From Chthoniobacterales bacterium (GTDB lineage: Bacteria > Verrucomicrobiota > Verrucomicrobiia > Chthoniobacterales > UBA10450), in the NCBI GenBank assembly GCA_013694595.1, contig JACDCC010000359.1, forward strand, positions 1 through 41,256: a stretch of 41,256 nucleotides of DNA, written 5' to 3'. The stretch's first letter is position 1. Every line of letters begins with the position of its first letter. The position numbers were made by a program, and so were the translations under genes. The notes under the pieces are model-generated. The model ran no database searches and was not told where the DNA came from. It was given only the letters and a program-made list of their open reading frames with translations. Positions 1 to 41,256 of the stretch are shown piece by piece.

Positions 1-1283
1 TGCAAGGCAGTTGGTCCGCCTGCCATGATGCCCTGCACCATGTACGGAGGCGTGCCAAACGTTGGCGGAATCTCGCTCGCATCGAGAACGCCGAGCCGTC
101 CGCTTGTTCCGGCTCCGATGTAGAACAGCCGACCACCGTTCGACAGCGTGGCACTCGCGACATCGACCGCCGCGACAAGATGTTCGCGGGCGGCAGCGAG
201 CGCTTGCCTAACGAGCTCTTCCTCCGTCACGAACAAGTCGACCAACTCGCCGTTGGAAAGTTTATCGAGCCGCGTTGAGCGCGGGTTCCGCTGCTCGGTT
301 GTGGCAACGGCCAGCTCGGGGAGCGTGCGCTGCGTCGATACGGCTGCAGGTTCTTCCGCGGCGCTGGCCGCGGCAGCGTCCGGCAGGTCACGCGCTGCCA
401 ACCATGCAGCTCCGAGCGCGCCAGACGATCTGCAAACAGTGACACGTGCCGCCGGGAGGATCTTGCCCAGGTGTTCCTGATACAGCTCGCCGTATTCCGG
501 GTGATGTACGAACAGCCCGCCGGTCAGCTGCACCTCCGGTGCATCGAGCTCGAGCCGCTTCGCCACGGAACCGGTAAACGCGGCGAGGATCTGTGCGCCA
601 CCGTGCATCGCACTCAGCATCTCCTTGTGGCCGCGCTTGGCCGCCTCGAACACGACCGGTGCAAGCATCGCGACGGACATCTTGTCGGCCGTGGAAGCCC
701 ACGCGACGAGGTCTTCGAGTTTGTTCAGGCAGAGCCGGCGCAGAATGCTTTGCGACAGCTCGCCCACGCGTTGATCGATGTCGTAATCGGACAGCACACG
801 ACGGAGCGCCTGGACGGCGAGATTATATCCGCCACCTTTGTCGCCCAGGAGCTGACCCCAACCGCCGGCTTTCTCGATTCTGTCGCCGCGCCTGCCCGTC
901 ACAGCCGAGCCAGTGCCAGCGATCACGGCAATGCCGTCGCGCGCCGCAAATGCAGTCGCGAATCCCGAGGCGCGGTCGCTCCCGACCGCGATCTGTGCGC
1001 CCGGCCAGCGGCGCTCGCACAGCCGGCGCAAACGCGCGCGATCGGCCTCGTTCGCGCACCCCGCCAAAAAGACGCCGACGTGTGTCGCTTCACCAGGAAG
1101 CACATCAAACATGCGGCGCAGCGCTTCGTCCGTAGTGAGCCGGAGATTCGCCGCGGGCAGCATCCCACTTTTGATGTGCGCGCCATCTCCGGAAAGGAGC
1201 GCCCATTCCGTCTTTGTCCCGCCACCGTCGACGCCGAGCACGCGCCGCTCGACCGCTGACGTTGATTCAACGTGGCCGCTCAT
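1..1283 (-). CDS. MurNAc/GlcNAc kinase - MurNAc-6-P etherase (MurQ) fusion, 3' end outside window
   Basis: My own minus-strand translation is open from an ATG at 1283 to the left edge (about 427 codons). Residues 18-25 read VDGGGTKT, the first phosphate motif of the BadF/BadG sugar-kinase fold, and GTGSAVTG near residue 118 is the second. From about residue 325 a MurQ start follows (TEQRNPRSTRLDKLS), then the SIS-domain motif YIGAGTSGRLGVLDASE. MurQ removes lactate from N-acetylmuramic acid 6-phosphate in peptidoglycan recycling, and BadF-type kinases such as Clostridium MurK phosphorylate MurNAc/GlcNAc. One chain could therefore carry out both steps (inference). It lies 32 nt downstream of smc on the same strand, so they are probably co-transcribed. 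The catalytic part of MurQ is beyond the window. Confidence 0.85.
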   Translation of the reverse strand, partial: MSGHVESTSAVERRVLGVDGGGTKTEWALLSGDGAHIKSGMLPAANLRLTTDEALRRMFDVLPGEATHVGVFLAGCANEADRARLRRLCERRWPGAQIAVGSDRASGFATAFAARDGIAVIAGTGSAVTGRRGDRIEKAGGWGQLLGDKGGGYNLAVQALRRVLSDYDIDQRVGELSQSILRRLCLNKLEDLVAWASTADKMSVAMLAPVVFEAAKRGHKEMLSAMHGGAQILAAFTGSVAKRLELDAPEVQLTGGLFVHHPEYGELYQEHLGKILPAARVTVCRSSGALGAAWLAARDLPDAAAASAAEEPAAVSTQRTLPELAVATTEQRNPRSTRLDKLSNGELVDLFVTEEELVRQALAAAREHLVAAVDVASATLSNGGRLFYIGAGTSGRLGVLDASEIPPTFGTPPYMVQGIMAGGPTAL

Positions 1284-1315
1284 CGCTTTAAGTCGCCCGC
1301 GGGCGGCGCGTGGTC

Positions 1316-4300
1316 TTACCTACTCAACGCCAGCTCGCGCTCGTTCTCCGCGCCTTCCGCCGGGAACTGTGGCTCGGAAGCGCGACGCCGTCCCGCGGCC
1401 GTGAGCTCGCCGTCGGCGCCTTTCTCGGCCGCCAGGCGCATGCCGACTAGCTTGCTCACGCCGCGCTCTTCCATCGTCACGCCGTAGAGCACGTCGGCCT
1501 TCGCGATCGTGCGCTTGTTATGCGTGATGATGATGAACTGGCTCTGCTCCACGAACCGGTCGAGCATCTTGATGAAGCGGTTAATGTTGGACTCGTCGAG
1601 CGGCGCGTCCATTTCATCAAGAATGCAGAACGGGCTCGGCCGCACCATGTAGATCGCGAACAGCAACGCGACCGCCGTCATCGTCCGCTCACCTCCCGAG
1701 AGCAGCGACACCATCTGCAGCTGCTTGCCCGGAGGCTTGGCCATGATGTCGATGCCGCAGTTCAACGGATCACTTTCGTCGACCAGCGCGAGGTCCGCGC
1801 GTCCGCCACCGAACAGCTCCGCAAACATTTCGCGGAAGTTCACCCGCACCTGCGCGAAGGTGTCGGCGAACAGCTTCTGCGTCGTGTTGTTGATCTTCGC
1901 GATCACGTCGAGCAGCTCCTTACGCGAGGCGGTGAGATCGTTGTTTTGCGTTTCGAGGAAACGATGACGCTCCTCGAGCTCATCGTATTCCTGCACGGCG
2001 TCCAGATTCACCGGCCCCATGTTATCGAGCTGACGCGTGAGGTCGGTGATGATCGAATCGAGCTGCGCGGCAGTGATTTCCGCCGCAGCGCCATTCTGCG
2101 CTTCTTCTTCCGAAGAGACGGCGGGTGTCGCTTCAGGAGCCTCTTCCGTCCCCGTTAAGCGCCGCTTCATTTGGACGCGCAACGTCTTCTGGAACGCGTA
2201 GCGATCCGGCGCGAACTCGCGGAGGTCGAGCTGATAACGTCGCGTGACGTGCTCCAGGAGATTGTCGACACGCAACTGCAGCTGCGTCTCGCGGACCTGC
2301 TGTTTCCCGCGCGTGTCATGCAGTTCGTTCAATGAAGCGCGGATGGCGTGAAGCTCCGCTTCGAGCGTGTTGACGGCGGCGAGACGCGAAGCGCGTTCCT
2401 GCGCGACCGTGGCGACGTTCTCCTCGGCAGCAGCAAGGTCCGTCGCCTGCGACTCAAGTGTCGCCTCAGTTTGTTCGGACTCGATGCTCTGCAACTCGAT
2501 CCGGCGTTCGTAGTTGCTGATATCGACGCGGCGCGCATCGATCAGCTCCGCGAGCTCGGCCGCGCGCGCGGCCATCGGCTGGCGCTGGCTGAGCAAATTC
2601 TCATGGCGCTGTTTCTCCGTCGCCACGGCGAGCCGCAACGCCTGTAGCTGCTCTCCCGTTTCCTCTTCATGCAACCGCGCCTGCTCGCTCGCATCAGCAG
2701 CAGCCGCCCGTTGCGCTTGCTGATCGGCGACCGTGCTCATGAGCGAGGCCAGCTCCTGCTCTAGCTGTGTGATCCGATCATCGGCAAACCCAGTTTGTTG
2801 CTCGAGTGTCGCGCGCTCGGTGTGCGATTGCCGCAGCCGATCGTCGGCCGCCCGCAGTTGATGCTCCATGAGAAGGATCTGCGCGGCGGAGTTGGATTGC
2901 TGAACGTGGGCTGCTTGATGACGCCCGCGCGCCTGCTCGAGTTCGTCGGCAGCGGACACGATTGTCGCCTTCGCATCATCTCGTCGGGTGGCGAGCGCCG
3001 TCATCTCCGTTTCAAGATGCGCGACTTCCGCGGCGGTTTCGCTGATCAGCACCTTCCGACCGAGCAGCGAAGTCGTGGCGCTGTTCGCCGTCCCGCCAAA
3101 GACGATGCCCGCAGTGGAGATGAACTCGCCGGAAACGGTGGCGAATTGCAACACGGAGTGCTCGCGCTTCAGCCGAATCGCGGTCTCAAGGTCAGCCACG
3201 ATTGCAACCCCACGGAGCAAGCGCCTAACGAGCGGCGCGAGCGCTTCGGGAGCGGAGAGCTTGTCGATCGCCCACGCAATTGCGCCCTGCGGAAGATCGA
3301 TCAAGTGATCATCGCCGCCGGCCGGTGTGAGATCGGCGAGCGCGAGAGCCGCCTGACCGAGGCTGTTACCGGTGACGTTGCGGAGAATCTCGGCTGCGAG
3401 CGTCGGATCCTGCAGCACCACCGCGTGCATGTTGCGGCCGAACGCAGCTTCGAGCGCGGGGACGAACTCACGATCGACGTCGAGGCTGGAAACGAGCGCC
3501 CCGGCGATGGCAGGCCGGATGCGCTCCGGATCATCAAGGCCTTTCAGGACGGCTTGTGAGCCTTTCGCCAGACCTTCGCCTTCTTCGTTTAACTGGCGCA
3601 GGATCTCGAGACGCGATTGCTTTTCCGCGATCGCACGTTCCATCCGCGAGACAGCCTTCTCGGCTTCCGCGAGATCATGCTGCCGGGTCTGCAATGTTTC
3701 TTCGGCAGCACGCAACGCCTGAAAGAGGCTCTCCACGGTTTGCTGCTCCGTCTGATGAGCGGCGCGCGCGCCGTCGAGTGTCGCCTGCGCTTCGTCACGT
3801 GAACGCGTGGCGCTCTCAATGTCGGCACCGAGATCAGCGATCCGCGCGAGCGTCGCATCGCGACGTGTTTTCGTCCCGGCTATCTCATCGCCCAGCACCG
3901 CGACACGGTGTTCGGCTTTCGACAACGAGAACTGTAGCGTCTGCAGCTCTGTTTCACGCGCACTGCGCTGTGCCCGAAGGCTGGAGGATCTTTCGCTTAG
4001 CTCGGCCAATTCGTCCTGCTTCGACGCGAGCAGCGCCGTCGTCTTCTCGATCAACGCGTCGGCCGCACTGATCTGATTCGCCTGCTCCGTGCGCTTCGCT
4101 TCGGCGGCAGCAATGTCGCGTGTATAACGCTCGATGAGCTCCGTAATTTCCTGCGCACGCTGGCGATTGAACTCGGTCCGGCTGCGATGCGCGGACATCT
4201 CGCTGTGCAATCGCTGCACCTCAGCGCGCGCGTCCCCGATGCGCGCATCGATCGCGTCCAGCTCACAACGTTTGCTCGCGAGTTCGTTCTCGCTCGTTTC

Positions 4301-5086
4301 GATCCTGGCGAGCGTCTCGCCTTCCACTTCCTCGAAGCGCACGATCTCGGCGCCGCAGTGGTTCAGCTCGCTCTCGAGCTGCTCCAACTTGTGACGCGAC
4401 TGATGCGTGTCGAGCACCTGCAGATCCGTCATCAAGGTCTGGTAACGCCGCGCCTTGCCAGCCTGCCGCTGGAGCGAGCCGATCTGGCGTTTCACCTCTT
4501 TGATGATGTCGCCGATGCGCAGGAGGTTCGCTTCGGTCGCCTCGAGCTTCCGCATCGCCTCTTTTTTCTGGCCCTTGTACTTCGTGATCCCTGCCGCTTC
4601 TTCGAACACTGCGCGCCGATCCTCCGGGCGCGAGCTGAGGATCAGGTCGATCTTGCCCTGCTCCATGATGGAGTAGGCGCTGCGGCCGACGCCGGTGTCG
4701 GCAAACAGGCTCTGGATGTCGCGCAAACGGCAGACGGTCTTGTTCAGCAGGTACTCGGAGTTGCCATCGCGATAGACGCGGCGCGTGACGCGGACGTCGT
4801 GCCAATCAACCCCGAGCTCTTGCGCGCAATCGGTAAACGTCAGCGAGACTTCAGCGAACCCGACCGGCTTGCGTGAGTCGGTCCCGTTGAAGATGACGTC
4901 AGCCATCTCGCCGCCGCGGAGGGCTTTGGCAGATTGCTCGCCGAGGACCCAGCGGACTGCATCGAGGACGTTCGATTTACCGCATCCGTTGGGGCCAACA
5001 ACGGCGGTGACGCCTTCGCTGAAGTTGAAAGTGGTCTTGTCGGCGAAGGACTTGAAGCCGACCAGTTCAAGCGAATGGAGGTGCAT
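1316..5086 (-). CDS. smc: Chromosome segregation protein SMC
   Basis: SMC is the ATPase of the bacterial condensin complex and organises and segregates the chromosome. The 1256-residue product has a Walker A motif (GPNGCGKSN, residues 31-39), two long charged coiled-coil arms, and a central hinge around residues 500-650 (GLDDPERIRPAIAGALVSS). The C-terminal head carries the ABC signature LSGGERTM (from residue 1129) and Walker B FCILDEMDAPLD (from residue 1153). Length is normal for the family. I chose the ATG at 5086 (MHLHSLELVGFKSF) because the further upstream open frame reads as noncoding arginine/serine-rich sequence. No clear Shine-Dalgarno site precedes it. The partners scpA and scpB are not in the window. 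Confidence 0.97.
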   Translation of the reverse strand: MHLHSLELVGFKSFADKTTFNFSEGVTAVVGPNGCGKSNVLDAVRWVLGEQSAKALRGGEMADVIFNGTDSRKPVGFAEVSLTFTDCAQELGVDWHDVRVTRRVYRDGNSEYLLNKTVCRLRDIQSLFADTGVGRSAYSIMEQGKIDLILSSRPEDRRAVFEEAAGITKYKGQKKEAMRKLEATEANLLRIGDIIKEVKRQIGSLQRQAGKARRYQTLMTDLQVLDTHQSRHKLEQLESELNHCGAEIVRFEEVEGETLARIETSENELASKRCELDAIDARIGDARAEVQRLHSEMSAHRSRTEFNRQRAQEITELIERYTRDIAAAEAKRTEQANQISAADALIEKTTALLASKQDELAELSERSSSLRAQRSARETELQTLQFSLSKAEHRVAVLGDEIAGTKTRRDATLARIADLGADIESATRSRDEAQATLDGARAAHQTEQQTVESLFQALRAAEETLQTRQHDLAEAEKAVSRMERAIAEKQSRLEILRQLNEEGEGLAKGSQAVLKGLDDPERIRPAIAGALVSSLDVDREFVPALEAAFGRNMHAVVLQDPTLAAEILRNVTGNSLGQAALALADLTPAGGDDHLIDLPQGAIAWAIDKLSAPEALAPLVRRLLRGVAIVADLETAIRLKREHSVLQFATVSGEFISTAGIVFGGTANSATTSLLGRKVLISETAAEVAHLETEMTALATRRDDAKATIVSAADELEQARGRHQAAHVQQSNSAAQILLMEHQLRAADDRLRQSHTERATLEQQTGFADDRITQLEQELASLMSTVADQQAQRAAAADASEQARLHEEETGEQLQALRLAVATEKQRHENLLSQRQPMAARAAELAELIDARRVDISNYERRIELQSIESEQTEATLESQATDLAAAEENVATVAQERASRLAAVNTLEAELHAIRASLNELHDTRGKQQVRETQLQLRVDNLLEHVTRRYQLDLREFAPDRYAFQKTLRVQMKRRLTGTEEAPEATPAVSSEEEAQNGAAAEITAAQLDSIITDLTRQLDNMGPVNLDAVQEYDELEERHRFLETQNNDLTASRKELLDVIAKINNTTQKLFADTFAQVRVNFREMFAELFGGGRADLALVDESDPLNCGIDIMAKPPGKQLQMVSLLSGGERTMTAVALLFAIYMVRPSPFCILDEMDAPLDESNINRFIKMLDRFVEQSQFIIITHNKRTIAKADVLYGVTMEERGVSKLVGMRLAAEKGADGELTAAGRRRASEPQFPAEGAENERELALSR

Positions 5087-5300
5087 GTGAGAAGGGGCGT
5101 AGCGGCCGTTGAACCTGCTTATCGCAATTGGATGTGGGCGACAAGCTTTTTTTGGGCTGCCGCTACAAGATGTTGTGGTGCGGCTGGCGTCCACAACAGA
5201 ACGGCTGCGGGGGTTCGAATGACATCCGGGAGCAGACCGTCTCATCGACGTGTCAGAACGATTGGGCAAAGGCTGTGAAGATGGTTTAGGCTGCGCGTCT

Positions 5301-6638
5301 ATGCGTCCCAGCCATCTCGAAGATTACTACCAGCTGCTCCGCTTCCCGAGCGTTTCTACCGACGACAAACACAAAAAAGACGTCGCGAACTGCGCGCAAT
5401 GGCTGGTGAAGAAGCTCACCGCAATCGGGCTGGAGGCGAAGCTCATGCCTACGCCGGGCCACCCGGTGGTGTGGGCGAAGAACAAGCATCAAGCCGGACG
5501 CAAGACGGTGATGATTTACGGCCACTACGATGTGCAGCCGCCGGACCCGCTCGAGCTGTGGGATTCGCCGCCATTCGAGCCCGTCGAGAAGAATGGCTAC
5601 GTCTACGCCCGCGGCTCGACGGACAATAAAGGGCAGATCCTCGCCCACATCCTGGGGGTGCAGGAGACGATGGAAAAGGATGGCGAGCTGCCGGTGAACC
5701 TGCACTTCGTGATCGAAGGCGAAGAGGAGATCGGCAGCGGGAACCTCGGTCCGTTCCTGAAGCAAAATCTTGATGCATTGAAATGCGACGTGGTGGTGGT
5801 CTCCGATACCGGCATGGTGGCGAAGGGCGTGCCGACTTTGAGCTATGGGTTGCGCGGTGTGACGGCGCTCGAGATCAAGATCACCGGCGCGAAGATGGAT
5901 CTGCACTCCGGGATGTTCGGCGGTGCAGTGGCGAATCCGATCACCGCGCTCGCGCAGCTCCTTGCAACCGTGCACGACCGCGAAGGGCGGGTGGCGATCC
6001 CCGGCTTCTACGACAAGGTGAAGCCGCTCGAGGATTGGGAACGCGAGATGTGGCGGAAGCTGCCTCTCGACGGCGACAAGGAAATCCTCGGGGAGACCGG
6101 CTCACCGGATCTTTTCGGGGAGGCCGGCTACAGCACGCTGGAGAGGCTTTGGGCGCGGCCGACGGCGGAGATCAACGGCATCGGCGGCGGCTATCAGGGA
6201 CAGGGGACGAAGACGGTGATCGCGAGCCATGCGATGGCGAAGCTGACGTTCCGGCTGGTGCCGAACCAGGATGGGCCGGAAATTCTCGAGCTGGCGAAGA
6301 AACACCTGCGCGCCAACCTGCCGAAAGGCGTGACGATGGAGATTACCGACGGCCACAGCGGCCCGTGGTATCTTACGGATCCACATTCGGGCGACGGGCA
6401 GGCGGCACAGCGCGCCTTGCACGAGGCGTTCGACGGCAAAGAACCGGCGCTCATTCGCGAGGGTGGGAGCATCCCGATCACCTCCCAATTCCGCACCATC
6501 CTCGGTGTCGAAACGCTGCTCCTCGGCCTGGCGCTGTCGGACTGCCGCGCGCATTCGCCTAACGAGAACTTCCCGCTCGAGAACTTCGAGGCGGGCATTC
6601 GCCTGAACAAGGAAATCCTCAAGGAACTGGCGCGTTGA
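5301..6638 (+). CDS. M20-family zinc (di)peptidase
   Basis: A 445-residue cytosolic metallopeptidase of the M20 / carnosinase-like dipeptidase group. Visible metal-site motifs are YGHYDVQPP (His75), GSTDNKGQ (bridging Asp108), EGEEEIGS (catalytic and ligand Glu, about 141-143), a downstream SDTGM Asp, and the C-terminal CRAHSPNE His. The usual lid/dimerisation insert is present (KMDLHSGMFGG onward). I chose the ATG at 5301 (MRPSHLEDYY), since the open frame before it has no family similarity. Its TGA overlaps the TTG start of the NlpC/P60 gene, so the two are probably translationally coupled. The substrate cannot be read from sequence; supply of amino acids from peptides is the family role. 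Confidence 0.92.
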   Translation: MRPSHLEDYYQLLRFPSVSTDDKHKKDVANCAQWLVKKLTAIGLEAKLMPTPGHPVVWAKNKHQAGRKTVMIYGHYDVQPPDPLELWDSPPFEPVEKNGYVYARGSTDNKGQILAHILGVQETMEKDGELPVNLHFVIEGEEEIGSGNLGPFLKQNLDALKCDVVVVSDTGMVAKGVPTLSYGLRGVTALEIKITGAKMDLHSGMFGGAVANPITALAQLLATVHDREGRVAIPGFYDKVKPLEDWEREMWRKLPLDGDKEILGETGSPDLFGEAGYSTLERLWARPTAEINGIGGGYQGQGTKTVIASHAMAKLTFRLVPNQDGPEILELAKKHLRANLPKGVTMEITDGHSGPWYLTDPHSGDGQAAQRALHEAFDGKEPALIREGGSIPITSQFRTILGVETLLLGLALSDCRAHSPNENFPLENFEAGIRLNKEILKELAR

Positions 6639-7741
6639 AACGGCGCTTCTGTGGCTGGCTGCTTCCGATTACCTTGGCGTGTGCCGTGGCGTTCACGTTC
6701 GGCGTGGCCCCGGCGGAGGCGCAGTCGTTAGGCGACAAGATCAAGAGCGTCCTCAATCCCACCCCGCCGCCGAAGAAGCGGAAAAGCACCACAGCGACGA
6801 CGAAGAAGGCATCGCCGACGCCTTCTCCATCACCGAAAGCGAAGAGCTCTCCGTCGGCCACGCCGACTCCGACGCCAAAGGCAGGCGCGTCACCAAAAAC
6901 AAGCCCCTCGTCCAAGACAACGCCATCCCCGACACCGACCCCAGAGCCTTCGGTGACGCCATCGCCGACGAGCTCGCCATCCCCTTCGCCGAAGGGCAAA
7001 AAGAAGAACGGCTCGCCCTCGCCAACACCGTCGCCGAGCGCGACGCCAAGTCCCTCGCCCGAGGCGACGCCCACTCCGGATTCCTCCCCGACGGTCACTC
7101 CCGAAGCAAGTCCCTCTCCGGGCGAAACTCCGAAGCCGTCCGCATCGCCGGAAGCGAAAAAAGATCGGCCGGCAGGAGTCACGATCGCGCCTAACGAGTT
7201 AACAGATTTCGAGAGCTACTCGCCCGCGGTAAAGAAGCTCGTCGAGTCGTCGCTCGCGCTCGCCGGCCGCAATCTCTCCTACAAGTACGGCTCCGCCGAT
7301 CCCTCCGCCGGCGGGATGGATTGCTCGGGGTTCGTCTATTACATCCTGCGCGAGAGCGGCTTCACGGATGTGCCGCGCGATTCCAGTCAGCAATACGTCT
7401 GGGTGCGCAAAGCCGGCAAGTTCGAGGCCGTCGTCAGCAACAGCGATGACTCCTTCGAACTCGCGGAGCTGAAACCGGGCGATTTGCTTTTCTGGACCGG
7501 CACGTACGACATCAATCGCGATCCGCCGATCACCCACTCGATGATTTATCTCGGGCGCGAGAAGGGGAGTGGGCGGCGGATCATGGTAGGAGCGAGCGAT
7601 GGGCGTGTGTACCGCGATCAATCGCGCTACGGAGTCAGCATCTTCGACTTCAAGGTCTCGCGCTCGAAGCGGGCGGAGACGAGCGGTCGCCGCCCGACGT
7701 TTGTCGGCTACGGACGAATCCCGGGGCTGGGCGACGGTTGA
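6635..7741 (+). CDS. Secreted NlpC/P60 peptidoglycan endopeptidase with Pro/Ser/Thr linker
   Basis: A 368-residue protein. Residues 1-30 form a signal peptide ending AEAQS. About residues 48-180 are almost pure SPTPSPS-type low-complexity linker. About 205-355 form an NlpC/P60 cysteine peptidase with the catalytic Cys230 in GGMDCSGFVYY and the His in THSMIYLG. Such enzymes cut peptide stems of peptidoglycan, and the linker could span wall or periplasm (inference). The start is a TTG overlapping the upstream TGA (TTGA); it is preferred because the signal peptide begins there (MKRRFCGWLLPITL). The gene ends tail to tail with the small membrane-protein gene on the minus strand, overlapping it by 34 bp. 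Low-complexity DNA at about 6780-7165 gives many spurious reading frames. Confidence 0.9.
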   Translation: MKRRFCGWLLPITLACAVAFTFGVAPAEAQSLGDKIKSVLNPTPPPKKRKSTTATTKKASPTPSPSPKAKSSPSATPTPTPKAGASPKTSPSSKTTPSPTPTPEPSVTPSPTSSPSPSPKGKKKNGSPSPTPSPSATPSPSPEATPTPDSSPTVTPEASPSPGETPKPSASPEAKKDRPAGVTIAPNELTDFESYSPAVKKLVESSLALAGRNLSYKYGSADPSAGGMDCSGFVYYILRESGFTDVPRDSSQQYVWVRKAGKFEAVVSNSDDSFELAELKPGDLLFWTGTYDINRDPPITHSMIYLGREKGSGRRIMVGASDGRVYRDQSRYGVSIFDFKVSRSKRAETSGRRPTFVGYGRIPGLGDG

Positions 7742-7899
7742 TCAGCGGCCGGCAACGATGCCTCGGCAGGCACCGCATGGATGGCCACGTTGCGGTAGCT
7801 CTTCGCCGCCACCACGGCGATTACGGCAGACAGCAGGAAGATCACCATTCGTTGTTCAGCGACGGTGAGATGGAACACCGGCCATAGTCGCTTGATCAT
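7708..7899 (-). CDS. Small single-pass membrane protein downstream of queC
   Basis: A 63-residue product starting [12 protein letters not shown] with one hydrophobic helix ([15 protein letters not shown]) and a short Ala/Pro-rich tail. Its ATG overlaps the queC TGA in an ATGA junction, the same arrangement as queF-queC, which is the main argument that it is real. No family recognised. The position suggests translation coupled to queuosine-precursor genes, but nothing in the protein suggests a role in that pathway. The last 34 bp overlap the end of the convergent NlpC/P60 gene. Confidence 0.6.
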
Positions 7900-8585
7900 G
7901 CCGCGTAGCGGATGGGATCCGTGAGCCCCGCCTCGCGAAAGCCTTTCAGTCGCAGCTGACAGGCGTCGCATTTGCCGCACGAAATTCCGTCGACGTCCGG
8001 ATCGTAGCAGCTGTGGGTGAGCGCAAAATTCACCTCGAGTTCAGCGCCTTTCAGCACGATGTCGGCTTTGGAGAGATGGAGCAGCGGCGCATGCACGCGC
8101 ACTCGCGTCCCCTCCACGCCGGACTTGGTGCCGACGGATGCGAGATGCTCGAAGGCCTGCAGAAACTCCGTCCGGCAATCGGGGTAATCGCTATAATCGA
8201 CAGAGTTCACGCCGAGGAAGATGTGAGCCGCGCCAGTGACTTCACTCCAGGCTAGCGCGTAGGAGAGGAAGATGGTGTTTCGGGCAGGAACATAGGTGAC
8301 CGGGATTCCGTGGCCATGACCAATCTCAGCAACGGAGCGCTCAAGGGGGACAGGGATGTCGTCCGTCAGGGCCGAGCCGCCGAAGACGCGGAGATCGATC
8401 TGAGCCACACGATGATCGCGGACGCCCGCTGCTTGCGCGACACGCCGGGCGGCGTCGAGTTCGACCCGATGCCGCTGGCCGTAGTCAAACGAGAGCGCGT
8501 GCGGCTCGAATCCGTCGCGCTTCGCGATCGCAAGGGTCACTGCCGAGTCGAGGCCGCCGCTGAGCAGCACGACGGCGCGCTTCAT
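7896..8585 (-). CDS. queC: 7-cyano-7-deazaguanine (preQ0) synthase QueC
   Basis: QueC uses ATP and ammonia to convert 7-carboxy-7-deazaguanine to preQ0, a precursor of the tRNA base queuosine. The 229-residue product starts [17 protein letters not shown], with the PP-loop SGGLDS at residues 9-14. It ends with a zinc-binding cluster ([20 protein letters not shown]). Its ATG overlaps the queF TGA (ATGA), and its own TGA overlaps the next small gene. I rejected the upstream in-frame starts because they lie inside queF and carry no QueC similarity. QueD and QueE are not in the window; Tgt, a later step, is encoded at 30-31 kb. Confidence 0.96.
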
Positions 8586-9028
8586 CGGCCGTTTCGGCCC
8601 GACTCTTTGCGCGCGCTCTTGCTGGCGGCGTATTCCGCCCGCACCGTCAGGCCGATGCCGCCGCGAGGCGAGAATTCGGCGGTCACGACCGCTTCGCGTG
8701 GCGCGCAAGCTTTCACGAAATCGTCGAGGATTCGATTCGTCACCGCCTCGTTAAACGCGGCCTGGTTGCGATAGGAGCCAAGGTAAAACTTCAGCGATTT
8801 GCTTTCAACGCAGAGGCGATCCGGCACGTACTCGATCACCACCTGCGCAAAGTCCATCTGTCCCGTCACCGGGCAAAGCGAAGTGAAATCCGCCGTTTCG
8901 AATCGAATGCGGTAAGGCCGTTGCGCCGGGCTGGGGAAAGTTTCGAGCTGCGCCTCGTCCGGCGACGCAGGCAGTCGCGCCTCGCTGCGGCCGAGAAGGG
9001 TGAGCGGCTTGGAGGGAGCTTTAGCCAC
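8582..9028 (-). CDS. queF: NADPH-dependent preQ0 reductase QueF
   Basis: QueF reduces the nitrile of preQ0 to the amine preQ1, the base inserted by Tgt. The product has the short type-I length (about 148 residues), the catalytic Cys in [13 protein letters not shown], and the substrate-binding [14 protein letters not shown] segment. I prefer the GTG at 9028 ([13 protein letters not shown]), close to the usual family start; a TTG three codons upstream (9037) is also open. It is first in the queF-queC-small ORF operon. The gene is divergent from the receiver protein, with about 175 bp between them. Confidence 0.94.
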
Positions 9029-9203
9029 GCATGTCAATAACGCTGATCAGCAGCGTTCGCAATTTGGCACTTTGCGGTTCGAGCACACGCAGCAGCAGCC
9101 GGTGATGCGAATCAGAGTTACAGCTGAGTTCCCGCGGCCCGGCCGGGCTTTTCGTCCCTGCGAAAGCGGCCGCCCGAACAGGTTCTCGCTGTTTGGTTTG
9201 CTC
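9029..9203. other. Divergent intergenic region, queF / receiver gene
   Basis: About 175 bp between two divergently transcribed genes, so promoters in both directions are expected here. I see no strong -35/-10 pair and no convincing preQ1-riboswitch-like structure. Open frames crossing it are extensions of the flanking genes without family similarity. Confidence 0.4.
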
Positions 9204-9626
9204 ATGGATACTCAGATCGCTCACCGGCATTCACTGCGTATTTTGTGCGCAGATGACAACATTGAACTGGTCGAGCTCCTCTCGGACATGCTTCGCTTTT
9301 ACGGGTACCGTGTGAAATGTGCGTACGACGGCACCCGGGCGCTGAGGACGATCTCCGCCGCGCCCGATAAATACGACCTTCTGATCACCGACATGCAGAT
9401 GCCCGGGTTGAGCGGCCACGATCTCGTGGTGCAGGCGCGCGACACCGGGTTCCACGGGAAAGTCATCGTGTTCGCAGGTGCCTTGTCGCTCGAGGAGCGT
9501 CAGCGTTTCGGCGAGCTCGCGGTGGAGGCGATCGTCGATAAGCCGGCGGATCACCGCCAGTTGATCAGCGTGGTGGCCCGGCTCCAGACGGAGCTCTGGG
9601 AGCACGCCAGCGCCACCGCGGCCTAA
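9204..9626 (+). CDS. Stand-alone response-regulator receiver domain
   Basis: A 140-residue protein that is essentially one CheY-like receiver: acidic pair ADDN near residue 16, phospho-acceptor Asp in LLITDMQMPGLSG, and the conserved Lys in AIVDKPAD. The position normally Thr/Ser after beta-4 reads VFAGA, so the switch hydroxyl residue appears replaced by Ala. There is no output domain and no histidine kinase nearby, so the partner is unknown. I chose the ATG at 9204 because everything upstream is intergenic. The stop lies in one of the GCCTAACGA motifs. Convergent with the next gene, 6 bp apart. Confidence 0.88.
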   Translation: MDTQIAHRHSLRILCADDNIELVELLSDMLRFYGYRVKCAYDGTRALRTISAAPDKYDLLITDMQMPGLSGHDLVVQARDTGFHGKVIVFAGALSLEERQRFGELAVEAIVDKPADHRQLISVVARLQTELWEHASATAA

Positions 9627-9632
9627 CGAGCG

Positions 9633-10496
9633 CTAATCCGGGAGGCGCAGCATCGGATTGTTGAGCGCGCGCTCACGGTCGCCGGTCTTGTTGTAGTTCC
9701 AGTAGTCGACCTTCAGGTTGCGTTTCATCTTCAGGCGGCTGCCGTCGGCGGCTTTCCACTCGCGCAGCAAGTGCGGAGGATCGCGATCGAGGATGAACTC
9801 ATCGCCGCCACCTGCGTGTTGCACCTTCACGTTGATCGCCCGGCGATCGGCTGTGAAGGACACTTTCGCAGGCTGGAAAGTGAAGCTGTCCTTTTTGGAA
9901 TTGATCGCGCTGCCTGCGAGCTGGATCTCGAATTCCGTGCCCGGCTTCGTGAAATCGATCGTGCGAACGAGCCACGGCAGCTCGTCGTAGAAATGGCCGT
10001 TCGGCGGTGGCTTCACCTCTTCGGTGCCAGCGGCCATTCCATCCCAGTAGGTGCGGAAGTCGTAGGTGAACTGGTCCCCGTGCCGGCGCGCTTCCTTATA
10101 GGTGTTGCCGCAGCTGTCGTTGCTGGTGAGCGAGAATTTCAGCAGCTGTGAGTTGTCCACCCGCCAGAAGCTGGCGTGCATCTGCTGGTAAACGTAGAGG
10201 CCAGTCGGCACGTGCAGGATCTGATTCATCTTTAGCACCGCGATCGTGTCGGGCCGCATCGGTCCTTCCGGCTTCACGAGCTGTTTCGGGTCGAACGGCT
10301 CGCGCACCAGGATGTGCAGCACCTCGCACTGACGCGGCTCGCCGTAGCGTACGATCTCTGCTCCGTAGATGCTGAACTCGGCTTTGCCGTCTCCCCAGTA
10401 ATTGTTGTTCTGAAGCAGGGCAGGGGAGAACTGCGCGGCGGCGTTGCTGATGCCAATGGAGAGGAGGAACGCCAGCACGCTCGTGAATTTCAGCAT
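9633..10496 (-). CDS. Secreted protein of unknown function
   Basis: A 287-residue product starting MLKFTSVLAFLLSIGIS, a signal peptide with probable cleavage after NAAA. The mature part starts with an aromatic/Asn-rich stretch (ALLQNNNYWGDGKAEFSIYG) and contains a motif-like QQMHASFWRVD. I recognise no named family with certainty. The ATG at 10496 is favoured over one at 10517 because the latter lies inside the heptamer repeat and would precede the signal peptide with MNVGRFP. Confidence 0.75.
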   Translation of the reverse strand: MLKFTSVLAFLLSIGISNAAAQFSPALLQNNNYWGDGKAEFSIYGAEIVRYGEPRQCEVLHILVREPFDPKQLVKPEGPMRPDTIAVLKMNQILHVPTGLYVYQQMHASFWRVDNSQLLKFSLTSNDSCGNTYKEARRHGDQFTYDFRTYWDGMAAGTEEVKPPPNGHFYDELPWLVRTIDFTKPGTEFEIQLAGSAINSKKDSFTFQPAKVSFTADRRAINVKVQHAGGGDEFILDRDPPHLLREWKAADGSRLKMKRNLKVDYWNYNKTGDRERALNNPMLRLPD

Positions 10497-10501
10497 CGGG
10501 A

Positions 10502-10536
10502 AACGTCCAACGTTCAACGTTCAACGTCCAACGTTT
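10502..10536. repeat. Five tandem heptamers (AACGTYC)
   Basis: Five head-to-tail 7-mers: AACGTCC, AACGTTC, AACGTTC, AACGTCC, AACGTTT. The array begins 5 nt before the ATG of the minus-strand secreted protein, so it occupies its ribosome-binding region and adds an alternative in-frame ATG at 10517. No downstream gene is needed to explain it; it looks like a short satellite. Confidence 0.8.
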
Positions 10537-10627
10537 CAATTGCGGAAGACCTTGGATTCGGCCTCGAACAGGGCGCCGGCACCCATTCGGCTTGCGCACA
10601 GCGCAGGCTGTTGAAACTTTTGTTCTG

Positions 10628-11044
10628 ATGCACGACCACGAACACGAGAACGATCGCGACTGCGACCACGCGCAACAGACGGCCGCAACAGGCGTCGCGA
10701 ACGCGGCCGTGATCGATCTTTTCGCGGTCGATCAACGGGCCGGTGAGGTGCTCCTCGTCATGAATGAAGAGCGGCCATGGGATGGTTCCGATCTGCGGCT
10801 GCATGAGCTGCAGGAGAAATTCAACGCCTACGTCTCGTTCCTCCTCGATGGCGAAATGCTGGCTGAACATCCGGAGCTCGCCGGAAAACCGGCGCGGATC
10901 GAACTGCGTTGCGTGGAGATGCCGGACGATCGCGCAGTCGAGCTGCTGGGAATGATCCACGACCAGCTCGAGTTGCAGGAGATCAAAATGGAAGTCCTGA
11001 TCGCAGACGACGGCAGCTGCGGCTCCGGTTGCACCTGCCACTGA
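10628..11044 (+). CDS. DUF6572-like protein with His-rich N-terminus and Cys-rich C-terminus
   Basis: A 138-residue soluble protein. The central part (AVIDLFAVDQRAGEVLLVMN, then RPWDGSDLRLHELQEKFNAY and ELAGKPARIELRC) resembles the DUF6572 family, whose function is unknown to me. The N-terminus is MHDHEHENDRDCDH and the C-terminus DDGSCGSGCTCH, so both ends carry candidate metal ligands. I chose the ATG at 10628 because residues before it do not fit the family. It stands alone between divergent and convergent neighbours. Confidence 0.75.
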   Translation: MHDHEHENDRDCDHAQQTAATGVANAAVIDLFAVDQRAGEVLLVMNEERPWDGSDLRLHELQEKFNAYVSFLLDGEMLAEHPELAGKPARIELRCVEMPDDRAVELLGMIHDQLELQEIKMEVLIADDGSCGSGCTCH

Positions 11045-11089
11045 TCGGCTCAGGATGGCCGGCGGTGCACGCCTCCGGCAATCCCTCGC

Positions 11090-11620
11090 CTAATACGTCA
11101 GGAACGAAACAACAGGATCCGGCTCGAGCTTTGCGCGGCCGTGCAGGAACTCCAGCTCGATGAGAAATTGCGCCTCGATCAGCTCGCCGCCGACCTTTTT
11201 GATCAAGGTCGCCGCTGAGGCGGACGTCCCGCCGGTCGCCAGGAGGTCGTCGATCAACACGATCCGCTCACCGGGATTGATGCTGTCGATGTGCATCTCC
11301 ATTTCCGCTTCACCATATTCGAGCGTGTAAGCCGCACGTTCCGTCTTGTAGGGCAGCTTGCCCTTTTTCCGAATCGGCACCAAACCGATCCCGAGTTCAT
11401 AGGCCACGGCCGACCCGAAGAGGAACCCACGCGCGTCGATGCAGACAACTTTATCGACCTTGAGCCCGCGGCAGCGTTCCCGGAACAGATCGATCGCGGT
11501 GCGAAAGAGAGCGCCGTCGCAAAGGATGGGCGTGATGTCCTTGAAGATGATTCCCGGTTTCGGAAAGTCCGCGACATCGCGCACGGCGGCTCGCAATTTG
11601 GCGAGGTGATCGGAAGCCAT
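11090..11620 (-). CDS. apt: Adenine phosphoribosyltransferase
   Basis: Apt salvages adenine to AMP using PRPP in the cytosol. The 176-residue product is of normal length. It has the family start DFPKPGIIFKDITPILCD, the flexible-loop region with KLPYKTERAAYTLEYG, and the PRPP-binding motif IVLIDDLLATGGTSASAA. The ATG at 11620 is the only start that fits. It is divergent from the ankyrin/L,D-transpeptidase gene, 175 bp away. Confidence 0.96.
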   Translation of the reverse strand: MASDHLAKLRAAVRDVADFPKPGIIFKDITPILCDGALFRTAIDLFRERCRGLKVDKVVCIDARGFLFGSAVAYELGIGLVPIRKKGKLPYKTERAAYTLEYGEAEMEMHIDSINPGERIVLIDDLLATGGTSASAATLIKKVGGELIEAQFLIELEFLHGRAKLEPDPVVSFLTY

Positions 11621-11795
11621 GGCGCGATGCTACCGGCCACCGATCAAACGTCAACGGCTGCGATCCAGCGTGCGTCGCCGGCCCCGCAGCAAAAATCTAT
11701 CCGCTCCTGGCCGCAACATGCGACCATTTTTCCCGCTCTTGACGAAATTCAAAATAAAGTCTCCCATCGAACCCGTGACTCGCCAGACCAAAAGC

Positions 11796-13358
11796 ATGAT
11801 GAAGAAGCTCGCCCTCGTGGGCGCCTTCATGCTGTTGGCCGGCAGCCTGGCGAAACATCGCGACGCGCGCAGCTCGCTGGCGCCGGAATCGCTAGCCCGC
11901 GCCATCGAGACGCGAAACACTCAGCTCCTAGAGCTTTGCTTCTCGGAGAAGATAGATGTGAACGCTCCCGGAGCGGACGGTCGCACGCCGTTGTTGATCG
12001 CCACGGCGCAGCAGGACGGCGCGATGGTGCAGCGCCTTCTCGAGGCCGGTGCTAAACCCGACATCACTGACCCGAACGGCACGACGCCGCTTCTCCTCGC
12101 GATTTCCCAGCAGGATGGCGCGATCGCGCAACGGCTTCTCGATCAAAAAGCAGACGTCAACATTGCTGATCGAAACGGCACGACACCGCTCCTGAAAGCC
12201 ACCATCGAGCATGACGCGACGACGGTGCAGCGACTGCTCGACGCGGGCGCAAATGTCGACCTGGCGGATCGCAGCGGGACAACGGCGGTGATGGTCGCGG
12301 CGACTTACGACAATGAAGAGTTGCTCCGCGCCTTGGCCTCACGATCATCAAATCTCGACGCCGCCGATGCCGGTGGGAGGACCGCAGCGCATCACGCGAT
12401 CGCTTCGAGAAACCAGGCTGCGGTGGAGCTACTCCTGCCGGCTATGGCGGAGATTCAGCCAGCCGTTGGCCCGACAGGCAATCTGGTGGAACTCGCGTGT
12501 GAGACCGGCGACGAGAGGATCATCGAAGCAGTTCTGAACCGCGCGCCTTCCACGCTCGAATGGACGCCGGGCACGTATCGTGCACTCGACGTCGCACTGA
12601 CAGCGAAGAACGGCCAGCTGACCAGGCTGCTCATCAGCCGTCACCCGTCACCTCCGATGAAGCCGGGCACGAACGTGCCGCTTCTCGCGCACGCGATGGT
12701 GGCCGATGATACCGCACTCGTGACCGCGCTGCTAACAGCCGGCGTGAATCCGAATGTGACGTTGCCGGTGCCACACGACAAAGCGTTCGTCGCCTCGATC
12801 AAGCCGCAGTACCTGCGCAGCTTCGCGATCAGCGATGAAGGAATTACGATGCTGATGATCGCCGCTGGTCTCGGGCGCGAGGATTATGTGCGTGCTTTAC
12901 TCGACGCCGGCGCGGAGCGAAATCGCTCCACGGTGAAACACAAGATGCTCGCGCTCTACTTCGCCGCGCGCACTGATAGCTGGCGTTGCATGCAGATGCT
13001 GCTCGGCAGAGGGCCGGCTCCCAGCGAGCTGCGCATCGAGATCTCGCTCGCGGCGCAACGCGCGTCCGTGATCAAGGACGGCACTCCGGTTTACCAAACG
13101 GCTATTTCGTCGGGGCGGACGGGCTTTGCGACGCCTTCCGGTGAGTTCGTCGTGACCGACAAAAAGCGCAGCCACAAGTCGACCATTTACCACGTGAACA
13201 TGCCCTTCTTCATGCGGCTGAATGGGCTGGACTTCGGCCTGCACCAGGGAGCCGTGCCGAACTATCCCGCATCCCACGGCTGCATCCGACTGCCGAGTGA
13301 AGCAGCGGTGAAGCTGTTCACAGAGATCCCGGTCGGCACGGTCGTGATGATCAACTAA
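11796..13358 (+). CDS. Ankyrin-repeat protein with C-terminal L,D-transpeptidase (YkuD) domain
   Basis: A 520-residue exported protein. Residues 1-20 are a signal peptide (MMKKLALVGAFMLLAGSLA). About 30-390 hold ankyrin repeats with the typical GxTPLLxA and LLxAGAxxxxxD pattern (DGRTPLLIATAQQDGAMVQ, NGTTPLLLAISQQDGAIAQ and others). The C-terminal part, from about 400, is a YkuD domain with HQGAVPNYPASHGCIRLPS; His494 and catalytic Cys496 are visible. L,D-transpeptidases cross-link peptidoglycan or attach proteins to it. The ankyrin part may dock a partner in the periplasm (inference). I chose the ATG at 11796 because it opens the signal peptide; a second ATG follows directly. No second envelope gene accompanies it. 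Confidence 0.9.
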   Translation: MMKKLALVGAFMLLAGSLAKHRDARSSLAPESLARAIETRNTQLLELCFSEKIDVNAPGADGRTPLLIATAQQDGAMVQRLLEAGAKPDITDPNGTTPLLLAISQQDGAIAQRLLDQKADVNIADRNGTTPLLKATIEHDATTVQRLLDAGANVDLADRSGTTAVMVAATYDNEELLRALASRSSNLDAADAGGRTAAHHAIASRNQAAVELLLPAMAEIQPAVGPTGNLVELACETGDERIIEAVLNRAPSTLEWTPGTYRALDVALTAKNGQLTRLLISRHPSPPMKPGTNVPLLAHAMVADDTALVTALLTAGVNPNVTLPVPHDKAFVASIKPQYLRSFAISDEGITMLMIAAGLGREDYVRALLDAGAERNRSTVKHKMLALYFAARTDSWRCMQMLLGRGPAPSELRIEISLAAQRASVIKDGTPVYQTAISSGRTGFATPSGEFVVTDKKRSHKSTIYHVNMPFFMRLNGLDFGLHQGAVPNYPASHGCIRLPSEAAVKLFTEIPVGTVVMIN

Positions 13359-13415
13359 GCGCGGCATCTCACGCCGCCGGGCGCAGCTGTGGAAGTGTTT
13401 GTTGACTGTCAGTTG

Positions 13416-13473
13416 GCCCTCACCTGGCGCTGCGCGTCCTCCTCTCCCTGAGGGAGAGGATTGAGGTGAGGGC
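13416..13473. repeat. Palindromic repeat element, intergenic copy
   Basis: The outer arms GCCCTCACCT (13416-13425) and AGGTGAGGGC (13464-13473) are complementary. The inside contains the near-perfect palindrome CCTCTCCCTGAGGGAGAGG (13441-13459). The element lies downstream of the ankyrin/L,D-transpeptidase gene and could end its transcript, although there is no T-run. The same blocks recur inside rplD (39253-39352), which makes this a dispersed family. Confidence 0.85.
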
Positions 13474-13573
13474 GAATCTGCCGTGCAGGGTGACAATGCG
13501 CGAACACTACCCGCAGCTGTTGTCCGGGTTCGTTGCGCTTGCTCTTTCTACGTCCGGTTGATGTAAACGCCGG

Positions 13574-14088
13574 ATGAGAAATCTTTGCGCGGTGGTGGCA
13601 TTCGTAGCGAGTCTCGTGACGACGTCCATCGGCGCACCGGCTCGGACGAATGTTCGGACGATCGCGAATCTCCCAAACTTCCCGAAGGAGACGTTAAAAC
13701 GAATCGTCAGCCCCAAGTTCTACCGGTCGCTGCTGATCTCGCCAGTCGAAAGTTGGGTCGTCGTCCGTGGGCAGCTCGTGGGAGGCGGTTCGCAGGTGCA
13801 CGCGTGACTCACTCAGAGCTCGGCGGTGTCTACGACGATTTTGCGCTCAAGCTTGCCCCTGGCTTTGGCATCAGCGGATTCGGCCACACCGATCGGCAAG
13901 CGCCAGCTACCCCGGTGCATCTCCACCTCGTGATCTATAAGATCGCCGATGGCAGGATGGCGCTCTCGTTTCCCGTCTCCGACGAGGCAGGCGGGAATCA
14001 GATCGAGTAATATGGCTCGGCCTTCCTGGCGGTGGAGAAGGACGGCAAATGGCCCGAGATAGAAGGGCCGAAGCCGCGCCGCAGGTAA
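13574..14088 (+). pseudogene. Broken paralogue of the secreted protein at 32045-32641
   Basis: It starts MRNLCAVVAFVASLVTTSIG (signal peptide) and matches the intact gene at 32045 segment by segment: SPKFYRSLLISPVESWVVVR against SPKFYKTLMISPIDGWVVVR. The frame then shifts by one base near 13793-13806. The match resumes with HSELGGVYDDFALKL and VHLHLVIYKIADGRMAL, meets an in-frame TAA at 14008-14010, and continues beyond it (YGSAFLAVEKDGKWPEIEGP) to a final TAA at 14086. One frameshift plus one nonsense codon make it a pseudogene unless they are sequencing errors. Family unknown. Confidence 0.85.
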
Positions 14089-14139
14089 GCCACGGTTAGT
14101 TGCACCGCGGAGGTGCGGCCGGTAAGCTGGCCGCTCTCG

Positions 14140-14931
14140 ATGGATCGCTCGCTCCTGATCGCCGCCACCGCCTGCTTTCTCGTGGCTGTCGTGCGGACGC
14201 TGCTCGCCTTGCGGGCCGGCGTATTCCGGCCTGGACGTTTCAACTTCGTCGCCATTGCTTGCGGTTTCCTACTACAGACGGCGTTTCTGTGGGTGAGAGG
14301 AAACGCAATCGGCCGCTGCCCGATTACAAACCTCTTCGAGGTGTTCACCTTCCTCGCGTGGTCGATTGTGCTCATCTACATGCTGGTCGGACCGGCCTAC
14401 CGTCTGTCGCTGATGGGCGCATTCACCGCCCCACTGGTGTTTGGGATCCAAGCCCTCTCCCTGGCAGCTCCTATCGACGTTCCGCACACCACGCGCGTGG
14501 AAGCGAATCCGTGGCTCGAGTTTCATGCTTCAATGTCGATGATCGCATATGGGGCGTTCGCCCTCGCCTGCATCGCGGGGCTGATGTACCTCATCCAGGA
14601 GCGGCAACTGAAAACGCGACAGCTGCACTCGGTCTTCCATCATCTGCCGCCGCTGCACGATCTGTTCACTGCGATCACGCGCTTGCTCTGGCTCGGGTTC
14701 CTGCTCTTCACCGCCGGATTGGTGAGCGGCTTCTTCACCGGGCAGCCGCTGCCGGTCTTAAAGATGACCTGCGCCGGGATCGTATGGCTGTTGTACGGCG
14801 CGATCCTGCACGGACGCCACCTGCGGAAGCTGGCGCCAAAACGTGTCGCCGCTCTTTGCATCGTGGCCTTTAGCGCCGCGGTCACCATCTTGTGGGGCAT
14901 CACCTTTGTGTCGGAAAGCCGCCCGCTCTGA
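14140..14931 (+). CDS. HemX / CcsA-type membrane protein (cytochrome c assembly-like)
   Basis: A 263-residue polytopic membrane protein with about eight hydrophobic segments. The segment with EFHASMSMIAYGAFALACI and YLIQERQLK matches the YpjD/HemX/CcsA family, whose members handle heme or lie next to heme genes. Its TGA overlaps the hemA ATG (TGATG), so coupling to tetrapyrrole synthesis is strong. Bacillus HemX lowers the level of HemA; such a role here is inference. I chose the ATG at 14140 (MDRSLLIAATACFLV); a GTG at 14113 is an alternative. Confidence 0.85.
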   Translation: MDRSLLIAATACFLVAVVRTLLALRAGVFRPGRFNFVAIACGFLLQTAFLWVRGNAIGRCPITNLFEVFTFLAWSIVLIYMLVGPAYRLSLMGAFTAPLVFGIQALSLAAPIDVPHTTRVEANPWLEFHASMSMIAYGAFALACIAGLMYLIQERQLKTRQLHSVFHHLPPLHDLFTAITRLLWLGFLLFTAGLVSGFFTGQPLPVLKMTCAGIVWLLYGAILHGRHLRKLAPKRVAALCIVAFSAAVTILWGITFVSESRPL

Positions 14932-16007
14932 TGCACCTCTTCTGCGTCGGCCTTAGCCATCACACTGCGAACGTGGAAACGCGCGAGCGTTATGGGACGC
15001 ACTCTGACGCCGATGCGCTCCGCACCGCTGCTGGCTGCGCCGAAGCGCTGCTGCTCACCACCTGTAACCGCGTGGAAGTTTACGGCGCATCAGAACAGCC
15101 AGTCTCCACGGACGCCATCGCACGGTCGCTCCTCCGCGAAACGGCGATTGCCACCGCCACGAACTCGCCGACATTCTACCGCTACGAAGCGGATGAATGC
15201 GTCCAGCATCTATTTCGCGTGGCCTGCGGTCTGGACTCGATGGTCCTCGGTGAGACGGAGATCCTGGGCCAGGCGAAGAAGGCTTATGAAGCCTCGCGTG
15301 CATCGGGCGCCGCGGGGCCCTGCCTGCACCGGCTCTTCCAACGCGCTTTTCGCGTGGCGAAACAAGTGCGCAGCCGCACCGACATCACGCGGGGTGCGGT
15401 TTCGGTCGGCTCAGTCGCGGTCGATCTCGCGGTGAAAATCTTCGGCGATCTCACCGATCGCAAGGTGCTGCTGCTCGGTGCCGGCGAGGCCAGCGAACGC
15501 ACCGCCCGGGCGCTGATCTCGCGTGGGGTGCGCGATCTCCGCGTCAGCAATCGCTCGCTGGAGCGGGCGGCGACTCTGGCCTCCGCGGTGGCGGGCGAAG
15601 CGGTGCCATTCGAGCACTGGCCGGCGCAATGCCGCATGATCGACATTCTGATCTCCTCCACGTCGGCCGAGGAGCCGTTGCTCACCGCGGATCTCCTTCG
15701 GCCGATGATCGAGGAGCGGATCGATCGGCCATTGTTCATCATTGATATCGCCGTGCCGCGCGACGTGGCGCCGGAGGTAAACAAAATGGAAGGCGTTTAC
15801 CTTTACGACATCGATTCGCTGCAATCGATCGCTGAGCAATCACTCGCCTTGCGCCGGCAACAGATCGCCGCCGGCGAACAGATCATCGCCGAGCACGTGA
15901 GCGACTTCGGCAGCTGGCTGCGCCGCGGGTCGATGACGGTCCGGCCGGCAGAGAGCATGCTGCATCGTCCGCTGACGGAGGCACAGTTGCGCACATCCGA
16001 ATCGTGA
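14931..16007 (+). CDS. hemA: Glutamyl-tRNA reductase, short form
   Basis: HemA reduces glutamyl-tRNA to glutamate-1-semialdehyde, the first step of the C5 route to 5-aminolevulinate. The catalytic Cys45 sits in LLTTCNRVEVYG. The substrate domain shows GLDSMVLGETEILGQAK, and the NADPH domain shows VLLLGAGEASERTARAL. At 358 residues the protein stops soon after HVSDFGSWLRRG, so much of the helical C-terminal dimerisation domain (present in proteins of about 420 residues such as E. coli HemA) is missing. It overlaps HemX upstream (TGATG) and hemC downstream (GTGA). The stop is in frame with no sign of a lost tail, because hemC starts immediately. Confidence 0.95.
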   Translation: MHLFCVGLSHHTANVETRERYGTHSDADALRTAAGCAEALLLTTCNRVEVYGASEQPVSTDAIARSLLRETAIATATNSPTFYRYEADECVQHLFRVACGLDSMVLGETEILGQAKKAYEASRASGAAGPCLHRLFQRAFRVAKQVRSRTDITRGAVSVGSVAVDLAVKIFGDLTDRKVLLLGAGEASERTARALISRGVRDLRVSNRSLERAATLASAVAGEAVPFEHWPAQCRMIDILISSTSAEEPLLTADLLRPMIEERIDRPLFIIDIAVPRDVAPEVNKMEGVYLYDIDSLQSIAEQSLALRRQQIAAGEQIIAEHVSDFGSWLRRGSMTVRPAESMLHRPLTEAQLRTSES

Positions 16008-16942
16008 GCCGGATTGTGCTCGGCACGCGCGGGAGCGATCTCGCGCGCGCGCAGACTTCGATGGTGGAAGCGGCGCTCCGCAGTGCGCATCCGGGCCTTC
16101 GTGTGGAGTGGAAAATCATCACCACGCGCGGCGACGAACGAGCGGCGCCGGTCGCTGAGCCGCTCGAGCGGGGCGCTGGACGGAAAGGACTTTTCACGAG
16201 CGAGATCGAACGCGCGTTGCTGGAAAAGCAGATCGACGTGGCGGTGCACAGCGCCAAAGACCTGCCGAGCGACGCCAGTGCCGGCCTGGAAATTTGCGCC
16301 GCCTTGCCGCGCGCCGCGGTGGAGGATGTCCTGGTGGCGAAGGAGGATCGCGACGCGGCCTCGCTGCCCATCGGAGCGACGATCGCGACGGGCAGTGTGC
16401 GTCGCCAGCATCAACTGCGCGGCTGGCGGAGCGACGTGACGATCGTGGATGTGCGCGGCAACGTCCCGACGCGATTGCGCAAACTCGCGGCCAACAACTG
16501 GCAGGGGATCATCCTCGCCCGTGCGGGACTTGAGCGGCTCGGATTTGACTGCTCGGGCAGGGAACTCCGGTTCGAGGAGAACGCATTCACAGTCAGCGTC
16601 CTCCCGCGCAATCGGTTTCTGCCGGCTGGCGGCCAGGGGATCGTCGCACTGCAGGTGCGTGCCGATGACACTGAAACGAAGCCGCTCGCCGCGAGTGTAA
16701 GCCACCCCGAAACGCTCCTCTGCCTGCGCGCGGAACGTGAGTTTCTCCGGCTGCTGCAAGGCGATTGCGGAACGCCGGTGGGCGTGCTCGCGACGATTCA
16801 ATCTGGAATGATGGAGATGCGCGCGGAGGTTTTCGACGAGCATGGTGGAGAGCGACGCACGGGCAGCTTGCGCAAACTCTTGCAGGAGGCGGAGCCGGAA
16901 GAAATCGGCGCGGAACTTTTAGAGCAAATCCATGGGCGATAA
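16004..16942 (+). CDS. hemC: Porphobilinogen deaminase (hydroxymethylbilane synthase)
   Basis: HemC joins four porphobilinogens into hydroxymethylbilane. The 312-residue product begins MSRIVLGTRGSDLARAQ, has the catalytic HSAKDLP motif, and has Cys255 in LLQGDCGTPVG for the dipyrromethane cofactor. The start is the GTG that overlaps the hemA TGA; it gives the usual family N-terminus. The 3' end overlaps cobA-hemD by 11 nt. Confidence 0.97.
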   Translation: MSRIVLGTRGSDLARAQTSMVEAALRSAHPGLRVEWKIITTRGDERAAPVAEPLERGAGRKGLFTSEIERALLEKQIDVAVHSAKDLPSDASAGLEICAALPRAAVEDVLVAKEDRDAASLPIGATIATGSVRRQHQLRGWRSDVTIVDVRGNVPTRLRKLAANNWQGIILARAGLERLGFDCSGRELRFEENAFTVSVLPRNRFLPAGGQGIVALQVRADDTETKPLAASVSHPETLLCLRAEREFLRLLQGDCGTPVGVLATIQSGMMEMRAEVFDEHGGERRTGSLRKLLQEAEPEEIGAELLEQIHGR

Positions 16943-18458
16943 AAAAATGGCAGCGAAGTGTTCACTCGTCGGCGCCGGGCCGGGCGATCTCGGGCTGGTG
17001 ACGCTGCGCGCGAAGCAGTGCATCGAAGAGGCGGAGGTGATCGTCTACGATTACCTCTGCAATCCCGAGATGCTGAAGTGGGCGCCTGAGAGCGCGGAGA
17101 AGATCTATGCGGGGAAGAAAGCCGGTGAGCACACGCTGACGCAGGAGGGCATCAACGCGCTGCTGGTCGAGAAGGCCAATGAGGGAAGACGTGTCGTGCG
17201 TTTGAAAGGGGGCGATCCGTTCGTCTTCGGTCGCGGTGGAGAGGAAGCGCAGGCGCTCGCGGCGGCCGGAGTGCCGTTCGAAGTGGTGCCGGGCGTCACG
17301 TCCGCGATTGCGGGGCCGGCCTATGCCGGGATCCCGATCACGCATCGCGGGAGCAATTCACACGTCACATTTTTCACCGGCCACGAGGATCCGGCGAAGA
17401 TGGAAAGCTCGCTTGATTTCGCCGCGCTCGCGCAGCTCGGCGGCACCCAGGTGATGCTCATGGGCGTGGAGCGGATCGGCGCCATTTCGAAGAAGATGCT
17501 CGCGAGCGGAATGCGCCCTGAGCTTCCGGTGGCGCTAATCCGCTGGGCGACCACGGGGCGCCAGGAGACGCTGGTCGGCACGTTGTCCGACATCGCTCAG
17601 CGCGTAGCTGCGACTGGTTTCGAAGCCCCCGCGGTGGCGGTTTTCGGCGACGTAGTGTCGCTGCGGGATGAGCTGAATTGGTTCGAGCAACGGCCGCTCG
17701 CCGGCAAACGCGTCGTCGTCACGCGCACCAGAGCGCAGGCTGGGGTTCTGAGCGAGCAGTTACGCGTGCTGGGTGCGGATGTGCTCGAATTGCCGACCAT
17801 CCGGATCGAGCCGCCGACAGACCTCCGCGCGTTCGCCGAGCTGGTGCAGGATGCGCACGCTTACGACTGGATTGTGTTCACAAGCCCGAACGGCGTGAAC
17901 TCGTTCTTCGACCTTTTCTACAAGCTCTACGATGATGCGCGGGAGATTGGCGCCGCCAGGATTGCGGCAATCGGGCCGGCGACAGCGCAGCGGGTGAAAG
18001 ATTTCCGCCTGCATGTGGACCTGCAGCCGGACGAGTACGTAGCGGAGGCAGTCGTCCGGGAATTCAAGAAGGAAGGTGGAGTGGAAAATCTTCGGATTCT
18101 CCTCGCTCGTGCGGAAAAGGCGCGGGACGTGCTTCCAAGAGAGCTCTCTGCCATGGGCGCTATTGTCGACGACGGAATTGCATACCGAACGGTCCCCGAG
18201 ACCCGCGACGATAACGGCGCGCGCCGCCGGCTCTCGGAGGAAGGCGCCGACCTGATCACTTTCACGAGCTCCTCGACGGTCGAGAATTACATGGCGCTCG
18301 GGCTTCCATGGCCGAGAGGCATGCAAGTCGCGAGCATTGGGCCCGTGACTTCAAAGACGGCGCGGGACCTGGGCCTGACGGTAAACGTCGAGGCCCGACG
18401 GCACGACATACCCGGCCTGGTGGAGGCGGTTCGCAAATTTTACGGAACGAAATCCTGA
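16932..18458 (+). CDS. Uroporphyrinogen-III C-methyltransferase / uroporphyrinogen-III synthase fusion
   Basis: A 508-residue bifunctional protein. Residues 1 to about 255 are a SUMT (CobA) domain: VGAGPGDLGLVTLRAKQCI, RLKGGDPFVFGRGGEEA and VVPGVTSAIAGPAYAGIPIT are all present. About 256-508 is HemD (RVVVTRTRAQAGVLSEQLR; FTSPNGVNSFF; FTSSSTVENY). HemD closes hydroxymethylbilane to uroporphyrinogen III, and CobA methylates it toward siroheme/cobalamin. So one chain makes and diverts the branch-point intermediate. The ATG at 16932 overlaps the hemC end. The stop is 2 nt before grpE. hemB is not in this cluster. Confidence 0.95.
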   Translation: MGDKKMAAKCSLVGAGPGDLGLVTLRAKQCIEEAEVIVYDYLCNPEMLKWAPESAEKIYAGKKAGEHTLTQEGINALLVEKANEGRRVVRLKGGDPFVFGRGGEEAQALAAAGVPFEVVPGVTSAIAGPAYAGIPITHRGSNSHVTFFTGHEDPAKMESSLDFAALAQLGGTQVMLMGVERIGAISKKMLASGMRPELPVALIRWATTGRQETLVGTLSDIAQRVAATGFEAPAVAVFGDVVSLRDELNWFEQRPLAGKRVVVTRTRAQAGVLSEQLRVLGADVLELPTIRIEPPTDLRAFAELVQDAHAYDWIVFTSPNGVNSFFDLFYKLYDDAREIGAARIAAIGPATAQRVKDFRLHVDLQPDEYVAEAVVREFKKEGGVENLRILLARAEKARDVLPRELSAMGAIVDDGIAYRTVPETRDDNGARRRLSEEGADLITFTSSSTVENYMALGLPWPRGMQVASIGPVTSKTARDLGLTVNVEARRHDIPGLVEAVRKFYGTKS

Positions 18459-18460
18459 CG

Positions 18461-19186
18461 ATGCCCTCAAACGCAGAGATCAAGCTGACGGACGAATTCG
18501 CCTCTGCGATGCAGCAGCTGAGCGCCGAGGCGGAGAAGACGATTGCGCCGGTCTTGAATGGAGCAGACGCGGAAGAGCAGACCGCGTCAGCTGAGGTCGC
18601 CGAAGGAGTCGCCGCGTTGAACGACCGGATGAAGGCGATGGAGGAGATCCTCGCTGACCGGCTCGAGAAACTTTCCAGCGGCCAGCCGGCCGAGTCGCCG
18701 GAGTTGGCGGCGCAGCTGCGACGGATGGATGAGCACCTGATGGCGCTGCGGAACACCGAAAGCGTCAATCATCGCCTCTTCAACAACCTCCATCAGGAGC
18801 TAAAGTCGTATCGGGACAATTTTCTGCGCGACTCGCTCCAGAAGCCGTTCATCCGCGATCTGATCGTGCTGTTTGACGATCTGAGCAGCCTCGCCGCGCA
18901 GATGCAGAACACCGCTCCTCCCGAAGCGAAACGCGGTGCGCTGCACCAGTGGTGTGAAAATCTCGAAAACTCGATCCATTCCGTGGTCGAAATCATGAAC
19001 CGCATGGAGGTCAATGAGATCGAGCAGAAGGAGATGGTCGACCGCACCTTGCACAAAGTCGTCAGCTACGAACCGGCAGACTTCGTGGAGGACGACGGCC
19101 GGATCGTGATGCGTGTCCGCCGTGGCTTCGTCTGGCGCGGCCAGGTACTGCGACCGGAAGAAGTTGTCGCCAAGCGCTACAGCTAG
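18461..19186 (+). CDS. GrpE-like nucleotide exchange factor (divergent)
   Basis: A 241-residue protein. The N-terminal half is acidic with coiled-coil heptads (about residues 40-90), followed by FLRDSLQKPFIRDLIVLFDD, equivalent to the GrpE dimer/head region. The C-terminus RRGFVWRGQVLRPEEVVA resembles the GrpE beta-domain ending. It is longer and more divergent than canonical GrpE. It starts 2 nt after the cobA-hemD stop, so it should be translated from the heme operon transcript, and it precedes the Hsp70 gene by 170 bp. It probably serves that Hsp70 rather than the housekeeping DnaK (inference). The ATG at 18461 was chosen for this spacing. Confidence 0.75.
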   Translation: MPSNAEIKLTDEFASAMQQLSAEAEKTIAPVLNGADAEEQTASAEVAEGVAALNDRMKAMEEILADRLEKLSSGQPAESPELAAQLRRMDEHLMALRNTESVNHRLFNNLHQELKSYRDNFLRDSLQKPFIRDLIVLFDDLSSLAAQMQNTAPPEAKRGALHQWCENLENSIHSVVEIMNRMEVNEIEQKEMVDRTLHKVVSYEPADFVEDDGRIVMRVRRGFVWRGQVLRPEEVVAKRYS

Positions 19187-19265
19187 GCCGGAACGCTCTT
19201 GGCGGAGGCAGTTCCGCGCACGGGGAGCCTCGCGGGGCGTCCTCACGGCGAGAGTCATCAGTTTT

Positions 19266-19288
19266 GCCTAATTACTGACGAATTAGGC
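19266..19288. promoter_or_regulatory. Perfect inverted repeat upstream of the Hsp70-like gene
   Basis: GCCTAATT, 7-nt loop ACTGACG, AATTAGGC: an 8-bp perfect stem 69 nt before the Hsp70 ATG. It is not CIRCE, the heat-shock operator (TTAGCACTC-N9-GAGTGCTAA), and lacks a T-run on either side, so an operator is more likely than a terminator. An ATG starts one base after the right arm. Confidence 0.55.
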
Positions 19289-19357
19289 ATGGAAACTGCA
19301 GATAGAAACACTGCTGAATCGTCACTCGGGCGATTCGCGTTTTCATCTTCACTATAA
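19289..19357 (+). CDS. Possible 22-codon leader ORF before the Hsp70-like gene
   Basis: An ATG directly after the inverted repeat opens METADRNTAESSLGRFAFSS-SL. Its TAA (19355-19357) shares a base with the Hsp70 ATG (TAATG), the same kind of junction used elsewhere in this window for coupled genes. It may be a leader peptide or chance. The peptide itself shows no family feature. Confidence 0.3.
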   Translation: METADRNTAESSLGRFAFSSSL

Positions 19358-20919
19358 TGTCACAACGAAAAGCAATCGGGATTGATTTGGGCACCACCTT
19401 CTCCGCGGTCGCGCACATCGATCAGTACGGAAAGCCACAGATTGTTCCGAATTCAGAGAGCGAGCGCATCACGCCGTCCGTGATTTTGTTCGATGGCGGC
19501 AACGTTTCTGTTGGGACGGTTGCGAAGAACAGCTCGGTCGCCGAGCCGGAGCGGATCGTCGATTTTGTGAAACGCGAAATGGGGAAACCGCGTGAGCTGT
19601 TTCACCGGGAATTCGAAGGGAAAGTCTACTCGGCGGAAGAGCTCTCAGCGCTGATCCTGAAGAAGCTGAAAGCCGATGCCGAAAAATATCTGAAGGAGCC
19701 GGTCACCGATGCGGTGATCACGGTCCCGGCGTATTTCAACGACGCGGAGCGCACCGCGACGATCACCGCTGGCCAGCTGGCGGGATTAAACGTCCTGCAG
19801 ATCATCAACGAGCCGACTGCGGCGGCTGTGGCTTACGGCCTCGATAAACTCGACGAGGACCAGACCGTGTTCGTCTTCGATTTGGGCGGCGGCACGTTCG
19901 ACGTCACGATCATGCGGATCGAAGGGCACAAGATCGAGATGCTCGCCACCAATGGTGATCATCGCCTTGGCGGCAAGGACTGGGACGACGTGATCGTCAA
20001 TCTCGTGGCCGAAGAGTTCGACCGCGAGCACGGCGAAAACCCGTTGCTCGATCTGCAAAGTTATCAGGACCTCCAAAGTCGCGCCCTCGCTGCCAAAATT
20101 CAGCTCTCAAGCCGCCCGCGGACTGCCATCATCCACAGCTACAACGGCAAGAGCGTGAAGGTGGAATTGACGCGGGAGGACTTCGAACGCAGAACGCGCC
20201 ACCTGGTGGAGAAATGCAAGACGATCTGCGAGATCGTGATGCAGGAAGCGAAGCTGGAGTGGAGTGAGCTGGGCAAGATTCTGATGGTCGGCGGCATGAC
20301 CCGGATGCCAATGGTTCGCGAGATGATCACGCAGCTGTCGCCGATGCCGGTGGGCGACGACGTGAACCCGGACGAAGCGGTCGCGATCGGCGCCGCCGTT
20401 CAGGCCATTCTCGTGATGCTGCAGGAAGAGCAAACCTCCGGCGAGCGCGTGCTGCCGGAGGATACGAGGCAGCAATTTTCATCGCGCGAAGGCGCCTTGA
20501 TGCAGGTCACGAACATTACGTCGCACACGCTTGGCGTGGTGCTCTGGGATGAAGGTCAGCTCCAGGAGTATGTCTTCCCGATGATCGGCAAAATGAGCGC
20601 GATTCCGGCAAGCGCGAAAAATTTCTTCGGCACCGCGAGCGCCAACATGCCGCGCGCCGTCGTCCGGATCGTGGAAGGCGAGAGTACGCTGCCTGCAGAG
20701 TGCACTCCGCTTGGTCTTTGCGATGTAAAGCTGCCGCCGTTTTTACCCAAAGGTTCGCCGGTCGAGCTGGTTTACGAATACAACGCGAACCAGGTGCTGG
20801 AGGTTGCAGTTCACGCGGCGGGCAACCAAACCAAAGTCTCGATCGAGAGAAACACCGGCCTCGCTCCCGCGGAAATCGCGGCGGCCGCCGCCGGGCTCGC
20901 GGAGCTTAATGTTTCCTGA
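19357..20919 (+). CDS. Lidless Hsp70 / DnaK-like chaperone
   Basis: A 520-residue Hsp70. The ATPase domain (about 1-375) has phosphate 1 GIDLGTTFSAVAHI, phosphate 2 FDLGGGTFDVTIM, INEPTAAAVAYGL, and the adenosine motif MVGGMTRMPMVREM. After it a beta-type substrate domain remains (to about 500). The helical lid of the roughly 640-residue DnaK is absent, and the usual VLLLDVTPLSLG interdomain linker is changed to ALMQVTNITSHTLGV. So ATP-driven client binding is likely, but allostery should differ (inference). A GrpE-like gene precedes it, and a J-like/FGE-fold gene follows after 2 nt. Probably a specialised paralogue, not the main DnaK. Confidence 0.93.
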   Translation: MSQRKAIGIDLGTTFSAVAHIDQYGKPQIVPNSESERITPSVILFDGGNVSVGTVAKNSSVAEPERIVDFVKREMGKPRELFHREFEGKVYSAEELSALILKKLKADAEKYLKEPVTDAVITVPAYFNDAERTATITAGQLAGLNVLQIINEPTAAAVAYGLDKLDEDQTVFVFDLGGGTFDVTIMRIEGHKIEMLATNGDHRLGGKDWDDVIVNLVAEEFDREHGENPLLDLQSYQDLQSRALAAKIQLSSRPRTAIIHSYNGKSVKVELTREDFERRTRHLVEKCKTICEIVMQEAKLEWSELGKILMVGGMTRMPMVREMITQLSPMPVGDDVNPDEAVAIGAAVQAILVMLQEEQTSGERVLPEDTRQQFSSREGALMQVTNITSHTLGVVLWDEGQLQEYVFPMIGKMSAIPASAKNFFGTASANMPRAVVRIVEGESTLPAECTPLGLCDVKLPPFLPKGSPVELVYEYNANQVLEVAVHAAGNQTKVSIERNTGLAPAEIAAAAAGLAELNVS

Positions 20920-20921
20920 AA

Positions 20922-22565
20922 ATGCTCGACGTGGGCGCGCATTTCCCTCTGCCGCTGCCGGACGATCCCAATAAATGGGACGGCTGGAGCAAGTATAAAT
21001 CGGCGAATCTCTACGAGCGGCTCTGCCTTGACCCACTCGAGAAGCCAAACGACGACGCGATCGAAGAGCATTGTCGCGAGCTGCTGCGCTGGTGGCAGAA
21101 AAAATTACCGCTCAAGAACCAGCCGAGCAATCCCCTCGCTCAGCTGCTCGGCCGTGGGCTCGACGAATCTTCACGTTATCTGACCGAAGCGCGCGTCGAG
21201 TTGCTCGACCCGGAGCGTCGACGCCAGATGGACGAAGAACTCGCAGTGCAGGCGCAGGAGCAGGCCGCGGGTGAATTTCACAAGTATCTGACGTTCGCGC
21301 TCGCGGACGGAACGCTGACCGTCGATGAGGAGCTGAATCTTCTGCGGTTCGGTCGTGAACATCGCCTGAGCGACGAGCAGATGAACGCCTATATCGAGGC
21401 GGAGTTGCGGGACAGCGGGGCGCGGCGGGTTCTGCCAGCGGCAACCGCGCCCGCCCCGGCGCCCGCTCCCGCGCGGCCGATCGGTTCGAACCCGCAACCG
21501 CGAGCACCACGAGTGCGCGCCAATCGCGATCCGCGCGAAGAATTTTTGCGCATGCTGCGCCTAACGGGCCTCGATAGCGAGGGCATGTCCGACGAGACGC
21601 GTGATGCGTTTGTGAACATGGCTGAGAACCTCGGAATCGAGGTCGCAGACGCCGAGGATCTCGTTGATCAGTATTTGGACGAGGCAGACCAGGTGGCGAA
21701 CGCGGCCGTGCCGGCTCCCGCCGCCTCGCCGCGACCGGTTGCCGCGCCGGTGGCTCCGAAGCCAGTCAGTCTCCATGCGCCGGCGGCGCAGCCGGCGCCG
21801 ACGGAACCAGCCAACGACGAGCAGCGCTTCCCGACCTACGTCAATTCGGTTGGCGCGCAGATGCTGTTCGTTCCCTCGGGCGAATTTGTGATGGGCAGCG
21901 ATGCGTTCGACGCCCCGCCTAACGAACGGCCGTTGACGAAGATCACGCTGAGCCGCTTCTATATGTCGCGTTTTCCAGTGACGAACGCGGAGTATGAGCA
22001 GTTTGACCCGAGCCATGCGCGGAAGCGCGCGGCGGGCGCGGGCGCTCAGCACCCGGTGATCTACGTGAGCAGCCTGGAAGCGATCAAATATTGTCAGTGG
22101 CTTTCCACCCGGGAACGGCGGAAGTACCGCCTGCCGACGGAAGCGGAATGGGAGTACGCAGCGAAGGGAACCGACGGTCGGAAATACCCTTGGGGAAATT
22201 ATGATCGACGTGGCGACGTGGCGAACTTCGCCGACCGAAATACCGTGTTCGCGTGGAGCGATTGCGAGATCAGCGATGGCTATGCAGAGAGCTCACCGGT
22301 AGGAGCGTTCCCGCTGGGAGCGAGTCCGTTCAAGATCGAAGACATGGCCGGTAATGTATGGGAATGGTGCCACGATTTCTTCGAGGATTACCGCGGCACG
22401 CCGAAGGTAAACCCGCGTGGAGCAACTGCGGGCGCGAAACGTGCCTATCGTGGTGGCAGCTGGAAGTCGCGATTCAATAGCCTGCGCACGACCACCCGCG
22501 GCAGCAACGTGCCGAGCTACTCGTGCAACGATCTCGGATTCCGGATCGCGTGCGACTGCGAGTAG
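20922..22565 (+). CDS. J-like / helical / FGE-sulfatase-fold fusion protein partnered with Hsp70
   Basis: A 547-residue protein. Residues about 28-105 resemble a degenerate J domain (YERLCLDPLEKPNDDAIEEH, then EARVELLDPERRRQMDEEL), but the HPD triad is not visible. About 115-165 is a helical TerB-like stretch (YLTFALADGTLTVDEELNLL). Next come a Pro/Ala linker, a second helical segment (200-250), and another Pro/Ala linker. About 312-547 is an FGE-sulfatase (SUMF1-type) fold with MLFVPSGEFVMGSD, RLPTEAEWEYAAKG and MAGNVWEWCHDFFEDYRG. The two FGE active-site cysteines are replaced (GGSWKSRFNSLR), so it is more likely a binding module than an enzyme. The start is 2 nt after the Hsp70 stop: same operon. 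Confidence 0.85.
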   Translation: MLDVGAHFPLPLPDDPNKWDGWSKYKSANLYERLCLDPLEKPNDDAIEEHCRELLRWWQKKLPLKNQPSNPLAQLLGRGLDESSRYLTEARVELLDPERRRQMDEELAVQAQEQAAGEFHKYLTFALADGTLTVDEELNLLRFGREHRLSDEQMNAYIEAELRDSGARRVLPAATAPAPAPAPARPIGSNPQPRAPRVRANRDPREEFLRMLRLTGLDSEGMSDETRDAFVNMAENLGIEVADAEDLVDQYLDEADQVANAAVPAPAASPRPVAAPVAPKPVSLHAPAAQPAPTEPANDEQRFPTYVNSVGAQMLFVPSGEFVMGSDAFDAPPNERPLTKITLSRFYMSRFPVTNAEYEQFDPSHARKRAAGAGAQHPVIYVSSLEAIKYCQWLSTRERRKYRLPTEAEWEYAAKGTDGRKYPWGNYDRRGDVANFADRNTVFAWSDCEISDGYAESSPVGAFPLGASPFKIEDMAGNVWEWCHDFFEDYRGTPKVNPRGATAGAKRAYRGGSWKSRFNSLRTTTRGSNVPSYSCNDLGFRIACDCE

Positions 22566-22678
22566 CGGCGGACTGTGCCGCGCGAGCAGTGTAGAAGAGG
22601 CCCGGCCCGCAGCCTGCGTACGCAGAAACGGCGCTCTGAAGAGCGCCGCCAGAGCAACAAATCTAACTGAATCCGGTC
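22566..22678. other. Convergent intergenic region with hairpin
   Basis: Between the FGE-fusion gene (plus) and rpsU (minus). It holds the hairpin CGGCGCTCT/AGAGCGCCG (22629-22648). There is no T-run, but the position suits a two-way transcription end. Confidence 0.5.
22629..22648. terminator. Probable bidirectional terminator hairpin
   Basis: A 9-bp perfect stem (CGGCGCTCT with AGAGCGCCG, very short loop) lying between convergent genes. The lack of U-tracts on both sides makes it weak evidence for intrinsic termination. Confidence 0.45.
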
Positions 22679-22876
22679 CTACGAAGGATTGAATCGGAAT
22701 TTCGTCCGTCCCCGCTTGGCGTTCGCCTTCGCCTTGCGGCGGGTCTTTTGGGTCGGTGTCTCGAAAGCGCGCAGACGGCGGACCTCCTCCAAAATTCCTT
22801 CGGCATCGAGCTTGTTTTTCAACCGCTTCAAGGCGCGGTCGACTGGTTCACCTTTGCGAACAATGACTTCTGGCAT
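22679..22876 (-). CDS. rpsU: Ribosomal protein S21
   Basis: A 65-residue basic protein starting MPEVIVRKGEPVDRALKRLK, with a C-terminal Arg/Lys-rich tail (RRKAKANAKRGRTKFRF). S21 is the small-subunit protein that supports mRNA binding on the platform. A GAGG Shine-Dalgarno-like site lies about 9 nt before the ATG, unusual in this window, and a good promoter lies about 50 nt upstream. Monocistronic. Confidence 0.96.
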   Translation of the reverse strand: MPEVIVRKGEPVDRALKRLKNKLDAEGILEEVRRLRAFETPTQKTRRKAKANAKRGRTKFRFNPS

Positions 22877-22927
22877 GGTAGTTTTCCTCGATTTCGAACG
22901 AATAGCGCCGGCCCGACCGGTGTGCCG

Positions 22928-22956
22928 AGCATACGCAGCCGGTTCCGGAGCGTCAA
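22928..22956 (-). promoter_or_regulatory. Sigma-70-type promoter of rpsU
   Basis: On the minus strand TTGACG (22956-22951), a 17-nt spacer, then TATGCT (22933-22928). This is the best-looking housekeeping promoter in the window, about 50 nt upstream of the rpsU ATG. Confidence 0.7.
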
Positions 22957-22975
22957 CTCTTGTGAATAACTTTCC

Positions 22976-25324
22976 CTAGGGGGCGGCGGCGGGCTTCGCC
23001 GCGGTTGCTGCTTCTGTCACTTCGCGGCGTAGCGTGTGGGTGCCGCCGCCACGCGCTTTCGTCCACCAGAGCACCACCGGTGAAGCGATGAAGATCGACG
23101 AGTAGGTGCCGACGAGCAGTCCAATCAGGATCGCCAGGGCGAAGTCTCGCAAGACGGAGCCACCAAAGAGGAACAGGCAGATGAGCGGAATCAAAGTCGC
23201 GCCGCCGGTCAGGATGGTACGGCCCAGCGTCTCGTTGATGCTGGAGTTCATGATCTGCTCGATCGACCCGCGCTGACCGCGCGCCAGACCTTCACGGATT
23301 CGATCGAAAACGACGATGGTGTCGTTGATCGAGTAACCGGCGATCGTCAGCACCGCGCCGACCATGGTGAGGGTTAACTCGCGGCCAAGCAGCGAGAAGA
23401 TGCCGACTGTAATCAGCACGTCGTGCAGCACAGCGACGATCGCTCCGACCGCGAACGAAAGCTCGAACCGGAAGGTGACGTAAATCAGAATCCCGAGGAG
23501 ACCGAGGCCGAGAGCCCAGAGAGATTTCCTGGCCAACTCGCCGCCGACCAGCGCGCCCACGCGGTCCGACCCCTCCACCTTGAACCCGGCGTCCGGCATC
23601 GCGGTCATGATCTGCGTCTGGATCGCGTCGCTCGTACCCATCGGGCTGCGGATCATGACGTAGTTGCGGTCAGCTTGTTGCGACTGCTGAATCGAGGAGT
23701 CGTCATCAATCCGCAACGGCTTCAGCGCGTCTCGCACATTCCCGACGACGACGGGTTTTGCGGTGCTCAGCGTCAGGAGATCGCCGCCCCGGAAATCAAC
23801 CCCGTAGTTGCGCTCGCCGCGGACGACGAATGCGGTGGCGCCGGCGATGAGCAGCGCGAGCGAGCAGATGACCGCCAGCAGGCCGTGGCGCAGGAAATTG
23901 AACTTCTGCGTCGGGATCAAGTTCATCATTGAAATGCGCTTGATCCGATCGGTATCGATCAGGAGGCCGGCGACGTTGCGACCGACGATAAGCACCGTGA
24001 ACATCGACGCCAGAATGCCGAGGGTAAGCGCGATTGCGAAACCCTTCACCGGGCCGGTGGCCTGCCAGAAGAGAATGACCGCGGTGATGAGCGTCGTGAC
24101 GTTGGCATCGAAGATGGCGCTGAACGCCTTATCGTACGCAGCCTGGTTGGCGACCTTGAGCGATTTGCCCAGCGCCAGCTCCTCCCGCAGCCGCTCGTAG
24201 ATCAGCACGTTCGCATCCACCGCCATGCCGATCGTGAGGATGATACCGGCGATACCGGGGAGCGTGAGCACGAAGTTGAACATCGTGAGCGCGCCCAACA
24301 GCAGTAGCAGGTTAATGAGCAACGCCAGATTCGCGATGACCCCGACAAGTCTGTAGTAAATCAACACGCCGACCATCGTGATCAGCAGACCCACCAGCCC
24401 GGCGAACACGCTCGCGCGAACGGAATCTGCGCCGAGCGTCGGCGACACGCTGCGTTCTTCCTCGATGCTGACCGGCGTCTGCAGCGGATTCTCGAGCACC
24501 GTCGCAAGTTCGCGCGCTTCCTGTTCCGTGAAGCGCCCCGTGATCTTGGCCCGGCCGCCGTAGATCGCGTCGCGAATCACCGGTGCCGACTGGATCCCGC
24601 CGTCGAGCACGATCGCGAAACGGAAGCCCTTGAACTTCTCTGTGATGTCGCCAAAAATCTTCGCCCCCTCGCTGTCGAACGTCATATCGACCGCCCATCC
24701 TTCGTTCCCGAAGCTGGCAACGGCGTCCGTGACACGATCGCCACCGAGATCCGCCTTCTTCTTCACGAGCAGTCGCTCAGGCTCCGCCTTCTTTTCCTTT
24801 GTGCCGCCGTCCGGCTGGTACGTCTCGATGCGGTACTCCGGCGGAATGACGTCCGTGCCGGCCTCGATCGCGGCGATCCGCTCGCCGTTATCGGGGTAGA
24901 CCATGCGGAATTCCAGCTGCGCGACTTTCGACAGCTGCGTCCGCGCCTCCTGGATGTTTAAAGCCTCGAGCCCGGGGATTTGAACGAGAATGCGGTCCGT
25001 TCCGACTGGTCCGATCACTGGTTCGCGCCCACCAAATTTGTCGACGCGCTGCCGGATGACCTCGACCGCCTGGCCGAGCATCGTCTGATCGACTTCCTTC
25101 TCGCCACCGACGAGCCGGAGCAGGAACGAGGTACCGCCGCGAATATCGAGCCCGAGCGCGATCTTCTTGTGCGGCGGGTAAATCGTGAGGGCGCTGAAAA
25201 CTACCAGCAGCACGAGTAGCGCCGTGGCGATGAGCCGCTTCCGCAGGCCGCTGTCGGTCGCGAAGTACCAGAAGAAAAGGACCAGCAGAAGCAGGCCGAT
25301 GGCGAACGTGAGAGTCGGGCTCAT
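22976..25324 (-). CDS. secDF: Protein translocase subunit SecDF (fused)
   Basis: A 782-residue fusion of SecD and SecF, the proton-driven accessory pair that pulls exported proteins through SecYEG. The SecD part has LGLDIRGGTSFLL and the P1 periplasmic domain. The SecF part starts near residue 470 with the equivalent NYGVDFRGGDLLT. Twelve membrane helices are expected and the hydrophobic blocks fit. Its ATG overlaps the yajC stop (ATGA). Both genes belong to the same holotranslocon. Confidence 0.96.
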   Translation of the reverse strand: MSPTLTFAIGLLLLVLFFWYFATDSGLRKRLIATALLVLLVVFSALTIYPPHKKIALGLDIRGGTSFLLRLVGGEKEVDQTMLGQAVEVIRQRVDKFGGREPVIGPVGTDRILVQIPGLEALNIQEARTQLSKVAQLEFRMVYPDNGERIAAIEAGTDVIPPEYRIETYQPDGGTKEKKAEPERLLVKKKADLGGDRVTDAVASFGNEGWAVDMTFDSEGAKIFGDITEKFKGFRFAIVLDGGIQSAPVIRDAIYGGRAKITGRFTEQEARELATVLENPLQTPVSIEEERSVSPTLGADSVRASVFAGLVGLLITMVGVLIYYRLVGVIANLALLINLLLLLGALTMFNFVLTLPGIAGIILTIGMAVDANVLIYERLREELALGKSLKVANQAAYDKAFSAIFDANVTTLITAVILFWQATGPVKGFAIALTLGILASMFTVLIVGRNVAGLLIDTDRIKRISMMNLIPTQKFNFLRHGLLAVICSLALLIAGATAFVVRGERNYGVDFRGGDLLTLSTAKPVVVGNVRDALKPLRIDDDSSIQQSQQADRNYVMIRSPMGTSDAIQTQIMTAMPDAGFKVEGSDRVGALVGGELARKSLWALGLGLLGILIYVTFRFELSFAVGAIVAVLHDVLITVGIFSLLGRELTLTMVGAVLTIAGYSINDTIVVFDRIREGLARGQRGSIEQIMNSSINETLGRTILTGGATLIPLICLFLFGGSVLRDFALAILIGLLVGTYSSIFIASPVVLWWTKARGGGTHTLRREVTEAATAAKPAAAP

Positions 25325-25638
25325 TTCTCTGTCTCTGCTTTCAAGACGCTCGTGACGGCCGATTTCTCCATCTCGATCTTCACATTATCAGCGACTTTCA
25401 CGATCACCGTCCGGTCCTTGACGTTGGAAATCATGCCGTGAATTCCGGAGACAGTGACGACGTGGTCGCCGGTCTTCAGCGTGCCGATTAAGCGTGCCTG
25501 CTCTTTCTGCCGTTTCATCTGCGGCCGGAAAAGCAGGAAGTACATGATCACGAAGATCAGGATGATCGGCACGAACGACGCGAGGGGGCTCGGGCCGGGT
25601 GCCGGCGCGGGCGCCTGGGCGAGAAAGGTGAGTAGCAT
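25321..25638 (-). CDS. yajC: Preprotein translocase accessory subunit YajC
   Basis: A 105-residue protein with one membrane helix (FVPIILIFVIMYFLLFRPQ) followed by the family signature QMKRQKEQARLIGTLKTGDH and a soluble beta-rich domain (VSGIHGMISNVKDRTVIVKV). YajC binds SecDF. I prefer the ATG at 25638 (MLLTFLAQAPAPAP) over a TTG at 25662. The stop overlaps the secDF start. Confidence 0.95.
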   Translation of the reverse strand: MLLTFLAQAPAPAPGPSPLASFVPIILIFVIMYFLLFRPQMKRQKEQARLIGTLKTGDHVVTVSGIHGMISNVKDRTVIVKVADNVKIEMEKSAVTSVLKAETEK

Positions 25639-25774
25639 GAGTAAGGTGTCTGCGAGTCTCAACGCTCGAATTCCGGGGAGGCGGGGCTGAGAAGCGGGCT
25701 GTTATTGAACACGGACGCGCGGGAATTGCAAGGGTTGGCGCTGGCCCGCGGCTTCGCCCGCGCGAGCAGGCTCT

Positions 25775-26314
25775 TTACCGCGATGACTTCCGGAATTCGG
25801 CGAGGCGTAACCGGCGCCGCAGGCTCTGCGCAACCGCGGCACACTGTGGATGCGGGAAAACGATCCGCCCTTCCAGCATCTCCGGCGTCAGCTTCGTCGC
25901 CGCAATGGCATACTCCGCGGCGTGGACATTCTTGTTTCCCGGCGCGACAGCGACGAACCACCGGCCCTGCTGCGTCTGAGCCCGCTGCGCGAGGACTCTC
26001 CTGTCTCGGTCGCTCAGCTGGAAGGTGATGCCTTTGTCGTCCTCAGAAAGTGCGACTTCCTGGAAGTCGTACACGTCCAGCGCGCTCTTGGCGTTCCGCA
26101 ACGCAGCTGGATCGGGTGACTGCTCGAACGGTCCGTAGATGACGAAGAGCGGGACTTCGCGGCTCGCCCAGGAGAGATTCGTCCAACGACGCAGTTTCGC
26201 GCTCTCGTTGAGTCGTCGCTCCGGAAGCGGCTCGGCGGCGACTGCAGTGACAACGACCGCAAACAGCAGCGGCGCGACGATGCGAAACGGTTTGGCGAGA
26301 TTGAAGGGGATCAT
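25775..26314 (-). CDS. Exported protein of unknown function, full-length copy
   Basis: A 179-residue product starting MIPFNLAKPFRIVAPLLFAV, a signal peptide with possible cleavage near AVAAEP. The mature part has SWASREVPLFVIYGPFEQS, then RWFVAVAPGNKNVHAAEYA and a basic C-terminus. No family recognised. The N-terminal half is repeated almost identically at 28043-28378 (15 mismatches in 298 bp). I chose the start by analogy with that copy, whose ATG overlaps the preceding stop (TGATG). It is last in a minus-strand cluster after the GT39-like gene. Confidence 0.65.
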   Translation of the reverse strand: MIPFNLAKPFRIVAPLLFAVVVTAVAAEPLPERRLNESAKLRRWTNLSWASREVPLFVIYGPFEQSPDPAALRNAKSALDVYDFQEVALSEDDKGITFQLSDRDRRVLAQRAQTQQGRWFVAVAPGNKNVHAAEYAIAATKLTPEMLEGRIVFPHPQCAAVAQSLRRRLRLAEFRKSSR

Positions 26315-26319
26315 TACTT
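26022..26319. repeat. 298-bp direct repeat, copy A
   Basis: Aligns without gaps to 28086-28383 (constant offset of 2064) with about 15 differences, so about 95% identity. It contains the first part of the exported-protein gene and its start codon. Same orientation as copy B; together they flank the GT39-like gene. Confidence 0.9.
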
Positions 26320-26450
26320 GGGAGGCCTGGCTGGAGCCACCGCTGCGAAGGTGGCGCCGGAAAAGCGAGGCATCGCGAGCCTGGGCGGCACGGATCAACA
26401 CCAGCCTGGACGCGAGGCTCCGCGGCCGGATGGCGAGCGCGAGGTAGCGC
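26320..26450. other. Gap between GT39-like gene and exported-protein gene
   Basis: About 130 bp. Open frames crossing it show no family similarity. I see no clear promoter or terminator. Confidence 0.4.
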
Positions 26451-28046
26451 TCAGCGCCATCCGCGCACGGCCATGAGCGGCGGGTTTTCGTACGGGCTGA
26501 TTGGTTGAGCGGTGGGCAGCTCCACCTTCTCGGCACTCAGCGCGTGATGGCGAAGAAAGTAGCTGATCTGCATGTTCCACGAGCTCATGTAGGCGCCTTC
26601 ATTCCAGCCGAATGATTCATAAGGCGCAGGCGCGAAGAGCGGCGGCAGTTCGCCCTCCGGCGGAAAACGGAGGGAGCCGATAATCCATACGCACCGGCCC
26701 GACTTCAGCGCCGCTTCCATCGCCCTCAGGACAGGCTTGATCGGGTCCATGTTTTCCATTTGCGTCTTCAGCACGTCGTAGCGCTGCACGCGAAGATCTT
26801 CGACCGGCGGGATGGTCGCCCGGGCCGCGGCGCCTTTGTAATAGCGATCGAACGTGATGCCGAGATACCACGGCACGATGACGATGACGTCTTCGGTCGC
26901 GGCGGTCTCGTTTAGCTTTTGCGCGATCAGATCGATGTTCGTCTGGCGCATCTGGAGCGCGTTCCAAACCGGCATGGCGCCGACCAGCGCGACGGTCGCT
27001 GTAAGCAGGAGCCGCGCTGCATCGCGGATGAGGTGGGACGGAATGGTGCTGAGACTTCCTTCGATCGCGATCGCCAACAGCCCGATCAGCGGCAGATAGT
27101 ACCACGGCTGGGTTGGATAGCTGACGAACTTGAGAAAACCGAACGAGGCCGCGACGCTGATGACCAGCGCGAGCAGGCTGTACAATGCGAGGTCGCGCCT
27201 TTCATTTTCCACCGAGCCGGAGCCGCCAAATTGCACGAGCAAAGCGACCGCGCTCGCCATCACCAGCAGAACGATCCAAATCCAGCCGGCCACCGGACCC
27301 GCGCCAGAGAGTGCTTCAAAGAGCCGGGTCCAAAAAATGGACAAATCAAACTCACGCATCGAGACCACGTCCCAACTTCGCGCGCGCTGGATTGGATCGA
27401 GATAAGGGAGCAGCGAAAGGGCGGCAAGACCTCCGATGCCGAGGATGATCAGCGTCCGGCGCCAGTGACGGTTCCGGGCCGCGACCGCGGCCCCCGCGAG
27501 GCCGATCGCGAAAAGGACAACCGCGTTGTGGTAAAGCGCCTGCGCGCTCGCGATCGCGGCGAGCGCCGCGAGAATAATGGTGCGCGCCGATGCTGCGGTC
27601 GCGACTTTCCAGACCAGGCCGAAGGTGAGCAAGGTCAAACAAACGCCAAGCCCGTAGGCGCGGAGCGAGTCCCCTGAGCGGATGACGACCGGACTAAACC
27701 CGAGCAAGGCGAGCGAAACGAGCGGCGCGGAAAACTTGAGCCACCTCGCATTGAGCCAAAGCACGGCGACGATGGAGAGGCCGATGGAACAGCCGAGAAC
27801 ACGGAACGCGAAGTCAGAACCTGCGCCCAGGAATTGAAGAGAGCGCACGACGAGCGGCCAAAGCATTGGGAACGATTCGAAGGGCAGATGCGCCCAGATC
27901 TCGGAGATCGAGGGCATGCTCGCGAGCGCCGCCGTATTCGCCTCGTCTCGCCAAAGTCCGCCCGCTTTCGAGATGTAATAGAGATGAAAGAACCCGATCA
28001 CCGCCGTGAGGAGGAGAGCGGCCGCCTGAAGGATCTTCGAATTCAT
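26451..28046 (-). CDS. GT39-like polyprenyl-phosphate-sugar glycosyltransferase (integral membrane)
   Basis: A 531-residue membrane protein with about ten or more helices. The first loop has GGLWRDEANTAAL, the acidic DE motif expected in the ArnT/PMT (GT39, GT-C fold) group. The C-terminal region (about 390-531) is soluble with PWYLGITFDRYYKGAA. Such enzymes transfer sugars from polyprenyl-phosphate carriers on the outer face of the membrane; the substrate here is unknown. Its ATG overlaps the stop of the short copy-B ORF (ATGA). It sits between the two copies of the direct repeat. Confidence 0.8.
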   Translation of the reverse strand: MNSKILQAAALLLTAVIGFFHLYYISKAGGLWRDEANTAALASMPSISEIWAHLPFESFPMLWPLVVRSLQFLGAGSDFAFRVLGCSIGLSIVAVLWLNARWLKFSAPLVSLALLGFSPVVIRSGDSLRAYGLGVCLTLLTFGLVWKVATAASARTIILAALAAIASAQALYHNAVVLFAIGLAGAAVAARNRHWRRTLIILGIGGLAALSLLPYLDPIQRARSWDVVSMREFDLSIFWTRLFEALSGAGPVAGWIWIVLLVMASAVALLVQFGGSGSVENERRDLALYSLLALVISVAASFGFLKFVSYPTQPWYYLPLIGLLAIAIEGSLSTIPSHLIRDAARLLLTATVALVGAMPVWNALQMRQTNIDLIAQKLNETAATEDVIVIVPWYLGITFDRYYKGAAARATIPPVEDLRVQRYDVLKTQMENMDPIKPVLRAMEAALKSGRCVWIIGSLRFPPEGELPPLFAPAPYESFGWNEGAYMSSWNMQISYFLRHHALSAEKVELPTAQPISPYENPPLMAVRGWR

Positions 28047-28378
28047 GGCGCGGGCTTTACCGTGATTGGAGAATTCGCGCGGTAAAAGGTGATGCCTTTG
28101 TCGTCCTCAGAAAGTGCGACTTCCTGGAAGTCGGACACGTCCAGCGCGTTCTTGGCGTTCCGCAACGCAGCTGCATCGGGTGACTGCTCGAATGGTCCGT
28201 AGATGACGAAGAGCGGGACTTCGCGGCTCGCCCAGGAGAGATTCGTCCAGCGGCGCAGTTTCGCGCTCTCGGTAACTCGTCGCTCCGGAAGGGGCGCGGC
28301 GGCGACTGCAGTGACAACGACCGCAAACCGCAGCGGCGCGACGATGCGAAACGGTTGGGCGAGATTGACGGGGATCAT
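28043..28378 (-). CDS. Truncated duplicate of the exported protein at 25775-26314
   Basis: A 111-residue ORF starting MIPVNLAQPFRIVAPLRFAV. It matches copy A to about residue 98 (ALSEDDKGITF), then switches to an unrelated tail YRANSPITVKPAP. The ATG overlaps the stop of the upstream SGNH gene, and the TGA overlaps the GT39-like ATG, so it may still be translated as a coupling linker. It probably arose by duplication with loss of the 3' half; it may be non-functional. Confidence 0.6.
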   Translation of the reverse strand: MIPVNLAQPFRIVAPLRFAVVVTAVAAAPLPERRVTESAKLRRWTNLSWASREVPLFVIYGPFEQSPDAAALRNAKNALDVSDFQEVALSEDDKGITFYRANSPITVKPAP

Positions 28379-28383
28379 CACTT
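28086..28383. repeat. 298-bp direct repeat, copy B
   Basis: Second copy of the segment described at 26022-26319, same orientation, about 95% identical, no indels. The match ends inside the truncated ORF, 40 bp before the GT39-like start. Confidence 0.9.
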
Positions 28384-29545
28384 CACATACTCGCCCCACA
28401 CCGGCTCTTCCAGTTGCAGCTCGGGATCGTCGATCTCGCTGCGATTGATCTGCTCGTATTGCGGCGCGACTTCCGCCCACGGCCGCAAGCGCAGCGTGAT
28501 GCGCTCGCCCGGGCGAAGCCGCGCGGCGGGCGTCCAGACATTGTCGCGCATGCTCCAAAGGTAGACGATCGACTGGAGTGATTCGCTTTCGGCGCGGCCG
28601 GGGATCGCCATCTCGGTGAGGTGAACCGCGGTGATGTGATCTTGATACGGAACGCTGCCCGGCCGCGGCACCGAGCCGACCGCTTCGACCGTCCCGGTCA
28701 CTTCCACCGTCTCACCGGCGGCCAGTGTAAAGAAGCGCGCAGGGGCGGGCGTTCCCAGCTTCAGATCGAGGAGTTTCCAATTCCCAAACGCCAGCTCGCG
28801 GGCCGCGAATTGCCAGATCAGGAGCTTCTTACCGGCGAGTCGATCGCGTCCGCGCGCGAGTTCGTTCGCGAGCATCTCGCGCGTGGCGAAGGCGGCGTCG
28901 CTGTTGCGCAGGATGGCGTCGAGCGGCCGTCCGCCGAGCGCGTCGCTGAGATGCTCCGCGAGTCCCGCGGATTCGCCCCAGCCGAGCGCTGCGAGCGAGA
29001 AGATGTTCGCGAAGCTGTCGCCGAGCAGGAGGACATCGGCGTCGCGGCTCGGGCGCCAAAGGTTATCGCCCATTGTGACCTGCCAGATGTTTACCTTCTG
29101 CGCCGGGTAGGTTTGTTGTTCTTCCGGGAGCTTCAACATCCGTGCGATGTCTCCGCGGCCGGTGATTTCGGTCCGCGACACTTGCGGCGCGCGCGCTCCT
29201 TCCGCCGGCGGCAGGTTCAGCGAGGCGGCTAATTGCTGCGCGACGAACTCCATCGCCTCCGGTCGCCAATGGGTATCGGCTTCGAGAAACTGCGGCGCGT
29301 TGTTCCCAGCGGCTTTCCGCTGCATGAGCAACGGCGCCGGATCGAAGACGCGCACGCCGGCCGCGGCGAGCTGTTGTTGGAAATCGCGGAACGACGGGTT
29401 CCCGAGCAACGTCCCCGCGGTCGCGCTCGCGCTCAGCCGCTCGCCTTCGTCGGGATCGGCAGCAGCACGAGGTCGATCCCGCGACTCGCGAGTTGATCGC
29501 GGAATTGCACGATCGCCTTGATCGGGTCGGGCTGGATGCCGGCGC
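28378..29545 (-). pseudogene. AlgJ/AlgX-like SGNH acetyltransferase gene, 5'-truncated and frameshifted
   Basis: The C-terminal part reads well: FRDFQQQLAAAGVRVFDP, then FLEADTHWRPEAMEFVAQQL with the family DTHW motif, and VLLLGDSFANIFSL with the GDSF serine. These mark the AlgJ/AlgX group that O-acetylates exported polysaccharides. Upstream, the matching peptide GAGIQPDPIKAIVQFRDQL, RGIDLVLLPIPTKA lies in another frame, which ends in TGA at 29433-29435; the frame changes near 29437-29460. Similarity stops near 29545, losing the signal/anchor region. The remaining 3' part could still be translated from an internal start. Followed by the copy-B ORF (TGATG). Confidence 0.75.
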
Positions 29546-29548
29546 CCG

Positions 29549-29872
29549 TTGAGCGACGCGCAGATCAGTTCCTTTCTCGACCGGTTTGTGGCTGTAGCGC
29601 GGACGGGCCCGGTTCGAAAGATCATCTGGATCGCGCCGCCGGATTCCAGCGCGATGGCTGCGAGAGCGCAGGCGCGCGTCCACCGCCTGATCGAGCAAGG
29701 GGCAAAGCGTCGACGTTTTGAAGTCATCGATTCGAGGGAAGTTACGCGCTACGTGCCCGGGAAAACCGGCGGCGACGGCGTTCATTACAACAAGGAGGCC
29801 TCGCAGGCCTGGGCGCAGGCGATCGAAAGCAGGCTCGCCTCGAAGCTCGCTGGCCAGGCGGCTAATCGTTAG
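29549..29872 (+). pseudogene. 3' fragment of an SGNH/GDSL hydrolase gene
   Basis: About 107 codons encoding the C-terminal end of an SGNH hydrolase: VRKIIWIAPPDSSAMA and the active-site block GGDGVHYNKEASQAWAQ with the Asp-x-x-His pair. The N-terminal GDS serine block is absent. An in-frame TGA at 29519 closes the frame 5' of it, and the divergent truncated AlgJ-like gene abuts it within a few bases. A TTG at 29549 could start a short product, but the nucleophile would be missing. Confidence 0.7.
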
Positions 29873-29906
29873 CGCGTCGCTTTCGACGGCGGCCGGCTTC
29901 CGCGGT

Positions 29907-29972
29907 GGTAGGGCGAGACTCCGTCGAGCTTGGAAAAAAAATGGCTCACGCTCAACGGAGTCTCGCCCTACC
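29907..29972. repeat. 18-bp perfect-stem inverted repeat
   Basis: GGTAGGGCGAGACTCCGT (29907-29924) and ACGGAGTCTCGCCCTACC (29955-29972) are exact complements around a 30-nt loop with an A8 run. It lies between convergent genes (SGNH fragment and tgt). It may be a dispersed repeat that also ends transcription. Confidence 0.85.
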
Positions 29973-30033
29973 CTCTGCGAGCGGTGCCGATGCCTTCGGC
30001 GCGCTGCAACCCCCGGCTATCGGTCGCTCTGAC

Positions 30034-31200
30034 CTAAACCACGACGTCACGCGGCCGGTAATTACCCACGAAAGTTCGCCGGAATTCGCCGAACGTTCCA
30101 TTCTCGATCGCCGCGCGCGTGCGGCCCATCAGGGTGAGATAGAAGTGCAGGTTGTGGAGCGTGATGAGCCGCAGCCCAAGGATCTCTTCTGCCTTGATCA
30201 GGTGGCGGATGTAGCCCCGTGAAAAGTCCGCGCACGCGGGACAGGTGCAGCCTTCTTCGATCGGCTCTTTCTGTAGCGTGAACTCGGCGTTTTTCAGGTT
30301 CAGAGTTCCTGTGCTAGTGAACGCGGTGCCGTTCCGCGCCAGGCGCGTTGGCAGCACGCAATCGAACATATCCACGCCGCGTGCGATCAGCTCAATCATC
30401 TGCGGCGGGGTGCCGAGCCCCATCGCGTAGCGCGGTTTGTCGGCGGGGAGGAACGGCTCGCTGTTCTCCACCGCGAGCATCATCTCCGGTTCCGGTTCGC
30501 CAACGCTGACTCCGCCGATCGCGTAGCCATCGAAGCCGATCTGCACAGTCGCTTCCGCACTCTCTCGGCGCAGATCGGCAAACGTAGCTCCCTGCACGAT
30601 GCCGAAGACGAGCTGAGGTGTAGAGGCGGGTGTCTCACCCGCTTGCCGCGCGTCGGCTGCGGGTGAGACACCTGCACCTACAGCTGCCGCGTCCTTGCAC
30701 CGCTTCGCCCACCGAATCGTCATCTCCAAACTCCGCGCGGCATATTCATGCTCGCACGGCCACGGCGGGCATTCATCCAGCACCATCGCGATGTCGCTCC
30801 CGAGTGTTGCCTGGATCTCCATCGCGATCTCCGGCGAGATGAACGTCGGCGTTCCATCCAGGTGATTCTGAAACCGCACGCCGTCGTCGGTGATCTTTCG
30901 CAATTTCGCGAGCGAGAAGATCTGATACCCGCCGCTGTCGGTGAGAATCGGTCCATCCCAGTTCATGAGCCGGTGCAGCCCGCCGAAATGCCGGATCACC
31001 TCCAAGCCCGGCCTAACGAACAGATGGTAGGTATTCCCGAGAATGATCTGCGCCTTCAGTTGCCGCAGCTCCCGCGGACTCACCGCCTTCACGCTTCCCT
31101 GCGTCCCCACCGGCATGAACGCCGGCGTCTCGATCACACCGTGAGCGGTCGTGAGCCGCCCCCGCCGCGCCTTCGCCTCAGTCTTGATTAGCTCGAACAT
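30034..31200 (-). CDS. tgt: tRNA-guanine transglycosylase with repeat-derived insert
   Basis: Tgt exchanges guanine-34 of GUN-anticodon tRNAs for preQ1, using the product of the QueC-QueF route encoded at 8-9 kb. The 388-residue protein shows ILTDSGGYQIFSLAKLRKI (catalytic Asp), MFDCVLPTRLARNG (nucleophile Asp), and the zinc site CTCPACADFSRGYIRHL with its later His. Residues about 173-194 (AGVSPAADARQAGETPAS) have no counterpart in E. coli Tgt and are encoded by a palindromic repeat at 30619-30682. The insert is in frame in a loop before LVFGIVQGATF, so function is probably kept. The ATG at 31200 gives the normal family start. Confidence 0.96.
   Translation of the reverse strand: MFELIKTEAKARRGRLTTAHGVIETPAFMPVGTQGSVKAVSPRELRQLKAQIILGNTYHLFVRPGLEVIRHFGGLHRLMNWDGPILTDSGGYQIFSLAKLRKITDDGVRFQNHLDGTPTFISPEIAMEIQATLGSDIAMVLDECPPWPCEHEYAARSLEMTIRWAKRCKDAAAVGAGVSPAADARQAGETPASTPQLVFGIVQGATFADLRRESAEATVQIGFDGYAIGGVSVGEPEPEMMLAVENSEPFLPADKPRYAMGLGTPPQMIELIARGVDMFDCVLPTRLARNGTAFTSTGTLNLKNAEFTLQKEPIEEGCTCPACADFSRGYIRHLIKAEEILGLRLITLHNLHFYLTLMGRTRAAIENGTFGEFRRTFVGNYRPRDVVV
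30619..30682. repeat. Palindromic element inserted in frame in tgt
   Basis: 24-nt arms at 30619-30642 and 30659-30682 form an imperfect inverted repeat with an exact 14-bp inner stem (GGTGTCTCACCCGC / GCGGGTGAGACACC) and a 16-nt spacer. On the coding strand it yields GVSPAADARQAGETPAS, absent from typical Tgt. Confidence 0.85.
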
Positions 31201-31269
31201 GCCAGGCGGAGCTTCGGAACGAGCGCTCTGCGCCGCAAGAGCGATTCCCGAGCCTCACCGACAGCAGAA

Positions 31270-31299
31270 TTGACAAGCCGGGTTTCACCTCCTCACAAT
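31270..31299 (+). promoter_or_regulatory. Promoter-like sequence before decayed genes
   Basis: Consensus TTGACA (31270-31275), an 18-nt spacer, and CACAAT (31294-31299). An ATG falls in the -10 region (31298). It may be a relic promoter of the decayed ORFs that follow. Confidence 0.35.
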
Positions 31300-31573
31300 G
31301 CCATCGGCGGGTGGAGCCGCCTTTATCGGTATCGGAGCGCCGCTCGCCTCTTCGCCGCATCCCCTCCGCGAGAAACTCGCCGCCGCCGATCCGCCGAGCG
31401 GCTGCGGCTCGCCGCCTGGATCATGCGGGAAGCCCGCGTCGATCAAGCGTGGCAATTCCTTACTCTGACCGAAGTCGCCGCGTCATTTTCCGTCCCCGCC
31501 CCGAATGCTTGGGCGCCGGCGCAGGCTTTGGCAATACCTCCTGCGTGCCGCCCGTGAAGTGGGAAGAATCTAG
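31298..31573 (+). pseudogene. Decayed small ORF upstream of AbiEii-like remnant
   Basis: Protein-like segments are spread over three frames: HPLREKLAAADP, then RLAAWIMREARVDQAWQFL and LTEVAASFSV, then LGRRRRLWQYLLRAAREVG ending in TAG (31571-31573). Together they look like one gene broken by two frameshifts. It overlaps the following AbiEii-like remnant as a toxin-antitoxin partner would. Family not identified. Confidence 0.4.
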
Positions 31574-31995
31574 CGCGTGCACTCCGCTCAAACGCGATTT
31601 CCTCCGCGCCTGGTCCACGGAGGATCAACGCTTCTTCCTCGCCGGCGGCAGCGCGCTCGGGCTCTTCCATCTCCACCATCGCCTCTCGTTTGATCTCGAT
31701 CTTTTTTACCCGTCAGGAAATCGACGGCCCATGAATCACAAAACCAGGTTCGCCGCATCGCCGCGCGGATCGGCACCGAGTGCCACGCAGTCCGCAGCGC
31801 ACGGGATTTTTATCGCTTTCGCCTGACCCGTGGGACGAGCGCGAGCTTGTCGATTTCGTCGTCAATCGTTCTCTCAGAAGCTCGAATATGCGAGCGCAGC
31901 TTCGGAAAGTGGCCCGCTGCCGCAAGACGAATCCGGCACAATCCGCCACCTGCCGGAACGCTCGTCTGCGGGAGCCCGCGGCAAAGCGTTGAAAT
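31554..31995 (+). pseudogene. AbiEii/AbiGii-type nucleotidyltransferase toxin remnant
   Basis: From a GTG at 31554 the frame reads LKRDFLRAWSTEDQRFFLAG, GSALGLFHLHHRLSFDLDLF, the nucleotidyltransferase core typical of AbiEii-like toxins. It then breaks at a T6 run: LFTRQEIDG is in the next frame. The sequence continues as RIAARIGTECHAVRSARDFY and RFRLTRG, and shifts again to DERELVDFVVNR. At least two frameshifts make it non-functional. The 3' limit is uncertain. Confidence 0.6.
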
Positions 31996-32044
31996 TGCGG
32001 AAAATGTCCTTGTCTTCTCTCCTTGAAAAACTCAGCATCGGCGC

Positions 32045-32641
32045 ATGAAGACGCCCCTCACGTTTCTTATCTTCGTATTTCTACTCGGCACCACTTTCGC
32101 TGCGCCGCCGGAATCCGTGAAGGGCCGCAGGATCCAGGAAGTGAACCTCATCCCGCAGAGGGTGTTGAAACGATCGATCAGCCCGAAGTTCTATAAGACT
32201 CTGATGATCTCTCCGATCGATGGATGGGTAGTCGTTCGCGGCAAACTCTCGGGCACCAGAGTGTTCGGTGAAAAGATCGTGCGCTCGGACCTCGGCGGAA
32301 AGTTCGACGAGGTGGCTCTCCAGGTGGTGCGCGACATCAAGATCATGGGCGACTACAAGCTCGATAGCCAGATCAAGACCAGCTCCGTTCTTCTTCACCT
32401 TCTGATCTATGAAATCGCTGACGGAACGATGGTGCTTTATTCGGCGACGTTGGCGGACGCGGGCGGCGATCAGGAGGACTACTTCGGCTCGGCCAAGCTG
32501 GCCGTCCTGAAAAAAGACGGCACTTGGACCGAGATAAAGGGGCCAGCTACTCTCGGCAAGGGATTGACGGTCAGAAGCTCGGGCTTCAGAAGCAACAAGA
32601 TCGCGTGGCAGATGGAGCGGCTCGTTCCTATCGGCAGGTGA
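32045..32641 (+). CDS. Secreted protein of unknown function, intact paralogue
   Basis: A 198-residue product starting MKTPLTFLIFVFLLGTTFA (signal peptide, cleavage near AAP). The mature part has a SPKFYKTLMISPIDGWVVVR block, an alternation of beta-type segments (VLLHLLIYEIADGTMVLYS), and FGSAKLAVLKKDGTWTEIKG. I know no named family. A broken relative lies at 13574-14088, which shows that the family is present more than once in this genome. It is flanked by decayed genes on both sides, so it is the only intact gene between tgt and the VapBC pair. The ATG at 32045 opens the signal peptide. Confidence 0.75.
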   Translation: MKTPLTFLIFVFLLGTTFAAPPESVKGRRIQEVNLIPQRVLKRSISPKFYKTLMISPIDGWVVVRGKLSGTRVFGEKIVRSDLGGKFDEVALQVVRDIKIMGDYKLDSQIKTSSVLLHLLIYEIADGTMVLYSATLADAGGDQEDYFGSAKLAVLKKDGTWTEIKGPATLGKGLTVRSSGFRSNKIAWQMERLVPIGR

Positions 32642-32645
32642 TTTC

Positions 32646-32853
32646 TGAACCGGACGCCTTCGTCGTGATCTTGCGCAGCTTCACAAGCGAGCAGACCTGG
32701 TAACCGCCGCTGGCCGTCAGGTGGGCCCGTTCCAGTTCATGAAGCGATGCAAGCCGTCGAAGTGTCGGATGACTTCAAATCCGGGCCTGACGAAATAGTG
32801 GTATGTATTCCCGAGAATGAGCTGCGCCTGCGGTTCGCGCAGCTCACGCGGGC
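32646..32853 (-). pseudogene. Remnant of a second tgt copy
   Basis: The minus strand encodes PRELREPQAQLILGNTYHYF, VRPGFEVIRHFDGLHRFMNW, matching residues about 42-82 of the intact Tgt (30034-31200). After one frameshift it continues LTASGGYQVCSLVKLRKIT, where the catalytic Asp of TDSGG has become Ala. Both ends of the gene are gone. Divergence from the intact gene is clear, so this is not a recent copy. Confidence 0.85.
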
Positions 32854-32903
32854 ACCGATAGTGGTGCGATCGTGTCTGCGGACCGGGATCGGAACGACGC
32901 CTG

Positions 32904-33284
32904 ATGCTCTACTTCGACGCTGCGTATATCGCCAAATTCTATCTAGACGAACCGGACTCCGGTTCCGTGCGTGCTCTGGCCGAAGACGCCGGCGAAGTCG
33001 CCTGCTGTCTGCACGGCAGGATAGAGGTCGTGACCGTGTTTCATCGCAAACTCCGCGAGCGAGCTTTTCCTCCGAAGTCATTCGCCGCTTTGTGCGCACA
33101 GTTCGAGGCTGACTGCGACTCTGCCGTTTGGGAATGGCTGCCAATCACCGCGGCGCTCGTGGGTCAGCCTCTCGGAACGTCTTCGCCAGCGCGGTCGAAC
33201 AGGGCTTCAACCGAATCTACTCCAACGATCGGCGTCTCATCGCAGCCGCGTCGCACTTCGGCTTGCGCGGCGAGACTGTTTGAC
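32904..33284 (+). pseudogene. PIN-domain (VapC-like) toxin pseudogene
   Basis: It begins MLYFDAAYIAKFYLDEPDSG with the PIN-domain first Asp, and runs through HGRIEVVTVFHRKLRERAF to about ITAALV. After a deletion and frame change it ends ASAVEQGFNRIYSNDRRLIA, AASHFGLRGETV and stop (33282-33284). The segment usually holding the ADALHLA Asp is missing. No antitoxin gene is visible before it. Confidence 0.7.
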
Positions 33285-33474
33285 GGCGGGGTTCCGTTCA
33301 CGGTGGCGGCGGATTGCCGCCGCCGACCTTGTGTTTGCATGCTGCACAGCTTGCGCCGGAACGAAGGGCGAGTTCTCAAGTGGAGCGCCTAATCATGGTC
33401 CCGCCGCTCAGCCGATTCGACGCATTTAAGTCAGGCTTGCTACGTCCGGGCATCTGTAATACTGAAAGTAATAC
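33285..33474. other. Intergenic region before vapBC-like pair
   Basis: About 190 bp. It contains one hairpin, GGCGGCGG-ATTG-CCGCCGCC (33305-33324), which could end transcription from the left. No clear promoter was found for the antitoxin gene. Confidence 0.4.
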
Positions 33475-33702
33475 GTGAAAACGGTAACCCTGAAGATCCC
33501 AGACGAGCTCGACTCCAAGGTCCGCCGCGCGGTTAAGCGGCGAGGTGAGACTTTCTCAAATCTCGCGCGACGCGCCTTGCTCCGGGAGGTGGAGGAGCAT
33601 GAGACCGACTTCGCGCGTCTCGCTGCGCCATATCGCGGGATGTTTGAAGGCCCTGCTGATCTTTCGACGCGCGAGGGCTATGGCAATCACCACGATTGTT
33701 GA
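33475..33702 (+). CDS. Ribbon-helix-helix antitoxin (VapB-like)
   Basis: A 75-residue protein with GTG start. The N-terminus MKTVTLKIPDELDSKVRRAV is a typical RHH beta strand and first helix, followed by SNLARRALLREVEEHE. It should bind DNA as a dimer and neutralise the PIN toxin whose gene overlaps its 3' end by 23 nt. Autoregulation of the pair is the family norm; an operator was not identified. Confidence 0.8.
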   Translation: MKTVTLKIPDELDSKVRRAVKRRGETFSNLARRALLREVEEHETDFARLAAPYRGMFEGPADLSTREGYGNHHDC

Positions 33703-34093
33703 TGCTGGACCGCTGATCGGCTGGTTCAACGCCGCTGATCAATGGCACGCGTGGAGCGTTTCAGTTCTGTCTGGCCGACGGGGGCCGCTGCACACGACCG
33801 AGATCGTGCTCGGGGAAGCATGCTGGCAGCTCGGCGGGAACACCCAAGTCGCACATGCCTTACTCGATCTCGTGAGGAAACGCGCGCTCGTGCTGGCCCG
33901 GATCTGGCCGGAACACCTCGCTGATACGCAACGCGCGATGCTCAAGTATACGAACATGGATGCTGCCGATGCATCGCTCGCGATTCTGGCGGAGCAGGCA
34001 CCGAAGGCGCTGCTTGTCACGATCGACCGGCGGCATTTCGAGCCGTATCGCGCAGCTCGCAAACGGCCGTTGAAGCTCGCGCTGCCCGCCTGA
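33680..34093 (+). CDS. PIN-domain ribonuclease toxin (VapC-like)
   Basis: A 137-residue PIN protein with the acidic residues in place: IVDAGPLIGWF (Asp), TTEIVLGEACW (Glu), TNMDAADASLAILAE (Asp) and TIDRRHFEPYR (Asp). Such toxins cleave RNA with Mg2+. I chose the ATG at 33680; the longer open frame upstream lies inside the antitoxin. Unlike the PIN pseudogene at 32904, all catalytic residues are present. Confidence 0.85.
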   Translation: MAITTIVDAGPLIGWFNAADQWHAWSVSVLSGRRGPLHTTEIVLGEACWQLGGNTQVAHALLDLVRKRALVLARIWPEHLADTQRAMLKYTNMDAADASLAILAEQAPKALLVTIDRRHFEPYRAARKRPLKLALPA

Positions 34094-34160
34094 ACAGCCC
34101 TCAAAATTGCGCCGCCGGCCGCGTATTCGTATTCCGTGAAGAAATTGCGCTGAAATATTC

Positions 34161-34188
34161 TTGCGGGCGCTCCTTTCGTTCCTATATT
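34161..34188 (+). promoter_or_regulatory. Probable promoter of the str-S10 operon
   Basis: TTGCGG (34161-34166), a 16-nt spacer, TATATT (34183-34188). About 100 nt of leader would follow before rpsL. The start of transcription is inferred. Confidence 0.5.
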
Positions 34189-34247
34189 GCGCGCTCCCCG
34201 CATCAGGTGCGTGAGGCAAGTGGACGCGCCCGGTGCGTTTTTGTTGT

Positions 34248-34277
34248 CGCCCGATTCCAGTGGAACGGGCGGCTTTT
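34248..34277 (+). terminator. Attenuator-like hairpin in the rpsL leader
   Basis: CGCCCG (34248-34253) pairs with CGGGCG (34266-34271), and TTCC (34255-34258) pairs with GGAA (34262-34265) with one bulged A. GC and TTTT follow. The form is that of an intrinsic terminator, only 12 nt before the rpsL start, so partial termination or autoregulation of the ribosomal operon is plausible. Confidence 0.5.
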
Positions 34278-34289
34278 ATTGTAACGAAG

Positions 34290-34703
34290 ATGCCAACGAT
34301 CAATCAGCTCATTCGCAAAGGACGAAAGAAGATTTCGGTGAAGTCAAAATCACCGGCTCTGAAGAATTGTCCGCAGCGCCGCGGTGTGTGCACGCAGGTG
34401 ATGACGCGCACGCCGAAGAAGCCGAACTCTGCGCTGCGCAAGGTGGCGAAGGTGCGGTTGACGAACGGGCAGGAAATCATAGCCTACATACCCGGCGAAG
34501 GGCACAATCTGCAGGAGCATTCGATCGTGCTCGTGCGTGGAGGTCGCGTGAAGGATTTGCCCGGTGTGCGTTATCACATCGTGCGCGGAACGCTCGACAG
34601 CCTCGGGGTTGACGGGCGGCGCCGGAGCCGTTCGAAATACGGCGCGAAACGTCCGAAGGCTGGTGCTGAGGCAGCGGCGGCGGGCGGCAAGAAGAAGAAA
34701 TAA
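34290..34703 (+). CDS. rpsL: Ribosomal protein S12
   Basis: A 137-residue decoding-centre protein with [15 protein letters not shown], the [20 protein letters not shown] block, and [16 protein letters not shown]. Lys in KKPNS and the KxxGG region are the usual streptomycin-sensitive form. The C-terminus carries an extra Ala/Gly/Lys tail ([13 protein letters not shown]). The ATG at 34290 gives the canonical start. First gene of the ribosomal operon. Confidence 0.98.
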
Positions 34704-34739
34704 ATTTCAGCTCTCTAGAAGTACGGAAACGGAAATCAC

Positions 34740-35213
34740 ATGTCTCGTCGGCGGAAAGTCTACAAAAAGGAGGAGAAGCTCGACTCGCGCTACGGCAGTG
34801 TCGCGGTCGCTCGGCTGATCTCTACTGTGATGAAGCGGGGGAAGAAATCCCTCGCAGAGCGAATCGTCTACACGGCGATCGATAAATCCCGCGAAGGTTC
34901 TGACGCGGTTGATCCTCTCGAAGTTGTAAACAAAGCGCTCGAGAACGTCCGTCCTCGTCTCGAAGTAAAATCACGCCGCGTAGGCGGTGCGACATATCAG
35001 GTGCCGATGGAAGTGACGCCGGCACGCCAGGTCTCCCTCGCGATGCGCTGGATTGTGACCTATGCCGACAATCGCCGCGGTATGCCGATGGCAGATGCGC
35101 TCGCCGCTGAGCTCAAAGACGCTGCGGCAGGGCAGGGGAACGCAATCAAGAAGCGCGACGACACTCATAAAATGGCGCAGGCAAACCGCGCCTTTGCACA
35201 TTTCCGCTGGTAA
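34740..35213 (+). CDS. rpsG: Ribosomal protein S7
   Basis: A 157-residue primary 16S-binding protein of the 30S head. MSRRRKVYKKEEKLDSRYGS, the ALENVRPRLEVKSRRVGGAT segment and RAFAHFRW at the end are typical. It follows rpsL by 36 nt. In many bacteria S7 represses this operon; a binding structure could not be identified by eye. Confidence 0.98.
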   Translation: MSRRRKVYKKEEKLDSRYGSVAVARLISTVMKRGKKSLAERIVYTAIDKSREGSDAVDPLEVVNKALENVRPRLEVKSRRVGGATYQVPMEVTPARQVSLAMRWIVTYADNRRGMPMADALAAELKDAAAGQGNAIKKRDDTHKMAQANRAFAHFRW

Positions 35214-35246
35214 GGAGCAATCGACGCATGATTCCGCGCAACACAG

Positions 35247-35343
35247 CTGTCATCCCGAGCGAAGTCGAGGGATCCCGTGGCGATACGTTAAAGGTAATTC
35301 AGCGGGATTCTTCGACTCCGCTGCGCTCCGCTCAGAATGACAG
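35247..35343. repeat. Palindromic repeat 1 (rpsG-fusA gap)
   Basis: A 97-bp element bounded by CTGTCAT and ATGACAG. The arms CATCCCGAGCGAAGTCGAGG and its partner CTTCGACTCCGCTGCGCTC fold on each other. It belongs to the same family as 37891-37985 and 40579-40671, but is inverted relative to them. Confidence 0.9.
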
Positions 35344-35353
35344 CGGGGCTTTC

Positions 35354-35396
35354 GATTCCCAATCAGAAATCGGCAATCAGAAATCAGCAATCTGAT
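35354..35396. repeat. Short AT-rich tandem repeat before fusA
   Basis: Repeated AATCAGAAATC-like units (AATCAGAAATCGGCAATCAG and on) fill the space from the palindromic repeat to the fusA ATG at 35398. No Shine-Dalgarno sequence is visible. Confidence 0.7.
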
Positions 35397-35397
35397 C

Positions 35398-37569
35398 ATG
35401 GCTACTGCGACTTTAGAACAATCCGCGACGACGAATCCCAATTCGCCGAACCGCAAGTTCCCGCTCGAGAAGACGCGGAACATCGGTATTGCCGCGCACA
35501 TCGATGCCGGCAAGACGACGCTAACCGAGCGCATCCTTTTCTACACCGGCATGATCCACAAGATCGGTGAGGTGCACGAAGGCACCACCGTCACCGACTG
35601 GATGGAGCAGGAGCGCGAGCGTGGGATCACGATCACCTCCGCTGCGACGACGTGTGCCTGGATGCAAAAGCCGGAGCCGGGTGTTTACAAGATGTTCGAT
35701 GGCATCAAGATGCGCGTGAACATTATCGACACGCCGGGGCACGTCGATTTCACCGCGGAGGTCGAGCGTTCGTTGCGCGTGCTGGACGGTGCAATCGCAG
35801 TCTTCGATGCGGTCGCGGGAGTGCAGCCGCAGTCCGAAACCGTCTGGCGTCAGGCGAACAAGTATCTCGTTCCGCGCATCGCGTTCATCAACAAGATGGA
35901 TCGCGTCGGTGCCGACTTCGATGCGTCGATCGATTCGATGCACAAGAAGCTCGGCGCAAACGCGTGGCCGGTTCTGATTCCGCTCGGCAAAGAGGATTAC
36001 CTCAAGGGCCAGCTGGACGTGGTGAACCGTAAAGCGGTTTTCTATCTCGACGACGACTCGATGGGTTCCACCTACGAGGTGCGGGACATTCCTGACGAGA
36101 ACAAGGAGCAGGTCGACAAAGCCTACACCACGTTGGTAGAGCAAATTTCCAATCTCGACGACGAAATCGCAGAAGCGGTGCTCGAAGAAAAGGAGATCAC
36201 TCCGCAGATGCTGAAAGCGGGTATCCGTCGTCAAACGATCGCGAACAAGTTCGTTCCGGTGGTCGGTGGATCTGCTTTCAAGAACAAGGGTGTGCAGTAT
36301 CTCGTGGATGCGGTGATCGATTATCTTCCCGGTCCGCTCGATATTCCGCCCGCGGTCGGCATGGAGCCGGACACGCACGAGAAGATGGATGCGCCGACGG
36401 ATGACAACGGGAAGTTCTGTTCGCTTGCGTTTAAGTTGTGGAGCGATCCGTTCGTCGGGAAGCTCGTTTTCTTCCGCGTTTACTCCGGGTCGCTGAGCAA
36501 GGGCGACAACGTGTACAATCCGCGCACGAATAAGCGCGAGCGCATCAGCCGGCTGATCCAGATTCAAGCGGACAAACGCGAAGATATCGACACCTGCTAT
36601 TCGGGCGATATCGCTGCGATCGTCGGGATCAAGAACATCACGACGGGCGACACGCTCTGCGACGAAGATTTCCCGATCCTGCTCGAGCCGCCTTCGTTTC
36701 CTGACCCAGTTATCTCGATGGCGATCGAGCCGAAGACGAAACAGGACCAGGAGAAAATGGGCGTCGCCCTGCAGCGGCTCTCTGAAGAAGACCCGACTTT
36801 CAAAGTCTTCACCCATGAAGACACCGGCCAGACGATCATCGCCGGAATGGGTGAGCTCCACCTCGAGATCATTCGCGATCGCATGCTGCGCGAATTCAAA
36901 GTCGACGCGAACTCCGGCAAGCCGCAGATCGCTTATCGCGAAACGATTACCGCGCCGGCCGATGGTGAAGGCAAGCTGATCAAGCAGTCCGGTGGCCGCG
37001 GTCAGTATGGCCACGTCATCATCAAAGTTCAGCCGAACGAGCGCGGTAAAGGCATCACGGTCGAGAACAAGGTGGTGGGCGGAAACATTCCGAAGGAATA
37101 CATCCCGGCCTGCAAGAAGGGCATCGAAGAAGCCATGCTCAACGGTGTGGTCGGCGGCTATCAGGTGATCGATGCCAACGTGGACATCGTGGACGGCTCC
37201 TATCACGACGTCGATTCGAACGAAATGGCCTTCAAGCTCGCCGCGATCTTCGCGGTGAAAGACGCCTTCAAGAAAGCGAAGCCGATCCTGCTCGAGCCGA
37301 TCATGAAGGTCGAGAACGCCACTCCGGAAGAATATCAGGGCGACATCATGGGCGATCTGAATCGCCGCCGTGGCAAGATCTCCAGCATGGAAGCCAAGGG
37401 AAATCTGACGATGATCCAGGCGGAAGTGCCGCTGGCGGAAATGTTCGGCTACGCCACTGCGATCCGTTCGCTTTCCAAAGGCCGTTCGAGCTACTCGATG
37501 GAGCCGTCACATTTCGAACAAGTGCCACAGCAGCTCGTTGCTGCCGTTCTCGACCAGAAAGAAAAGTAA
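35398..37569 (+). CDS. fusA: Elongation factor G
   Basis: A 723-residue translocation GTPase. G1 [19 protein letters not shown], switch [12 protein letters not shown]3 [16 protein letters not shown]4 [11 protein letters not shown]. Domain IV shows [11 protein letters not shown], and domain V ends with [20 protein letters not shown]. Length is usual. It is preceded by a palindromic repeat and followed by rpsJ after 1 nt. tuf, often the next gene in this operon, is absent. Confidence 0.98.
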
Positions 37570-37570
37570 T

Positions 37571-37879
37571 ATGAACGGCCAGCGTATCCGCATTCGCCTC
37601 AAGGCATTCGATCACCGGATGCTCGATCAATCCGCCATCGATATCGTCGAGACGGCGAAACGCACCGGCGCGCGCGTGGCGGGACCGATCCCGCTCCCGA
37701 CCTTAATCGAGAAGTTCACCGTGAACCGTTCTCCACACGTCGACAAGAAGTCGATGGACCAATTTGAAATCCGCACCCACAAGCGTCTGCTCGACATCAT
37801 CGAGCCGACCGCGAAGACGGTGGACGAGCTGAAGAAGCTCAACCTGCCCGCGGGCGTGGATATCACGATCAAGATTTAA
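37571..37879 (+). CDS. rpsJ: Ribosomal protein S10
   Basis: A 102-residue protein with [20 protein letters not shown], the loop [20 protein letters not shown] and [19 protein letters not shown]. The ATG at 37571 lies 1 nt after the fusA stop, so the str and S10 gene groups are joined. S10 is also NusE, a transcription antitermination factor. Confidence 0.98.
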
Positions 37880-37890
37880 ACTTTAACCCC

Positions 37891-37985
37891 TGTCATTCTG
37901 AGCGAAGCGCAGCGCAGTCGAAGAATCCCGCAGAGTTACCTTACAGCTATCGCCACGGGATCCCTCGACTTCGCTCGGGATGACA
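37891..37985. repeat. Palindromic repeat 2 (rpsJ-rplC gap)
   Basis: A 95-bp element from TGTCATTCTGAGCGAAGC to CTTCGCTCGGGATGACA. The arms are imperfectly complementary. It ends 9 nt before the rplC ATG, so the place of its Shine-Dalgarno site is inside the repeat arm (CGGGATG). Confidence 0.9.
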
Positions 37986-37994
37986 TACGAACAC

Positions 37995-38648
37995 ATGAGC
38001 ATCGGACTTTTAGGAAAGAAAATCGGCATGACCAGCATCTACGATGCGACGGGCAAGCTGCGTCCGGTGACGGTCGTCGCGGCCGGCGATAACGTTCTGC
38101 TGCGGCGGGTCACGACCGAGAACGCCGGTTACTCGGCGGTGAAGGTCGGATTCGACACGCAAAAAGAGTCGCGCGTGAACAAGGCACTGCTCGGCGAGTT
38201 CTCCGCCGTGAGCGCCGAGCCGAAGAAGCTCATGCGTGAGTTCCGGCTGAAGGAAGACGCGCCGGAGGGCGAGATCAACCTGAGCGTCACGCAGTTTGCC
38301 GAGGGGGATTGGGTGGACGTGATCGGAAAGTCGAAGGGCAAAGGCTTCCAGGGTGTCATGAAGAAGCACAACTTCCATGGCCAGGGAGCGGCACACGGAT
38401 CGAAAACGCATCGCCGCAACGGCGCGATCGGGAATCGTTCCACGCCGGGCCGCGTGTTCCGGAACATGGGTATGCCCGGTCACATGGGTGACGAACGTGT
38501 GACAGTGCAGAACCTGCAGGTCGTGCAGGTCCGCGAGGCGGAGAAAGTGATTTTGATCAGCGGCGCGGTCCCGGGAGCGAACGGCAGCTACGTTGTCGTT
38601 CGTCCAGCCATCAAGAAGCCCGCAGCTGCCGCAGGAGAGGGTAAATGA
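37995..38648 (+). CDS. rplC: Ribosomal protein L3
   Basis: A 217-residue 23S-binding protein: MSIGLLGKKIGMTSIYDATG, SKGKGFQGVMKKHNFHGQGA and the GNRSTPGRVFRNMGMPGHMG loop near the peptidyl transferase centre. I chose the ATG at 37995 over 37980, because the latter lies in the repeat. The TGA overlaps the rplD ATG (ATGA). Confidence 0.98.
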   Translation: MSIGLLGKKIGMTSIYDATGKLRPVTVVAAGDNVLLRRVTTENAGYSAVKVGFDTQKESRVNKALLGEFSAVSAEPKKLMREFRLKEDAPEGEINLSVTQFAEGDWVDVIGKSKGKGFQGVMKKHNFHGQGAAHGSKTHRRNGAIGNRSTPGRVFRNMGMPGHMGDERVTVQNLQVVQVREAEKVILISGAVPGANGSYVVVRPAIKKPAAAAGEGK

Positions 38649-39397
38649 GCGCAACCGTTCTAACAGCAGATGCCGCGAAAGCGGCAAACATCACGATGAT
38701 CGAAGGCGGTCGTGGGACGCAGGCGGTTCACGACGTCGTCGTGGCGATGCGCGCTGCGCGTCGCTCGGGCTCAGCCAACACGAAGACGAAAGCGGAGGTG
38801 AATCTCTCCGGTGCGAAACCGTGGCGCCAGAAGGGCACCGGTCGCGCCCGCGCCGGTTACAAGTCGTCGCCGATCTGGCGTGGTGGTGGAGTGGTCTTCG
38901 GGCCAAAGCCGCGCGACTACAGCAAGAAAGTTTCCAAGACTGTCCGGCGGCTCGCGTTCCAAAAAGCGCTCACTGAGCGGATCAACGCAGGCGACGTGCT
39001 GACGATTGACGCGTTCGCGGTTACGGAGCTAAAGACGAAGTCGTTCCTGACCCTGCTGAAGCAACAGACGGACGCGAAGAAGGTGCTGCTGATTTCGGAT
39101 TCCTTCGAAGAGAACACCTACCGGGCCGCGCGTAACGTGAAGCCGGTGTTGCTCGCGACCGCAGCCGACGTGAACACCGAGCAGCTGCTCGCGTTCGACA
39201 AGATTTTGGTGACGACTGGGGCGCTTGCGAAGCTCGGGGAACGCACGAGTTCGCCCTCTCCTGGCGCTTCGCGGACGGCCTCCCGCTCTGATTCCCAAGA
39301 CACCCGCGGCCTACGTTCTCCTCTCCTTGACGGAGAGGGTAGGGTGAGGGGCTCGGGGCGCGCCAAGCGTAGCTCGACAACTGAGGGGGCCGAGTAA
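38645..39397 (+). CDS. rplD: Ribosomal protein L4 with repeat-derived C-terminal tail
   Basis: A 250-residue L4. The usual core is present: MRAARRSGSANTKTKAEVN, the extended loop KPWRQKGTGRARAGYKSSPI, WRGGGVVFGPKPRDYSKKV, and a C-terminus down to KILVTTGALAKLGER. After that, about 48 extra residues (SSPSPGASRTASRSDSQ, LRSPLLDGEGRVRGSG, AKRSSTTEGAE) are mostly encoded by a palindromic element (39253-39352) of the same family as 13416-13473. The TAA overlaps the rplW ATG (TAATG), so the element sits right at the end of the frame and keeps both genes intact. Confidence 0.97.
   Translation: MSATVLTADAAKAANITMIEGGRGTQAVHDVVVAMRAARRSGSANTKTKAEVNLSGAKPWRQKGTGRARAGYKSSPIWRGGGVVFGPKPRDYSKKVSKTVRRLAFQKALTERINAGDVLTIDAFAVTELKTKSFLTLLKQQTDAKKVLLISDSFEENTYRAARNVKPVLLATAADVNTEQLLAFDKILVTTGALAKLGERTSSPSPGASRTASRSDSQDTRGLRSPLLDGEGRVRGSGRAKRSSTTEGAE
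39253..39352. repeat. Palindromic element inside the 3' end of rplD
   Basis: It shares the blocks CCCTCTCCTGGCGCTTCGCG and TCTCCTCTCCTTGACGGAGA, then GGTGAGGG, with the intergenic copy at 13416-13473. About 40 bp of unrelated or expanded sequence lies in the middle. The element is translated in frame. Confidence 0.85.
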
Positions 39398-39681
39398 TGA
39401 ACGAACATTTCGACATCATTCAGACGGCGTCGCTGACCGAGAAGGCTTCGTTGCTGAGCGAGAAGCAGAACAAGTATGTGTTCCGTGTCGCTCCGCGCGC
39501 CAACAAGATCCAGATCAAGGCGGCGATCGAGAAGCTCTTCAACAAGAAGGTCGTCGCCGTGAACACGGCGAATTACGCCGGCAAAAAGAAGCGCGAACGC
39601 CGCGCCGATTTCGGCCGCAAACCGCATTGGAAGAAAGCCATCGTGACGCTGAAGGAGGGCGAGAAGATCGATCTCGTCTAA
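39397..39681 (+). CDS. rplW: Ribosomal protein L23
   Basis: A 94-residue protein at the exit-tunnel rim that contacts trigger factor and SRP: TEKASLLSEKQNKYVFRVAP, NKIQIKAAIEKLFNKKVVAV and a basic loop KKKRERRADFGRKPHWKKA. Its start overlaps the rplD stop. Confidence 0.97.
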   Translation: MNEHFDIIQTASLTEKASLLSEKQNKYVFRVAPRANKIQIKAAIEKLFNKKVVAVNTANYAGKKKRERRADFGRKPHWKKAIVTLKEGEKIDLV

Positions 39682-39687
39682 TTAGTT

Positions 39688-40542
39688 ATGGCAATCAGAG
39701 CATATCGCCCACTCACGCCGACGCTGCGGTTCAAGACGCTCCCGACTTTCGAGGAGATCACGAACAAGCAGTCGAAGCCGCACAAGAGCCTCACGGAGGT
39801 CAAAAAACGCAGCGGTGGCCGGAACAACAACGGTCGGTTGACGTCGCGTCATATCGGCGGCGGGCACAAACAGAAATACCGCAAGGTCGATTTCAAGCGT
39901 CGCAAGCACGGCGTGGCCGCGGAAGTGATCGGAATCGAGTACGATCCGAACCGCTCCGCGCGTATCGCATTGATCAAGTACGCTGACGGCGAGATGAGTT
40001 ACATTCTTGCGCCGGACGGCTTACGCGCAGGTGCACGCGTGATGTCCGGGAACGCAGCTCCGCCTGAGCTTGGGAATTCACTGCCTTTGAGCGCAATCCC
40101 CCTCGGCTCGGGCATTCATAATATCGAGATTGCACCTGGTCGCGGCGGACAAATCGCGCGCAGCGCTGGTCAACAGGCCACCTTGAGCAATCGCGAAGCG
40201 GGCTATGCCCTCGTAAAACTCCCTTCCGGCGAGATCCGCCGGATTCACGACACCTGCTGCGCCACTATCGGGCAGGTCAGCAACGTCGACCACATGAACG
40301 TCGTGAGCGGGAAGGCCGGTCGGACGCGCTGGCAGGGCAAACGCCCGCACGTGCGCGGCATGGTCATGAACCCGATCGATCACCCAAACGGCGGTGGCCA
40401 GGGCAAATCCAAGGGTGGTGGCGGCCGTCAGCATTTGACCAGCCCGTGGGGTCAGCTCGCGAAGGGCTTCAAGACCCGCTCGAAACACAAGCCGAGCGAC
40501 CGGTTCATCATGCAGGACCGGCGCGTCAGCAGGAAAAAGTAA
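39688..40542 (+). CDS. rplB: Ribosomal protein L2
   Basis: A 284-residue 23S-binding protein. KKRSGGRNNNGRLTSRHIGG, GHKQKYRKVDFKRRK, IEIAPGRGGQIARSAGQQA and VRGMVMNPIDHPNGGGQGKS are present; the last contains the conserved His near the peptidyl transferase centre. It starts 6 nt after rplW. Normal length. Confidence 0.98.
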   Translation: MAIRAYRPLTPTLRFKTLPTFEEITNKQSKPHKSLTEVKKRSGGRNNNGRLTSRHIGGGHKQKYRKVDFKRRKHGVAAEVIGIEYDPNRSARIALIKYADGEMSYILAPDGLRAGARVMSGNAAPPELGNSLPLSAIPLGSGIHNIEIAPGRGGQIARSAGQQATLSNREAGYALVKLPSGEIRRIHDTCCATIGQVSNVDHMNVVSGKAGRTRWQGKRPHVRGMVMNPIDHPNGGGQGKSKGGGGRQHLTSPWGQLAKGFKTRSKHKPSDRFIMQDRRVSRKK

Positions 40543-40578
40543 TTGAGCCGGAGGATTTAAGAAGGACCAACAAAAGCC

Positions 40579-40671
40579 TGTCATTCTGAGCGGAGCGCAG
40601 CGGAGTCGAAGAATCCCGCGGCGGATCCCAACGGCAACCCACGGGATCCCTCGACTCCGCTCGGGATGACA
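40579..40671. repeat. Palindromic repeat 3 (rplB-rpsS gap)
   Basis: A 93-bp element from TGTCATTCTGAGCGGAGC to CTCCGCTCGGGATGACA, in the same orientation as copy 2. It ends 7 nt before the rpsS ATG. Confidence 0.9.
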
Positions 40672-40678
40672 ATCAATT

Positions 40679-40957
40679 ATGAGCAGATCACTGAAAAAAG
40701 GACCGTTCGTAGAGCCGCATCTTCTCGAGAAGATCGGCAAGATGAACACCGCTGGCATGAAGAAGCCGATCAAAACGTGGGCGCGTCGATCGATGGTCAC
40801 GCCCGATTTCGTCGGTCACACCTTCATGGTGCACAACGGCAAAACGTTCATTTCAGTTTTCGTGACTGAGAACATGGTCGGTCACAAGCTCGGCGAGTTT
40901 TCGCCGACGCGGATATTTAAGAAGCACGGCTCGCACACCGCGAAGGTGACGAAATAG
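40679..40957 (+). CDS. rpsS: Ribosomal protein S19
   Basis: A 92-residue protein of the 30S head: [39 protein letters not shown] and [19 protein letters not shown]. Normal length. In most bacteria rplV follows within a few bases; here it does not. Confidence 0.98.
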
Positions 40958-40963
40958 TGATGT

Positions 40964-40998
40964 GAATTTTCGATTTTCGATCTCCGATTTTCGATCGC
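40964..40998. repeat. Short GATTTTC-type tandem repeat after rpsS
   Basis: Repeated GATTTTC/GATCTCC units (TTTTCGATTTTCGATCTCCG and on) directly after rpsS, at the point where the conserved S10 gene order stops. Similar in style to the AT-rich repeat before fusA. Confidence 0.65.
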
Positions 40999-41000
40999 CT

Positions 41001-41256
41001 GTGAGGGCGATCGGCAGTCGCAGCTCGATCATCGTGTTGGTGGGGAGCGTCTTGTCAGCTGGAGAGCTGGCGGCGCAGGGAAATAGTTCTTTGTCAGGAT
41101 CCAAAATTGAATACGCGGAAGCGCAAGCGACCGCAGGGGCGCTCTTTTCGGAGAACGAAGAGTTGCGTCAGCAGCTGGCTGTACAGCGGGAGTCTGTGAA
41201 GACGCTCACCGACAGCCTGGCGGCGTCGAATGCCGAGGCGGAGTTGTTCCGCCGCA
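41001..41256 (+). CDS. Secreted coiled-coil protein, 5' part only
   Basis: From a GTG at 41001 my translation reads MRAIGSRSSIIVLVGSVLSA (signal-like), then GELAAQGNSSLSGSK, and a glutamate/alanine-rich coiled coil (LFSENEELRQQLAVQRESVK, TLTDSLAASNAEAELFRR). The frame is open to the right edge (85 codons). It is not rplV or another ribosomal protein. Function unknown; the GTG start is tentative. Confidence 0.55.
   Translation, partial: MRAIGSRSSIIVLVGSVLSAGELAAQGNSSLSGSKIEYAEAQATAGALFSENEELRQQLAVQRESVKTLTDSLAASNAEAELFRR

Follow-up and report, generated by a model that had tools for sequence, protein, structure and literature searches.

An open reading frame in the window (the whole stretch of 41,256 nucleotides that was analyzed) encodes a member of a known enzyme family, the L,D-transpeptidases, with an accessory domain for which we found no report: an ankyrin solenoid. 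The host of this ankyrin-YkuD gene is a soil Verrucomicrobiota bacterium (a Chthoniobacterales MAG). Sequence comparisons indicate that the fusion is old and common to Chthoniobacterales and other members of the class. The combination of ankyrin repeats with a YkuD domain and an intact active site in one chain, as proposed by the sequence-only reading, was confirmed by Pfam matches to Ank_2 and YkuD above their cut-offs and by the motif SHGCIR, and a hydrophobic N-terminus makes the chain a probably exported or membrane-anchored one.

The gene and its predicted product

The reading frame runs on the forward strand from an ATG to a stop codon (11796-13358, +; 520 aa), in agreement with the coordinates and frame given earlier. 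Its true start is probably the GTG at 11775, as suggested by comparison with the orthologue L008, which is 80% identical. L008 has ATT TTA aligned at ATG 11796 and hence no ATG, and an in-frame GTG seven codons upstream of that position is common to the window gene and L008. Because L008 lacks the ATG and has the same GTG, the upstream start is more likely, and the probable coding sequence is 11775..13358 (+), encoding 527 aa. The dN/dS of the window gene against L008 was 0.115 overall and less than 0.13 in every part (0.123 for residues 30-290, 0.097 for residues 291-410 and 0.075 for YkuD). Since this ratio is low in all parts, the ankyrin and YkuD halves are both under selection and a chance open reading frame is excluded.

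A hydropathy scan of the N-terminus found a 15-residue hydrophobic stretch preceded by basic residues (residues 5-19, 11808..11852, +; predicted helix 3-17). This segment had been called a signal peptide, and its hydrophobic character after basic residues stands, although a cleaved signal peptide and an uncleaved signal anchor both fit. A hydrophobic N-terminal segment was also found in most family members by the same kind of scan, in which a few loci with doubtful places or reading frames (e.g. L062, L072, L114, L119) were excluded as evidence. Members within the order have the hydrophobic segment and gave two lipobox pattern matches, both judged doubtful. Among 19 class members outside Chthoniobacterales, a lipobox was present in 11 by eye and in 9 by pattern. 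Anchoring therefore recurs by two routes, with a hydrophobic segment in some members and a lipobox in others. From these sequence features, we infer that the ankyrin-YkuD protein is periplasmic.

The ankyrin solenoid (residues 32-402, 11889..13001, +) comprises approximately 11 helical hairpins in a predicted structure with a mean pLDDT of 88.8, and Pfam Ank_2 scored 128.2 bits against a curated cut-off of 27.3. Its last three repeats (residues 296-402, 12681..13001, +) are kept in the core of all aligned members, as seen in a 34-sequence core alignment and in the core model. Between repeats nine and ten lies an insertion (residues 321-348, 12756..12839, +) that is modeled as a short helical hairpin (helices 329-334 and 338-346), and its sequence shows moderate conservation in near relatives and weak conservation across the wider core alignment. 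Two alignments were used: A1, containing the 20 best loci of the first relative search, and A2, containing 34 chosen loci; "invariant" refers to those rows. The repeats are joined to YkuD without a long linker, and the joint contains Pro407, which is invariant in both alignments. The core model, consisting of the last three repeats and YkuD, had a pLDDT of 94.2 and a pTM of 0.89 over both domains. This pTM suggests that the repeats and YkuD are placed rigidly relative to each other, and the last repeats seem to be integral to the enzyme. No solved chain spanning both ankyrin and YkuD was among the matches listed for the core model in the structure search. A search with the whole model returned mainly designed and eukaryotic ankyrins and gave no clue to function. 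In its own genome (91.85% complete), Ank_2 matched in three places, all within the ankyrin-YkuD reading frame. With this as the sole ankyrin gene found, the genome is not of the ankyrin-rich type known from intracellular bacteria.

The catalytic domain, of the YkuD L,D-transpeptidase type (residues 412-519, 13029..13352, +), was identified with PF03734 (69.5 bits against a cut-off of 23.4, 6.2e-19, residues 413-519) and by structural match, since the core model aligned with 4xvo and 4jmn at a Z of 18.0 (rmsd 1.5-1.6 Å, 113 residues), as expected of a YkuD fold. The signature of the YkuD family is a catalytic Cys in (S/T)HGC, an upstream His and a following Arg or Asn. The window protein carries this signature as the catalytic-type His483 (13242..13244, +) and the active-site motif SHGCIR (Ser493-Arg498, 13272..13289, +), with Cys496 read from the sequence as the nucleophile. 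His483 and SHGCIR are identical in 20/20 aligned family orthologues in A1, and S-H-G-C-x-R with the upstream His is kept in 34/34 core sequences in A2. The Cys is also kept in all 19 class members outside the order, two of which have an altered motif, SAGC (L118) and SRGC (L120). Both of these retain the upstream His despite the changed SHGC, and their activity is possibly altered or lost.

Among named models, the catalytic domain was closest to NCBIfam NF004785 (PRK06132.1-2, "hypothetical protein"; 1.7e-30, residues 413-519), with a score of 106.4 that is below its cut-off of 169. The genome contains 13 YkuD matches; ten span nearly the full Pfam model, and that of the ankyrin-YkuD gene is the shortest of the ten (321 bases). 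A 1-3 cross-linking enzyme of the LdtGo2 type was considered and rejected, since Pfam YkuD matches the window protein strongly and the LdtGo2-type enzymes are described as having a divergent YkuD-like domain with a poor match to that model (PMC10727944).

In the core model, loop I has 12 residues, loop II has 6 and loop III has 5 without a helix. Loop II connects strands 449-461 and 468-475, and both the predicted model and the sequence spacing indicate that there is no extended lid. The Tyr-to-His spacing is 18-19 in the window protein compared to 40-48 in four paralogues from its own genome, which have the same signature and about 22-30 extra residues at loop II. A total of 66 spacing values was collected from the ankyrin-fused members, eight non-ankyrin short-loop relatives and three duplicate copies (L099-L101): 62 were 18-19, one was 21 and three were without a measurement. 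According to the published descriptions, LdtMt2 and Ldtfm have a lid made by an extended loop II, and this loop is short in Csd6 and DpaA (PMC4599014, PMC10653827). Loop II of B. subtilis YkuD is short according to the Csd6 paper (PMC4599014), whereas the DpaA paper groups this enzyme with the lidded transpeptidases (PMC10653827); because the two sources disagree, loop II alone decides little. In the same sources, L,D-carboxypeptidases and DpaA differ from transpeptidases in that their loop I is longer and their loop III contains a helix (PMC10653827, PMC4599014). The longer loop I and helical loop III of the Csd6/Pgp2/DpaA type are absent from the model of the window protein, whose loops, as predicted, are L,D-transpeptidase-like and lidless.

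Distribution and gene neighborhood

A scan of named genomes, by a method that detects close relatives only, returned two loci; the closest named relatives are two MAGs of Chthoniobacterales, AVDCRST_MAG42 at 80% and MGR_bin234, whose best segment reaches 49%. Some match was found in 57 of 58 genomes (own included), mostly to YkuD, with long matches in a subset. Within its own genus, long matches were found in four of seven genomes, again with its own included. A profile of 20 full-length members matched 86 of the 197 genomes of the order at E 1e-30, four of them over the YkuD part only (G007, G039, G066, G100) and one over the N-terminal repeats only (G174). A core profile, made from the last three repeats and YkuD of 34 sequences, matched 51 of 387 phylum genomes at E 1e-20. 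At least 200 of its 252 positions were covered in 22 of these genomes, of which 3 belong to the order and 19 to other parts of the class. The other 29, among them every listed member of the genus g47 and the three listed genomes outside the class, matched mainly over YkuD. One genus of the class with small genomes (g47, 2.2-3.3 Mb) has a short-loop YkuD and no ankyrin-fused core among the matches listed, which could reflect a loss. Outside the phylum, the search covered a plasmid collection, in which 25 of 72,556 records matched, none of them with a single place that covers at least 80% of the core query. The plasmid homologues are mostly annotated as L,D-transpeptidases.

Ten members, chosen from seven families, were searched with Pfam. 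YkuD was above its cut-off in all 10, and at least one ankyrin model was above its cut-off in nine; the best ankyrin score for L077 was 25.4, slightly below the cut-off of 27.3. In a tree built from YkuD alone, all 59 ankyrin-fused rows fell on one side of a branch with support 99/98. The other side held 16 rows, namely eight non-fused Verrucomicrobiota proteins, four paralogues from the window's own genome and four plasmid proteins; L133 was left out. With a short alignment of 117 columns and long branches for some rows, the inner forks of the tree were not relied on. The simplest reading of these sequence data is one family with a single fusion, followed by gain and loss of repeats. Two ankyrin-free YkuD proteins (L122:1003-2016 and L128:982-2385) appear by eye to have a second, degenerate copy of the N-terminal part of YkuD without the Cys motif, and they group on the tree with plasmid-borne proteobacterial and acidobacterial L,D-transpeptidases.

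The unit that is constant across the family consists of the last three repeats, the joint and YkuD, and the number of N-terminal repeats and the type of anchor vary. The distance from the hydrophobic segment to SHGC varies between about 206 and 612 residues, and the shortest members (e.g. L069, L077) have just three repeats directly after the hydrophobic segment. The sequence-only reading had called this architecture unusual, unless it turned out to be widespread and already characterized. The profile searches found it widespread in the class rather than a one-off; a full-text search of the open-licence literature, on the other hand, found no description of an ankyrin-YkuD fusion, so the architecture is common but, in the literature searched, not seen to be characterized.

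The neighbors of the gene in the window are conserved as a set only in its nearest relative, L098, and single genes recur elsewhere (e.g. the CobA-HemD type in L085). Because the set is kept only in L098, no operon partner can be named, and the ankyrin-YkuD gene is a stand-alone gene. Downstream, an apparent haem-biosynthesis run was recognized by eye (14113-18458, +), with a cytochrome-c-assembly/HemX-like membrane protein, HemA, HemC and a fusion of the CobA-HemD type. This run adjoins the ankyrin gene as a set only in L098. The window also contains an NlpC/P60 cell-wall hydrolase (6635-7741, +; 42.9 bits against a cut-off of 23) with a hydrophobic N-terminus and a long low-complexity spacer rich in Pro, Ser, Thr and Lys. 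Another gene (9633-10517, -) encodes a protein of 294 aa that apparently begins with a signal peptide and that matched neither Pfam nor NCBIfam models at E 0.01.

Possible roles of the ankyrin repeats

We propose that the protein is a membrane-tethered periplasmic L,D-transpeptidase that is held and positioned by an ankyrin arm, and we consider the chances that this is correct to be about even. The N-terminus would hold the protein in the membrane, and the ankyrin solenoid would serve as a stiff arm of lineage-specific length that sets the site of action in the periplasm. The last three repeats would be locked rigidly to the catalytic domain. As the nucleophile, Cys496 would target the L-centre of diaminopimelate in the stem peptide of a donor tetrapeptide and release D-Ala, and the acyl group would then be passed to an acceptor, either an envelope protein or another stem. 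The free surface of the arm may dock a lineage-specific partner. This proposal is supported by the YkuD match above its cut-off, the kept catalytic residues, the fold match, the transpeptidase-like loops, the pTM of the core model, the two recurring routes of anchoring, the constant core behind a stretch of variable length and the stand-alone position of the gene. Counting against it, L118 and L120, two of the 19 members from the class beyond Chthoniobacterales, have lost the motif His.

We infer transpeptidation rather than hydrolysis, and likewise the arm role of the solenoid. Reach is not the function in all members, because the L069 and L077 types have almost no arm. It is also conceivable, but doubtful, that the three constant repeats are part of the active enzyme and replace the lid, as one wall of the donor/acceptor groove or a gate over it, with the ankyrin surface setting substrate choice or activity. 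If this were true, a cis form of the Bdellovibrio ankyrin/wall-enzyme pairing would have become a regular enzyme of the envelope across much of a class.

Alternatively, the ankyrin stack may act as an internal brake or lid on the lidless YkuD cleft, covering or gating it and opening only on binding of a partner or peptidoglycan. We regard this as rather unlikely, and yet control by ankyrins is a serious rival because of the precedent of Bd3460 and Bd1180/Bd1181. The Bdellovibrio ankyrin protein Bd3460 is reported to block two DD-endopeptidases, and its repeats 1-3 cover the active-site cleft of one of them, Bd3459, in an inhibited complex (PMC4686830). The same paper predicts a pairing between the ankyrin protein Bd1180 and the L,D-transpeptidase Bd1181, which are encoded in one operon (PMC4686830). 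A brake would also fit the 6-residue loop II of the window protein and the three repeats that are always fused to YkuD. The inhibitor in Bdellovibrio, however, is a separate protein, and a lidless cleft occurs without ankyrins both in B. subtilis YkuD, as described in PMC4599014, and in the eight short-loop YkuD relatives without ankyrins within the phylum.

YkuD domains can also be carboxypeptidases or Lpp-amidases, according to PMC8649774 and PMC10653827, and the protein might therefore be a trimming enzyme, either an L,D-carboxypeptidase or a protein-releasing amidase. Its ankyrins would then position it like the NTF2 domain of Campylobacter Pgp2, an accessory domain with a pocket approximately 40 Å from the active site that is described as able to guide the action of a YkuD-type enzyme on the sacculus (PMC8038945). 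A short loop II, which is common to Csd6, DpaA and the window protein, is consistent with trimming, but the short loop I and helix-free loop III of the model are unlike those of the carboxypeptidases and DpaA, and we find this explanation decidedly unlikely.

Ankyrins are generally binding scaffolds, and recruitment of a partner by the repeats, as suggested by the sequence-only reading, is possible. That they recruit one specific envelope partner conserved across the family would surprise us. Conservation in the last two repeats was compared between framework positions and those that we take to be ligand-facing from the numbering of the ankyrin consensus. The ligand-facing positions nearly match the framework among near relatives (0.53 vs 0.60 in A1) but fall below it in the wider core (0.37 vs 0.52 in A2). 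The repeat number is also highly variable, and there is no conserved neighbor gene. Because the ligand-facing positions are less conserved and the shortest members have only three repeats, the data do not readily suggest one conserved partner.

Finally, it is highly improbable that the protein is a secreted effector that uses an L,D-transpeptidase warhead against bacteria or a host. Ankyrins and L,D-transpeptidase domains are both among proposed effectors in PMC8213781, and an L,D-transpeptidase-related family of T6SS effectors appears in the references of PMC8262851, but the proteins have an N-terminal anchor or lipobox, lack an adjacent conserved immunity or secretion gene and form one old clade, and no other ankyrin gene was found in the genome.

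According to PMC11527210, L,D-transpeptidases form 3-3 cross-links and are able to attach outer-membrane proteins to the cell wall. For the question of how these enzymes are placed and controlled, a family armed with ankyrins offers a tractable case of possible steering by accessory repeats. The family is old, under selection and found in a class of environmental bacteria, and as a lineage-specific wall enzyme it provides a practical entry to the Verrucomicrobiota envelope.

Comparison with known systems

The window protein resembles the YkuD L,D-transpeptidases B. subtilis YkuD, LdtMt1/LdtMt2 and Ldtfm in its catalytic fold (Z up to 18.0) and in its His, SHGC and Arg residues. It shares a short loop II with B. 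subtilis YkuD as described in PMC4599014 and, unlike LdtMt2 and Ldtfm, it is without a long lid. It differs from all the YkuD L,D-transpeptidases compared in its accessory domain, an ankyrin solenoid directly joined to the catalytic domain. It is also distinct from the NF004785-type and other short-loop YkuD proteins, since the non-fused relatives on the tree, including the plasmid proteins, fall outside the ankyrin-fused clade. Like Pgp2 and Csd6, it has a YkuD-type domain and a periplasmic location, which is predicted here; the published accounts give Pgp2 an accessory domain and Csd6 no lid. Its accessory fold is ankyrin, unlike the NTF2 domain of Pgp2, and its model has neither a long loop I nor a helical loop III.

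The closest parallel to the ankyrins is with Bd3460 and Bd1180/Bd1181, which, as far as PMC4686830 describes them, likewise involve exported ankyrins that act on peptidoglycan cross-link enzymes or are encoded beside them, with export being predicted in our case. In Bdellovibrio, the ankyrin and the enzyme are separate proteins and Bd3460 is inhibitory, whereas the window protein is one chain. A separate exported ankyrin beside the gene of its target enzyme, as for the self-protection ankyrin Bd3460, was not found here; the ankyrin is fused and has no conserved neighbor. By analogy, the two lineages point the same way, to an ankyrin and an L,D-transpeptidase that would act together in both. 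The fusion in the window would be independent support for the pairing of Bd1180 with Bd1181 that was predicted from their operon in Bdellovibrio.
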